A stretch of DNA of 64,000 bases from Schizochytrium sp. TIO01 (lineage: Eukaryota; Sar; Bigyra; Thraustochytrida; Thraustochytriidae), in NCBI GenBank assembly GCA_004764695.1, contig SMSO01000034.1:2116501-2180500 (forward strand). Reading direction: 5' to 3'. The notes beneath the pieces are model-generated. The model ran no database searches, was not told the origin of the DNA, and worked only from the letters and a program-made list of their open reading frames with translations. Position 1 is the stretch's first letter. Every line of letters begins with the position of its first letter. Position numbers and translations under genes: made by a program. Shown here one piece after another: positions 1 to 64,000 of this stretch.

Positions 1-1007
1 CATTGTTCCTTATAACGAATGGTGGTTATTCTGACTTCGAGTCAACGTTCATTCAGTTCCAGTGCTTGTGCGGGGTCGGGATTCTCGCAAGCCCATAAGT
101 CCCCCCCGCTTCAGAGACCAACGCCGCGCAGGCTTCTTTGACAACGAGTTATCAAGCAAGCCAAGTGTAGAGCTGATTCTCACCTAAAACAACTAAAAGT
201 CCGTCAAAAAGGCAGATTCCCTTTCGATTGCTAGCAATTGGTATATGACTCTTACAGGTGCGTCTGAATTGCGCGATCGTAGTTACTTTTGAATGGAAGT
301 TATAAAACACGTGCGAAATCTAATATGAGCACAATCTAAAACTGAGATCACTGCAAACGCCAATGACGATTACTGCCGATTACGATTTCCCTGCCTTTGG
401 AAACCCAGGCCATTCAAGAAGGTTGGGCCGTCCAGGACCATCGAGCCTCAAGCCTTCGTTCGTGTTGTACGGCATAGATTGACAGATTGATTGATTGATT
501 GATTGATAGATATAGATACTCTTGCACGAGACAGACAATAATGTGGACATGGATGGCTCCTCCACAAAACCCGCGCAGCTTCGAGATGATCAGCCAAAGC
601 AGCACCACGACGTCAAAGGCGCAATCGCAGACGGCCTCGTGCGGTGTGAGATGGGGAACTTACCACGGGCTTTTGCTGCCATTCTGAAGTAGCTTTTCAG
701 AGACACGATCGATCCTAAGTGTTTGCAGGACACGGATTGGATGGTCTTGGCAGCCGAGGGATGTGGCCTAATACTCCCAAGATACACCCCTTAGGTCAGG
801 CAAGCATATGGAGTAAAGTATGGGACGGGAAATTGTAGGGCTACGATGGACGTTTAGGGGTGCAGATGGACTTAGAAAGCTTTTAGAGTATCATGATGAA
901 GTACTGGGATCTGCAGCTTCAGATCGCTCGGCACGGAAGCAAACCCGAATCATCCACGTCGGAAAAACCGGCCTTAACACACTCTGCTGGAGACCAACCT
1001 CTTCACG
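1..1007. other. Non-coding stretch upstream of the first secreted-protein gene
   Basis: No convincing coding region is seen here on either strand; the short open frames lack a recognisable domain. A GATT tetranucleotide run lies at about 489-512. The last ~100 bases before 1008 should hold the promoter and leader of the gene that starts there. These bases do not resemble the leader of its tandem copy at 3815. Confidence 0.6.
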
Positions 1008-2411
1008 ATGATCCGTGCTAGTGTTATCTTCGTCATCCTGGCGCTCGCCTTCTCGGCTGTGTCGGCCTTCGAGCCCACCAAGGTTACCCTCGCCGAGCTT
1101 GAGGATGACTTTCTCTTCCAGTCCTCCGGCGCCAACAAGAATTTCATGAAGGCCCTCCGCAACGAGGGTGTGGTCCAGGTCTCTGAAATCCCTGGATTCG
1201 CTCAGACTCGTGTCGAGACTCTTGCTCTTGGCGTGCGCTGCTCTGCCGAGTCCAAGGCTGCCCACACCTCCGTTCTTGGCGACGGCACTCACCGTCGCTC
1301 TCTCGGTACTGTGCCCGGCTCTGGCTTTGACCACGGCGATGTCGTGCCCGAGTCCTGTGTCGAATTTGACCGCGCTAGCACCCAGCTTCGCAACATGGTT
1401 GAAGAGGTGACTCTCCGCTTTGCCGAGCGCATTGCTGACAACCTCCCCGCAAGCGTCTTCCTCGAGACCGCCGAGAACGACCCTGAAGGCCGCAAGACTT
1501 ACAACAACATGGACGACATTGTCCGTGACAGTCAGCAGCTCGAGCACTTTCACTCTTACAACCGCAAGAACGTGAACTCCCAAGAAACCGTCGACCTCCA
1601 CTTGGACCAGGGTCTCTTCATTGCTTTCACCCCTGCTCTCATGTTTCATGCTGAGAACGGCGAGGTCCTTGATGTCGAGGCTGGCAAGTTCTTTGTTCAG
1701 ATGCCCGACTACAGTCGTGAGCAGCTCGAGTTTGCTGATGGCGGCAACGTGATTGTGTTCATGCTTGGTGATGGTATCAACCAGATTGTCAACCCGGTCT
1801 TGGCCTACCATGGTCACCAGGAGCTTCGTGCCGCCCCGCACGCTATGCAGATGCCGGAGGAGGGCATTGCCTCTTCTGTTGATGCTTGGCGTTCTTGGTA
1901 CGGCCGCATGTACTTGCCGCCTGCTCGCGCTATCAACTCGGACCACGGCAAGCCGTTCGGTGTCATGCGTGAGAACTCTATTCGCGCCAGTCTTGAGGGT
2001 GACAAGGATGGTATGGCAATTGGTTGCTCTGGTGATCTCTTTGCTCGTGAGCTTGCCAGCTCTTCTTGTGAGGCTAACCAGGTTTACTGCTGGCACCGTT
2101 GCCAGAACTACACTGACACCGCAAGCCCGGAGTACTGTGCTGCTGAGGGTCTCGGCTTCAACTGCACTGACACTGACAGCACCTCTTCTACTTACGGTGA
2201 GATCTGGATGTCCTGGAGTGGCCACGGCTCCAAGTACGCACCGGGCTGCACCAACTCGACCACCATCATCACTCAGTCTCCGACCACCGAGTCCCCCACC
2301 ACCGTCCCTTCTGCAGCTCCCACTTTCTCTCCTACCGCCCCTAGCTCTGCCGCCTCTGTTTCTAGCAGCATTGCTATTGTGGTGGCTCTCCTCGCCCAGT
2401 TTGCTTTTTAA
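1008..2411 (+). CDS. Secreted, probably GPI-anchored protein with 2OG-Fe(II) dioxygenase-like core (tandem copy 1)
   Basis: The 467-residue product starts with a hydrophobic signal peptide (about residues 1-20, cleavage after FSAVSA). Residues 40-280 resemble the isopenicillin-N-synthase type of non-haem iron dioxygenase: an N-terminal segment ending in an EGVVQVSEIPGF-like strand, a candidate HxD iron site (H198, D200 in DLHLDQG), and a GDGINQIVNP strand followed by PHAM with a candidate distal H278. A Cys-rich region with possible N-glycosylation sites follows (about 340-415). The end is a Thr/Ser/Pro-rich stalk plus a short hydrophobic tail (SSIAIVVALLAQFAF), which suggests a GPI-anchor signal and an extracellular or wall location. 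The assignment rests on motif spacing only, and the substrate is unknown. The first ~1,040 bases are nearly identical to the gene at 3815, while the Cys-rich and stalk parts differ. ATG at 1008 is the start because the signal peptide begins there. Confidence 0.8.
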   Translation: MIRASVIFVILALAFSAVSAFEPTKVTLAELEDDFLFQSSGANKNFMKALRNEGVVQVSEIPGFAQTRVETLALGVRCSAESKAAHTSVLGDGTHRRSLGTVPGSGFDHGDVVPESCVEFDRASTQLRNMVEEVTLRFAERIADNLPASVFLETAENDPEGRKTYNNMDDIVRDSQQLEHFHSYNRKNVNSQETVDLHLDQGLFIAFTPALMFHAENGEVLDVEAGKFFVQMPDYSREQLEFADGGNVIVFMLGDGINQIVNPVLAYHGHQELRAAPHAMQMPEEGIASSVDAWRSWYGRMYLPPARAINSDHGKPFGVMRENSIRASLEGDKDGMAIGCSGDLFARELASSSCEANQVYCWHRCQNYTDTASPEYCAAEGLGFNCTDTDSTSSTYGEIWMSWSGHGSKYAPGCTNSTTIITQSPTTESPTTVPSAAPTFSPTAPSSAASVSSSIAIVVALLAQFAF

Positions 2412-3814
2412 ATGGGCGTAAACATAGTTATCACATAGCCATTGTGCTGTTTTCTGTGTTTGCTAACTTTTGTTTCGTACATCATGTGCATCTATGTACT
2501 GATTGGGCGTATATTTCTTCCTTCAAGACAAAATTTCATTCTAAAACTTCTCTGGAATTCAATTCGCTGTTTCTGATGATACGATACATTAAAAATCTAT
2601 CCCACCCCGGCAATTTTCTACGTACTATGTACACCAACTTTAGTTCAACCAACCAAGGCAATTTTCTCTGTTTTCGATTCTCTTCTCTATACATATCCTA
2701 TCTCGTCTGTATCTGTGTTCTGAAACAAAATCTAGAGCTACCGTAGCAGGAATTTCCTTCTCAAATGCTTTTTTATGAAGGTGTAAGCCCCAGGGTCTGA
2801 AGTTTAGAGAGCTCCAGATCAGCCGCAGCAAAGACTGTATAGGAGACAACATCCTAAGAATTATGCAGTACCTTTATGAATTCGACATTTTGACGCCAAC
2901 AGATGTCGTGGTGTACTCCTTTTCTCTGTCTAATTGCGCCAATCAGGGTGGAGATGTTGGCCAGCATATCTTAATGTCATTTACGTTGAACAACAAAACA
3001 AAATGTTTGTAATGAATGGCTGGGATCGATACCTACCCTTCCTCCAAAGTGTGTATTTTCCCACCACGCGAATTTAAACAACAGATTTTAGATCGAGTTA
3101 GAGTTGACGAAAAAATCTCGTTGACAAATCGTTTCTATCCCTTTGTGCTTCCAAAACATTTCCTAAAGAGCAGATGAATCATTCTTGGAAGACTACTAGG
3201 AAACTCTCTGACGCTGATTTTTAGATGATGCTCATACTTATTGGATGTACACGAGTAACGTTTTATTTGCATAGCCTAAATCCTCTCCAAATGATGTGGG
3301 CATAGCGAAGCTCGTGCTCTTGGACAATGGACACGAGCATCCAGGAGGAATAAACGCCATGCTGATTTTTAATAGAGCGCCTTCTTTTTGCTATGCTCTT
3401 TTCAATTGGGTGCAGATCAATCATTTAGGTTTAGTTGATGCAAAGCCATACGATTTCCAAAAGTTTGGCCTAATTGGAGTATTGCAGTTCTCCGAGTCAC
3501 ACTAAAATAGAATCGAATTCGTTTCAGTAATGTCACTTACGCTAGCTTCACACAAACTTGCCAGAAGTGCACACACTTTCTCAATTCTCTGGACATTTTA
3601 GGACATGTCCCTTTCTAATGATAGACTGTTTACATTTGCACCGCACAGCATTCGAATATACACAAACACAATAATATATGGCAAAGGGTTTTGATCGGAA
3701 GATCACAGGACTTCGAGAAGGGAACGAAGATTTCATCTGTAAAAATAAAAGCCAAATGCACGCAAAACCTTAATTCTTACGAAGTCTCTCGAGTCAACTA
3801 CAACCACACCGATC
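2412..3814. other. Spacer between the tandem secreted-protein genes
   Basis: This is 1.4 kb of AT-rich sequence with no supported gene. Short open frames at about 2444-2746 and 3296-3505 show no domain and AT-rich codon use unlike the flanking genes. It holds the 3' end of copy 1 and the promoter of copy 2. The spacer is not visibly similar to the sequence upstream of copy 1, so the duplicated block as seen now is essentially coding. Confidence 0.6.
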
Positions 3815-5389
3815 ATGATCCGTGCTAGTGTTATCTTCGTCATCCTGGCGCTCGCCTTCTCGGCTGTGTCGGCCTTCGAGCCCACCAAGGTTACCCTCGC
3901 CGAGCTTGAGGATGACTTTCTCTTCCAGTCCTCCGGCGCCAACAAGAATTTCATGAAGGCCCTCCGCAACGAGGGTGTGGTCCAGGTCTCTGAAATCCCT
4001 GGATTCGCTCAGACTCGTGTCGAGACTCTTGCTCTTGGCGTGCGCTGCTCTGCCGAGTCCAAGGCTGCCAATTCGGCCATTCTTAGCGATGGTACTCACC
4101 GTCGCTCTCTCGGTACTGTGCCCGGCTCTGGCTTTGACCACGGCGATGTCGTGCCTGAGTCCTGTGTCGAATTTGACCGCGCTAGCACCCAGCTTCGCAA
4201 CATGGTTGAAGAGGTGACTCTCCGCTTTGCCGAGCGCATTGCTGACAACCTCCCTGCAAGCGTCTTCCTCGAGACCGCCGAGAACGACCCTGAAGGCCGC
4301 AAGACTTACAACAACATGGACGACATTGTCCGTGACAGTCAGCAGCTCGAGCACTTTCACTCTTACAACCGCAAGAACGTGAACTCCCAAGAAACTGTCG
4401 ACCTCCACTTGGACCAGGGTCTCTTCATTGCTTTCACCCCTGCTCTCATGTTTCATGCTGAGAACGGCGAGGTCCTTGATGTCGAGGCTGGCAAGTTCTT
4501 TGTTCAGATGCCCGACTACAGCCGTGAGCAGCTCGAGTTTGCTGATGGCGGCAACGTGATTGTGTTCATGCTTGGTGATGGTATCAACCAGATTGTCAAC
4601 CCGGTCTTGGCCTACCATGGCCACCAGAAGCTTCGTGCCGCCCCGCACGCTATGCAGATGCCGGAGGAGGGCATTGCCTCTTCTGTTGATGCTTGGCGTT
4701 CTTGGTATGGCCGCATGTACTTGCCGCCTGCTCGCGCTATCAACTCGGACCACGGCAAGCCGTTCGGTGTCATGCGTGAGAACTCTATTCGCGCCAGTCT
4801 TGAGGGTGACAAGGATGGTATGGCAATTGGTTGCTCTGGTGATCTCTTTGCTCGTAATCTTGCCAGCTCTTCTTGTGCGTCAAACCAGCTCTACTGTTGG
4901 CATATGTGTCAAAACTACACTGACACTGCAAACCCGGAGTACTGTGCTTCGGAGGGTCTCAGTTTTAACTGCACTGACACCGACACTACTTCTGCTACTT
5001 ATGGTGAGATCTGGATGACTTGGACTGGTCATGGTACACAATACCAGCCCAGCTGCACCAACTCGACCACCATCATTACTGAATCTCCTACTTCATCTCC
5101 AACTACAGAGTCTGCCACTACCACTGCCCCGACTACAGAGTCTGCCACTACCGCTGCCCCGACTACAGAGTCTGCCACTACCGCTGCCCTGACTACAGAG
5201 TCTGCCACTACCGCTGCCCCGACTACAGAGTCTGCTACAACTACGGCTCCCACAACTGTGGCTGGAGCCCAAGGCACAAGCGCTCCTACTACAGAGTCTC
5301 CTTCTACTAGTGCCCCGAACAGTGCTTCTTCAGCCGCAGGTAGCCTTGGTTTAGTTGTGGTTGCTATGTTGGCCCACATGTTTCTGTAG
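3815..5389 (+). CDS. Secreted, probably GPI-anchored protein with 2OG-Fe(II) dioxygenase-like core (tandem copy 2)
   Basis: This 524-residue paralogue has the same layout as copy 1: signal peptide (1-20), dioxygenase-like core with candidate iron ligands H198, D200 and H278, Cys-rich segment, stalk and hydrophobic tail (SLGLVVVAMLAHMFL). From the ATG to about codon 347 it differs from copy 1 at only a handful of silent or near-silent sites plus one ~35-base patch (4071-4100; NSAILSD instead of HTSVLGD). Beyond about base 4854 the two diverge quickly. Its stalk is longer, carrying 10-residue TTESATTAAP-type repeats encoded by a 30-bp tandem array. The role is probably an extracellular or wall-associated enzyme or an inactive relative; the substrate is not evident. 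The mix of near-identity and sharp divergence points to recent gene conversion or a partial duplication. Confidence 0.8.
   Translation: MIRASVIFVILALAFSAVSAFEPTKVTLAELEDDFLFQSSGANKNFMKALRNEGVVQVSEIPGFAQTRVETLALGVRCSAESKAANSAILSDGTHRRSLGTVPGSGFDHGDVVPESCVEFDRASTQLRNMVEEVTLRFAERIADNLPASVFLETAENDPEGRKTYNNMDDIVRDSQQLEHFHSYNRKNVNSQETVDLHLDQGLFIAFTPALMFHAENGEVLDVEAGKFFVQMPDYSREQLEFADGGNVIVFMLGDGINQIVNPVLAYHGHQKLRAAPHAMQMPEEGIASSVDAWRSWYGRMYLPPARAINSDHGKPFGVMRENSIRASLEGDKDGMAIGCSGDLFARNLASSSCASNQLYCWHMCQNYTDTANPEYCASEGLSFNCTDTDTTSATYGEIWMTWTGHGTQYQPSCTNSTTIITESPTSSPTTESATTTAPTTESATTAAPTTESATTAALTTESATTAAPTTESATTTAPTTVAGAQGTSAPTTESPSTSAPNSASSAAGSLGLVVVAMLAHMFL
5103..5252 (+). repeat. 30-bp tandem repeat coding for a Thr-rich stalk
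   Basis: Five consecutive 30-bp units begin at 5103, 5133, 5163, 5193 and 5223, each starting ctacagagtctgc. They encode the 10-residue unit TTESATTAAP. The middle units are almost identical and the last has drifted. The length keeps the reading frame. Such repeats normally form O-glycosylated stalks and vary in copy number between strains. Confidence 0.9.
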
Positions 5390-6714
5390 AACTTGCAATA
5401 CAAAAACTATGACGTGCGTGGCAAAGTTTATACCATTTACAATCATCATTCGTTTCAAAGTATGCCATGTAGCTGGGCCCCTAGCTAGGATTACTATTCT
5501 TCATTCTTTGTGAGAATGAAGTCTCACTTAATGCATCTTTCTCATCTGTTTTCCCATCATTCATCTGAATGGTTAAGTATACCTCTAGTCTCCTTTACAA
5601 AAAGACAGATTACAGCATCCAGCCTACTCTGAATTACCATTTGAGCTTTGTCGACAAGTCAGAAGGGACAATTTCGTCATGCTTGCACTGTGTAAAGAAT
5701 CTTTTTGCTCTACCGTCTGTCTCGCGATGAATAACAGTATGTCAGAAATCCCCCTGCTATCCACTGCATTGGCCACAAAATAGCAGAGTACAGTTTGAAT
5801 ATAGAGTCAACCAACTGTTGGCGCGGAACAAGATTTTAAGTAATTGGTAGCTTAGATCGAAATCACTGACCTCAATATCATTGTGAAATTCCAATCACCT
5901 TCTAACATGCACAACAGGTTGCAGACATCAATCTACGACAAGAGGTACCCATTTCGTTTAGAACTTACAGTATCTTGTGACATATAAGTGGGAGATGAGG
6001 TGGGCACCATCGAAACTGCAATTTGGTGTTGCAGTCAAGAAAATAAAAGACTAGCTGATTTTTTGATTTTTCGATATTTTTTTTGTTCTTTTGTTTTTAG
6101 AGAGTTCTTGTGGTGTATTCTTTGTAAACGTTGGTTGGCTTGTACTCACTCATCAAAGGAATGGGGTATCGTTTTAGTGTTTATGAACGGGCCTCTTGCC
6201 TATTCCGGGATACAATCAGGTCTCTCTCAGCTGTGCGCAATGTCGCATGTGTGACGAGAAAGTGCCGCCTCGGACTCGGCAACACGCGCTATTGTAAATG
6301 TGATGTGAAAGGAACTAATGATAATGATAGAGAAAATGGTCCCTATGTTGGTAAAAGCATCTGTTGCTATTTCTGCCCCTTGTTGTCGGTCCTCGCATAC
6401 AAACAAAGAGAAAAAGGGTGTGCGTAGTTCGCTCCCAAGTGCTTACTAACGCACGCTAACGAGCACGCGTCAACAAAGGACCGATTGACCCAACTCTAGA
6501 GAAAGCTTAGAAGAGCAAAAGGAAGAGACGCGTGGTGGTGTGAAGAGGGGAGAATAAAAGGAAGCAAGGAAGAAAAGATTTGTGAAAGTAAGCAAGCAAG
6601 GTGAAAAGAACGAAGAGAAAAACGTGTTACGGATCTCCTCCTCCTCTGCGCATACGCCTTGCCAAATAATTCTTACATTCTCTGTGCTTTGACTAACTCG
6701 GCAAAGAGAGCCAC
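5390..6714. other. Convergent spacer between secreted-protein copy 2 and CCT1
   Basis: No gene is supported. It holds the 3' ends of two convergent genes. Short frames at 5988-6254 and 6131-6427 overlap in different frames and have no recognisable features. Bases 6500-6640 are purine-rich (GAAG/GGAAG-type), on the 3' side of the CCT1 gene. Confidence 0.6.
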
Positions 6715-8346
6715 TTACTGCGGGTTCTCACGCTTGTTAAGCACAATTGAGTCATCAATACGAACAATGGTCACAGCAGCCTCGGTGGCGAAACGGAGAG
6801 ACTTCACCTTGCTAATGGCGGGCTCAACAATACCGTTGTCAAAGCAGTTGATAACCTTACCAGCGACGAGGTCGAGGCCGGAGTACTGCTGGTTCGGGTT
6901 AGCCTCAGGGTCCTGCTGGCACTGAGCATGCTTCGCACGAAGACGTGCGACAAGCTCAGTGGCATCCTGTGCAGCGTTGGTAGCAAGAGTACGCGGGATC
7001 ACGAGAAGCGCCTGGGCAAACTCAACGATGGCAAGCTGCTCACGAGTACCAAGGGTAGAGGCATAGTCCTCAAGGTGGACAGAGAGTGCTGTCTCGACAG
7101 CACCGCCACCAGCCACAAGGGTGTTAGTCTCCAAAGCACGTTTGATAATGCAAAGAGAATCATGAAGGGAGCGCTCAACCTCATCAAGAAAGTACTCGTT
7201 GGCACCACGAAGCACAATAGTCTGAGCTGCAGTCTTGACGCAGCCCTTAATGTAAATGATCTCGCCGTCTCCAAGGCGCTCCTCGGAAACCTCCTTTGCT
7301 GAACCAAGCCAAGACGGGTCAAACTCCTCCTCGCCCTCGGCATCAGCCATGGTAAGAACAAGCTCACCACCGGTGGCCTTGGCAATACGGCGCAGGTCAT
7401 CCTTAGGGACACGGCGCACGGCAATAGCGCCCGCTTCAACAAAGTACTTGAGGCAGACATCATCAATACCCTTGGAACAGAGAACCACGTTAGCACCTGA
7501 CTTAAGGATGGTCTGAATCTTCTCCTTGGTAATATCAAGCTCACGCTGTTGGAGAGCCTCAAGCTCACGCGGATCCTTAACGAGGACCTGGACGCCAAGC
7601 TTGAGCTTGTGACGGGCAAGATTAAAGTCGAGAAGAGCGATCTTGGCGTTTTCAATTGAGGTGGGCATACCCTGAGCAGCACGAGTGCAGTTGATGGCAT
7701 AACCGTCCACAAGAACACTCTCGCGGCTGCTACGTCCGTGGGCCTTAATGATGTTAACAGCCTTGAGCGGGTAACGAACAGATCCGTCAGGGCGCTCGGT
7801 ACGCACGTTCTGAATAGCAGACACAGCGATCTCGGCGAAGTGGTTGCTCTCGGGGCCAATAACCTTGGAGTTCATTGAGGTCTTGGCGGCCATAATGAGG
7901 TTAGAGTGCTCAAGCTTGCTCATAGGGATCGTGAGGTTCTTCTTAATGTAGCGCACGGCCTCCTTGAGAGCAAGGCGGTATCCTGAGATGATGGAGGTGG
8001 GATGGATGCGTTGCTTAACGAGCTCGTTGGCACGCTTGAGGAGCTCGGCCGCGAGGATCACGACAGAGGTGGTACCATCTCCAACTTCCTGGTCCTGAAG
8101 ATCGGCAAGCTCGCAAAGGACCTTTCCGGCAGGGTGCTCCACATCAAGGAGCTTAAGAATAGTAGCTCCATCGTTGGTGATGGTCACATCACCAACGTTG
8201 TCAACAAGCATCTTGTCAAGACCAACAGGTCCCAAAGAGGACTTGACAATGTTGGCAATCGAAACAGCTGCCATCATGTTCTGCGTGCGCACATCCTGGC
8301 CAGTAGACCGAGTGCCGTCAATCGCGAGCATTCCACCTTCAGACAT
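6715..8346 (-). CDS. TCP1: T-complex protein 1 subunit alpha (CCT1)
   Basis: This is the alpha subunit of the cytosolic chaperonin CCT/TRiC, which folds actin, tubulin and other proteins using ATP. The 543-residue product covers the whole family. It has the N-terminal DGTRSTGQDVRTQN block, the group II chaperonin motif TITNDGATILKLL (about residues 55-68), the nucleotide-binding GDGTTS (89-94), the apical domain with an AHGRSSRESVLVDGYA segment, and the C-terminal VAGGGAVE motif. The pattern is that of CCT1 rather than other subunits (KSSLGPVGLDKMLVD, KFFVEAGA-type helix as KYFVEAGAIAVRRV). The start is the ATG at 8346 (MSEGGMLAIDG); the in-frame sequence upstream has only a non-ATG start. 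Codon use is strongly biased, as for other highly expressed genes here. It converges with the secreted-protein gene to its left. Confidence 0.97.
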   Translation of the reverse strand: MSEGGMLAIDGTRSTGQDVRTQNMMAAVSIANIVKSSLGPVGLDKMLVDNVGDVTITNDGATILKLLDVEHPAGKVLCELADLQDQEVGDGTTSVVILAAELLKRANELVKQRIHPTSIISGYRLALKEAVRYIKKNLTIPMSKLEHSNLIMAAKTSMNSKVIGPESNHFAEIAVSAIQNVRTERPDGSVRYPLKAVNIIKAHGRSSRESVLVDGYAINCTRAAQGMPTSIENAKIALLDFNLARHKLKLGVQVLVKDPRELEALQQRELDITKEKIQTILKSGANVVLCSKGIDDVCLKYFVEAGAIAVRRVPKDDLRRIAKATGGELVLTMADAEGEEEFDPSWLGSAKEVSEERLGDGEIIYIKGCVKTAAQTIVLRGANEYFLDEVERSLHDSLCIIKRALETNTLVAGGGAVETALSVHLEDYASTLGTREQLAIVEFAQALLVIPRTLATNAAQDATELVARLRAKHAQCQQDPEANPNQQYSGLDLVAGKVINCFDNGIVEPAISKVKSLRFATEAAVTIVRIDDSIVLNKRENPQ

Positions 8347-11000
8347 CTTTGCGTTGTAGTTTTTGTTGTGCTTTTGATATCTTTCGCTAACGAGCCCAAA
8401 GAAATTTAACCGACGGTGCAATCACCAGAAAACGCGACGCTCCCTCGTTCTCAAGTTATGAGCTTGATGCTTAGACCCGATCTCTTTCCACGTCGACGTT
8501 TCCAACGTCCACGCAAGTTTACCGGCTCGAAGATGTTTTGCTCTGGGAGGAGGAAAGCTTTGTTTTCGCTCGATTCGTTGACCTTCTCGAAAGGCGGCCA
8601 ACCAGGCGATGCCGATCCCGACCTTTTCCCCAGCAAGCTGCCGGCGGTGCGAGGGAGGGCGTGGGTAAGAGGTGCGCGGAGGGGGCTCCGGGCGGGGTAG
8701 TCCTGCGCGAGGAGGCGGACTTGAGCAGAAGTTGCGGCACTGGTCGTGGCCGAGCTAGCTTGCCGTGCCCTCTTGCCGACGTTGGACGTTGGTGGTTCCG
8801 CCTTAATCCCCATATTAGCCCTCCACATAAACTCCGGCGCCCTTAAGGTGACCAGTATAGACCTTTCCCGGAAAATTTGAGATACTTTTAATTCTCAAAG
8901 CATATTACGCAGAGATGAACCGCTCTGATAAGAAGGCAGAGCTTCCCAGAATACCCCTCCAGCTGTTGTTCGCGAGGAGGCCCAAAATGACTTAAATGAC
9001 GGTGCGCGGACTTGGGAAATGGAGAAGCAAGCAGACGGGAACTCTTGCGCGTGGAGACGACGGGGGTCCGCGAGGAGAGGGGAGGCACCTTGAGGAGGGG
9101 AAGAGGCCTGCTTCGGCCAGGTTTACCATGGCTTTCCCTGCGCCAGAGCAGTTCTGCCGCCGCGTGCAACTGCCGCTGCTGCGAATGGTCTCTTTCCTGT
9201 CATATCGTCGTTTTATATATAAGAAAACGAGGCAAGTTTCGGAAAAGAACGCATCGGGATTAGTATGGGGAATCGACAACTGTGCGCTAATATGGTGGCA
9301 CATATTTAGCTTGTAGTAAAGTGTTCTTTGCAGGCCAGTCTTCGAAAGAGAAGGATCAAAAGAAATGGAACGGGGAGGAGACGGTATTTTACTTCTAAAG
9401 GGCATTCATTACAAACGTACGTTGTGGGAGTACAATGATACGCGCGAATGAAGTTGAACATGCAGATTAGGATCGTGCAGAACGACGCCTTGGTGCCTGG
9501 AATATGGTGTGGTCATGGCCTTAATTTGCCAGGCCCTGTCCATAGGCAGGTGCATCCCCGAGAATGAAGCATTGGGTGAGGAGTGTCATTTATTTCCATT
9601 GACTGTTGAGAAAGAACAATATGGAGAGCCTGCTGGTCGCACGTTAGACGTTGTGGTGTGAGAACACTTCTTTTGCACATATCATGGCAATGTTGGCGAT
9701 TGTGTCATTTTGTCTCAAGTGAACTACAAACGTCTCGAAGGCCTCTGAATGTGAGAGAGAGAGAGGAGAGATAAATATAAATAGACATAGATGTATTGTT
9801 CTTTAGAACTTATAGAGTCACGATCAACGTAACATAAGCGCCTTGCTCACCGGCATTTTCAAGACAATCGTTTCTCGAAGAAAGTAAATACTAGTCTTTA
9901 AATGGAAGTTCTGTCTGGTTAAGAATTCTGTTGGTAGAGGTGATTAAACCATTCACACAAGAAGCGAGGAAGGAATAGGTGACCACTGGTACCAAACGCA
10001 TTTTCAAGATGAAGACCTTGCAAGCAATAAGAACAAAAGATAGTGAAAATACCTTCAAGGACTTTTCGCAAGGGTTTTCTATCTGTCACGACGCAGCACC
10101 CCACTGAGCTCATGTACCGTCTTAATCAAAAGTATTCTACAAACTATCAAGTATACATGTTTATGGTACTTTGAATTGATCATCAGATGAAGATAAGGAG
10201 TGATGTAGTAACCTTTACTTCAAATAAATATATTTAATCGTTCGGCCCCATTATTTCAAGTTAAAACATGTGTGTCACCGACACGCACAATTGTATTAGG
10301 TAGTAGGAAATACAAAGCATCTGTGATCAGATCAAAGTTGGAAGACAGACTATCGATGGTTCAAGAGTACCAAGTAGCCAACTGCATTGAAAGAAGGTCA
10401 CGTTTCAGGTTGGTATGAGAGTAATTATTTGCGTATAAAAGTAAATATTTCTGGAAAAGGCGCATACTTCGTTTCGTTTCATCCTCTTCTTCTGCAACGC
10501 TCATTTGGTTTATAAAATATGAACAGTAAACGTTACCACAATAATGTCTGGCTGGGAAGAGTGAAAGTAGTGACCCCTTTATGTATGTATTTACAGGGTA
10601 TTCAGATCTAGTGATTTCAACATTGTCATCGTATTACCTACCTACTTTATTGGTTCACAACATTTGTTTACCTTGAGAAATATAAAGCTTCTCGACGCGC
10701 ACTTGAGAAATGGCAACGGCCAACTTTGGAGCACAAGGAGGTTCTAGCTTCTGAATTATCTCCTAAGTTCATGGAAAACTTGATCTGGATCCCATAGATG
10801 AAGAAAGCTGGCATCGATAGTTCCACACTTACTTACCTGAGCGACCTTAAGGAAAAAACAACTACTAGTACCTATGTAACATTAAAATTTTTGTAAAAGC
10901 ATTGGAATTGGGAATGCTATATTCACTTCAAGCCTCACGTGCATGACCTCAACAACTCCCGGCTTTGTCTAGCTAGAGCTTGTGCCACGGCAAGTCTGTG
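8347..11000. other. Divergent spacer between CCT1 and the RCC1-FYVE gene
   Basis: No gene is supported in this 2.65 kb. The first kilobase (about 8430-9180) is GC-richer, consistent with the CCT1 promoter and 5' region; open frames occur there in several overlapping frames on both strands, which is what high GC gives by chance. From about 9400 the sequence is AT-rich with no domain-bearing frame. Confidence 0.55.
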
Positions 11001-12449
11001 ATGGTAAGCAGACCTGGCGGATCCGCTGAAGCCTTGCGAGCAAGCGTTTCTGGTCCTGGCTCAATCGTGGAGCCCGTTGCACATGTCTTCGTGTTCGGTC
11101 GAGGTCACTGGGGGCAGCTCGGGCTGGGCTCTGACGAGAGTTTCCCAGGAAGTCCACAGCTCGTGCAAGGTCTTCTCGGCGAGGACGTGGCCTCCGTAGG
11201 TGCAGGGTATAACCACACTCTTATAGCGACCCGGTCTGGGGATTTATATGCTTGGGGTCATGGGGGATGTGGCAAACTTGGACTTGGGAAATGTACTCAT
11301 GAACCAAAACCCGTACGAGTCCCCATGTCATTCACACCTCGACAGCACTTCGCACATGTTGCGTGCGGAGATCTTCACTCCCTCGCAGTTTCCCTTCAAG
11401 GACGAGTTTTTGCATGGGGCAGCAACCTGAGAGGCCAGCTTGGGAAAACTGGAGTTTCTCATATCCTTTCGCCAACACTTGTAGAGTCCGGAGAGCTATC
11501 CAAAGCACTTGCTGTTCGCCAGGTTTATGCAGGACATTCTTACTCGGCATGTACAGATGCGACTGGAAATTTGTACATGTGGGGGTCTGGAGAGGCTGGA
11601 GAGCTTGGCTCAGGCCACTTTCAGGACAGTTCTACACCGACTCAGGTATCCTCGTTGCCTGGGCCAATTGTGACAGCAAGTGCAGGTCGTTTCCATTTTG
11701 TCTGCGTCGTTGCATGCAAACCGAGTCCTCGGACTGCGTCCTCATCTACCAACAAAATGTCAGAGCAAGTATATACGTGGGGTTGTGGTACCGGAGGGCA
11801 GCTTGGTCATGGTGACCTTGCTTCGGTGTGTGCTCCGAAGTGTGTGGACTTTTTCCAAGATCTGCAGCCATCACACGTAGCTGCAGGCGCACAGCATACT
11901 TTGATAGCAGCTTCTCAAATGCCAGGTATTTATTCTTCAAGCTCTTCTGCGGCCACGGCAGTATACGTCATGGGCACGGTGTTCGAGGATATTGACTCAA
12001 GCGATCAGCAGCGCAAACAATGTACTACTGTCCCACTTGAAGTTGAGGCTACACGTGGATTGAGAATTCAACATTTGGCAAGTGCTGCCTTTAGAGTGGT
12101 TCTTTCTTCTGACGATGGTCGTGTTGTGTGGTGGGGTATGCCATCTAGCCGTACACAGCCTACAACGATTGCTCGTTTGCACTGTCAGCGCGTTGTGGGA
12201 ATTTACGCAGGTGGCGGTGATCATGTGTGTTTTCGTATTGATGAGGCGTGGCTTCAACATGCAGAGGTTACTCGTTGTATGGAATGTCAGCAAGAATTTA
12301 GTATGGCACAATTTAAGCATGCCTGCGTTCGTTGTGCAAAGGTGGTGCACAGCAGTTGTTCAAGCCATCGATGTCTCATTCCGGAAATTGCAACTCGGCC
12401 GGTGCGCGTTTGCGATTCTTGTTTTCGATCACTCCAAGAAGGCCGTTAA
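11001..12449 (+). CDS. RCC1-repeat beta-propeller protein with C-terminal FYVE-like zinc finger
   Basis: The product is 482 residues from the ATG at 11001; upstream in-frame sequence offers only a non-ATG start. RCC1 blades run from about residue 30 to 400, seen as repeated G-x-x-x-x-G-Q-L-G signatures (GRGHWGQLGLG, GHGGCGKLGLG, GSNLRGQLGK, GSGEAGELGSG, GCGTGGQLGHG). Residues ~420-482 match the FYVE zinc-finger layout: EVTRCMECQQEF, then CVRC, CSSHRC and RPVRVCDSCF. FYVE domains bind phosphatidylinositol 3-phosphate on endosomes, and RCC1 propellers often act as small-GTPase exchange factors or scaffolds. Two departures matter: the basic RRHHCR patch is KHACVRC here, and the expected fifth zinc cysteine is a histidine (VHSSC). 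The domain may therefore fold but bind lipid poorly. RCC1-FYVE fusions are known in plants and protists. The molecular partner is unknown. Confidence 0.85.
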   Translation: MVSRPGGSAEALRASVSGPGSIVEPVAHVFVFGRGHWGQLGLGSDESFPGSPQLVQGLLGEDVASVGAGYNHTLIATRSGDLYAWGHGGCGKLGLGKCTHEPKPVRVPMSFTPRQHFAHVACGDLHSLAVSLQGRVFAWGSNLRGQLGKTGVSHILSPTLVESGELSKALAVRQVYAGHSYSACTDATGNLYMWGSGEAGELGSGHFQDSSTPTQVSSLPGPIVTASAGRFHFVCVVACKPSPRTASSSTNKMSEQVYTWGCGTGGQLGHGDLASVCAPKCVDFFQDLQPSHVAAGAQHTLIAASQMPGIYSSSSSAATAVYVMGTVFEDIDSSDQQRKQCTTVPLEVEATRGLRIQHLASAAFRVVLSSDDGRVVWWGMPSSRTQPTTIARLHCQRVVGIYAGGGDHVCFRIDEAWLQHAEVTRCMECQQEFSMAQFKHACVRCAKVVHSSCSSHRCLIPEIATRPVRVCDSCFRSLQEGR

Positions 12450-14227
12450 TTACTGGATCAATGTACTATGATTGTTATAGATCACAAAAGAATACAATTT
12501 TCAATTGTTTCCTCTTTTACATTCTCTGAATGGGCAAAGCTAGAAGCAGATCAAGACAAGCAAATAGCGTGATGAAAGATAAGTCCTAAATCACCTATTT
12601 GCAAAGCTAAGAAAACCAAGTGTACAAAGAAATCAAACGTATGTAGAAAGTAAGAAACTTTTTGAGAGTTGAGAAGAGAGAGAGGTTTTAAAGTCGGTTG
12701 TTTCCACCCAATGTACTTGCGTGACTCCACAGAACGTCGCGACCGCATGCTCAAGTCCGGACGCCAACGGGCTAGTATTGCCTCCGTTGAGGCACCTCGA
12801 GACACGACGCATGTGACGCCTGTGTGAATCTGCAAGACATTGTTGAAAACGAATGTGTTGTTTATTTTTTTCTTCGTTTTTGCTTGTCACGTAATATTTG
12901 ATTTTTTTTTTTTCGCTTTTCGGCCTGTTTGCTGGGCGTCCGGGCACCAGCCCCAGGCACTCCTTCTTTGTTGATAAGATGCTAGCAGGTCCCTCTTATG
13001 AGGAACACGGCAGCAGCATCAGTCCATAACATTATCCTCACATAAGGAGAGCAGACACGGCAGATTACTTAGTTTGGGCCAACCAGAGACACGAGGTCTC
13101 GCCGGACACCAGATAAAAGAAATCTAACCTGTAAGCCTGCCTCCAGGTACACAAAAGGTCAGCAACTCTGCGTTCGCCAAACCCAATTAAAGGGTTGCGA
13201 TATTACACAGAGCATGCAAGTAAAATTCCACAGCGTTGTTCTCCCCCTTCTTCCTCTCCGCAGCCCCAAAGTATCAAGGGGTTGTCGAGTCGAGGAAAAC
13301 CCGGTGGGCACCACGACGATGGCAGGTTGCGCATGGGCGTGCATGACTCATGTAGTACTTTGTCTGTGTTGTGTTTAATCGTAGTTCAAGAGCCCACCCT
13401 GTGATCGCGCTACAAGAGATGAACTCTTACATAGCTGCGTCACAAGGATAATATCTATCCGTCGCGGGAGATTCATCAAGTGCACAACTTGCAAGAAAAG
13501 CCAAAGAGGAACAGGTTTATGTTGAGCCTATGCATCTTCAAATTTTCTTCATGTTATTATTGCACTTGTTGAAACCTGTGAACGGAGTACTTACTGCCAA
13601 TGTCATTGCACGCCCCATGCGGTTTCGCCATGCACTCCGCGGAGCATCCGCCCGAAGTCTTCGTTTGTCCCAGAAGCACACGCACCCCACGCGTATCGAG
13701 AACTCACCCGGCTTCCCTGAAAATCCGTTCATCGCAACAACCAACATTATCAAATTTAGGCTGTTTGCAATGAACACGATAGTTTAGAGAAGCCAGGCAA
13801 GGAATAAGTAAAAAAGTAAAGGAAACGGTCGAGCAAGAGGCCTGGGATCAGTTCACTGGCTCGATGGCCAAATAAAGCAATCTTGCATCTCTGTTGAATT
13901 CTGTTCAAACAATCTCTGCTTCTTAAGGGAGGCACGGGCCGATCCTTTTTGATGAAGCGAATCTTCCTGCCGCCCCTCGCTTTTATACCAGATCGTGCAG
14001 ATGCATACTTTAAGCGCACCTGCATCGATTGATGTGCGATGGACCACAATAAAGAGAATTCTGCAGAGGTCAACGAATGGGTACGAAAAAGCATTGAGAC
14101 ATTACGCGCGCACACATCCATAGATCTCTTGGTCAAGAAGTTGTTCGAATTAGCCAACAGGAGCCAAAAAGGCACAATCGAGACTCACCAGAGCCAGCCA
14201 ACTGAGTTAAGCCACAGGCAATCACGC
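12450..14227. other. Convergent spacer between RCC1-FYVE and PABP genes
   Basis: No firmly supported gene. A 38-codon open frame at 12711-12827 (plus strand) encodes a charged peptide that could be a short ORF or a lost exon. Another frame at 13530-13787 begins with a hydrophobic stretch but has no recognised domain. A T-rich run lies at about 12902-12913. The right end is the 3' flank of PABP. Confidence 0.5.
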
Positions 14228-16570
14228 TTACTGCTGCTCGGCCTTCTCCTTAGCCTGGCGAAGAACACGGAGAGCCTCCTGGATCTTGGCCTCAAGAGAG
14301 TCCGGGGACTCGAGGAGGTGGAGAAGCTCTGGGTTGTCCATCTCGAGGAGCATGCCGGTGATCTTGCTGGCAAGCTGGGGCTGCTCACGCACGATGAGCG
14401 GGTAGAGACGCTCACCGATCATGTTCTTCTGCTCCTTCTCGGAGGCAGAAGCAAGAGCGGCGGCGGTCAAGGGCTCAGGGCCACCCTGCATGGGCATACC
14501 CATGGGCATCTGCTGCTGCATCTGGCCCATGTTCTGCTGGGGAGCACCGGGCTGGTTGCGAACGTTGGCGTTGTACTTGAAGTTGGCGCCCTGCTGCTGG
14601 GGGGCACCGTTCTTGCCGCCACGGCCACCACCACGACCTCCGCGGCCACCACGGCTTCCGCCACGGCCCATCTGCATGTTACCCATGCCTTGCTGCATGC
14701 CCTGGGGCATACCCTGAGGGGGCATGTTCTGGGGCATACCGGGCTGCATACCTTGAGGAGGCATGTTCTGGGGCATTCCGGGGTACTGGGGCATGCCACG
14801 TCCGGGCATTCCGCGGGGAGGGATCATGATGGGCATGTAGCCGGGTCCGTATCCGCGAGCCTGGGGGGGCATAGCACCAGGGGGCATGCCGGGCATACCG
14901 CCGGGGGGGACGGGCATGCCACCAGGGACACCGTAGGGCATCATGGGGTTCGGGTACATCTGCTGCATACCGGGCATTCCGCGGGGCATGCGGCGGTGCT
15001 GGGCCTCGAGCTCTGCGCGGCGGGACTCCTTGCGCTGAGCGAGGGCAACAAAGATGGGCTTGCCCTTGAGCATACGGCCCTGCATCTCGGTGATGGCCTT
15101 GAGGGAGCTCTCGGGGTCGGCGAAGCAGACGAAGCCGAAGCCCTTGGAGGCTCCGAGCTTCTTCTTGGACTTCTTGTCGCCCTCCTCGCCCTCCTCGGTC
15201 TCGTCTTCCTCCTTCTCGGCGGCGTCCTCCTCCTTGGGCTCCTCGTCCTTCTTGTCGGCCTCCTTCTCGGCGGCGTTCTCTTCCTTGGGCTCCTCGTCCT
15301 TCTTGTCGTCGGTCTCCTCGCCGTCCTCCTCCTTGGAGTCCTCAAGGGGCTCACGCATCACGCGCACAGAGGTGATCGAGCCAAACTTGGAGAAAGCATC
15401 GTGGAGGTCCTCGTCGGTCACAGACTCGTGGAGGTTCTTGATGTAGACGTTGACGCCCTGGTACTTGCTCTGGCGGTCCTGCTTGATCTGCTCGAACTTC
15501 TCAGAGAGCTCGCGGTCGCGCTCGGCCTTCTTCTGGGCACGGGTCACGTAGAAGCGGGTGGTACGGCGGATGTTCTTCTTGGCCTCCTCGTCGACCTCCT
15601 CGCCCTCCTTGGGCTCCTCGTCCTTCTTGGCATCGACGTCCTCCTTGGGTGCGTCGGCGGGGAGCTTCTCGGAGTCCTCGTCGGCGGCAACCTCGAGCTC
15701 GTGGAACTTCTCGATGGCGGCGACGGCGTCCTTGTGCTCAGCGTAGTCAACAAAGCCGAATCCCTTGGACTTGCCCTCGGCGTCCTTCATGATGACACAG
15801 CTGGAGACGGGGCCAACCTCGGCGAAGTACTTCTCGAGGCGCATGTCATCCCAGTGCTTGGGCACGTTCTTGACGTAGAGGTTGGTCCACTCGGAGGCAC
15901 CAGGGCGCTCAGAGCGCTTCTGGAAGTGGCCGACGTAGACCTCCTTGCCGGCGATGTGCATGCCGTTGATCTTGCGGATGGCCTCCTGGGCGGCCTTGAG
16001 GGTCTCAAAGTGGACGAAGCCGTAGCCCTGGGAGTTGCCCTCGCGGTCGGTGACAACCTTGCAGGAGAGGATGTTGCCGAAGAGCGAGAAGGTATCGTAG
16101 AGAGCCTTGTTGTCAATGCTGAGGTCAAGGTTCTTGACGAAGACGTTGCCAGCGCCGGTCTTGCGGAGAGACGGGTCGCGCTGAGACCACATGATGCGGC
16201 AGGGGCGATCCTTGATGAGGGTGTAGTTCATGGTGTCGAGGGCACGCTCAGCATCGCCGCTGTTCTGAAAGTTCACGTAGGCGTAGCCGAGCGATCTCCG
16301 GGTCACGGCGTCGCGGCACACGCGGATGGAGGCCACAGTGCCGACGGCGTTGAAGATCTCAAAGAGAAGGGACTCGGTCACGTCCGGGTGAAGGTCGCCA
16401 ACGTAGAGCGAGACGGACTGGAAGCCCTGCTGCTGCTGGTCGGCGGCGCTCTGCTGCTGCTGCTGCTCCTCCTGGGCCTCTGAGCCGGCATCGGCGTTGG
16501 CGCCGGCATCGGCGGAGGCGGCCTGGGCCTCCTGCTGGAGCTTGGCCTCGGTGGCGGAGTCGGAAGACAT
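14228..16570 (-). CDS. PAB1: Polyadenylate-binding protein (PABP) with acidic insertions in RRM3 and RRM4
   Basis: This 780-residue protein binds mRNA poly(A) tails and links them to translation initiation and mRNA decay. The family order is complete: Q/A-rich N-terminus (1-50), RRM1 (about 53-131, SLYVGDL/GYAYVNF), RRM2 (141-218, NVFVKNL/GYGFVHF), RRM3 (229-347, NLYVKNV/GFGFVDY), RRM4 (373-515, NVYIKNL/GFGFVCF), a Met/Pro/Gly-rich linker with MPxGM repeats, an RGG box near 650, and a C-terminal MLLE/PABC domain (about 700-775, containing KITGMLLEMDN). It is longer than usual PABPs (about 630-660 residues) because Lys/Glu/Asp-rich segments interrupt RRM3 before its last strand (~293-338) and RRM4 between strands 2 and 3 (~408-474). 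Both contain KKDEEPKE repeats. Start ATG is at 16570. Very strong codon bias produces a long spurious antisense frame. Confidence 0.97.
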   Translation of the reverse strand: MSSDSATEAKLQQEAQAASADAGANADAGSEAQEEQQQQQSAADQQQQGFQSVSLYVGDLHPDVTESLLFEIFNAVGTVASIRVCRDAVTRRSLGYAYVNFQNSGDAERALDTMNYTLIKDRPCRIMWSQRDPSLRKTGAGNVFVKNLDLSIDNKALYDTFSLFGNILSCKVVTDREGNSQGYGFVHFETLKAAQEAIRKINGMHIAGKEVYVGHFQKRSERPGASEWTNLYVKNVPKHWDDMRLEKYFAEVGPVSSCVIMKDAEGKSKGFGFVDYAEHKDAVAAIEKFHELEVAADEDSEKLPADAPKEDVDAKKDEEPKEGEEVDEEAKKNIRRTTRFYVTRAQKKAERDRELSEKFEQIKQDRQSKYQGVNVYIKNLHESVTDEDLHDAFSKFGSITSVRVMREPLEDSKEEDGEETDDKKDEEPKEENAAEKEADKKDEEPKEEDAAEKEEDETEEGEEGDKKSKKKLGASKGFGFVCFADPESSLKAITEMQGRMLKGKPIFVALAQRKESRRAELEAQHRRMPRGMPGMQQMYPNPMMPYGVPGGMPVPPGGMPGMPPGAMPPQARGYGPGYMPIMIPPRGMPGRGMPQYPGMPQNMPPQGMQPGMPQNMPPQGMPQGMQQGMGNMQMGRGGSRGGRGGRGGGRGGKNGAPQQQGANFKYNANVRNQPGAPQQNMGQMQQQMPMGMPMQGGPEPLTAAALASASEKEQKNMIGERLYPLIVREQPQLASKITGMLLEMDNPELLHLLESPDSLEAKIQEALRVLRQAKEKAEQQ

Positions 16571-18594
16571 GGCTGCGAGAGGAGTGGTGGCGAGACGGGC
16601 GACGACGACGGCGGCGAAGGCGGCGTCGGCGGCGGTCTGTCTGCGAGAGTGCGGTTGCGCGGGGGCGAGATAGGGCCTTGCCGGAGGGCGGGCCGAAGGG
16701 AGGGAAGGAAGAAGGTGAGTAGGTGAGTGAGTGAGGGAGTGAGTGAGTGGTGAATGGAATCAAGCAAGGAGAGAGGGATCGAGAGCTAGAGGGAGAGAGA
16801 GGGAGAGAGAAGCAGTGGTCACTATCGATCGACCAATTGATTTGCAGAAGTAAAAGAAAAATGAAAGGAAAACAAAGGAAAACAAAGGAAAACAAATATT
16901 TACTAAAAAGAAAGTTTTAAAGGATGGTCCGTGAAAAAATTGCTCAGAGGAGAAAAAATAAAAATATCACGAAAGCGCTCTACTTCTTGAAGACAGGAGC
17001 CAGAAAAACAACCCATTGCTCTCAGGATGAATGGCCATACCCGCGGATAACGAAGGAACCACTGCTTGTTTCTTGCGTAGGTATTCAGAATTATCTGCGG
17101 TATTGACTACAACACCAATCTATGGGGTCAGGACTAATATTTGATGACCTTAAAATTAATTTTCAGGTATTTTTCAATTAATTATACGAAAATAAAGTTT
17201 TAAAATAAAAATCGACATTTCCTTTCTTTTTTTTGCTGCTATTATTTCATCATAACTGCAGAAAGTAAAGCGAAGGTTTTTATAGTACTTTCAGAAAAGG
17301 GATGAACGAGCAAACGAGAGTCACCCATTTCTAACTTCAAGAAAGAAGGCGCAACCTATTCACAAAGTTTGGTTAAGTTTTAAAAAGAGCGAGGGAGAAA
17401 CAGTCGTGTTGTGCAAAGCGTTTCATCCAATGAATACGGAGATCAATCAGAAAAGCAAATGATGAACGATGAACAACTAAATATGGAAATGAAGCACCGC
17501 CTCTGAAAGGAAAGGCTTACTTTTATGGTTAGTACCTTCTTATCCACTCACTTATTCACTTATTATAAGTTACGTTCTCTGAATGGGTGGAGGAATGAGG
17601 TAAGACGTACCTACAATCTTAGAACAGGTAACCGCAGCTCACCTTTTGCGTCAGAAGTTAAAACCCATTCTTCTTCTTCTTCTTCTTCGCTATCATTGCC
17701 TCTCGTTCGTTCATTCACGATCGGGGTTTCTTGACAAGGTCTGTGAACGAAGGAAGCTACGTCAACGAGTTCTCCCGCAAACTCGCTTGAATTCCCAGAG
17801 AATCGATGCTGTTTTCTCATTGATGCAGTCATAAATTCATTCATTTTTCAGAACAGCTTGATATATAATAAATAAAGGAAACAACTTTTCATTCATGAAT
17901 TATTCATTCGCCGTTAGCGCCTCTTCAACCACCATTACCTTCACTGAGCACGGGTCCGTGCGTGACATTAGGAAATAAACTTATATACAACTACGCCAAA
18001 TGATGATTGTGGCGCAGTCTCGAATATCCTCGTTTAGATTAAGAGCGATTGCAATGAGAGTTATCCATTCAAGTTCTTGCAGACGTCAGAGCTGTTGAGG
18101 ACAAGGAATTGCAATCAATCGCCTCTCCGAATGAATTCCTTCACCACCATTGAGGAGAGCCTTCGAAAGCTGCAAAACATAACACCATATCGGCGTCAAA
18201 TTTTATAGCTTCGTGGTTTTACAACCTCAACCAAGCGAAACCAAGCTCCACGAGCAGAAGAACCTGGAGTTCTTTGGAATTCACCGCAATCAATTTATCA
18301 TACAGCAACCATTAGGTACCTACTATGGACAGAAGCTATAATTACGATGCATCGTACAACTTAAATTCATGAATGCGCTATATAGTTACAGTTATAAAAT
18401 CGACCTCATTTCGAATAACTCCGTCTGATTCTTTAAATAGCGATGTAAACATGGGGCAGGCCGACTTCGTTTCAATCCTTTTGCCTCTTCATCGCAGCAA
18501 CCTTTCCGATTCTCATCTTGCGAACTGCTGACCTGGCAACTTTATGTAGATTAAAGGAGATTATTGGCTGTCAGCTCTCGACTTCAGAACCCTC

Positions 18595-18599
<5 letters not shown>

Positions 18600-18627
<28 letters not shown>
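18600..18627. repeat. Poly(A) tract
   Basis: An uninterrupted run of about 28 A sits in non-coding sequence 130 bp before a GAAA array. It is not preceded by a recognisable retrocopy or element, so it is called a simple homopolymer. Confidence 0.9.
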
Positions 18628-18628
<1 letters not shown>

Positions 18629-18760
18629 GATAACCTTGGACTTGCTATATGTCAGATCTATACCCTTCACTAGAACCTTCTCTCTGTTGAAGATTTTTTT
18701 AATTTCATTTTTATCTTCTCTTTGTTCAAGTCATTCAACAAATTTATTTTTTAAAAGAAG

Positions 18761-18762
18761 GA

Positions 18763-18850
<88 letters not shown>

Positions 18851-18851
18851 A
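18761..18851. repeat. (GAAA)n microsatellite
   Basis: About 22 near-perfect copies of the tetranucleotide GAAA on the plus strand. The open frames across it on both strands are artefacts of a stop-free repeat. Confidence 0.97.
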
Positions 18852-20695
18852 GGTTAATGGAGATGATGATGTAAGAAATGGAGCGAGTGAAACTGAGAGA
18901 ATCGTTGGATTCGCATGAGTTTAACAGGAATTGAAGCCCTCGACTACAGGAATGCCCACACGCCAACTGACATGGCCCGAGCAAGGCGTGAAGGGCGACT
19001 AAAGTTAGTTTTTTCAATTGCAGCGCGTCTAAGTGAGAAGTTCTTGCGTAATCTTGGTGTTAAGCGAAAGAACTAAAGACGAGTTCTGTAAAGTAAATTA
19101 TTTATTCTTATTTTATTAAGATAAGAAGTCACTGCATCGAATATAGTTATAGTTCGTGACCCTTTGTGACAGCTCTTTTAAAAAATGTTATGCTACAGAC
19201 CCGCTCGATGTAAGTTGTACTTTGCTTCCTTGAAAACTTTGCGGTGCTCGATTTGCAAGAAGCGTGGCAAGTTCTCAACTCTGAGAATCTATCCTTTGCG
19301 CTATGCTTTTGCTCAGCGCCACCCATTCGTTCACATGACCTTTGAATTTCCTACCAATAAAACTTTTTTTCTTTCTCCTTTGTTTGGAATTAGTATCGTT
19401 TCTGATTTTTACTCAATTTTTAACTTTCAACAAAAGATCTTCAGGAGATTGATTCATTTGTTCTAAAGTCTTCGATATCTACATTTTATGAATCATAGTT
19501 ATCACATCCTCTTGCTTAAGCCTCGAAGTTCAAGCCCTGTGAGCTATGAAGAACCACTCTTATGAACAGCTGACGCCTAGTTTGGGATATGTTGATTTTA
19601 TTACAATATCACAGCTCTTTCTTGATCTTATCTTCTTTTTCGAAAGATTGAAAATACAAGAACTCGAAAAACATTAGTTAGCCGTACCTGCTAGTAGCTA
19701 GTAGATCCTACAGCCTGGCATTCCACGCAAGCATAACACATAAACAAGGCTGGGATCATCCTGCAATATTACAGAAGCGGTTACACTCTTTAAAGAATTT
19801 AGGATGGCGTATCCTCACGTTCATCCACAGGGTAAATTTGATAATTAGCGAGCAAGCTTGCTAGGGGTAGTGATGTAATGAGTATGATACTCATAGTCAG
19901 ACTTGATATTACATCAACCCGCAATGTCAATGGAGAATTTATGGCGCGTTTTTGAAGCCGAAGAATTTCTCTTTGCCTAAACCCGCAATTCTACTGCGGA
20001 ATTCCAGAAAGCATTTATTGAAAAGTAAAATAAATAATTTAGACTCCATCTTACCTTACCTGGCGTTAAGAAGTAGGAACCCATGTAGAACCTGGCCCAG
20101 ACTGCACACTGCAAGTATGAAAATATGTATTATTAAAATTTGCCTATTTTACAAATTACATATATAGCAAATAACACTAATTCAAGAAATGGTTGTGGCT
20201 CCAATGAAGCTACAACTTCATTTGCAAGTGATATGCATTTGACAGCAGAATGTGGCATGTTTGTCTGTGAATTCTGGGAAGAAAAGTCAGGAACGTTGAC
20301 GGAGCCTCCGCTAAGCGCAGGAAATTAAACAGGAAATTGAAAAGCTGACGATGACGAGGAGGAAGCACCTAGCATGTGACCATTCCGGAAACCTCGCTGT
20401 ACATTTGAAGATGAAGAACTTCAATGGGAAACACAATAACAGAATCAGTACAGTCTTGATGACTTCATCATACTATAGCTTTGGTCCTGCTCGCTGGACT
20501 TCAACAGCTTTGATGAGTGTTTCTGATTCCCTGATTTAGTGTCTTCTTCTAAAATTGCCTGCTGCGCCATAATATCAATCAAAAATTCTGTGCTGAGAGA
20601 GATTTTATAAATATCTAGCATGATTAGTTATTCATAGCACAGCACCAACACAATAAATAAAACTCTTCGATAAGTGCAAACAGTAGCGTATTAGA

Positions 20696-20715
20696 AAATA
20701 ATAATAATAATAATA

Positions 20716-20746
<31 letters not shown>
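20696..20746. repeat. (AAT)n microsatellite
   Basis: Trinucleotide AAT repeat of about 17 units with one interruption (agt), in non-coding AT-rich sequence. Confidence 0.95.
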
Positions 20747-20803
20747 GCAGTCTCAACCATTCATTCATACTATCAAATATTGACTGGTCGCGATGGGAAC
20801 TCA

Positions 20804-20887
20804 ATACCCTGCCCCTTCCCCACGTCGCGCCACGGCCGTGTCATGAATACTGATATGAAGAACTCACCTTTGTGAGGGGCAGGGTAT
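20804..20887. repeat. 13-bp inverted repeat enclosing a palindrome
   Basis: ATACCCTGCCCCT (20804-20816) is the exact reverse complement of AGGGGCAGGGTAT (20875-20887). The 58-base interval contains the perfect palindrome CACGGCCGTG (20831-20840). The surrounding sequence is strongly AT-rich, so this GC-rich arrangement is unlikely to be background. It could be a structured RNA, a protein-binding site or a small element remnant; no target-site duplication was seen. Confidence 0.7.
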
Positions 20888-21589
20888 AAATATATTAGAT
20901 TTTAGCATTCTGTGCAGATTGTCCCAGGACCATGTCGTAAATACAGAGACCAAAACATCCGAGGCTTCACCATGCTCGGTCAATACGTCTATAAAACTTA
21001 GATGAATTGATGCAATGACTAAGTGTGGAAATGATAATAGTCCATGTGCTTAGGGTCAAAAATTGTACCATTGTTTCCCGGTTCTACGCAGAACTTGTCA
21101 AAGTTCTTCAAATTACAAACTTTTCATTTAAATCTATAAACTTCCTTTTTCAAATTCTTAAAAAAAGTATTTAAATTGAATAATAATCAAGTTTATTTAC
21201 TTCACCTTTTAGAATAATGAAATAGACACGTTTGGATATTTTTTATTATTTTCCCTGACAATAACAAAGCTAAACTAGAATTCATTCTAGCTCGCAACTT
21301 TGGGTTTCCCTAGATGGATATTCGATCGAGCAAGCACTTCATGTGCTCGCTTCTTTTCATTTCATTCCTTGGCAAGATAGTTCTGAGAACCTTGCCAAGG
21401 TTTTCTCAACTGTGCCAATTCCTACTACCATCAAAACGGTGGTTAAAAGATTTTCTTTTATTATATTTAATTCTTAAATCATATTATTATTTTCCTTTTA
21501 TCATTACAGTTTCTTTCTTTCTCACAAAATAAAAATCACTATGCTCCGTTTTCATTAAATAGCATAACAAACATCCTCTCAATAATAAC

Positions 21590-21830
21590 TAACTACGTAG
21601 GTCTAGAGCAACGTTGCTGAAAGGAGTTCCGGCGCGGGTTCGCGCCGAATGAAAGCTACCCTACAATCTAGGCCTCCGAAATCTAACCGGGTTTCCTCGT
21701 AACCTAGATAAACCTAACCGATCGACTGTAAACCCAAGTGGACGGGGAACCCAAACTTGCTCCGAGGAACGCGGGGAACAGATAAAATTGGCTGGCGGAG
21801 GAGCTCACTACTCTGGACTCCATTCATTTG
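21590..21830. other. GC-rich island with nested hairpins, possible structured RNA
   Basis: This ~240-base stretch is clearly GC-richer than the AT-rich DNA around it but has no open frame with protein features. It contains a perfect 6-bp GC stem with a four-base loop (GGCGCG-GGTT-CGCGCC, 21631-21646) and a second 6-bp stem pairing TCTAGG (21667-21672) with CCTAGA (21703-21708). It does not fit a tRNA cloverleaf. A small non-coding RNA is possible but unproven. Confidence 0.3.
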
Positions 21831-23484
21831 AGCCTGGTTCTACAGCTGACTGATCGGGGATCTCTCAATATAATGTTTTGATATTGAGATGATGTTATTA
21901 TTGTGAATGTCGCGTGTTAAAACGAATGAAAGAGCTTCACATCATGATGGTGCCGTGGACATTTTGCTTTTCTGCTGTAGTGTGAATGATAAGGTATGAT
22001 GATGACCAGGACCTGCAGCGCTCGGGTCCATCTATTTGATAAACATCATCGTAATGGTTTCTTCATGAATGAGTTTTTTCTGTGAATGCATGTACTTGTT
22101 CCGTTGATTTAATGCATCAAAGACATCTCAAGACGAATTCCTCGTTTAAAATTATTCCCTGATCTCGTCTTGTTGTGAACTGCATGAATTCATGACGCTT
22201 GCTCTCGTTTATTTGTTTATGGTTCAAACACAAATGATGAAATAACAATCGGCGAAGGGAGAGACTATCATAAATCGTGGCTCTCTCCGAATGTTGCTAT
22301 AGATGGTATTGTTGAATCTCTTATGATATTTATTTTCCCTTCTTGACGCCCTTAATGGTGCAGAATGCTTTTCCTGGTCTAGGTTTTGCGATATCGATGT
22401 CCACAACAACAAAACTGTCCCTGTGTTTTTTTATGCATCTTCATAAAAGGAGATGGGAAAAATAATAAAAAAGCCAAATTTCTCCTAATTTGTTTGCATC
22501 GAGTGTGTGTTATTGCCGCAACCCAACTAATGTGACCATTCTTGTACGAATGTCCAAATTGTTTTGCTAGCTGAGGGCCTCTCCCTATCGGTTGACTTGC
22601 TTGTATGAATCTCTACGTTGTGAACTCATTGCATTACTTATTTTGCTTTATTCACGGCCGTCATATGAACCAGTAATTAGCCCCTCAACTCTTACTGTTT
22701 TGTATATATATCTTATAGGACCCCCCAGGCCAGTCAGTCGCCTCGACCGCACCTTGGTAAGAGTATGAATGAATGACTGGAGTACTCCGCTGCTTTCGTG
22801 CAGACTGTGCGTGTCTTGGTCCTTGGTCAGCCAGAGAAGGTTTTCTTCTTCTGGCTTCTGGCTTTAACCCCAGATTACACCACATTGCGCAAAGTTTTTA
22901 AGAAGCACCAGCCACTGCTTCTGCGAAGTTCATTGCTCCATTTACCCATATATTCATTTACTTCTTTAGAAATCGATTTATTTGTTATTTTATTCGCCCA
23001 TTATACGGGTGCCTCGTGTGCCGTGGACTGATGATTGCCAGCCTTGGCTTACACTGGCCTTCGCGACGGGAGCCTGCCTATGATGTGCTTTCACCTCTCG
23101 AGCGCCTTTAATCTCTTGGTCTTTCTTGGCGACTTTTTGGAGTGCCACCCATAGATACTTTGGCACTTTGTCGCTCTACTCACGATGGCCCCTCTTAGCG
23201 ATAACAGTACGACAACAGTAGAAGTCGAGGCCTTTCGAGCATCGTCTATGCGGACTTAGAGTTACAGGTAGATGAGTGCACCACTTCTTTACTATGAATC
23301 AGTATTCATTTCTCATTCATTCATTCATTTATTTATATGTTTATTTATTATGAACCAACAGAGAGAGAAGTAAAGCAAAGTGCGCATGTAATGTATATAG
23401 TATGAAGTATGCGCTGTGAATATGAGTGGAATATATGATTGATTACATGAGCATATTGTATGAATATGCGATCATATGACTATA

Positions 23485-23490
23485 CGTATG

Positions 23491-23529
<39 letters not shown>

Positions 23530-23575
23530 GTATGTATACTTATATGTATGTATTAGTTTGTATGTATATATGTGA
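23485..23575. repeat. TATG/TATATG-type microsatellite
   Basis: Imperfect repeats of TATG and TATATG run through this stretch about 350 bp upstream of NOP58. It is non-coding. Confidence 0.85.
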
Positions 23576-23912
23576 ATATAGAAAGATATATGGTGATATG
23601 CGGTTGATAGGAATAATATGGGAATGCGATTGAAAGGCGGAGGATGAAAATATTTAAGTGGCTAGGAATTGGGTGGAGAATCGATCGATAAGTAATCAAT
23701 TGATCAATTGAGGAATTGCCATTGGCTGGTGGCAGGCAGGTGATTAGCTGGCTGCTTGCGAGCTAGCTGAGTCCGTTGCTCGCTGCGTGGGCAGGTAGAG
23801 CCGACTGACTGAGCCTCGTTTGAAAGTAGGCAACACTCGGCGTCCGGGTGTTCCTCGTCCTTTAGCATCGATTGATTGCATCTAGCTAGTACAGAAAGCA
23901 AATCAAAGCAAG

Positions 23913-25532
23913 ATGCTCGTGCTCTTCGAGACCCCCGCGGGCTACTCCCTCTTCAAGGTGCTTGATGAGGGCAAGCTCGAGGACCCGAAGAACCTCTACA
24001 AGGAGTTCGAGTCTTCCCCCACAAGCCTGGTGAACCTCCAGGCCTTTCAGAAGTTCACAGACACCACCGAGGCTCTTGCCGCCGCCACCGCTCTGGTTGA
24101 CGGCAAGCTCGACAAGTCCCTCAAGAGCTTCCTCAAGAAGAACATCCTTAAGAAGAACCTCACCGACCAGCTCGCCGTGACCGACGCTAAGCTCGGTGGT
24201 GTCATCAAGGAGAAGCTCAACATCTCCTGCGTCAATGACTCTCCCGTGCAGGAGCTTATCCGCGCCATCCGCGCCAAGTTCAACGACATCGTCCCCGGTA
24301 TGGAGACTGGTGGCATGACCGCCATGGCCCTTGGTCTCTCTCACTCTCTCTCCCGCTACAAGCTCAAGTTCAGCCCCGAGAAGGTTGACGTGATGATCAT
24401 CCAGGCCATCAACCTCCTTGACGAGCTCGATAAGGAAATCAACACCTACGCCATGCGCGTTCGCGAGTGGTACGGTTGGCACTTCCCCGAGATGGGCAAG
24501 ATTGTCACCGACAACATGCAGTACGCCAAGGTCGTGCTCAAGGCTGGCATTCGCAAAAACATGGCTGGCCTCGACTTCTCCGACATTCTCTCCGACGACG
24601 TGGAGGCCGAGATGAAGCGCACCTGCGAGATCTCGATGGGTACGGACATCTCCGAGGACGATATCCAAAACCTCAGCTCCCTCTGCCGTCAGGTCATCTC
24701 CCTGTCTGAGTACCGTGTGCAGCTCTTCGACTACTTGAAGAACCGCATGGCTGCCATCGCTCCTAACCTCTCCGTCATGGTCGGCGACCTTGTCGGAGCC
24801 CGCCTCATCGCTCACGCAGGAAGCCTTATGAACCTGGCCAAGGCGCCGGCCAGCACTGTGCAAATCCTCGGCGCCGAGAAGGCTCTCTTCCGCGCTCTCA
24901 AAACCAAGCACGACACACCCAAGTACGGTCTTATCTACCACGCATCGCTCATCGGCCAGTCCGCGCCCAAGAACAAGGGTAAGATCAGCCGTGTGCTCGC
25001 CGCCAAGACCTCCCTTGCCATCCGCGTCGACGCTCTCGGTGAGGAGTCTGAGGCCACCATCGGATACTCGTGCAGAGAGAAGGTCGAGGCCCGCTTGAGA
25101 CAGCTCGAGACCGGCAAGCCCTACTCTCTCGAGTCCGTGCACAAGGGACCTGAAAAGTACGAAAAGCCACAAGACACGGCCCAATACAACGGCAGTGCTG
25201 ACAACACTATGGATGTTGATGAGGGCGATAAGACCGAAGCCACGAAGTCCGCCAAGAAGGCCAAGAAGGAGAAGAAGGAGAAGGCCAAGAAGGAAGACGA
25301 CAGCGACGACAGCAGCGACGACGAGGAGGAGGAGAAGAAGAAGAAGAAGGAGAAGAAAGAAAAGAAGGCCAAGAAGGAGAAGAAGAAGAAGGCAGCAGAC
25401 TCGGACGATGACGAGGACCTCGTAGAGGACGTTAAGGCCTCCGCAAAGAAGGAGAAGAAACGCAAGTCGAAGGGCGGCGACGACGAGGACGACAAAAAGA
25501 AGAAGAAGAAGAAGAAGAAGTCCGACGAGTAA
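23913..25532 (+). CDS. NOP58: Nucleolar protein 58, core box C/D snoRNP protein
   Basis: NOP58 is a core scaffold protein of box C/D snoRNPs, which guide 2'-O-methylation and processing of rRNA in the nucleolus. The 539-residue product begins with the diagnostic MLVLFETPAGYSLFKVLDEG. It continues through the N-terminal Nop5 domain (to about 70), the coiled-coil/NOSIC segment with REWYGWHFPE (about 187-196), and the Nop domain with RMAAIAPNLSVMVGDLVGARLIAHAGSL-type sequence (about 285-312) and GAEKALFRALK. After about residue 415 comes a long Lys/Glu/Asp-rich tail typical of NOP58 (KKx repeats, about 430-539), as opposed to NOP56. ATG at 23913 matches the family N-terminus exactly. The intronless reading frame has strong codon bias, which also opens a long frame on the opposite strand. 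Confidence 0.97.
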   Translation: MLVLFETPAGYSLFKVLDEGKLEDPKNLYKEFESSPTSLVNLQAFQKFTDTTEALAAATALVDGKLDKSLKSFLKKNILKKNLTDQLAVTDAKLGGVIKEKLNISCVNDSPVQELIRAIRAKFNDIVPGMETGGMTAMALGLSHSLSRYKLKFSPEKVDVMIIQAINLLDELDKEINTYAMRVREWYGWHFPEMGKIVTDNMQYAKVVLKAGIRKNMAGLDFSDILSDDVEAEMKRTCEISMGTDISEDDIQNLSSLCRQVISLSEYRVQLFDYLKNRMAAIAPNLSVMVGDLVGARLIAHAGSLMNLAKAPASTVQILGAEKALFRALKTKHDTPKYGLIYHASLIGQSAPKNKGKISRVLAAKTSLAIRVDALGEESEATIGYSCREKVEARLRQLETGKPYSLESVHKGPEKYEKPQDTAQYNGSADNTMDVDEGDKTEATKSAKKAKKEKKEKAKKEDDSDDSSDDEEEEKKKKKEKKEKKAKKEKKKKAADSDDDEDLVEDVKASAKKEKKRKSKGGDDEDDKKKKKKKKKSDE

Positions 25533-26607
25533 ACAAGCCGCACAGGCTTTGCAAGGCTCTGTTGGTTGGATGGATACTCTCAAATAAATTGGATCTGCGC
25601 TGTTTTATCATCATCACAACATCATCACAATCATACAAAACACACAAACAAAATACCACTTTTATACCTATTCCTCAAATGTTTCAAAACTTTCCTCTTA
25701 CACTCTCACTACCATTATATATCTATATACCCCCCCCCCCCCCCCCGCAACATCCGCTTGTTTGCTTGTCTTTACTTGATTTTCTTAGTGATGTAGCATT
25801 TCTATTTGGTTTTTACATTTCCTTTGTATGAGGTTCATTTTCATTCTCTGTTTCTTTTTCCCCCCGATGATTCTCATTTTGCATGGATATTGCACGAGCT
25901 TGATTTATGAGATTTCAACTCTAGTTTTTTTGCGCTTTATTAACACAACTCTTACAGGATGGCCAGATGCTTAGTTTTTTCCTCGGATATCAAAGGTTTG
26001 TCTCAAGACCTCGCTATTAGACTGAACAGGCTTTGTTTAATACCATAGGCATTATCCTGACTTAAGGTCTATTCTACCGGCTTGATATTTTTTTCAAAGA
26101 GTAATCCAGTGGATATAAATTGTATCAGAAAGTGACCCAGAATTAGTACTATTCAACGTTGCCTTCACATGTTATTTTCTTGTAGATCATTGTTTTTTAA
26201 TGCAAAGAGAGATGGTATGAGGAATGTTTGATTAAGTGTTATCGCAAACATTTGGAACAGAATACAGTTACGTTTAGATTTGTGCTTAGTTTATCATAGT
26301 GATTCATAATATTAGCCTTTTGCTTCATAATTCGTCACAATACAGCAATAAATGCTACGACGTAACAGCGTATACCCAACGAGCAGAGTATCTGTTAATT
26401 ATCGCCGAGCTTAGAGGCAAAGGCCAGCTACGAAGATAACCCAGTGTCTTATACTTGAGAGAGTGGGTTCGAGAAACAGAGCGACAGAGAGACAGAGAGA
26501 CAGAGAGATGGAGAGGGTTGTAAGACGTTACGATAAATGCAGAAGCGTGAACAACGACCAAGGTTTCGAAGGCGCCCTCCACGAAGATTGGTCTGGTCAA
26601 AAATAGC
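25533..26607. other. Convergent spacer between NOP58 and the Yip1-like gene
   Basis: No gene supported. It holds the NOP58 3' flank, a run of 17 C at 25730-25746, T-rich sequence and a GACAGAGA-type purine repeat at about 26480-26512. Short frames lack features. Confidence 0.6.
25730..25746. repeat. Poly(C) tract
   Basis: Seventeen consecutive C residues about 200 bp downstream of the NOP58 stop codon. Long C runs are rare in this AT-rich spacer; the length may be affected by sequencing. Confidence 0.9.
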
Positions 26608-27369
26608 TCAAAGCATTTGACTGTACATGAGCACGATGGGATACACTACAAGCACTTGTTTGTGCAACATCTTGTGGATACGCATAATCCAAATACCCAC
26701 GCAACGACTCGCAAGCAAAACTCCGGCCATTCTGCAAAGGCCCGCAAGCCATGCAAAACCTGTGAGCATCTCTAAAAGCTCCCCAAGAACGAGAAACATG
26801 CTCAGAGCAAGGCTTGAGTATCCAGTAGCAGTAACCACGCTGCGCAAGGCGTCTCTATTGGCGCCCATACCACCACTGAGCAGAACGATGACAGCCCAAA
26901 CAAAAACCGATCCGATCAGCCAGCACAAGACGCTGGAGCCAAGTAGAGGAGCAACATGCGAACCCCTGAAGACATAAGACGCAAGTGTGAGTAGGATCCA
27001 AGCAGAGATGACGCAAATGGCGGCTCCACCTTCATCATTTCCTTGCTGAAGACCTTGAAATTCCTTTCGTCCAGTCCCAAATCCAAGTGTTAGCACGTGT
27101 CGAAGCCGTTTGAGCACGAGATCCATATCGATTCCAAGCTCATCAACAAGGGGAGCATCTTGAATGGCATCGGAGCTCGACTCAATGTCGGCGCTGCCAG
27201 AGCTACCGCGAGACGAAGACTCCCCGGTTCGCCACTCCTGCTCGAACTCCTCCCGGAGTCGCAAAACGAGAGCTTGAGCTTTCTCCAACCGCGTACGTAG
27301 AAATACCTCGCTGCGCTCAGCGCTCACAACCGCCGCGCGCCACCACTCGGCGGCTCTAGGTCGCCGCAT
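26608..27369 (-). CDS. Multi-pass membrane protein, possibly Yip1 (YIPF) family
   Basis: The product is 253 residues from the ATG at 27369 (MRRPRAAEWW). The open frame extends upstream to 27486 but only from a non-ATG codon, so an upstream exon cannot be excluded. Residues 1-110 are soluble, with a charged helix (VFLRTRLEKAQALVLRLREE) and a Ser-rich linker. About five hydrophobic segments follow (near 118-250 of the protein). They are separated by short loops, with a G-Y-S pattern (TATGYSSLALSMFLVLGELL) and a final VLVVYPIVLMYSQML. A soluble N-terminus, five membrane spans and a GYS motif are typical of Yip1/YIPF proteins, which act in ER-Golgi vesicle traffic with Rab GTPases. The family call is by layout and short motifs only; a generic membrane protein is the alternative. 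Confidence 0.6.
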   Translation of the reverse strand: MRRPRAAEWWRAAVVSAERSEVFLRTRLEKAQALVLRLREEFEQEWRTGESSSRGSSGSADIESSSDAIQDAPLVDELGIDMDLVLKRLRHVLTLGFGTGRKEFQGLQQGNDEGGAAICVISAWILLTLASYVFRGSHVAPLLGSSVLCWLIGSVFVWAVIVLLSGGMGANRDALRSVVTATGYSSLALSMFLVLGELLEMLTGFAWLAGLCRMAGVLLASRCVGIWIMRIHKMLHKQVLVVYPIVLMYSQML

Positions 27370-29965
27370 TTCCAAGACGCGTGATCTGCCCAACGACCTG
27401 TGCGTCTGCAGAAGGCGAAAAGATGAGCAAACCGTCAACAAAGTTGGTTTAGAAGTTCTTCGTTTTAGTGTGTTAACTACTAGCAATTTCCTCGCGGAGC
27501 TAGGCCTAGAGTAAAATATAGCAAAGTGTTAAATAGTAGTAGGTCCCTATCGCGGATTGAGTTGAAAACACTCGAACCACTTCGAAGATTACCATTCCTA
27601 ATTGTAGTCGCAGAAAGACATAGATAGGTATGATGTAAATTATCCTTTCATCAAGTTCTTTTTGGAGAAATATGACCTCTATTTCAAGGAGGCTAGCTGA
27701 GATGGGTAGGAGGAAGGGGAAAAGAACATCACTAAAGTTTGATCAGCGCACGTTAGATCTTGGGATGTTAGACAAAAAAGGAAAGAGGTAAGCATCTCTG
27801 TAGAACTTTAATGAAGTGCTCGATGAAGTTTCCTGCTTAAATGGTTTAACTGTTGGACAATCCATGATAACTTCAATTGATGGTAAGAAAATTGTGTGAT
27901 TGCTCGTGGAAAAGCAAAAATGTAATTATACATTCCTGACTACCTTTGTTATCAATAGCTAGAATATAAATCTCGCCATGCCGAAACATAGGTCAAAAGA
28001 CTGAAGAGATCTGAAAGATTATTTTAAAGTATTAAATATGTTGATTGATTCTACTAACCCAAAGTCTGCCGGCAAAAGATAAAATAGTATTTGAGGATTT
28101 GATGTTGGAGATCTCATCATACTGCACGTTTTTCCATGGCGCATATCTAATGAATTTTCCCTCAGAGTAGACAAACCCTATTTGTGAGAAATAAAAAGTT
28201 TGTTGAATAGAAAGTATTAAAATAGGAAGTTGATACTCGCTGGATAGAAAAAATCTCAATGCTCTAAAAGCGTAGAGTCATTTAGATCTTCTCAGTTTCT
28301 GAGAAGCACATGTAAGCACCTTTTAATTTGTCGTAACAGTAAAAAGGCACCTCTGCAAGTATTAGAGCTCATTTTTTCATACATTATATTGCGTTTAAAG
28401 GTGGTAAGGTATCAGTATCAAAAGCAAGGGGACTTTGCAAATAGTAGTGTGCGTTCCGGTGAAGATGAACCATTCTATCATTTCATAAAACAATTGGCAT
28501 TCGACAAGCCATCACATCGGTACATTTGATGTTGTCTACTACATGTTTTTAGTCTTTGGATCCACTGGAAGATCAGAAACTATCACAGCATACTGATATT
28601 CAATATTTGGAGAGCGTGAGTAGTATAGAATTGTATTAGGATGTTTTAAGATTTACTTTCAGACTCCATTCAATTCTTACAGACTATTCAAAACAACACT
28701 TATCACCCATAGACCATACCGTGTCTCAGTACTTAATTAAGTGATCGAGGAAAGGATTTGCCATTGGTTTCAGTGAGAATGTTTCACACACTCGGGTACG
28801 CCTCCCATGGCAGTTATTCTCAACGTCACAGGTGGCATGAAAGCTATGATCTTTAGTTAAATGATTCACATCTTAGAATAAGAAAACCTTTGGCTTAACC
28901 TATACGAATGTCCCGCGATCGTGAAGAGAGCGTGGTAAACAAATGGCCCCGTACGTACACTGACGCCCCGAAGTATAGAAAACACACGAATTAGGTAGTA
29001 AACTAAACATTTTAAACTACAGACTGGATCAATGGGCTAGAGTCAAAGTAGATAAGATGTCCAGAAGCATATAGTATTCGAAAGAACTAGTAATAATGGA
29101 AGACAATGCCGTATTATTCTATACTAAGCCACCGTTCTACTACACAAAAAAAATACACTCACGCGAATACTACGAATACCAATTGAACAGCAAAACATTG
29201 AACAATAAGAAGAGAATACCAGGAAGTCTTGATTGCAATGTTTGAAACAAGACGAATCTTATGAGGTGAAAGATGGCAAGGACAAATAAAGCATTTATAT
29301 GCTCATGGTCCGAGCTTGTATTGATAAGTACTTTAATATAATATATACTATAATCTCTTTGAAGGTGTTACTCTATCTTCATAATGTAGGAGATAGTTAA
29401 TATATCAAAAAATTCAAACGATAATTTCCCAAAGCACAAAAGGGTTACACGATCAAGTCCATCGTAAAAATGGATGAGGAGTGAGAACGAAAATTGTGGT
29501 CTAGGTTTCACCTCAATTAGTTGACCGGAAACTCTTTCTTTCTCTTTTAAACAGCCTTTCTCAAAAGGCGGTGAACTTTGCGTTCAAAACTAGTTAGCTT
29601 GTTTTCGAACACTTTTCGTATTATACTCTGTAATCTTTGATGAACAGTCTTCTCTACGTTACGCTGTATCTCTCACATATCCACAACCTTTATGCATGGA
29701 AAACCATTCAAGTTTTTGCACTCGCGTGCAATGAACTTTGGCACACTCAACTTTTCCTTCTTCTCGATGTCAAGCATACCACGCATTAAGTTTCTGTCTT
29801 GCATTTCATGACCCAATTCCGTCCCAACCTTCATTTTTCCGACTTCACTAGCTAAGTAAGGCTGACTAAGGTAATCTCCATAAAACGACTAGTAATTAAA
29901 GCGGTTTAACATGAGAGTAGCGTCGCGACCGCACCTGTTAGACCACTTTTGCTAATCATTCGTCG
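27370..29965. other. AT-rich spacer with no supported gene
   Basis: This 2.6-kb stretch is AT-rich. One frame at 28032-28259 (minus) reads as a plausible but short peptide without a domain. No other coding signal, RNA gene or long repeat was seen. The last ~100 bases are the likely promoter of the uL23m gene. Confidence 0.55.
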
Positions 29966-31021
29966 ATGGCAGCTATGCGATGTAATATTACTTCGCGGAC
30001 TCCTCCGCCTCTAGCCTTTCGCTCCGAACTCGCTGCGCAACCGTCTAAGACAATGGCGTGGCGCCGCCCCGAGATCGCGAAGCAGCTCCGGCCATGGAAC
30101 TTCAAGTGGTAAGTCGAACTTGTGTGGCGCCCCAAGGCATTGACGCCTCTTTTGCATGACGGACTCCTTGCAGCTAGCTTTAGCTTTCTATTCAGCTGCT
30201 TTGGTGTCCCTTCGTCCTTGTTGTGCGACTGGCTTTCCTTCTACTACCTTTGCCTCTCTTGATGTGGTTTCCTTTGGACTGCAACCGGGCTCCCAAATTG
30301 CATGTCACGGATGTAAGAAGAACAAACAGATTGACTGACGATTTTGAACATTTATTTCTATTGCCCGTCTGCTCGCTGGCCCTCCGCGAAATTTCATTGC
30401 ATTTAATGACAATTATTTGGACTGCCTCCATCTCATCGTTCGTTCGTGACCTCTCAACTCCATTTTTTTGTGGGATTTGCCTACTCGCCTGTATCCTTTT
30501 TGTCTCACAATCAACTTGTGGTTTCTCATCATTTCTTTGTGGTTCTTGCTGTTGGTCTGTCTGGCGCATGTTCCTATTGGCTTCAAACTAATCATGGTTG
30601 AATCCTTCTCGCATTTGTACGCTGTTATTGTTTGTGGCTCAAACATCTGTGTCTGTATCTGCTTGGGACATATCATTATATTATATTTGTACATAGGATG
30701 CCGTCTGAGAACGTCATTCTCGTCAACAACCCTCTTCGCGAGACCACCCGCGATAACTACACCTTCCGTGTACCGCCCCACATGAACAAATTCCAGATCA
30801 AGGACTACCTTGAGAGCATCTATGATCTTCGTGTCAAATCGGTTCACACAGTCAACTACGACGGCAAAATGAAGCAACGTGGTGGCAAGCCTTTCAAACA
30901 AAAGGCTTACAAGAAGGCCGTCGTGTTCTTGCACACCGACGAAGAACCTGTGCTCCCCTCTAGCTCCAACAACAGTGGCTCGAACGTGCCTCCATCAACC
31001 TCCACCCCTTCATCTGCCTGA
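29966..31021 (+). CDS. MRPL23: Mitochondrial large-subunit ribosomal protein uL23m
   Basis: uL23m lies at the exit of the mitochondrial ribosome tunnel. The gene has two exons, 29966-30108 and 30697-31021, giving 155 residues. The intron 30109-30696 has a GTAAGT donor (AAGTG|GTAAGTCG) and an ACATAG acceptor; joining TG|G makes one Trp codon and keeps frame. Exon 1 gives a basic, Ser/Arg-rich leader suited to mitochondrial import, then AWRRPEIAKQLRPWNFKW. Exon 2 continues with ENVILVNNP, then the family core TFRVPPHMNKFQIKDYLESI and the VKSVHTVNYDGK strand. Two in-frame ATGs are possible (29966 and 30053); 29966 gives the longer presequence and is chosen. The C-terminus is a Ser/Pro-rich tail of no known role. 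Exon 2 also has an ATG at its very start (30698), but that frame alone would lack the leader. Confidence 0.9.
30109..30696 (+). other. Intron of the uL23m gene
   Basis: 588-base intron with GTAAGT donor and AG acceptor. It is T-rich in its second half. Open frames inside it on both strands have no domains and are not regarded as genes. Confidence 0.85.
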
Positions 31022-32625
31022 AAACCTGACTTTTCTTGTATAAACGGCTTAATGCTATAGTTGCCAAAGGTCGTGATCATGTTTGCGTTTTCTTTACTTT
31101 TTTCCTTTTCACTTCCCCCCTATCTATTTCCAAATCCGTGACAGCACACTCGCCGACAAACTAAATTATGTGATGCCGCACTGCTGGGTTCGTTCAACAT
31201 ATCTCTATATGCAAACAGAAGCAGAAGCATCGCTTGTCTCCTGAGTGTGGTTCAAATGATGTGTAAGAAATTCTGTTGAAGAATTTGCTCAGAATGAGAC
31301 ATGTATCAAGACACTTGTAGGGTTCTAAACAAGTCCACGGCATTCAAGGCTAATGGCACCATTGGCAAAACCACAGCCGTCATTACATAAACCTCCTCGC
31401 TCTCTTTATCTAAGATGTGCATTCAAGGCTCTACGCCAACCAAATAAAAAAGAAATTACCCCAAAGTAAACATGTTTATTCATATTTGTTTGAGGTTGAT
31501 TAAACCAATCGCACAAGACTCACATCAACAGTCAACAAAACAGTCAACAAGGGAAAAGGATCCACGCAATGTCTTAGTAGAATGTATCAACCTTGATATG
31601 ACCTACGCTTACTTTGTGAGTGAAGTGAATTTTTGAGATGATCAGTCTTTCATTTTGAATGCGCTTCACATCATATGTCCCCATAAAATCGGAAACTCGT
31701 AAGTTCTACTCATAACTTTTCGCAAATTATGTGGTGGAATTTTCCGTTGCATTTTAGGAAAGGAAGGAAACCACACTTCATGCTATCACATTGATTGAGG
31801 ATCGTTATGTTTGAGAAACTCTTGCATATACTGAACAACTCCAATGCATTATTTCTCACCTTGACAGACTACCAAGTGATACCTATGCAAATTCCCCAGG
31901 CTAGATTTCATTCTTTTCTTTTGAATCAGAGAAGTGTTCTAAAATTAAAAAAAAATACAAAAATATTTAAGAGTGAGCAGAAGCTAGAAAACTTTGCCAA
32001 TAGAAGGCCCTTCGCGGCATCCTTGCGTACCAACTTGGCAATCTAGTGTACATGAAACCTATCATCATTTAACGAAAATGGAGTGCATTTGGAAAAGAAA
32101 ATGAGGCGAACGCGGTTTCACTTTTGCTTCTAAAATCACAACGGAAGCATTGGCGATTGATAATTTTCTTTGCAAAGTAAGAAACAAACCATAGGTGTGA
32201 GCATATGCGACAACGAAATTAGGATTCAAATCATCACCAGAACGAGAACTCTTTTTCGTTTGTCAGTAGAATGACTAATCAGCGTCAGATCATGGTGAGA
32301 ATGAAGGCGCACATTATAAGTGGTTTTCTGTTTGTAATTTAAAAACAATTTTAAAAATCAGATATCAAACTGAGTTTTCGTTAAAGTGAAATTTGATTTT
32401 GTCTTCTTTACTTATCACAAGTCCTCATCTCGTGTAGATGATATGATTCGTTGCCTGCATCTTCGCTCTCGTCTTCTTTGTCATAACAAATTTACTATAG
32501 TGTAATAAAATAGAGTGTGCCTTCCGTTCGCCAGGGCCATTTGGCATTGCATGCTCGAGCAGCAGTGCCATGTTTGAGATAATGCTCTGATATAGGCTCT
32601 AGCATGTACTTGCATCAATCAACGC
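31022..32625. other. Convergent AT-rich spacer
   Basis: No gene supported between the uL23m stop and the end of the pseudophosphatase gene on the opposite strand. It contains the two 3' flanks. A small frame at 31795-32046 is Lys/Asn-rich from AT-rich sequence and is not called. Confidence 0.6.
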
Positions 32626-33750
32626 TCATTTGCAGTCAGCAAGGTTCCACACGGATTTTCCAGTTTTGGGATTGAAGTAGTAATTGCGTTTGTTGCTTTT
32701 GCTAAATTTTACTTCCCAAGGGTGTGGCAGTTTACTCTTGGGCGCTGGCATTGGGAACGGGGCATCGGGAATCAATGCCTTCATAACAAAGTTTTCTGAA
32801 GATGCAGTTTTTAGATTCACAGCCATGGCATCCCACGAAGGAGCAGCTGGCGCATCGAGGGAGGATTTCGCTCCATATCTCCGCTGTAGAGCCTCTAAGC
32901 ATAGTTTACTATAAACGCCAGGGGGGCGGCTTTTTGCGAACCTTTTAAGAGCTTCTGGAAGCTCTATTTTCAATTCTTCTACCATGTACGAGATCACAAG
33001 CACGCCGGCACGATTACATCCAAGCGTCGAGATAACCACAATGCGGCCTTCGGGGTCCATAATCCTGGATTCTTTTACACGCTTGATGAATTCTGCGACC
33101 TGAGGCCTGCTCGGCGGTACAAAACGGTACATTTCCTCGGTGAGCCCAGGCCCAATCTGAGACTTCTCCAACGGGATTGCCATGCGCTGCATATCCCATT
33201 CTTCATAAATTTCATTACGATCATACAGGTATGATTTTTGGTCCGAGACTGAGTCCACCACAAGCGGCACAAAGATCTCCTTTTTATTGAGGCCGTCCAC
33301 AAAGCTGTCAATTGTAAACTCATTCTTTTCCCCACCAATCTGTGTCTCATAAATTGTCGAGAGCGGCGTTTTTGCCACTAGAAACGGAGTGTCTTCCACT
33401 TCTGACACATTTTCATTTTCCACCCATGCATCAAAGAGTTCCTTCTTCCATCTAATCTCGCTACTAGAAGTCACAGGGTTTGCTGATTCCATAGGTTTCG
33501 CTTCAGACGAAGAAGTTGAGCTCGACTTTGGCCACGCGTCTTGGTCTTCTTCACGAGCACGTTTTGCTTGAGCCTCCTTGAATTTACGCACGACATCCTG
33601 CATGTTCTTCCTCTTCTCCTCATCAGTCATTGCCTTCGGAGCCTTCTTCGCCGTGCTGCTCAGGCTGGCTGCTCGCAATGATGAGCTAGGTTTTTCATCA
33701 CTCTGAGGCCGCTGCAACCTGGGCCGCTTGGAGCTGCGTTCCTCCTGCAT
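32626..33750 (-). CDS. mRNA-capping-triphosphatase-like pseudophosphatase with C-terminal WW domain
   Basis: The 374-residue protein has a charged N-terminus (1-100), a Cys-phosphatase-type domain (about 100-293) and a WW domain (341-371, W345 and W368, with RNYYFNPKTGKSVWN). The phosphatase part is closest in pattern to the RNA triphosphatase of metazoan/plant capping enzymes: LYDRNEIYEEWDMQRMAIP and FAKSRPPGVYSK with ALQRRYG match their YD...Y and F...RPPGIYK...LFRRYG blocks. The active-site loop HCxxGxxR reads ISTLGCNRAG: G244, N246 and R247 are kept, but the nucleophilic Cys is Ser241 (codon TCG at 33028-33030) and the preceding His is Ile. Catalysis by the usual mechanism should be lost. 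WW domains bind Pro-rich or phospho-Ser-Pro peptides, so a role as an RNA polymerase II or RNP adaptor is an inference. Start ATG is at 33750. Confidence 0.85.
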   Translation of the reverse strand: MQEERSSKRPRLQRPQSDEKPSSSLRAASLSSTAKKAPKAMTDEEKRKNMQDVVRKFKEAQAKRAREEDQDAWPKSSSTSSSEAKPMESANPVTSSSEIRWKKELFDAWVENENVSEVEDTPFLVAKTPLSTIYETQIGGEKNEFTIDSFVDGLNKKEIFVPLVVDSVSDQKSYLYDRNEIYEEWDMQRMAIPLEKSQIGPGLTEEMYRFVPPSRPQVAEFIKRVKESRIMDPEGRIVVISTLGCNRAGVLVISYMVEELKIELPEALKRFAKSRPPGVYSKLCLEALQRRYGAKSSLDAPAAPSWDAMAVNLKTASSENFVMKALIPDAPFPMPAPKSKLPHPWEVKFSKSNKRNYYFNPKTGKSVWNLADCK

Positions 33751-34427
33751 CCTGCCTGCCAGACAAAGATTTGCTGAGTGTCCACTAACTCCTGCTGCTG
33801 CTGCTGCTGCTACTGCTACTGCTTCCCACTGCGCTCTGATTACCGCGATGGGTTCAACTGGATTGATGTTTGGTGTCTGATAAGTTTTTGTTCTTTATCT
33901 TTTAAGAAGAGCTGTTCGTTCTTTTGAAGCTCTATCAGAACTACTAAAGTTAACCATAAGTGCGGTATTAGTGCTGTCAGCTTGTGGAGGGGAAGGGTTT
34001 GAAGAGGTGTTTGCTAAAAAGGGTCTTTGCGTAAAATATATCTGGTGGAGCAAGGCGTACTAGATGTACGATAATCACAAGGATTTGAGGATCTTGACCG
34101 GCATAGCATGTTCAAGGCAGTGAAGAATGAACAACGGGATTTTAAACGAAATGGCAGAGTTTCTTTGGGTCACCAGAAGGCGCTCTCAAAATTGGCTCAG
34201 TCACGTTTAGCTTCTGTGAACTGAAGATGCGGTTTGAGATGGCCTTGGCAAAGTTCTACCAGGTTGAAGTATGTAGTTTAACTGACCTTAAACAGTGGAG
34301 CTGCATCTTCACTGTTTGGGAAGAGGCTACCGAATCTTGAGACATATAAAAAACAGTCAATTTGCTAAATAATGTAAAGTTATATAAAGAAGAAACAAAA
34401 GAACTAAAAAAAAGACGGGCGACAAAA
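33751..34427. other. Spacer between pseudophosphatase and the second RCC1 gene
   Basis: Apart from the trinucleotide run near its left end, this AT-rich stretch shows nothing. It holds the pseudophosphatase promoter and the 3' flank of the next minus-strand gene. Confidence 0.6.
33785..33822. repeat. CTG-type trinucleotide run in the pseudophosphatase leader
   Basis: About seven CTG units followed by CTA/CTG variants on the plus strand lie 35 bases upstream of the ATG of the minus-strand gene. They read as CAG/AGC repeats in its likely 5' leader. They are not in frame with the start codon in any evident way. Confidence 0.85.
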
Positions 34428-35843
34428 CTATTGCAAAACGCATTTACTATTGTTGGACGAACTCTCACCGTGACCGCTCTTTTGAGAGACACCACCAACA
34501 GCAACCGACATGTATGCACCAGCAAAAATTTGCGAAACATATATGCGATGCTTCGAGCTTGCTGATGTCTGGTTTACGAGTGTGGGGGAGGTCACGAACA
34601 GCTGCGAACTTCCAAGGCCGAGCCGGCCATGCTCATTGTGTCCCCACGCATACAGTTCTCCCCGTTCAGTTACAGCCATTGAGTGATAGCCGCCGCCTGC
34701 TATGGCCCTTATGGGGTCTGGAAAGCCAGTAACCATAAGTGGAAATACACGGTGCTCTTGATCGCGATGGCCAAGACGGCCGAACTCTCCACGACCCCAC
34801 GTAAACACTTCTCCATTCTCGGTGAGAGCAATTGTGTGCTTCCCACCACAACTCAAATCTGCTATTACAGGTAATGACGAACAGTTCTGCACTATCTTAC
34901 TCTTTTGGTTACGGAATTGCCACTGGATGACTTTTACAGGACGTTCCATAAAAATTGCATCATCTACATCACTCTTGCGGAATAGTGAGCGTGCTGCACA
35001 ATTGTTCCCGTTGCTACGAAGACCAACGCCGCCTAGTTGAAAGCTTCGACCGCAACCCCACGTATAAACATGCCCATTCCGTTTCGATATAACTGCGCTG
35101 TGATCCCAGCCACAAGAAATTATCTTAATTTTGATTTTTTGTTCTGCAAATGTACGAATTAGACGAGGTTCGAGCTGGGTTTCTTGGTTTCCATGACCAA
35201 GGCGACCCAACAGACCTAGTCCCCAGCTATACACACGACCATGGTCATCAAGGGCAAGGTTATGCGAGGCTCCACACGCAACACTAATAACACGAATTTG
35301 TGTGTCCTTTTCCGTTTTGTTTTTTTCTTCATCTTCAGATCGAAGTTGTACAAGGATTGTGTCAATATTTTTTTGGGAACTATTCAGATCAAGACTACTT
35401 CGCTGAAAGAATTTTATTTGTTGCGGTTCAAAAGATGAATCTTCGGATCCGTGGCCTAAAACACCGTAGACCCCACTACCCCACGAGTAAACTTCGCCTG
35501 TGCGTAGTACAGCGATAGCATGATTGCGTCCAGCAGCAATAGTAGCAACACTCCGCGATTGGAAAAAACGAAGTTTGCGAGGAACACTCATTTCCTCTTT
35601 CTGATCAGGAATACCGAGCTGATGCGTCCGGTTGTAACCCCACGTGAAGATATCTCCGCGCTTCGTGAGAGCTACATTGAAACAGAATCCACAAGACACA
35701 AACTGCACGCTCTGTCCTTGCAAAAGGACTCGGTCAATAGGTTTGATTATGGTTACACACCTCTCATTTGTACCATGACCGAGTTGCCCATGCTGATTCC
35801 ATCCCCAGCTATACAGTTCTTCGCCTTGAGGCGCTACATTCAT
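34428..35843 (-). CDS. RCC1-repeat beta-propeller protein
   Basis: The 471-residue protein consists almost entirely of RCC1 repeats, beginning directly after the ATG (GEELYSWGWNQHGQLGHG). Further blades show the same signature: GDIFTWGYNRTHQLG, GEVYSWGSGVYGVLGHG, GRVYSWGLGLLGRLGHG, GHVYTWGCGRSFQLGG, GEVFTWGRGEFGRLGH and GELYAWGHNEHGRLGLG. That gives seven blades, a complete propeller. A charged insertion (about residues 150-185) interrupts blade 3 and a shorter one follows blade 5. RCC1 propellers serve as exchange factors for Ran or other GTPases or as binding platforms; nothing here tells which. There is no signal peptide, membrane span or extra domain; the C-terminus is Ser/Asn-rich. It is unlike the RCC1 protein at 11001 in insert pattern and in lacking a zinc finger, so the two are not a recent duplication. 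Confidence 0.9.
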   Translation of the reverse strand: MNVAPQGEELYSWGWNQHGQLGHGTNERCVTIIKPIDRVLLQGQSVQFVSCGFCFNVALTKRGDIFTWGYNRTHQLGIPDQKEEMSVPRKLRFFQSRSVATIAAGRNHAIAVLRTGEVYSWGSGVYGVLGHGSEDSSFEPQQIKFFQRSSLDLNSSQKNIDTILVQLRSEDEEKNKTEKDTQIRVISVACGASHNLALDDHGRVYSWGLGLLGRLGHGNQETQLEPRLIRTFAEQKIKIKIISCGWDHSAVISKRNGHVYTWGCGRSFQLGGVGLRSNGNNCAARSLFRKSDVDDAIFMERPVKVIQWQFRNQKSKIVQNCSSLPVIADLSCGGKHTIALTENGEVFTWGRGEFGRLGHRDQEHRVFPLMVTGFPDPIRAIAGGGYHSMAVTERGELYAWGHNEHGRLGLGSSQLFVTSPTLVNQTSASSKHRIYVSQIFAGAYMSVAVGGVSQKSGHGESSSNNSKCVLQ

Positions 35844-36481
35844 TCTTCTCGTTGTCCACGCCTCTTGTTTCAGACGCTGCCTTGAACAGCAAACTCAGCG
35901 CCTTGAAGATTTCCGAACAAGCATGGGTATTCTGCCCTATTATAGTATGAATTAAGTAATTGCTTTTCTCGCTTGCCCCTTTGCTTTTAGTGTCACATCA
36001 CTGATTTACCACATACTGTCGCGAGACGAGTTAGTATTCATTTATACTCTAAACATGGTTATGAGCCGTTGAGCCTTTTTCTAGTTTCAAGGTTAGACCA
36101 GTTTCTCCATCGCGTATGCACATCCAAGTATGAGTAGTCTAGATTGGTTGAGGATGGTCCTTCCTCTATTTGAAGAGACTTGACCTATGTCCTGACCTAG
36201 TGACACTCTGTTGCATGTTTATGCTTTGACAGGTTGTTGAATGGGTTACATTGTACTTTCTTTCTGTCGCAGTTCGCAAATCTCAAAATATTGATTAAAA
36301 TATAAGGAGCACACACTTAGTACTTTGAAAATGATTTATATTATGTGGGTGACTATAAATATTATGGTGCATCTGAATGCCACCCTCTTATAGCTTTCTA
36401 TTGTTTCTATCGTGAAGTAGTGGCAAGTTTGAGAAAGAAAGCTAAAACGCATCAATTTTGCGTTATTTCTCTCCTGACCTA

Positions 36482-36482
36482 A

Positions 36483-36546
<64 letters not shown>

Positions 36547-36549
36547 AAA
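36482..36549. repeat. (GAAA)n microsatellite
   Basis: About 17 perfect GAAA units on the plus strand, the same motif as the array at 18761. The minus-strand frame across it is only a stop-free repeat. Confidence 0.97.
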
Positions 36550-37765
36550 GAAAAAGCACACTCTAAGAATAAGGAGAAGTACCTTATAATTGACTGAAGG
36601 TTGGCGGGAGCAATAGTTGTATACTCCACATTCAAACAAGTGCAGTATGTCTGAGTAGATTCTGTGTTGCTTGTGTCGCCACTATAGACTGTACTTTATG
36701 GAGGACAATATCACAAGTCCAATGGTTTCATCAAAGCGAGGACTTCACATCGCATACTAGTATCTACCCTTATTATTAACTACTCGAACCCAATTAGGTA
36801 TCTTGCCTTGTTTTTGCGCACTCCTTCGTTCCCGTGAATACTTGAGATAAACCAGTGTGCACCTCTCGGTTACCCAATACAATACAGGTTTAGTCTCTGT
36901 GCTGCAACATCCTCTCGCAGGACTATTTCGCTTACTCTACCTTGCTCGAAAGGGGGCCACTCTTTCCCAGACATCATGTCCCTCAAACTTGTCGAATTGA
37001 TGATAAAATGAGGCTTCGCGCTTCAGGGCGTTCTCGATTCGATTTCTTCCATTGCTCTTCTCTGGGACACCCTCAAAAAAATTCGCGTCTCCCCAAACCA
37101 TTCCAGGCCACGTCTTCCGTGGCTTATTCGCCGTGTCCGTAGTAGTCGGTCTTGGTCCCCAATATATTGGGGAGCACTGCCGCAAAAACCAAACAGTTCC
37201 GCTACGCTACTAAACATCATGCAAAAGACATCTGGAGAACTGAAGTATAAGTCATAACCTCGCAGGTTATCAAAGTTATCCTGAAGTCTGACACCGACGT
37301 ATGTATATTACAAATTGATATATGTAAATATATATATTTTTAATAGCCATTCATGGTCCTGGAGGACTCTCCGAACTGGCCTGTGCTGACATGCATGAGT
37401 GATGGCACACTTAAACTCACGAATGCAATTCGGCGAAGTTCAAGCGTCATGTTTAGTAAATGAATTCCTTGCAAGCCACATCTCAACCGATGCCTGAAAA
37501 TTATTAGGTACCAAGCAGCCTCAGGAAACTAGCGCAAACTAGCAATTTTCCAAGCAAACTTCAGCAATGTCGATATCAGCCCAGCTTCACTAACTAATTC
37601 GCCTTCACTCACCGCAATCACGCTAATGACAGCTCAAGTGAATCAGACAGCTCTTTCGCGCAAGGAAACAGTCCCCGACATAGTTCGTAACCTCCGCACA
37701 GTTTCATTCATTCATTCGCTCTACCTAGGATTTACTGCTAACCATTATAGGCGGTCCGCTCTCCA

Positions 37766-37814
37766 AGTTAGGTTAGGTTAGGTTAGGTTTAGTTAGGTTA
37801 AGTTAGGTTAGGTT
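37766..37814. repeat. Interstitial TTAGG-type repeat
   Basis: About nine units of TTAGG (plus variants TTTAG and TTAAG) in tandem. The unit is a telomere-like pentamer but lies far from any end of this window, between ordinary genes. Confidence 0.85.
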
Positions 37815-38154
37815 GCTCAAGTTCCGGGCACTTTAGAGGGGGCCGCCATACTGGGGACACAACAAAGGCGTCACAGTTAAATGGAGTGCCGGAAAATGGA
37901 CAGCGTTCTGTGAGTAGGTGCATTAGGGGTTGATAGTTTAAACAATAGGAGTGCGAATACTTGAAGAAGTCAAAAATTAATCAACAAAACAATCGATCAA
38001 TCAATTACTCAATCGATGATCAAGAAAGGCTCAGTCGATTGTTGGACACGTGGTGGAGCCTGGCTGATTTGCTTGTGTGGGCTGGATAGTTGAGTGATCG
38101 TCGAGCAAAGCGAGGCTTGCTGTGGCTGTTTGCGCGTATTCATCCGAAGGCAGG

Positions 38155-38793
38155 ATGATGCCGGCACATCGTCTTGGAGCGAACCAGCAGTATGCGCCAT
38201 TGTATGTGCACGGCGGCGTTGCACAAAACCCTGCTGCGCTTAATGTAACTACGACAGGCAAGAATGGCCCTGGGACGACACCGAAGCGTCGTGACCAACG
38301 TGGGCGTGACCCCAAGCGCCGTGAACGTAAATACGAGCGTGAGAAGCGTCGCCGCGATGTGGTTTCACATCAATTTGCAGAGATTTGCTCTCTTCTTGGT
38401 ATTGAAGTTGGTGCTGCAGATCGTACCTATGTGCTTGGCGAGCTGCTAGAGGCCATCAAAAAGAAGAATGCCATGCAGAAGAGCGCTTTGCAAGGAAGGA
38501 CTGTACCTGGCGCCATCAAGCAAGAGGAAGATCCTACTGCAGAATTTGATAACACAAGAGACGTGGAGGACAACCCTATTGAGCCACTGAAGCTCCAGCG
38601 GAGACGTGCCTCCAGCATTGGTGCTATTGCAGCTTCATCTTATGGACTTTCTGGACTTGCCCCCCTTCCTGTCAAAACGGAAAATGTTGGTAATAATATG
38701 ATGATGATGGGTAATGATGACACTTTGGCTCTTCTCGAGGAGCAGCTTAGTTTAACAGAAATGGGTGACAGCAACCTTTTTGACCTGGAATAG
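38155..38793 (+). CDS. Basic helix-loop-helix (bHLH) transcription factor
   Basis: The product is 212 residues from the first ATG at 38155; the frame is open further upstream but without ATG. Residues 54-105 form a bHLH domain. A basic region with KRRERKYEREKRRRD is followed by helix 1 (VVSHQFAEICSLLGI), a short loop (EVGAADR) and helix 2 (TYVLGELLEAIKKKN). The E-R-x-x-R-R arrangement in the basic region is the usual E-box-contacting pattern, and such proteins bind DNA as dimers. A Lys-containing segment with PGAIKQEEDP resembles a SUMO-acceptor site (IKQE). The acidic, Leu-rich C-terminus (TLALLEEQLSLTEMGDSNLF) could be an activation domain. Target genes are unknown. The family assignment is fair to good; the domain is short and no close relative is recalled. 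Confidence 0.75.
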   Translation: MMPAHRLGANQQYAPLYVHGGVAQNPAALNVTTTGKNGPGTTPKRRDQRGRDPKRRERKYEREKRRRDVVSHQFAEICSLLGIEVGAADRTYVLGELLEAIKKKNAMQKSALQGRTVPGAIKQEEDPTAEFDNTRDVEDNPIEPLKLQRRRASSIGAIAASSYGLSGLAPLPVKTENVGNNMMMMGNDDTLALLEEQLSLTEMGDSNLFDLE

Positions 38794-39588
38794 ACCATAG
38801 TATACACTCGTACCATTTGTTATTTTAAAAGCATTAGAAAATAAATTAGCTTCATGTATGTGCATAAGAAAGAAAATCTTGACATTAGATCCACCAATAC
38901 CCCGGAGTAGTGTGAATATCACACAAAGACTCTTTTTACTTCTTCTCTTGGAGACTAGAATTGCAATATTTCAATGCATAAATCTACACATGTCTCAAAT
39001 CCATTTCCAGTATCTGAAAACGCTTGACCAGACTCATTTTAAGCTCCAGCAAACCTTGATGACCTCTTATTTTACCAGAAGAGGGAAGGCAATTTTGAAA
39101 CTTTGCAGAATTCGATTATATATTTTATCTTCCATCTTTAATCTTAAAGAGAGAAGAGAAAGGGAAAACTAACATTATTGAATATGCTTCGACGGTTAGA
39201 TCATAGCACTAATGTAGCAGTCAAGGGTTCAAACAATCTTCGCATGAGAACGATTGAGATTGAGGCCGTCATTAGAAATGCCAGTGACTTCGGTAATATA
39301 ATATAGATAATACCATGGCAATGGTATTGAGCTATATGAAATATGAAAGTCGAATTGGATAATCTCGGGTCGGGCTTGCCCCTTCAAAAAGCTCCATGTG
39401 TAATTAATAATTCAGGTTCTTACTTCCAAAGTATCTGTCCTAAGCCTTAAATTTAACGTACAAAGACGGAAAACAGATAGCACTCAGTTATATTCATTTC
39501 GGTCAAGATTCTAATAACTGCTGATGAGTCACAGTGTTGTCCTTGACCTGGGCGGACATAGCCGCATAATAGTGGAAGCAGATGTCGA
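38794..39588. other. Convergent spacer; 3' flank of the MsrB gene
   Basis: This stretch should hold the 3' UTR of the minus-strand MsrB gene, where a SECIS element would be expected if its TGA encodes selenocysteine. I could not assign a convincing SECIS (no clear ATGA...AA...GA arrangement on a long helix). A perfect 8-bp stem with four-base loop (39309-39328), extended by a 6-bp outer stem (39301-39306 with 39332-39337), is the strongest hairpin seen but lacks SECIS core bases. Confidence 0.5.
39301..39337. other. Hairpin in the 3' flank of MsrB
   Basis: AATACCAT (39309-39316) pairs perfectly with ATGGTATT (39321-39328) across a 4-base loop. ATATAG (39301-39306) then pairs with CTATAT (39332-39337). 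This makes a two-part stem with a small internal loop. It lies about 250 bases past the MsrB TAA. Its role is unknown. Confidence 0.45.
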
Positions 39589-40230
39589 TTACCCTGTCGC
39601 TGCGGCATCCTGAGCTGAGGCACGGAATACCAGCGACAGGGACAAGACTCAGTGCCTCCACCGTGCATCAGGATGCAAGTCGCCTTTGGCCTTGCCATCT
39701 TCAAATGCATGGCCCATGAAGAGATCGCAGCCCTTGCAATAGAGTTCGAAGACCTCGCATTTGTAGCCATTATACCCTGGTGCCGCTACACGCTCCATGG
39801 CGTCATCAGATGCTTCTTTTCTAAATGAAGGCCAAACGCAGGGTCCTCTAAACTTATCTTTTGACGAGTACATCAACCTCTGACACTGAGCACAGTGATA
39901 AGTTCCCGTTCGCCACAAGTTACGCATTCCTTCGTGAGAGACAACGTCAGAGACCATTTCCATGTCATCCTCGATAGTCTTCGTAAGAGGCCTAGCACTG
40001 ATACGAAAGTAATTGCGTCGATTCTCAAACGTGACCTCTTCATAAAGGGCGAACTTTTTGGACTTTTCTAAAAGGGCCAAACTCAAGTTGCTTGAGTTAG
40101 CCCAAGTTTGTGCCCCGGTTCGGAGCTGATGGCTAAAAACGCCGTTCACAGCAGCCTCTGACGCGGAGTCACGTCGCCGACGCTTGGGGGAAACCTCCCC
40201 GTCGACTATGGTCTCCGCATCGCGACGCAT
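39589..40230 (-). CDS. MSRB: Methionine-R-sulfoxide reductase B, putative selenoprotein (in-frame TGA at Sec position)
   Basis: MsrB reduces methionine-R-sulfoxide in oxidised proteins. From the ATG at 40230 the frame runs 193 codons to a TGA (39649-39651) and, read through it, 19 more to a TAA (39589-39591), giving 213 residues. The MsrB domain starts at about residue 110 with TGTYHCAQCQRLMYSSKDKF, then GPCVWPSF, the second zinc pair CKGC, and MGHAFEDG. The catalytic block normally reads R-x-(C/U)-x-x-S-x-S-L-x-F. Here it is R-H-(TGA)-V-L-S-L-S-L-V-F, so the TGA replaces exactly the catalytic residue and the conserved strand continues after it. This strongly suggests selenocysteine at residue 194, as in animal MSRB1. 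The N-terminal ~110 residues carry a basic KRRRR cluster and no known domain. If TGA were a stop, the enzyme would lack its nucleophile. Confidence 0.8.
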
Positions 40231-40897
40231 TGCGTCTCGCCAGCGGAGAACCGCGATGCACGAACTGGTTCGTTCGTGCGTCAATGCGGGTTTGTTTCAT
40301 CCTCCCCGGCAAAAAGAAAATTTTAAAAAGTTGGCCATGAAATAATATACATAGGGGGGGGGGGGAAATGTTCGAAAATCTCACACGAATTTTCCCGGTA
40401 ATTTATTAGAAGGTGGTTTTACAAGCTTTAACTATCATACTTGCAAATGATCATCGTGACGACACTTTGATGACAATACCATGACTAAGATCATCTATAT
40501 TAGTCTCAAGATTGACATTAAGAAATGATCCAGAGCTTTGGTAGAAATTTGCAGCAGTATTTCTTTCTGGTAAAATTGTGTTAAAGGAAACTGGTATGTT
40601 CTCCCTGCAAAACAAACAGCCAACTTTGATCACATCCATTAAAATTTGATTTATAGTCTCCTAAGGTCTACTCTTCATCTCTTTCTTTGAGACTTCTTCT
40701 TGCAAAAGACCTCAAACAAGCAATTAGTTTGCGCTGTAAAAAGATAGTTCAACTTGCCGCCCAAAGTCTAGGAATTGAACATATATTCCCCACATTCCCG
40801 TGCTTTTCGTTGGATAAAATCGAACAATTTTCAAAATGAGAAAAAGATGCGATCACAATAACACAATTTTTAGTTGAAATAATCATACGAAATTTGC
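40231..40897. other. Divergent promoter region between MsrB and the tandem-TTL gene
   Basis: AT-rich, no gene supported. It includes a run of 12 G at 40354-40365 about 125 bp upstream of the MsrB ATG. A 62-codon frame at 40451-40639 has no features. Confidence 0.6.
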
Positions 40898-43800
40898 ATG
40901 AGCTTGCGGCATCTCGATCGATTCGAATCACTCGCAAAGCCCGTTCGAGGTGCCCGCGCTGCGATGATCAGGCCTCGTGGCGGCCTTGCGGCAGCCAACG
41001 CGGCGGCACGAAGACGCCAGCTCGAACGTCAGCGCGAGCAGCAACAGCTCCGAGAAGCCCGAGCTAATGCCTCTGGTGCCACGACGGCCGACAACGAGAA
41101 CTTGGAAAGCCTCCAAAACAAGACCAAGAACGGCAAGAACAATAATTTTGGTGACAGATCTGGTGACAATGACGACGATAGCAGCAGCAGTAGCAGCAGC
41201 AGCTCTGAAGATAGTGACTCCGAAGACTCTAGTGAGAGCTCAAGTTCTTCTGGGTCGGGATCTCGTTCAGAAGATGGGTCTTCTGGGTCTGACGACGATG
41301 ATGATGCAGAATTAGGTCGCAAATCTCGTGGTTTGGCTAGGCGTAGACCAAACGTAGCTCAAAATACGGAATCTTCAGGTGGTAATGGGGATAAAAGCTC
41401 ACGGCGAAAGGAAAAAAATGCAAAGTCAAAGTATCCGCTCACCATTGCAGGTGTCATGAGTCAGGTTCGAGAGGTTGTAGATATTCTACGAGACGACCAT
41501 GGTAAGAAATCTAGTAAACGTAAACGAGCGAAAATTATTCGCAAATCTCTGATTGCAGCGGCGGCATTTGTGATGTTGCTTGGAATTCTCCAACTTGCAC
41601 TGTACGTGAAAGTCATTGCCTTTTCGGATGACTCGGATTCCGCAGCAGCAGCGCTCTCGGACGAGGAGCGGCTTTACCGACGGCTGAATGCGAATCATGG
41701 ACCAGCATCGTGGACACTTAGGCCTGACCGCGAGCGGCGTGCGATGTCAAGCAAAGAAGTGGCCGAGTCACTGGAGCGCTTTGGCGTCCCCCCTACAGAG
41801 AAGAACCCTAAGCTACACATTGCACGACAAATTACAAACCCAGAAGTCCAGACGAAGACAAATAAACGTACTTTTGGATGCCTCCGCGACGAGTGCCGCG
41901 GTCTTGCCCTTGAAGACTTGACCAACCGAAAATGGAAAATGATGTACAAGAATGCCAAGATTGTTGGCCCAAATAACTCTACCATGTTCCGAGACAATTT
42001 GAATGTGAGACTGACCTGGCTTGAGTCCGATACCACCGAGCTCACAAAGTTGAAAAAGGAGCGCCCTGAGACTTTTGAGCAGGCTTATACAAATCAAATT
42101 GGTAAAACTTATCTAAGTGTTCTCGATGGTGCCGATGCTATCGGTGGTAACAAAGGTCAACAGCTCCGCGGAAAGCAAGCATTTGTTCGGAGGCGAAGCT
42201 TGACTGCTCACATTCCAGGTATGCTTCCTTCCGGAGATTCCTCTGCAAACTCTGACGACTGGTCTGGAGGTGATGACGACGATGACAGCGATGATGAAGA
42301 AGGCGCTGCTGCTAAGAAGAAGCGACGCAAGAGCAAGCGCAAAGCGAGTGCTCCAATCCATATTGAAGGCTTTCCTGATCACGAGTGTACCTACAATGAC
42401 TTGAGTCTACAACCCGCGCAGTACCGTTTGTATTTTAAGGAAGAGTGTGAAGCTTTTCTTCGCAATGATGGTAATGGTAAATCATTCCTTCTCAAGCCCG
42501 AGACAGGATCGCAAGGAAAGGGCATTACGTTCCATGCTGGTGTACAGTCGGTGAAAAAGAAGGCACCAAAGTTCTTTCCCTGTAAGCACAACCCATCAAT
42601 GTCTGCACTTGAGCGTGTACTTGTCCAAGAGTACATTGCTAAGCCACTTTTGCTGGAGAAGTGCAAATTCGACTTGCGGGTCTATATGCTCATTGCCAGC
42701 TCCGATCCTTGGATGGTCTTTTACCACGAAGGGTACTTGCGTCGATCTTTGTTCGAATACAGTGCATCTTCACGAAACCGTGCAGTTTACTTGACAAATA
42801 CCCATTATCAAAGTTTGAAGCCTGGCTTCAAGTTAAGTGAGCACATTTGGACTTTTGAGCGTCTACAGTCATATTTGACGACAAATGCGCGTGCTGGTGG
42901 CCATTACGTGGATAGTGTTCTTGACCCGTACATTAAGCGTGCGGCCAACTTTGTCTTTCAAAGTGCACGACAAAAGCTACAGCGCCGTAAGGGGTCATTC
43001 CACATTTTTGGCCTGGATTTTATGATTGATGATAACTTCAAAGTGCACTTTATTGAGGCCAATGGATATCCTGGCTACACGTGGAGTATCAACTTTGACA
43101 CGCGTAGCTTCGTGGCGGAACAGTTTAACTTGGTCATGGAGCTTCATGAACACCCTACAGTCTTTGAGAAGATGCGTGCTGGTGATCGGTACGGTCACTT
43201 TGAGCTCATTTTCAGCGAGCTGGAGGAAGCTGAAACAAAGAAGGTGTACGATCCTTGCTATGAGTTCTTCAACAACGATAGGGCTTTTAAGGTTCTTGGT
43301 CCTGCAATGCAACGCTTTGCCAAGTACACTGGCTTTGCTGCTAGCAAAGCGCTTCTTGGTGGTGGCGCTGCAGAGGATCTGTCTTGTCAAACAAAGAAAT
43401 GCAAAGCCAAGCGTCGCGAGGCCCGTGTAGAGGCAGCGAAGGCTCGCCATGCTGCAGAGCGCATGTTCGAAGGCTACATCGATGACATTGGTGGCGCAGA
43501 GCTAATTGGCGGACTGAAAACTGATCAAATCTCTACTTTGGCGCGGTACGCGAGACAACACGGTTGCGTCTTGAATAAAATGTTTCTCATGCCAGCAACT
43601 TACCGCATGTACATGAACGATGAGTGTTCAAACGTGGTCAAGTACCGTACCGCGTCAGCATGGCTGGCTAAGCCTATGGATGGTACGCATGGAAGCGGGT
43701 TCGAATACTTTAGTCACCAACGTGGTTTAGAGCGTCGTTTTCGTGGCTGTGAAGGTGGTAAATCAAAGAATACTCTCAAATACGATGACCCAGCGGATGC

Positions 43801-44845
43801 CAAAAATCATCAAAAGGCAGCAATGGGTTCTCCATCTGACCTGCAATTTATCGTGCAAAAGTATGTTGGAAACCGTCTACTGGTTCGCAAACGTGCTTGG
43901 GACATTCGGGCCTATATGCTCATTGCTTGTACCGAACCATTCTTTGTGTTCTACCATGATGGATATGTCCGTACTACGGAATTGCGTGGTGACGAAGATG
44001 ATCCTGATGATGATACACGGCGTCGATTTATTTTGGGAAAAACTGAGCTGACCTTTGATGATTTCCAAATTCTCCTGTCTCAAGAGGCTAAGACCGGGGA
44101 CCATTTTATGACCTCTGCTTTCGAGACGTACGCTAAGCAGGTGATGCGTTTGCTCTTTCATGCAGTGCGCCCTTCATTAACACGGAGGCAAAAGTCATAC
44201 CAGGTCTTAGAATTGACATTTGCTCTTGACGATGCATACACTTTCTGGTATATTGGTGCAAATAATAGCCCTCAATTGTCGCGCTCCAAAAAGGTTCTTG
44301 ACAATGTAATCATGCCAATGCAGGATGAGTTGAAATCTGTAGTTCTGGAAACATCGGACTCCCCTGAAGCTTTGGCAGGTATGCGTTTTGGTGATCGCTA
44401 TGGTGATTTCCGCCTCGTTTACAGCGAGTACGAGGATGATGTGCGAAACACAACCTTTAACCCTTGCGAAGAATTTCGCAGTAAATGGTCTTTGGCCAAG
44501 TCTGCTGTTTTAGCTACTGCAAAGGTTCACGATTACAAGACTCGTGTGGAGAGTGCGAACTCTAGAGAGCTTGGCAAGTACACGCGTGCAGCTTGGCAAA
44601 AGTGCCGTGTCAAGGGCAAGGTAGAGACGTGTATGCAATCTGACTACGTGCGGAAGAAGTTGCGTGAGCAATACGAAATTTACCTTGACAAGTCCTCTGT
44701 TGGAATGAGTACAGATAAGGACGAGGAAGCCGAAGCTGCCCAGAAGCGCGAGGAACTGATACAGGCTTACATAGAAGACCGTATCAACCAATTTGCTGGT
44801 ATTGTGCCGTCTCCTGGAGGCAGTAGCTCCGAAGAGTCACGCTAG
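40898..44845 (+). CDS. Membrane-anchored protein with two tubulin-tyrosine-ligase-like (ATP-grasp) domains
   Basis: The 1315-residue protein has a basic, Ser/Asp-rich N-terminus (1-215, with Ser/Glu/Asp runs at 91-135) and one transmembrane segment (about 217-240, SLIAAAAFVMLLGILQLALY). Two TTL-type ATP-grasp domains follow (about 480-800 and 880-1200). TTL-like enzymes ligate amino acids such as Tyr, Glu or Gly to proteins. Domain 1 keeps FLLKPETGSQGKGI, DLRVYMLIASSDPWMVFYHE and the metal-binding LDFMIDDN...HFIEAN (E720, N722). Domain 2 keeps WLAKPMDGTHGSG and DIRAYMLIACTEPFFVFYHD, but its metal site reads LTFALDDA...WYIGAN (Gly1120 for Glu, Thr for the first Asp), so it is probably inactive. 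The basic side before the membrane span suggests a type II protein with both domains in the Golgi/ER lumen, which would be unusual for TTL enzymes. The opposite topology would put them in the cytosol. ATG at 40898 is chosen; 40964 is an alternative. Confidence 0.85.
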   Translation: MSLRHLDRFESLAKPVRGARAAMIRPRGGLAAANAAARRRQLERQREQQQLREARANASGATTADNENLESLQNKTKNGKNNNFGDRSGDNDDDSSSSSSSSSEDSDSEDSSESSSSSGSGSRSEDGSSGSDDDDDAELGRKSRGLARRRPNVAQNTESSGGNGDKSSRRKEKNAKSKYPLTIAGVMSQVREVVDILRDDHGKKSSKRKRAKIIRKSLIAAAAFVMLLGILQLALYVKVIAFSDDSDSAAAALSDEERLYRRLNANHGPASWTLRPDRERRAMSSKEVAESLERFGVPPTEKNPKLHIARQITNPEVQTKTNKRTFGCLRDECRGLALEDLTNRKWKMMYKNAKIVGPNNSTMFRDNLNVRLTWLESDTTELTKLKKERPETFEQAYTNQIGKTYLSVLDGADAIGGNKGQQLRGKQAFVRRRSLTAHIPGMLPSGDSSANSDDWSGGDDDDDSDDEEGAAAKKKRRKSKRKASAPIHIEGFPDHECTYNDLSLQPAQYRLYFKEECEAFLRNDGNGKSFLLKPETGSQGKGITFHAGVQSVKKKAPKFFPCKHNPSMSALERVLVQEYIAKPLLLEKCKFDLRVYMLIASSDPWMVFYHEGYLRRSLFEYSASSRNRAVYLTNTHYQSLKPGFKLSEHIWTFERLQSYLTTNARAGGHYVDSVLDPYIKRAANFVFQSARQKLQRRKGSFHIFGLDFMIDDNFKVHFIEANGYPGYTWSINFDTRSFVAEQFNLVMELHEHPTVFEKMRAGDRYGHFELIFSELEEAETKKVYDPCYEFFNNDRAFKVLGPAMQRFAKYTGFAASKALLGGGAAEDLSCQTKKCKAKRREARVEAAKARHAAERMFEGYIDDIGGAELIGGLKTDQISTLARYARQHGCVLNKMFLMPATYRMYMNDECSNVVKYRTASAWLAKPMDGTHGSGFEYFSHQRGLERRFRGCEGGKSKNTLKYDDPADAKNHQKAAMGSPSDLQFIVQKYVGNRLLVRKRAWDIRAYMLIACTEPFFVFYHDGYVRTTELRGDEDDPDDDTRRRFILGKTELTFDDFQILLSQEAKTGDHFMTSAFETYAKQVMRLLFHAVRPSLTRRQKSYQVLELTFALDDAYTFWYIGANNSPQLSRSKKVLDNVIMPMQDELKSVVLETSDSPEALAGMRFGDRYGDFRLVYSEYEDDVRNTTFNPCEEFRSKWSLAKSAVLATAKVHDYKTRVESANSRELGKYTRAAWQKCRVKGKVETCMQSDYVRKKLREQYEIYLDKSSVGMSTDKDEEAEAAQKREELIQAYIEDRINQFAGIVPSPGGSSSEESR

Positions 44846-45857
44846 TCGGATTCTTGCGAGCTCTTGCAAACTGAGCAGTGATTATCATCTCTTGCCTGAT
44901 ATTGGATTGACTCTACCATTTAAAGCTGATGAGATGTGTGTGATAGAAAGTGTTTGCTGTCACAAATTCATCATAATAATACACATAACTTTTAATTGAA
45001 AACGCATGTGCTTCTTTTTGCTGCAGCGTATAACAAGATTTCTTTTTACTCCACCTCTTTTTCCCTTCTCTATTCGTTTTCTAATGCATGTAAGAGCAAA
45101 GGAAGCAAACCTCTTTGGCTTTGGCACATCAAAAGCCGTTCGGCATCTTCTTTCTCCGTTTGCTGCTTGGTAAAACTTGGCTTTTCGTGGTCGACCACAT
45201 CATGGACCTTTTTGGCGAAAAGGGTCTACTCGAAACCTAAAAACACACACAAGTTTCAGTCACAGTGGTCCATGAGATGATCACAACATAGATGGGACAT
45301 AAAAAAGGAACTTTTTTCGTGCTTTGTTTTGTCCCCAATCAAGCAATTCTCGAGTTTAGTTGGTTCGCTTTCCTCGTTTTTTCTTTTTCTGAAGTTCAAA
45401 TTTTGAACAGTGCCATCAAAGGTTCGCTTTTGTGAAAGCTTTGTAGCTGGACAGCACTTGTGGTAGAAGTCATTTCTGTCTGACTATTCTATGATGTACC
45501 AGAAAAAATAACCAAGATCCATGATCTTGAGGAATGAATGAGAGACGCTAATGCTGTAAATAGAATAAGACACAGATGAAACATATGGTTGATCGATTTG
45601 TTCGAAATATATGAGCTATGGTATGGGATCAAAAAGTAGGAACATAGAAACACTGATCTTGAGTAGTACAAGATCAAGTCCATCAAAGTATGACATGATA
45701 TGGGAATCAAATCATCAGGAAATCGGGAAGAAAAGAACACAGAAATTGCAGAACCGAGAACTGGCAAGCGTTGAGCGCCAAACGGGGAAGCTGCACTTGC
45801 AAAACAAAAAGGAGAAAAGAAGAAAGAACCAACTCAGGGACAAAACAAAGGACTCGC
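44846..45857. other. Convergent spacer
   Basis: AT-rich 1-kb interval with the 3' flanks of two convergent genes. Small frames on both strands (for example 45489-45767) lack features. Nothing else seen. Confidence 0.6.
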
Positions 45858-46880
45858 TTATACTGCGCACACAGTGAGCAGGGAGTTCTTAAGACGGCCC
45901 CAAGGCGAGGCCTCGGTGCGAGGTGAAAGTGGCGCATCGAGGGACCCTAAAAGTTGGCGCTCCTTGTCCGTAAGCAGAGCAGAATCACCGAAGATACGGA
46001 GAGTCTTGGGTCGTACATTTTTGCGCATGTTTTCGGTGACAACCTGCTGGGACATGACTTCGAGACGGTCATCACCAAAGAATCGCAGAGCCTTCTCAGG
46101 AACTTGATGGTCCGATGATGTCTCGGGCAGCTGTAGCTGCTGATTTGTTGGGCGTGACTGGAGCACAGCCTTGATCTTGCGTCGAATATCAAGCTTGCGT
46201 CGCTCCTCCTCAAGCTGTTCCTCGCGAATTTGGGCACGTCGCTGCTTACTGCACATGTCGGGGCCGCAGCGATTCTGAGCTTTCGGGCTCACGAGCGCAG
46301 GGTGTCCAAGGAGCTGGAACACCTTGGGGAAACTTTTGACACTCTTGCGGTCGCTGTCAGTAACCACAGCGCAAGATGCCTGTGAAAGGCCTTCGTCTCC
46401 AAGAATCTGCAAAGCCTTGGCGCTCACGCGGCGGTCGGCACGCGGCAGGGCAAGCTGCTCTGGAGTGGGTTTCGCGTGTGTGATCTCCTGAAGTGCTCTG
46501 CGCTGTTCCTGTTCCCTGCGACGCTCCGTCTGCAGCATTGCTCGGCGAGTGGTTTTGGGAATGGCATCGTCCATGCCAAGCACGCGCCGTGCTTTATCCG
46601 GGATGTACTCTTTGCCAGTGCTGCTGTTGCGCTCTGCACTCATGCGCCGGCGCTTAGCCTGTGCTGCATTGGGCACGATGCGCTTGATCAGCTTGCCTGC
46701 TGCGAGGTTGTTGTTTCCTGATGCCTTAACAGCGACTCCGATATCTTCGAGCTCGACTTCACTTTTGAAGTGGTCACCGTCCTCCGCAAATGCCAAGGCT
46801 ACCACAATGTCTTCGTCAGCCTCAGACTTCTGCTTGGTCATATCCACCTTGACGCCATCCTGAGGAACCTCGGGCATCAT
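45858..46880 (-). CDS. Protein of unknown function with internal repeats
   Basis: I do not recognise this 340-residue, charged, probably intracellular protein. It has no signal peptide or membrane span. Its clearest feature is a short motif repeated five times: KARRVLGMDDA (97-107), KALQILGDEGL (155-165), KVFQLLGHPAL (186-196), KALRFFGDDRL (263-273) and KTLRIFGDSAL (292-302). The consensus is K-x-L-x-x-hydrophobic-G-D-x-x-L. These sit in a larger duplicated unit of about 100 residues. Each unit has an Arg/Glu-rich predicted helix (about 110-135 and 213-240), then a (K/R)PTxxQLxLP segment (138 and 243), then two copies of the motif. The internal duplication and basic helices suggest a scaffold or a peptide-motif protein, but no biochemical role can be given. 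A KRRRMSAER stretch near residue 77 could be a nuclear localisation signal. Start ATG is at 46880 (MMPEV). Confidence 0.75.
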   Translation of the reverse strand: MMPEVPQDGVKVDMTKQKSEADEDIVVALAFAEDGDHFKSEVELEDIGVAVKASGNNNLAAGKLIKRIVPNAAQAKRRRMSAERNSSTGKEYIPDKARRVLGMDDAIPKTTRRAMLQTERRREQEQRRALQEITHAKPTPEQLALPRADRRVSAKALQILGDEGLSQASCAVVTDSDRKSVKSFPKVFQLLGHPALVSPKAQNRCGPDMCSKQRRAQIREEQLEEERRKLDIRRKIKAVLQSRPTNQQLQLPETSSDHQVPEKALRFFGDDRLEVMSQQVVTENMRKNVRPKTLRIFGDSALLTDKERQLLGSLDAPLSPRTEASPWGRLKNSLLTVCAV

Positions 46881-49792
46881 CTTTGCCAGCCTTCAATCCC
46901 TTTCAGGTTGCGGATTTGGGCTTGTCAAGTACTTTGATTTTCAACTCCTCGTTACAAGGAAGGGAGAGAACAAACTCTCCTTGATACGGCAATCCAGAGT
47001 TGGACTCCCAAACTCCCACTGCTTCTTTGTTCAGATCTTTGACAGAGATCGACCTTCCACCTGCACTTCCAAACTAACCTGAACTTAGAGCTCGCGTAAT
47101 CAATCAACCCTCAATTGTGGGAAGATAAGATGCAAAGGTCAGAACTAAGTGGTTCTTCTTCAGCTGCGCAGATTTCAACAGTTCGAGCGCCTTCACTCAA
47201 AATAGAAATAGTTGGTTTTCGGCACTTGCAGACTCACTAATTCCCACGCCTTGCAACCTCGTGAGAGTTAAGGACCTTCGGTTACCCCCTGACTTTTCTA
47301 TGAATACTCCCACGCACGCTCAGAACTCCCGCCGAGTAACGCACGGGACCTTTAAGATGTTCTTGAATTTGTTTCTACGTACTCGCTTAGAGGGTTTAGA
47401 TGGGTCGCTCTTGAAGGGACCAACAGTTGCAAAATAAATGAAATGCAATAAAATGTAGGCGAGCAGGCCCAATGCGCTGTTTTTCGAGGCCAAAGATCGA
47501 AGCTCAAGCTATCGCGTGCGTAAATCAACGTCAGCTGCAAGAGTTTACCAGAACCCGCACGGGATCGAAGGCCCTCAGAAGCGCAAAATTCTCAGGCGTT
47601 ACCGTGCCGACCGCGTGCGCTTGGAACCTTGCCTACGAAACCGTCGTTGACGGGGCTCCAGGTAGGTAGCGATCAAAGGTAGGTTCTCACGGCAGGTACT
47701 CCGGAGCCGCCTATGTCGTCTCCAGCTGTCCTCGCCGTGCAGATTTGGGCTCGAGAGATCTCCGCCTCGGGCTTGACGAAAGGCGATGTCTGCTTGAAGG
47801 AAATCGACTTCGATGAGGCCAATCTCCACGCAGAAGCCCACGGGGCAAAGGCTTAAGGCCAGGGGTTCGTGAAATCCGATTGAAAGTGGCGTCGCCGTGC
47901 GCCTTCTTACGAGTTCTCCCAAGACTTCGTGGAGCTTCGTCGCGAAGTGGCGGCGGCAAACTCGTTCATGGACTGTTTGGCGTCTTCGTCAGGGCCCCTT
48001 AGTTAACTCCAGTTCACTTCATCAATCCGCGTATAGGACTATATAACACAAACATATAAGTCCAGGGAGCCCTTGAGACAAGCCTGCTCGGCCGCAGACT
48101 TTCTCTCTCGAGGGCAGCAGGGGCGGCAGCAGGGCGCGGGGGAAGGCCACAGGGCACCCAGGGACGGGCCCGAGGGCTGCCCAGGGGCCTCGACAGGCCT
48201 TGGCGGACACATCTTGGTCGCAGAAGGCGAGGTGGTGGCGGCACGGGCCTCGTGATCCGAAAAACCTGAAGAGCGAAGAGACGGAAGAGAGGGGTGTGTG
48301 CCGGATATTCTTTATGCCTATTTATTTATCCGTCACTGCGAAGGTTAAGTCATTATATGCTATTATAATTTCAAGGATGTGGGGATATTATTACCGCAGT
48401 TCATCTGATGTGGTAGTGGATTGATATTAGGTGGGTGCGGTAGGCTCACCCCACAGTCTCTTTGACGAAAGGCGTCTTTCTCTCTCGGCAAGGGCCCGCA
48501 CGAGCATGGTATATTCTGCCGTGTGGGTCCTCGTCAAGCGGAAACGGAGGAAGGCACGCGCTATGTGGAGGGTGGGAGTAGAGCTGCGGGAGATTGGCCC
48601 ACAGCTCGCCGGCCTCCTCCCTCTTTCGGAGGGTCTTTCTTTTCCCTCTCTTTCGCGCCGTCGTTCTCTCTGCCGTTCTTTTTTCAAGCGGTGTTCCAAC
48701 CTCTCTCTCTCCTTTTGGTCGATTCTTTTTCCATTCTCTTCTCAATCCAAAGTATCATTGATTTGCGCCGAATCGGTTCCGCACTTAGCTCGAGCTTGTT
48801 TCACTTGCGTAGATTTGTTTCACTGTAGATAAAGCCGGCGCAAGTGGAGTATTGTCGCATTCTCTACTGTGTGCCGTGGCGCAAGTGGGCTAAAGGCGCG
48901 CGGGTGTAAGCGCCGTTCGCGAGGGCGAAATCCTGAAAAAGCCTGAAAAAGCCTGGAAAAGGATGCGGATTCGAGCGTCTTTTGCCTTCGAAGCCTCAAA
49001 AAAGCTTCCTTCAGACGAATCCTGCGCCTCCGAAGAAGCGGTCTCTGAGGAATCTTTGCGATGTGACTGCGAAGGCCAAAGGAAACTTCGTGCAGAAAGG
49101 AAGGAAAGGAAACCTGATGAATTATTGATTGTTTGTTTGTTTGTTTGTTTCTTTGCAAAAGTGGCAAAAACTTTTCATTTGCCAAACGAGAAAGTCACTT
49201 TTATGAAAGTTGTAATTTAAAAAAATAATTTAAAAAAACAATAAAGTAAAGTATAAATAAATAATAATTGGAAACAGAAATATTGAAAGAAGAAAAGAAA
49301 AAGGAAAAGGTAAGGAGCAACAAGCCAAACTCAGGCAAGTTCAAGAAGCCGCATAAATACACCGGCAATTCAATCGTCATCACGCCCGGGTCTCCTCCAT
49401 GAGCTTCTCGGCGGCCCCACTCTCAATCTCGGCGCCTTTTATCTCCTGGGATCCACCCTCTCCTTTATGATTCAACAAGCACCAATTGCAATGACAGGCA
49501 CGTGCGTATTTAGTTCTTTCTTTTACCTCGAGTCTGAGTAAACAAACAATATGGGAGGAATCCCTCTTCTGCTTTAGAGTAAAGAGTTTTTCCCGCCAAG
49601 CCCTTCCTGGTAGCAGTCGGCTATGCACTGCTAGCAGTTTACATGCATGTTTTTCTTTCTTTGGATAACATTAACTTTTTCATTTAAAGTAGATAAATGA
49701 AAGTTTCAAGTTATGAAATAGTGCGCATTTACAGAGTATTTATGTATATTGAAGAATGAAAGGAGAGGTCATTTAACTTGTGTATTTATAAG

Positions 49793-49816
49793 TATCTATC
49801 TATCTATCTATCTATA
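49793..49816. repeat. (TCTA)n microsatellite
   Basis: About six tandem TCTA units in non-coding sequence. Confidence 0.9.
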
Positions 49817-51292
49817 GAGGCGAAAGGTGTGCGCACTCTGATCAATCAATCGACAGTCCATTGCAGAGAATCAACGAAGTGCGTTGAAGTGCTTCGTTCT
49901 TCGGGCTCTCCGTGGCCGAATAAGGTCACGGCTGTCATCGGGATGGAAGATGCGTGGCAAAACAGTGCTCAGCAGAAGCTTTCTTTGGGTTTTGAGGCGC
50001 TCGCTTGAAGAGGTTGGAATCTTAGAAGCACACAATCAACTTCGTTTCGATTTCGCACAATTCTGTGGTAAGAACTCAGGCATCATCTATCAATCAATCA
50101 ATCAATCAATTTATTTATAAGCAGTATGGGAATGCAAATCAAGAGCAACAAGGCGGCACTTTTGTGATACAGAACAGAGAATAGGAAACAGAAGTTATCG
50201 CTCGCACAACTTCGAAATGGCAAAGGCAGTCCATTCACGAGGATGAATCTCCAACGCCATAATTGATAGTGCTGATTGTCAAAACAACGCCCGTGAAAAA
50301 AGGCCATGCTTTTGTTTGGCCTGACGAATGCAGAGGTTGTCTTGAGTTCTCGACGTTCGTTTTGCAATATGCAATATTCTCCGTTTCCAATTCCAGGATC
50401 TGGCGAAGTAAAAGCGCCTTCGAAGCGAATTATAAATCTTGAACTCGAAGAGCGACACCCATCGATAGTTTTGGGGTTCTATCCCATGCAAGCGAGCGAG
50501 CAAGCAAGCAAGCAAAACAAGATGTCCGAGTGAGTCCCAAGTTTTGCAGACTTGATCATGATCATCGACAAAACTGGCACATGTGGCTCTGACTGAGATC
50601 AATGTAAATAAACCGGGGAGCAGCTTTGATCGGACGGTTCATATGCTCCATTCGTCCACGCTTTTGCGATCTTGCGGGTCAACTTTGGCTTAGACTTTTG
50701 TTCCTTCGCTGCGATTTGGGAGTGATGTAAAAGGGCAAAGCTTTGCAATGCAACCTGAAATGATGTAAGTACCTCTGTGCTTTGTGTGTCGCTCTCGGCA
50801 AGCGCCCTCCTATGCAATTGACTAGAAGTCATTAGGACTACGGAAAGGCGGCCTGGAAAGAAATAAGCAGTGGGTAATAGTACTTAGTATGGAGTAGGAG
50901 GGATAGCGAGTGTTTAATTTCTTTTCAGGTTTAAGAGTCGTCTAGGAGTCGTACTAAGGTTTTAGCTGTGAGGAAAAGTTGATACATTTTAAATTTTATT
51001 TTTCAATCAATATTTTTCTTTTAGAGTTTTAAAGTTATCTAGTACTAGGAGCGGGTATTTAATTAATAATAGCGAGAAATGAGATAAATGAAAATAACAA
51101 TACACTATTCTCAGTTGGCAATGAGGGATCGAAAATAGTAATGAGGATGAGTGAGATGTTTGAATCCAACGTCGCGAATTGTGAATAATAGTTTCGTTCA
51201 AATGGGTTAGGAATAGCGAATACTGAGTTTTGAGTGTAAAAAGTCAATGTTTTTAACATTGAGTGTTTCTTATTTCTTTTAATTTAATTATT

Positions 51293-51310
51293 TAAAAAAA
51301 AAAAAAAAAA
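51293..51310. repeat. Poly(A) tract
   Basis: About 18 A in a row within an AT-rich stretch followed by purine-rich sequence. No associated retrocopy is evident. Confidence 0.85.
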
Positions 51311-52127
51311 ACTTTTTTGAAAGTATGTGACAAATAGTTGAAAGTTTAAAGAATTTGAAAGAAGAGAGAAAGAGGAAGAAAAGGAGAAAGAAAGAAATCG
51401 ATTGACAATTCAGAAAGGCGAAGGACAGCGCGACGACCTCGGCGACGGCGTAGCCTGCACCTCCGCGTACAGTGCCACGCGGGTCCGCAGCATCATCGAT
51501 CTTCAGGTGGTCTGATTGCTCATATTGCCCGCCGTCTTGGACAACACAACGCCGTAGCGCACAGGAAGCTCCCGCGAAAGCATCGGCAATCGCTACTTCG
51601 CTCGTGCCGATCCAGCTCACTTTAGCTCTCTCGCTCGCTCGGATTCTCACGACGAGACGACAGGACCGCTCACGTGGACCCGGGATCTTCAACCTTGAGA
51701 CGTAGACTCTTTTCGTGAGTCTTTGTTATCGTTGTCTTGATCGTCAAAGAGGTGAGAGCTGGTGGCGTCTGCTGCACCTGAGCCGCCGAGCTGTCCTGTT
51801 TGGGTGGGACTCAGTCCTTGAATTGGCTTTAGCTTCTTCTGATCTTGGCTCTCTCTCATCTTGCTGCAGGAGACAACCCAATTCGGAGAGGATAAAATTT
51901 GATCCTTCGTGGACTTGTGGCGTTAACCTTCTGCGGAGAGAACTCATCGTTGTTAAGTTGGCACCCTCTCAGGTCGAAGTTTATTGATTGATTGATTTTT
52001 TTCTTCTGACGCTTTCATATAAGAAAAGGAATACAAAATCAGGATAAAATTAAGGGACCAACAGCGCGAGTAACACCGTTGAAGAATTTTGCGCGGCGGC
52101 TAAAGCCCCGCGAGGTCTGCTACGGCC

Positions 52128-55100
52128 ATGGAGACCCATGACGTAAGCTTCGTGGAGCAGGGCGGACTCCAAATCAGGTTTGAGCTGCTCCACAAATGGA
52201 CCAACAAGTACCAACGCAATAACAAACGCACAGGACTCAAGAACCTTCGATGCTTTCCATACTGCTCGGAGCCCCATAAGGACAAGGGATTCTGTGGAAA
52301 TGCTGTACGGATGACTGTTCGCAGACTCGAGGACGGACCTCGAGATCCCATCTTCGCCTGGGCGGAATTCCGTCGTACCGATCTCGCTCGCGAAATTGAT
52401 GTTGGCAGCATTGTGCATGCAGATAAGATGATCGCTAACGAAAGACACAAACTTGATCCACGCCTCCCTTACTACCGCGGCGAGGTCTACGAGGGATCCT
52501 CAATTGATGTCTTAGATGCAGACGAAGAAGAGGAAGAGCAAAAGTTTGTCACCGAAAAACGTCGGCGTGCTACCTCAAAGAAGGACCTTGCAAAAGCTCT
52601 TGAAGATCGCAGCAAAGAGGTCGTTCAATTCGCCTTTAACAGGCAGCGTCGTGGATGGAACTACTCCTGGGCTGCCAATAAGCATACAGGCAACGCCACC
52701 CATGCTCTCTTCGTGTATATCATGATCCCGGCAGGTGAGGATCTTTACAGGTGTATCGCAGTGGTCGCTGGACCTGCATTCGTCGTTTTTTGCCGAAAGC
52801 GGCCATCAGATGATGATCGCGAGGTAGAGACTGGCCCTAGTACTATTCAACTCGCCAAAGACATTGGTCCTGTGAAGGAAACTCCCAATCCTGGCAAGGG
52901 TACTGGCGCTGTCAAGAGCTCACCAAAGCATCAGTCTGTACATCTCTCTTCACCAAACCATTTGGGATCCATGAATCCTCCTGCTGCACCTATCAAACAG
53001 GAGTCCGGCGTGAGATCTCCCATGTATGGTCCACCATCTATGCACCAGGGTTTTTCATCTTCGTCGCCATCTCCATCATTGTCCTCTTCTGGCCCTGGCC
53101 TTGGCCAACAATCCAAGCTGTACCCGTCCATGTCAAGCTCACAGGACTCGATGGCGTATGCTTCTTGCAGCTCCTCAACATCTCTCTCATCTGCATCGTC
53201 TACTGATGATTGGACCCCTGAGTCAGGCCCTTCTACATTTTCTTACGCTCAATCGCATCCGCGATCTGGTCACCCAAGAATGGAATCACAATCAAGGCCG
53301 CAACAATACCAAAGAATGGAAACTCACACGCGGCCGCAGCAATACCCACACCAACCGCACCCTTACTCTGCCGGTGGGCCTCAACAGTATCAGCACCAGT
53401 ATTCATCTTCTCAACATCAGCCAACCCACTCTAGTCAGGGTCACCGTTCTCAGCCCAGCGAATCAGGGTCCCTTCACAACACATCTTCTGAGCAGCTTCC
53501 CATAATGTCGCACGCCCCACTTCCTGCACACGCTAACAGGGCTCCTACAATACCGTCCCACCGTTCACAACAACCACAACATAATCCTGCTGCTCTCCCC
53601 CCCTCTTCTTCTAATCCAGGCCTTTCTTCTTACACGAAATTGGATGGGGATGAAGATCTGGCTTGTGAGTTGCTGATGACCCGCCCTGATGCGCAAGGTG
53701 AAGTTATGAGGAACGGTGGATATATAGATGGTCGCACCGGTGTTGCCTCCTACCCTTCGTCATATGAACCTGGAATGACGCACGAAAACCTTGACGAAAG
53801 TGTGCTGCAACACCATCATCAGCAACAATCTCAACTTCAACAACACCAGCCACCAATGGCCTCGCGTGCACCACCCCACAACTCTTCTTATGAATACGAC
53901 TCCCACCGCATGCACACTCCCACCGATGAATCAACAGTATCTGGAGGTGGAATGTCAGCTCATACGACCGGAGACTATTCCCATACAGATAGTGGAGACA
54001 ATGAGACAGATGAATTTCGTCGTTTCTTTATTGACGCTTTCTGGGCAGATGAAGGACCGACTATTGATGAATTCTCTAGTTCAAGAGGTGCACCGAAGCG
54101 CTCACGTAATGTACAAACACCCCCCATGGAGCCCATTCTCTCTCTGAATACATTTTCCACTAACAAGCTTGACAATGTGGACTTTGGGGCGGAGGAAGTT
54201 CCAAAGAGCTTGCCAACACCTCCTCCTCTCAAACCTATGTTGAAACGAGAAGAGGCTCATCGCGAGGATCCTCCACCGCCGAAAGAGATTAGCGCTATCT
54301 TTGGCCAACCTCTGGATACTGAAGAAGACGCCATCAATGCAAAGGTTTGGCGTCTTGTCTTGGTTCTTGCGCTTATTGAAGCTCACTGGTGCTCCATGGG
54401 AAACAACAAACGTGGCATGGTCTCGCCATCGGCCACCTCCACCGCTGGTGTTGGTGGATCTGTCCCTGAACCTATTCCAGGTCATGCTACAGACATGTTC
54501 TCACGCATTCTCCAAAATGATGCTCTGCCTAATGACCTCCCCGAATCAGTTAAGGCAAACCAAGAGCACCTCTTTGCTCTGCAACGTGAGCAGCGCCGGC
54601 TTGATGCAGAGCATCGCGCTTCTCAAGAACATGGAGGTCAATCCACCAACAGTCAAGGCCCCGTTGACAGATATCTCACGCATATGTCTGACGACAATCG
54701 CGAAGTTGTACGTCAACTTGCGACATTTTTAGTGGAAGAGCAATCTTTTACACGGGCAATCGAGAAAACTCTCAACGGGCTGCCTCCGAACTCTTCCATG
54801 AAACGGCTCAAGATGGCGTTTATCAAGGTCACGCATGAACAACTGAATTTGTTTTGTGAATCGTATGGCTTGACACTTTACCAATTCGACCGCCTCTTCG
54901 AGGACCAACCCAACTTGTCATTCCTGAAGCAGGCTGCTGTACGTCTTAAAATGCTCAATGAGACTATGGCTCAGTACAAGGATACTGGTCGTGAGACGAT
55001 TAGTAGTGCGTTTGTGCCAGACCCTTCAAACAAGAAGGGCCGATACAATATGTCTCTTCCAGCCTCGTTACGTGACCAACATGTGAACATTAGCGGCGTA

Positions 55101-55631
55101 TATGAGATGGATGATAGCCTTTCCGAAGCACACGCCTTCTTCCGTGAACTACGTGGTGTACCTTGGACGCTGCGTACTATGATTGGCTACATTGAGAAGA
55201 CCATGAACATCTCGCAGACGTGTTACGAACGCATTTATATGCAGGGCCAAAGAAAGCTTCTTTCAAACGGAGGAAACCTGTACATCACCGATGGTCGTTT
55301 ACGTAAATTTACTTTGCTCAGCCCTGTCCCCTGGAGTCGTCCTCTTGCTGAGTATTACCGCGCTTGGTTTGCGGAACCCTACTTTTACCTTGTACATTAC
55401 TATTCAGAGACAGATCGCCTTACTCGCGTTATCCATTATCAACCCTACCGGCTGCACTTCCGCATATCGGCCGAGAGGTTGGATCTTGTGACTAACGAAT
55501 GGCAAACTATCGAGACCAGGGAGGGCTTCGCCAACCTTGTTCGCCCAGCGCCAAACTTCAACGCGGATAAGTGGACCACCCCTTCCTTTGCTTCAGACCC
55601 CGAAATGTTTTTAGAGCAAAGTCTAGGTTAA
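52128..55631 (+). CDS. Large protein of unknown function with Gln/Ser/His-rich centre, possibly a transcriptional regulator
   Basis: I do not recognise this 1167-residue protein. It has three parts. The N-terminal ~235 residues look folded: GGLQIRFELLHKWTNKYQRN, a Cys-containing RCFPYCSEPHKDKGFCGN segment, an acidic loop with a basic EKRRR, and a beta-like section ending in CIAVVAGPAFVVFCRKRP. The centre (about 240-650) is low-complexity, rich in Ser, Pro, Gln and His, with poly-Q/H patches. The C-terminal part (about 840-1150) is folded, starting with helices (DRYLTHMSDDNREVVRQLAT) and ending in a mixed region with YFYLVHYYSETDRLTRV. A short conserved-looking block FRRFFIDAFWADEGP lies near 627. 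Two folded ends joined by a Q/S-rich linker is an architecture common in transcription regulators, and the strand ending FVVFCRKR resembles the close of immunoglobulin-like DNA-binding domains. This is inference only. Start ATG is at 52128. Confidence 0.7.
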   Translation: METHDVSFVEQGGLQIRFELLHKWTNKYQRNNKRTGLKNLRCFPYCSEPHKDKGFCGNAVRMTVRRLEDGPRDPIFAWAEFRRTDLAREIDVGSIVHADKMIANERHKLDPRLPYYRGEVYEGSSIDVLDADEEEEEQKFVTEKRRRATSKKDLAKALEDRSKEVVQFAFNRQRRGWNYSWAANKHTGNATHALFVYIMIPAGEDLYRCIAVVAGPAFVVFCRKRPSDDDREVETGPSTIQLAKDIGPVKETPNPGKGTGAVKSSPKHQSVHLSSPNHLGSMNPPAAPIKQESGVRSPMYGPPSMHQGFSSSSPSPSLSSSGPGLGQQSKLYPSMSSSQDSMAYASCSSSTSLSSASSTDDWTPESGPSTFSYAQSHPRSGHPRMESQSRPQQYQRMETHTRPQQYPHQPHPYSAGGPQQYQHQYSSSQHQPTHSSQGHRSQPSESGSLHNTSSEQLPIMSHAPLPAHANRAPTIPSHRSQQPQHNPAALPPSSSNPGLSSYTKLDGDEDLACELLMTRPDAQGEVMRNGGYIDGRTGVASYPSSYEPGMTHENLDESVLQHHHQQQSQLQQHQPPMASRAPPHNSSYEYDSHRMHTPTDESTVSGGGMSAHTTGDYSHTDSGDNETDEFRRFFIDAFWADEGPTIDEFSSSRGAPKRSRNVQTPPMEPILSLNTFSTNKLDNVDFGAEEVPKSLPTPPPLKPMLKREEAHREDPPPPKEISAIFGQPLDTEEDAINAKVWRLVLVLALIEAHWCSMGNNKRGMVSPSATSTAGVGGSVPEPIPGHATDMFSRILQNDALPNDLPESVKANQEHLFALQREQRRLDAEHRASQEHGGQSTNSQGPVDRYLTHMSDDNREVVRQLATFLVEEQSFTRAIEKTLNGLPPNSSMKRLKMAFIKVTHEQLNLFCESYGLTLYQFDRLFEDQPNLSFLKQAAVRLKMLNETMAQYKDTGRETISSAFVPDPSNKKGRYNMSLPASLRDQHVNISGVYEMDDSLSEAHAFFRELRGVPWTLRTMIGYIEKTMNISQTCYERIYMQGQRKLLSNGGNLYITDGRLRKFTLLSPVPWSRPLAEYYRAWFAEPYFYLVHYYSETDRLTRVIHYQPYRLHFRISAERLDLVTNEWQTIETREGFANLVRPAPNFNADKWTTPSFASDPEMFLEQSLG

Positions 55632-56477
55632 AATGGGCTGTTCTGAACCGACAGAGCAGCTCCTCTTGCGAATGTCTATTGGAACAGAAAACGGCTCGTT
55701 CTTGCTCCTGTGACCAGCGCCAATGTGCTGGTCAATACCAATATACTTATGATCCGAGAAATCGATCATTAAAACCAGATCAGATAAATCGATCAATCGC
55801 CTATATTGATAGCTGTGCGGGAAGCTCAGTTCTTATCGGGAAAAGTTATGCAAGTATTGGTTAATCAATATAGCGTTTGCTTTATTGCGTTTCCTTTGCC
55901 TTTAGAGAGGAAATGACATGCAACCCTATATATTGTTGTACCTGTATTTCAGCTACTCTATTATTTTGACTCTCACCTACCAATAACTCGACAACTTCTG
56001 TCAAAGGTGAGAGTTCAGATCTTGGATGATTGATCTAAATCTCGTCTCAGTGAAACTGCCAATATTTCCAAAATATAAACTCAAATCTCAGCCTAAGGTA
56101 GATATAGATGTTCATTGCTGTGTTTATTCGTTATTGTTCTTTCTGTTGAAGCCGCGCATCCTTGCTGCATATTTGATTCGATCCTGAATGTATGTACTTC
56201 ATCTCTCCTTGAAAGTGATTGCAAATATACTTTTAATTTATTAACTGTAGATACCAATAGAAGAATAAAAAGCATTGGTTTGAAAAAGACGCAAGCTGAA
56301 GGAGATAGGGGATTTGACATTGATTTAGAAAGAAAATGTAGTAGAATTAAAAAAGAAAAAAGAAAAATGAATACGATTTTCAAGGAACGATTTACGCCTG
56401 AGTTGAGCACAGGGGCAAGCTGCTAGCGAATAAGGAAGACAAAATACAGGGTATTACGACAAATCAGGATACTACCA
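55632..56477. other. Convergent spacer
   Basis: AT-rich, with 3' flanks of two convergent genes. Overlapping frames on opposite strands at about 56093-56426 have no features and are not called. Confidence 0.6.
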
Positions 56478-57752
56478 CTAAGGCAGATGGGAAGGTGGAG
56501 CACATGACAAAGGTAAAATGGAGTCTTCTGAAGCTGATGCAGTAGCATGAGCAGCTGGCGATGGGTCAGAGGCAACAGAATTTGATTCTGTTGCATTAGC
56601 GTCTCCTTTATTCTTCTCGCGCTCTTGGTTCAAGTTGCGACGTTTTTTTTCGAGTGCCTTTTCACGCTTGGCTCGTTTCTTTGCCTGACGCTTTGATAAT
56701 GGGTTTGGCGGTAAGTGTCCTTGCGGAAGCTGTGAATATGATTCTCTCTCTGGTAAGCTTGGTGAATCCGATGCGGTGCTGTTCATAGCAGCATTTGAAG
56801 TAGCTCCTGTGTTTTTATCATTCGCGATATCTCCAACAGACGTTTCACGGCGTCTTTGCACAAAAACGTCAATCAGTTGATTGGCTGGGGTACGGGCTAA
56901 TGTAAGGTGCCCGGGTGCTGCTCCAGCTTGACACTGGCGAAGGCGCTTAAGAAAATCTTCTCGGGGCACGCCCTTAGCGCCAAGGTGCGCCTTGTAGTCC
57001 AACAACATGCCTAGATCCCAGAGCGTCAAGCCCTGAGCCTCTAGAAAGCTGCCGGTAGCCGCCATCTGAACAGATCCCGAACTCGGCATACGTTTAAAGC
57101 CCGAGAGCGCGGTATACGAAGTCCCTACAACATAACCAACCTCGCCTGCTACAAGATCATCGCCATGCCACAACTCAAACGAGTGAACAAAGACCTTCCC
57201 ACCCAGAGCCCCTGTAGCTCCACGTTGCTGCAACGCTTTGAAGGCTTCCACAATCGGAGGGTAAAACCATGATTCTCCATGCTGTTGGTCAATTCCTCTG
57301 CAGACCTCATCAAATGCGGTGTCCATGCTCAACTCAAAGTTCCTCGCTTTTTTGCGAACTGATTTGGGCACATGCATGTCTTTCAGTTCCAAGAGACATC
57401 TTGTAGTGTGCAATTTGGGCAATAAAATGAACTGGTTTCTGCCCAGCGAGTGGGCCATTGGTAGAAATCCAAGGCTCATAAGCTCTGCAATAAAGTCAGG
57501 ATCAAAGGAAACGGCCCAGTTGAAGTCGTCTGGGTTCTTCTCTGCGATCAGGCCCGCCACGTGTTGCAAGTCGCAAAACGGGTGCACGAATGGCAGAGCT
57601 GAAAGCCAGTAGTGCCTTTTCCGCACAGCTTGCGCCAGGGCTACATGTTCCTGAAATCGTCGCTGCAACTCGGCAACTGCCTCTGCAGAAGGTTGGCTTG
57701 TGCCGGCACAGGTCGAGGACGAGCCCGCCTTGGAGCCTTCAGCAGGCTGCAT
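56478..57752 (-). CDS. Leucyl/phenylalanyl-tRNA-protein transferase homologue
   Basis: Bacterial Aat moves Leu or Phe from tRNA onto N-terminal Lys/Arg of proteins, making N-degrons. This 424-residue protein (ATG at 57752) carries the Aat domain at about residues 35-270. It shows DFNWAVSFDPDFIAELMSLG, a WFYPPIVEAFKAL segment matching the W-I-x-x-M-x-x-A-Y block, the FELWHGDDLVAGEVGYVVG strands, and LWDLGMLLDYKAHLGAKGVP before R-x-D-F. In Escherichia coli Aat the equivalent strands carry GESMFS and DCQ, with residues reported as catalytic. Here they read TALSGF and WDLG, so the enzyme may differ in mechanism or substrate. I recall this altered form from other eukaryotic homologues, which suggests a distinct eukaryotic branch. 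The C-terminal ~120 residues are a Lys/Arg-rich, disordered tail (KRQAKKRAKREKALEKKRR), possibly for RNA binding or nuclear targeting. An upstream in-frame extension lacks ATG. Confidence 0.82.
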   Translation of the reverse strand: MQPAEGSKAGSSSTCAGTSQPSAEAVAELQRRFQEHVALAQAVRKRHYWLSALPFVHPFCDLQHVAGLIAEKNPDDFNWAVSFDPDFIAELMSLGFLPMAHSLGRNQFILLPKLHTTRCLLELKDMHVPKSVRKKARNFELSMDTAFDEVCRGIDQQHGESWFYPPIVEAFKALQQRGATGALGGKVFVHSFELWHGDDLVAGEVGYVVGTSYTALSGFKRMPSSGSVQMAATGSFLEAQGLTLWDLGMLLDYKAHLGAKGVPREDFLKRLRQCQAGAAPGHLTLARTPANQLIDVFVQRRRETSVGDIANDKNTGATSNAAMNSTASDSPSLPERESYSQLPQGHLPPNPLSKRQAKKRAKREKALEKKRRNLNQEREKNKGDANATESNSVASDPSPAAHATASASEDSILPLSCAPPSHLP

Positions 57753-59645
57753 GGCGGCCTCTGGAGCCCTTGGGATCTGCGCAGACGTCTCTGCGCCAGC
57801 CAAAGAGCGACTTTCAATTGCCTAATGCAGCTTGTGGTGTCCCGACCGCGACTGAGACCTTCACGCAGTGGACTTTCAAGTTTGTTTGGCGCCTTCTTTT
57901 CTCATCGTCCTTCTCATTCCTTTTCTTCTTCTTCTCCTTCTTATCATCTCCTTTCTTCTTTTCACACACTCTGCCTAAGACTACTTACCTGAAGCTAGGC
58001 CAACCGAATAACTGCTCCAGGAAAGGGGACGCTTCTATTATACTGCGTCTTTCAGTCTTTCACAGTTTAGAACTGTTTGTGGCTTTTCGGAAAGGCTCGA
58101 GAGGTGCGAACATTTCTAACGAAGTCGCAAAGCAGTATCCACAATCCACATGTGAAATTTGGATAACTGGGAGGATTAGAGCAAAGGTTCTGCGTGGCAA
58201 GTTGTACTTGAAGTTGGTTGGAATCACTACTCTTGGTACAGCGATACAGCAAAGGTGGGACGAGCTGATTTGGAAACAAGGAAGTTCGTATGGTGGAGAA
58301 ATCGCGATAGTGTCTAGACCGCCGTTGAGGTCGTCAATGCAGAGGTCAGGAAGATACGATTGTAGTGCAAGGGGATGGTAGCAAAGGAAAACAGCTGATT
58401 GCAAAATGTGCAAGTCTCAGGTTTTCTACTTCCAGCCAGCGTGCGAACTTCTGGAGTCCACGATGCTGTTGCGTAAAATTGTTTTATAAAAATGGAGAAT
58501 GTTAAGGCTATCGTATGAAGTTTAAGTTCTTTTGATAACGTAAAGGTACATGTACCTTGTGCTTTTGTGCTTTCGGATGTAGCGAGATGTTCTTACTTAC
58601 CAAATCACAGAAGCGTTTTGGGTTTGTTTGCGCAGGTCTAACAATTTTGACGAACTCTCTGAGCTATAATCCTTGCATTTGCTCTACTTTAAGAAGACGT
58701 TTGGTTTTTAGAAAAAGAATAAACGTTGGAGAAAATTTCTGGCAATATGTGCGAATGTCAGCAAAGATCTTCCCATTTACCTATTCGCTGATTTTCTTCT
58801 AGAGATAGCTCTGATTATTGAGAGAATATATCTACATTTACCCAAGCTATCATCTCGAGAGTGCCCACCCCCATATAGTATATATATGAGCCAGTCTAGT
58901 ATTTTTAGCCACTTTCGAAATTACTGGCGACGCACAGGGAGTACAAGTCAAACCGTTGGGCTAGTGCTCAAGAAATTGTGTATGTACTCTTCTTCACAAC
59001 CTCGCAACATGGTGTGGCTTTTCATCAATCATTCACTTCAGAACTCTGTTGCAACTGTTCTAAAACTCAGGCACAACTAGTTTCCATAGTCAGCCATCAC
59101 TAAAGCAGTGCAGTGCTGATTCATCATAAAATCTTCACTTATTATTTTTGTCGCCCGTATACTAACATTGTCATTAACCTTCATCCAGGAAGGTCCGTTT
59201 CCCAAGCGTGCCAGCCTTCCTTCTCAATACTCATCTCTCGAACTAGAATCGTTCTCATTTACGCATTGATCATCAGATAAGTCCATGAGCCTTTGAGCAG
59301 ATGTAACTAAAAATCGTAGAATTCTGCCTCTCTCATTTAAAAAATAAATAAAATTGTATATATACAAGTGGGAAAAGTCTGGCACGACGTTGCATTTCCA
59401 CTATTCAGAGTCCTGAAGCCCACACTTTGAAATGATCTTTCAGTTGTGGCGATTTCCACTGTTGCAATGCTGAAAAAATGGAAAAGAGAGGAATGATTTT
59501 GATTGAGATTCATTTACACTTTGATCATTTTGGTTGATTATTCGAAATACTAAGTAATGAGTGACTGGAAGTAAACCTGTGGATGGATGTAACCATTCTC
59601 ACAAACTCCAATCCCGGAGGGCCTTGACGGTAGACTCTTGTGAAG
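57753..59645. other. Divergent spacer between the Aat homologue and TPR-TTL gene
   Basis: No gene supported in 1.9 kb. The left part is the Aat-homologue promoter with a TTC/CT-rich stretch (about 57895-57970). Open frames at 57590-58381 and 58060-58413 are on opposite strands and lack domains. The rest is AT-rich. Confidence 0.55.
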
Positions 59646-61619
59646 ATGTCGTCCACTGCCTCCTCGTTGGAGCGCAAAGCATTTGAAGCAGACTCACTGA
59701 GTGACCGAGGTGATTGGCTCGGCGCTGCCAAGATCTACGAGTCAATCCTGGCTGAAGATGCCTCACATTTACATGCGCTTGCCAACTACGCTGTACTCTG
59801 CACAGAGATGGCTGACGCAGCCTCTCAAAAGGGTCGCGATGTAACTGCTCTTCGCGTGAAGGCAGCGAGTCTGTACTCGAGAGCATTGACTGAGAAACCA
59901 GACTGGTTCGACGGTCATTACAATCTCGCGAATCTGCTCGCTGAGCAGGGCCCTGAAGGCGAGAGCTCGGCAATTCTGCACTACCGTGAGGCACTCAAAG
60001 TCGAGCCAAACGACGCAGATGCGCACAACAACCTTTCCGTATGCCTCCTTCATGCGGGTCAGCTTGAAGTAAGTTAAGCTTGAGGAATGCCCCTTGCCAC
60101 GAGAATAGCGCTGTTGGATAGTCCTTCACAGACATACCAACTTTGCACGCTTATCAAAGATTACTGCATGCAAGAATACATTGGGCTGCATTGCAGTTTG
60201 AACAACAATGACACTGACGTTGAGAGAACCTAAATTACACCCTCTTTGTAAACATTGAAATGTAAAATGGAATAGACCGCGCTTGAGCACGCAAAGACTG
60301 CCGTTCGAATTGACCGCTTACGCCCGGCATTCCTGACAAACCTTGCTGAGTTGTATAACGCTATAGGAGATATCAAGAAGGCTATTTTCTTTGCGAACAA
60401 AAGTACGGAGCCGCAGGCTTTACTCATGCTTGCATCACTTCATCAGCAACAGGGTGAGCTAGATGAAGCTCGTAAAGCCCTCCAGCGCCTTGTGGACACC
60501 GACGCCAAGGGCGAGAACCTCCCAGCTCGGCTTCGGCTTTACTCCCTGTTGGCCTCACAGCCTACTCTCCGGAACGAGGCCAAGACACTTGCAGAAAAGA
60601 GTTCTGTTTTATATGCGAAGCTTTATCCTACAGATAAGGTCGGTCTCGATGCTCTGGAGATGCTTGCTGGTAAGGGCAGCGGTCTTGTGAGCAACGATGA
60701 TGAGGCGGAGCTATCACACGCTGCCGAGATGTGCCTCCTTCATCTTAAACTTGATGATGCGAGTCACCTTGCACACAAGTGTCTCGTGCATGAACGCCTT
60801 GTAGACGCAGGGTTCACAGATATTGCTCCTGTCACCCAGATTTGTGGAACAGATAAGGAGCTTGCTGCTGCTCTTAAGGACGTCCCAGTAGATTCATTGT
60901 GGTACATCAAAGACCCTGCTGTGCAGCGTGGCCAGGGAATCCGTATTGTCAAGGGGCCTGTGGAAGCAGGCCAGGTTGTCAATTGGGTTCCTGAAGGACG
61001 GCGAGTGTGTTTGCAAGAAGCCATCACCCCGATCTTATTGGATGGTCGAAAGTTTGGTGTTCGCATGCACGTTTTTGTTGTGCAGGCTGCAGATGGCGCC
61101 CTGCGTGTCTTCGTGAGCCGCGACGGCATTTTGACAAAGTGCGGTAAGCTCTATGCACACGACGACACCACACGACTTGCACAAATCACATGCACGAGTG
61201 TGCAGCGTGCCGAGGCTGGCTTTGATCGCGAGGCCGTTAAGGGTCCTGCTGTTGAGATGTGGGAGGGCTTCAGCGCCACACTGCCGCGCATTGATGAAAT
61301 TGTACTCTGTTCCATAAAGGCTGTTGCCTCGAGGCTTTGCGAGTCCGTGGAGCAGGCCGAGGGTGATTCAAATACTGCAGTGCGTGCACAGCTTTTCGGT
61401 TATGACTTTTGCTTCGATCAAGATGGCAAACCTTATTTTATTGAAGCAAATATCTCTCCTCAGTTCCAAGATGCCAAGAAGCTTGCGTCACTCCGCAAGG
61501 AGTTGGCTCCATCACTTATCAACACTGTTCCGGCCCTCCTGCGCAATGACGCTGCAGAAATTTTTGAAGACTCCCACCAAGGGTGGAAGCTCATAGGCTC
61601 TATCGCTCAGCAACTCTAA
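59646..61619 (+). CDS. TPR-repeat protein with C-terminal tubulin-tyrosine-ligase-like domain
   Basis: The gene has two exons, 59646-60068 and 60276-61619, giving 588 residues. The intron 60069-60275 has a GTAAGT donor (CTTGAA|GTAAGT) and an ATAG acceptor; joining gives AGQLE then TALEHAKTAVRIDRLRPAFL, a continuous TPR helix pair, which supports the splice. TPR units fill about residues 5-250 (for example FDGHYNLANLLAEQGPEGES and DAHNNLSVCLLHAGQLETAL). The TTL-type ATP-grasp domain covers about 275-560. It has LWYIKDPAVQRGQGIRIVKG (ATP loop), LLDGRKFGVRMHVFVV and FGYDFCFDQDGKPYFIEANI. The metal ligands D, E531 and N533 are present, so it is probably active. TTL-like enzymes add amino acids to tubulin or other proteins; the TPR half would bind the substrate or a cytoskeletal partner. 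The start is the first ATG, 59646 (MSSTASSLERKAFEADSL). Confidence 0.88.
60069..60275 (+). other. Intron of the TPR-TTL gene
   Basis: 207-base intron in phase 0, GTAAGT donor, AG acceptor (ggaATAG|ACC). In-frame stops inside it confirm that it must be removed. Confidence 0.88.
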
Positions 61620-61946
61620 TGAAACTAATTTTAACCAAACATATGTTGCATGCTTTGTACTCATTTATGTATAGACATACATATGTAAAGCAGGAAAGCA
61701 CATTTAAATCATAAAATGAAGGAGACGGGAAAAGGATGAAGATAAAAGTGGTAATAAAACAGTGATCAATCAAATCTAATCTTGTTGGCCATGGTAGAGC
61801 GCTTTGCAAACAGGCATGCGAGAATACGGACCTGGTGTTCGTGATTCTTTATCTTTTTCTCTATATGAGGAAATGTCGCGCTTCCTTTGATTTTTTTGCA
61901 CAAAGTAGGGGTGCCAATGTAGAGTTACGTATATGAACTCTTCGCC
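61620..61946. other. Short convergent spacer
   Basis: About 330 bases of AT-rich sequence between the TPR-TTL stop and the Spt4 stop. No feature seen. Confidence 0.6.
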
Positions 61947-62738
61947 TTAAGCGTTCTCTTCCATAGACAATTTACCCAAGATGCGACGGTTCTGGCTACG
62001 GCAGATCTCCTGAACCTCATCGCTTGCTTCCTCGTTGACCTTGATCGCGTACATTCCCGGAATAAAGCGATCTGTGAAAGATGAATCCCAATGAAGAAAT
62101 CGCATTTAAAAGACACAGTAAACGCAAAAAGTGATTAGCACACAGAGCCAAATAACAAAACAAAGAAGAGAAAGTAGATGAGCCCACAATATGAAGCATT
62201 TCGTTTTCAATGGGACACATGGTTAGCCGTACGCTCATACAGTTCACATAATCAAATACGTAGAGCACTCGGCAAAGTAGATTGCGTCAGAAGCAACTTT
62301 TGTTTGATCGCACTTACCGATACGCTGCCATTTGGCAACCCAGCTTTCCTTGGGCTGCATCATAGCGACAAGACCTTCGTAGCTCTTTGTAGTTGCACCC
62401 TCCACGATCTCGCGGACTTCCCAGTCGAGAAACGTGCAGTTCGGGCAGCCATGCTCATAAAACTGCATAATTATTGTTGAAATGAATCTCATGACATTTT
62501 ATTTCATAAAGATGGCAAGTTAATCCAATTCACATTAAGTTAGACATCTTGCATCTTCGCAAACCAGTTGAATGTAGTCCATCGCGCTTCCACTAGCGCT
62601 CTCGCTGCTACCTACCTGGTCCGTGGTTTTGACGAGCATGCAAACGATGCAGGCACGGAGACCCTTCATCTCCGTGGGCACGTGGCGGTGGGCCTCGCCG
62701 CCAGCCACATCGTCCTCCATAACGTCTGCGTAAGACAT
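61947..62738 (-). CDS. SPT4: Transcription elongation factor Spt4
   Basis: Spt4 pairs with Spt5 on RNA polymerase II as the DSIF complex, which controls pausing and elongation. The gene has three exons on the minus strand (62738-62616, 62462-62318, 62071-61947), giving 130 residues. Exon 1 ends CAG|GTAGGT after LRACIVCMLVKTTDQ. Exon 2 follows TTATGCAG with FYEHGCPNCTF and ends ATCG|GTAAGT. Exon 3 follows TTTCACAG and restores an Asp codon. The joined protein has the four zinc cysteines (CIVC, CPNC), then SYEGLVAMMQPKESWVAKWQ and RIDRFIPGMYAIKV, which match Spt4 throughout. The acidic N-terminus before residue 22 is slightly longer than in animals and yeast. Intron 1 is 153 bases and intron 2 is 246. 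No single open frame shows the gene; it becomes clear only after splicing. Confidence 0.93.
62072..62317 (-). other. SPT4: Spt4 intron 2
   Basis: 246-base intron, GTAAGT donor and CACAG acceptor, phase 1. Confidence 0.88.
62463..62615 (-). other. SPT4: Spt4 intron 1
   Basis: 153-base intron, GTAGGT donor and TGCAG acceptor, phase 0, placed between the two zinc-binding CxxC pairs. Confidence 0.88.
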
Positions 62739-64000
62739 CTTTCCTCCGCCCCAGGCCCACGCGTGATTGCCGCTCGAGGTGCTTTTCGCAGCGATCTCAA
62801 TTTTGCGTTTGCTCTTCGTCGTTTATTCCTTCACGGCCGATTCATCATGATCATTGTTCCTGTACATAATGTCTATTCAGATCTATTCCTATAGTTTGGA
62901 TTATCTGGATTCTTATAGAGAGCACCAATATTGTGGCTAAGAAGATCAAGAACATCTAACTTTATTCTGCATGGATGCCGAAGGACATTGCAAAAGCGGC
63001 GAAACCTCAGAGTTAAAATCCGCCAGGACACAGGTATAGAGAGGACCTGTCGTCTAGTACTGAAAAAATGCTTCGTTGAGATTCGGTTGTGCGCTGGAAA
63101 TTGGTGAGCCATGTCAACCTTGACGATTCACGATATATGAAGGCTCTCTAAAAGAAAGAAAAGCATCTGTTGCTGTGGTTGCTGTGATGTAGTCGAACAT
63201 CTATCACGCGTATGCTCGTGCAGAATAAGATATGAGATGCAATGTATCTCCATGCTCAGGTTCATATTCTTAATTTCAACATAATAAAATAATTATGAGG
63301 AGTGCAATGTCCGTCTGCTTTCACCTGAGCACATCGCTATTCTAGACTACAGAGAGAAGGCAAACGAAGTAGTGAAAGCGCCTACTCTGATGCGGACTAG
63401 GCGTCCTTAAACATCGACCTTCAGCACGGTCTCGACACAATAACATTTGTCAGAGTGAGATGAGACCTGACTGAGAGATTTGGTTATTATATGTTGACCT
63501 TGAGACGACGTTCATCTTGAGCATGAGCAAACAGTAGTGCCTGCAGAAAATCTATGAATACATGTACCATGGTAGTTTTTATTTATAAAGCAACCTTGTA
63601 TTGCAGCTTATTTATTCTTTGAGTGTTAGCTCATTTCAGAACGGAGTCAGAGATCGAAAACTCAAGATTACAATATTTCTTTCTTCTGTTGTCCTTCAAT
63701 CGCACATTATGGATGCATAGGTCACTTATTCGATAATTAAGGTATCCACTGAAATGACTCAGTTGGCACATTTTCCCAGAATTAGTTCGGACCGTATGTC
63801 TGTTCTGCGTTGTAGAAAATAGCACCTAGTGTACAATGGTTTATTGAAATTGCCCTCAAAGCAGGCAGTTAGTTACCTGGATATGGTGGCTTTGTTTGCG
63901 TGACGGATACACGTTTAGAAGCAAGGTGCCAAATGCAACCTCTTTGATTAGCTTATTGCTCCTATTCAATCAAATTGTTTAGATTTAAAATGTATTTAAT
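62739..64000. other. Spacer upstream of Spt4 to the window end
   Basis: The first ~150 bases are the likely Spt4 promoter/leader. The remainder is AT-rich with only short, featureless frames (for example 62873-63112 minus, 63631-63825 minus). No RNA gene or repeat array seen. Confidence 0.55.

Follow-up and report, generated by a model that had tools for sequence, protein, structure and literature searches.

Does the single in-frame TGA of an MsrB (methionine-R-sulfoxide reductase; SelR domain) gene in the thraustochytrid Schizochytrium sp. TIO01 end the protein, or does it encode the catalytic residue as selenocysteine (Sec)? The gene lies on the minus strand, at 39589..40230, of a stretch of 64,000 nucleotides, analysed at its full length and called the window below. 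Read from 40230 to 39589, the open frame runs for 193 codons to the TGA (39651-39649), continues with VLSLSLVF and 11 further codons and ends at a TAA. With the TGA read through it spans 213 residues, without a frameshift or any second internal stop.

The MsrB frame and its catalytic position

Frame reading and homolog alignment place the TGA, codon 194 (39649..39651, minus strand), where homologs have their catalytic Cys or Sec, and the 19 codons that follow it (39592..39648, minus strand; VLSLSLVFRASAQDAAATG) complete the MsrB catalytic motif. The Pfam SelR model scores the read-through protein at 68.8 bits over residues 103-203 (curated cut-off 24.9), against 60.3 bits for the protein ending at the TGA, and in a six-frame search of the genome the SelR alignment crosses the TGA, reaching up to profile position 115. 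Two CxxC motifs, C113/C116 and C165/C168, make up the zinc site. Four MsrB equivalog models of NCBIfam match the frame, each under its own cut-off (TIGR00357: 56 bits, cut-off 113.05). Because the Pfam domain, the zinc sites and the catalytic motif are all present, we read this shortfall as divergence, and by its sequence the protein is a divergent member of the family. Cys131 occupies the position of the Cys in the bacterial-type motif 'SGCGWPSF' and is presumably, from general MsrB enzymology, the resolving Cys. An AlphaFold model of the protein was unusable (mean pLDDT 37.5).

The sequence-only reading had put the TGA exactly at the catalytic position, and the SelR profile, alignments with PDB chains and a paralog in the same genome all bear this out. 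A PDB sequence search returned 17 distinct chains at E <= 0.001; the best stretches of 15 of these extend beyond residue 194, and in four of four alignments, among the matches listed, the UGA stands opposite the catalytic Cys. The genome holds two SelR loci, the one with the TGA and a paralog (L001) with an ordinary Cys. BLASTP aligns the two with 26/96 identities, setting RHUVLSLS opposite RHCVNSVS and thereby the TGA on the paralog's Cys. In the motif R-x-(C/U)-x-x-S-x-S-L-x-F the codon itself is TGA while the neighbours match, as had been claimed for the spacing of R, S, S, L and F; as a sequence argument it is plausible that such spacing, kept across the TGA, would not survive a true stop. 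Two residues past the catalytic position, Asn is found in the Cys enzymes 6sym, 2l1u and 3cez and in the paralog, Phe in MsrB1 (2kv1) and Leu in the present protein. Asn at this place was reportedly described by Kim and Gladyshev in 2005 as marking Cys-type MsrBs.

Searches of viral and genome contigs turned up no relative with this gene, and tblastn against plasmids returned 40 records, all below 60% identity, with distant bacterial MsrBs among the matches listed (15). One bacterial locus from the genome-contig search (L032) was rejected: its similarity is limited to 22 residues around GDLHPDARW and is put down to chance, its forward frames lack the MsrB C-x-x-C...GH pattern and its DNA has no MsrB context. 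A downstream exon supplying a Cys version of the motif was likewise rejected: when the minus strand was scanned for the motif between 39680 and 34001, the TGA frame was the sole match.

Elsewhere in the window, at 14039-16570, long frames of 814 and 780 aa overlap on opposite strands in sequence of 62% GC; the plus-strand frame, which was the one scanned, has no Pfam match.

Sec machinery and UGA use in the genome

If the MsrB is a selenoprotein the organism should have a working Sec system, as the sequence-only reading had supposed, and our search of the genome (64.06 Mb, 37 contigs) agrees, finding genes for tRNA-Sec, eEFSec, SepSecS and SelD/SPS. The tRNA-Sec, with anticodon UCA, scores 70.4 bits (gathering score 47) and is called by ARAGORN as the same gene; its acceptor stem includes two non-standard pairs. 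Two other tRNA-Sec matches, at 45.2 bits, fall below the cut-off and are called as tRNA-Ser on mitochondrion-like contigs. The best E value for SepSecS is 7e-82. The eEFSec locus on contig C6 includes PF21208 and PF21131, the third and fourth domains of the eukaryotic protein, and the SelB model gave 21 matches, none of them up to its cut-off. For PSTK the single match, at C13:2625568-2626332, reaches 60.1 bits (cut-off 290.5) and also matches KTI12. The SelD/SPS gene (G000:C36:4255747-4256697; 277.9 bits) has a pyridine-nucleotide oxidoreductase domain at its N terminus, and we read Cys, not Sec, in its motif. The tRNA-Sec gene, we note, is on the same contig at a distance of about 31 kb.

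Three further genes of Sec families, GPx (L010), SelT (L013) and TrxR (L025; G000:C34:764415-765842, minus strand), have one in-frame TGA each, in every case at the position known for Sec in the family: the GPx active site, the CxxU of SelT and the C-terminal GCUG of TrxR, where it is the penultimate codon. Together with the Sec machinery, these genes support the proposal, already made from the sequence alone, that the MsrB is a likely selenoprotein. All three have a SECIS of one type, in which AUGA and a single base precede a 13-nt strand mismatched at its centre, followed by AAA, the apical portion, another 13-nt strand and NGAN, at about 234 (GPx), 255 (SelT) and 410 nt (TrxR) past the stop. 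For TrxR an alternative GTGA site 189 nt past the stop was ranked higher by a folding scan, while the ATGA site at 410 was better in stem scans. A TrxR-like locus (L026; G000:C33:3560255-3561865, minus strand) ends in GGCAGGRCG, a TGA, an Ile codon and a TAG; this TGA could be either a plain terminator or a further Sec codon.

In this genome UGA seems not to be in general use as a sense codon. Eleven protein-family searches, with stops read through, gave 62 family matches, of which 57 are free of stops; a TGA is present in four, those of MsrB, GPx, SelT and TrxR, and a TAA in one, a GPx fragment. In a count over 11 frames, each of the four candidates has one in-frame TGA and the seven others have none, an absence that is partly by construction because six of these seven were picked with TGA as stop. 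All seven employ TGT/TGC and TGG; in one, the terminator is TGA.

A separate observation concerns the mitochondrion-like contig C37 (41.7 kb), which carries frames that we named nad5-, rps11- and rps13-like. At 32% GC, five of its frames contain TTA only twice against 57 TTG, once at the sixth codon of the nad5-like frame, ahead of the Met that we took as its start, and once as the codon preceding the rps11-like stop. In the Thraustochytrium mitochondrial code (NCBI table 23) UUA is a stop, and the scarcity and positions of TTA fit that code. Two loci, L004 (C15) and L005 (C37), hold one mitochondrion-like stretch as exact reverse complements. PUFA-synthase-like genes were also seen at G000:C4:591651-617209, with matches on both strands; the PfaA match reaches 1157 bits with its neighbours in frame (cut-off 1010). 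From the TTA usage and the PfaA match we take the genome to be that of a thraustochytrid.

SECIS search and the hairpin 3' of the UGA

The main check proposed by the sequence-only reading, a SECIS 3' of the MsrB gene, went against it, in that no element resembling those of GPx, SelT and TrxR was found there. On a SECIS score built on the element type common to the three siblings, the best value in the first kb, 7.3, was equalled or exceeded in 214 of 314 background pieces of 1 kb. The values of GPx, SelT and TrxR were reached by 3, 0 and 0 of the 314, ranks that are flattering because the score was shaped on these three. Further along the MsrB strand the best scores are 7.6 and 8.2, and inside the coding region 8.6; the sibling elements, at 10.0 to 12.2, stand well above all of them. 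An earlier stem score was reached by 24% of 246 background pieces for MsrB, 4.5% for GPx, 0.4% for SelT and 4.1% for TrxR, percentages that are slightly too high because the 1200-base pieces still held the elements of SelT and TrxR. In the folding scan the corresponding counts are 80 of 320 pieces for MsrB, 27 for GPx, 2 for SelT and 8 for TrxR, the last belonging to the site 189 nt past the stop. Every piece that overlaps one of the four 3' regions was meant to be dropped from the backgrounds, which also exclude the two mitochondrial loci; the backgrounds overlap in part, with L002 lying inside the window and the pairs L006/L007 and L017/L020 sharing sequence, and those of 314 and 320 pieces include the bacterial locus L032.

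Other approaches were less informative. A folding scan run free of the AA/CC requirement (MsrB 244, GPx 160, TrxR 96 and SelT 38 of 308) was not relied on because it does not separate the known SECIS either. Shuffle z values are 0.33, -1.11 and -1.10 for the three sibling SECIS, and 0.06 and -1.36 for two MsrB candidates; neither group is clearly stabler than its shuffles, so that plain folding energy is not decisive. Rfam scans of the window and the MsrB neighbourhood gave no SECIS, a result that carries no weight because Rfam also misses the three sibling elements. No SECIS covariance model was built, since MAFFT left the stem arms of the three out of register.

Two weak candidates lie 3' of the gene, both on the minus strand. 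The first (39424..39487) combines CTGA, a 10-bp stem, CC and GGAA and is no better than background. The second (39220..39275) has a poor helix II and contains CTNATGAYGR, a motif common to the GPx, SelT and TrxR SECIS that was derived after the fact. The window holds three copies of this motif against 2.16 expected, and 38 of 100 shuffles have as many; the MsrB 3' region holds one (39275-39266), where about 0.013 are expected per 800 bases of one strand. We regard this copy as a weak SECIS lead. A search for an intron-split form of the second candidate gave no support for one, the best 3' arm scoring 8.6 against a null median of 8.3.

Inspection of the sequence directly past the UGA reveals an RNA hairpin that was absent from the earlier account of this locus. 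It occupies 39592..39641 on the minus strand, with perfect 11-nt arms (39641-39631 and 39602-39592), is set off from the UGA by a 7-nt spacer and has a 3' arm that terminates at the TAA. Its minimum-energy fold has 17 bp and one 2-nt bulge. The energy of -33.3 kcal/mol (72 nt) corresponds to a z of -4.2, with one of 200 dinucleotide shuffles equally good. Equal stability is seen in 12 of 18,268 66-nt windows taken from both strands and in none of the 2,703 that are GC-matched, and 11-nt arms starting 3-14 nt past a TGA occur at two of the 2,454 TGA triplets in the window, that of the MsrB included. By these counts a hairpin of this kind is unlikely to arise by chance; all of the statistics were run after the hairpin had been noticed. 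As a stable stem-loop a few nucleotides 3' of a UGA, it resembles in form and place a Sec redefinition element (SRE). GPx, SelT and TrxR show no comparable post-UGA hairpin with arms of at least 6 nt.

Probable decoding of UGA 194

We face a catalytic-site TGA followed by a hairpin, in a genome with Sec machinery genes and three SECIS-bearing siblings. The best explanation, to which we give a probability of about three in four, is that the MsrB is a genuine selenoprotein that combines an SRE-like hairpin with an unrecognised SECIS. UGA 194 would be read as Sec by the cellular tRNA-Sec and eEFSec, and the hairpin would probably slow or disfavour termination, like the SRE of SELENON. In catalysis Sec194 would attack the substrate, methionine-R-sulfoxide; the intermediate could then be resolved by Cys131 and recycled by thioredoxin. 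The SECIS itself would have escaped our scans by having diverged or by being interrupted by an intron. Against the Sec reading we count the absence of a sibling-type SECIS, the hairpin-less siblings, the failure of the contig searches to yield a relative with the gene, the sub-cutoff PSTK match and the non-standard pairs of the tRNA-Sec.

The main rival, which we think improbable, is SECIS-independent readthrough, in which the hairpin drives readthrough, a near-cognate tRNA inserts another amino acid and the protein, left without its nucleophile, serves another role; this has been proposed for insect SPS1-UGA with its HRE hairpin. A strong hairpin adjoining the UGA and the lack of a recognised SECIS speak for it, and there is precedent in the relevant sections of PMC4561486, where insect SPS1-UGA has a strong hairpin without a SECIS and an SRE without a SECIS still yields Sec-independent readthrough. 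However, the zinc-site Cys residues, Cys131 and the residues of the catalytic motif are kept, which as sequence features would fit an active enzyme, and Sec machinery and SECIS-bearing selenoprotein candidates are present here, unlike in Hymenoptera.

A slightly poorer prospect is that translation really ends at the UGA. The gene would then be an MsrB in decay or cut short, perhaps once a selenoprotein whose SECIS has since been lost; its downstream frame would be a relic, and the Cys paralog would do the reaction. The missing SECIS, the divergence of the domain and the Cys MsrB elsewhere in the genome would all suit such decay. The 213 codons are nevertheless free of frameshifts and extra stops, the motif residues flanking the TGA on either side are intact, and chance would rarely produce such a hairpin. 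We consider a stop in a decaying gene less likely. We give still less credence to Sec decoding in which the hairpin, beside SECIS-dependent genes, acts like a bacterial SECIS and no canonical 3'-UTR SECIS is used.

That a sequencing or assembly error turned a Cys codon (TGC/TGT) into TGA would agree with the single assembly and with Cys as the usual residue at the site, but the error must strike the nucleophile codon exactly while three other genes have a Sec-site TGA, and we consider it very unlikely. Finally, a nuclear code in which UGA means Cys or Trp, as in Euplotes, where it stands for Cys, would account for the TGA opposite the paralog's Cys but is contradicted by the restriction of TGA to four Sec-family genes among the 62 family matches and by the TGT/TGC and TGG of seven other long frames (six of them picked with TGA as stop), leaving it next to no probability.

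The selenoprotein reading has close counterparts. Like animal MSRB1 (SelR/SelX), which has Sec at the catalytic position according to the relevant text of PMC6316033, the protein combines a SelR domain, CxxC zinc sites and x-x-S-x-S-L-x-F after the catalytic position. It is unlike MSRB1 in having Cys131 at the bacterial-type mid-sequence position, a GDLHPDARW insertion before the catalytic motif, and a post-UGA hairpin with no SECIS recognised. Sec-MsrB was apparently animal-specific in the account given in part of a 2007 paper (PMC2375036), and MSRB is named among the selenoprotein families common to algae and animals in a survey of algae (PMC7539508), so that its occurrence outside animals was already known. 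By the description in that survey, the algal MSRB resembles our candidate as a Sec-MsrB of a non-animal eukaryote; the survey's main text contains neither 'thraustochytr' nor 'Labyrinthul'. Sec-MsrB itself is known in animals and algae, and the present MsrB would be a further example. A literature search by title and start of abstract, reaching few subscription journals, found no publication on selenoproteins of Labyrinthulomycetes or thraustochytrids.

The hairpin resembles the SRE of SELENON and SELENOT, an RNA structure just 3' of the Sec UGA, which in SELENON inhibits termination and stimulates Sec insertion (both as stated in parts of PMC8704476). In contrast to these, the MsrB hairpin ends at the terminator and a partner SECIS was not found. 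Insect SPS1-UGA with its HRE shares the Sec-position UGA, the strong hairpin and the lack of a SECIS, as described in sections of PMC4561486; the HRE overlaps the UGA whereas the MsrB hairpin starts after its 7-nt spacer, and most Sec machinery is missing, by the same sections, from Hymenoptera but present in this genome.

Strong hairpins next to a UGA with no recognisable SECIS raise the question of whether they are helpers only or relatives of the bacterial SECIS able to act alone, a relationship proposed in a section of PMC4561486. In sum, the locus contributes a candidate MsrB selenoprotein, and the genome a Sec-decoding system, for a thraustochytrid, and this MsrB would be truncated just before its nucleophile by any gene caller for which TGA is always a stop.
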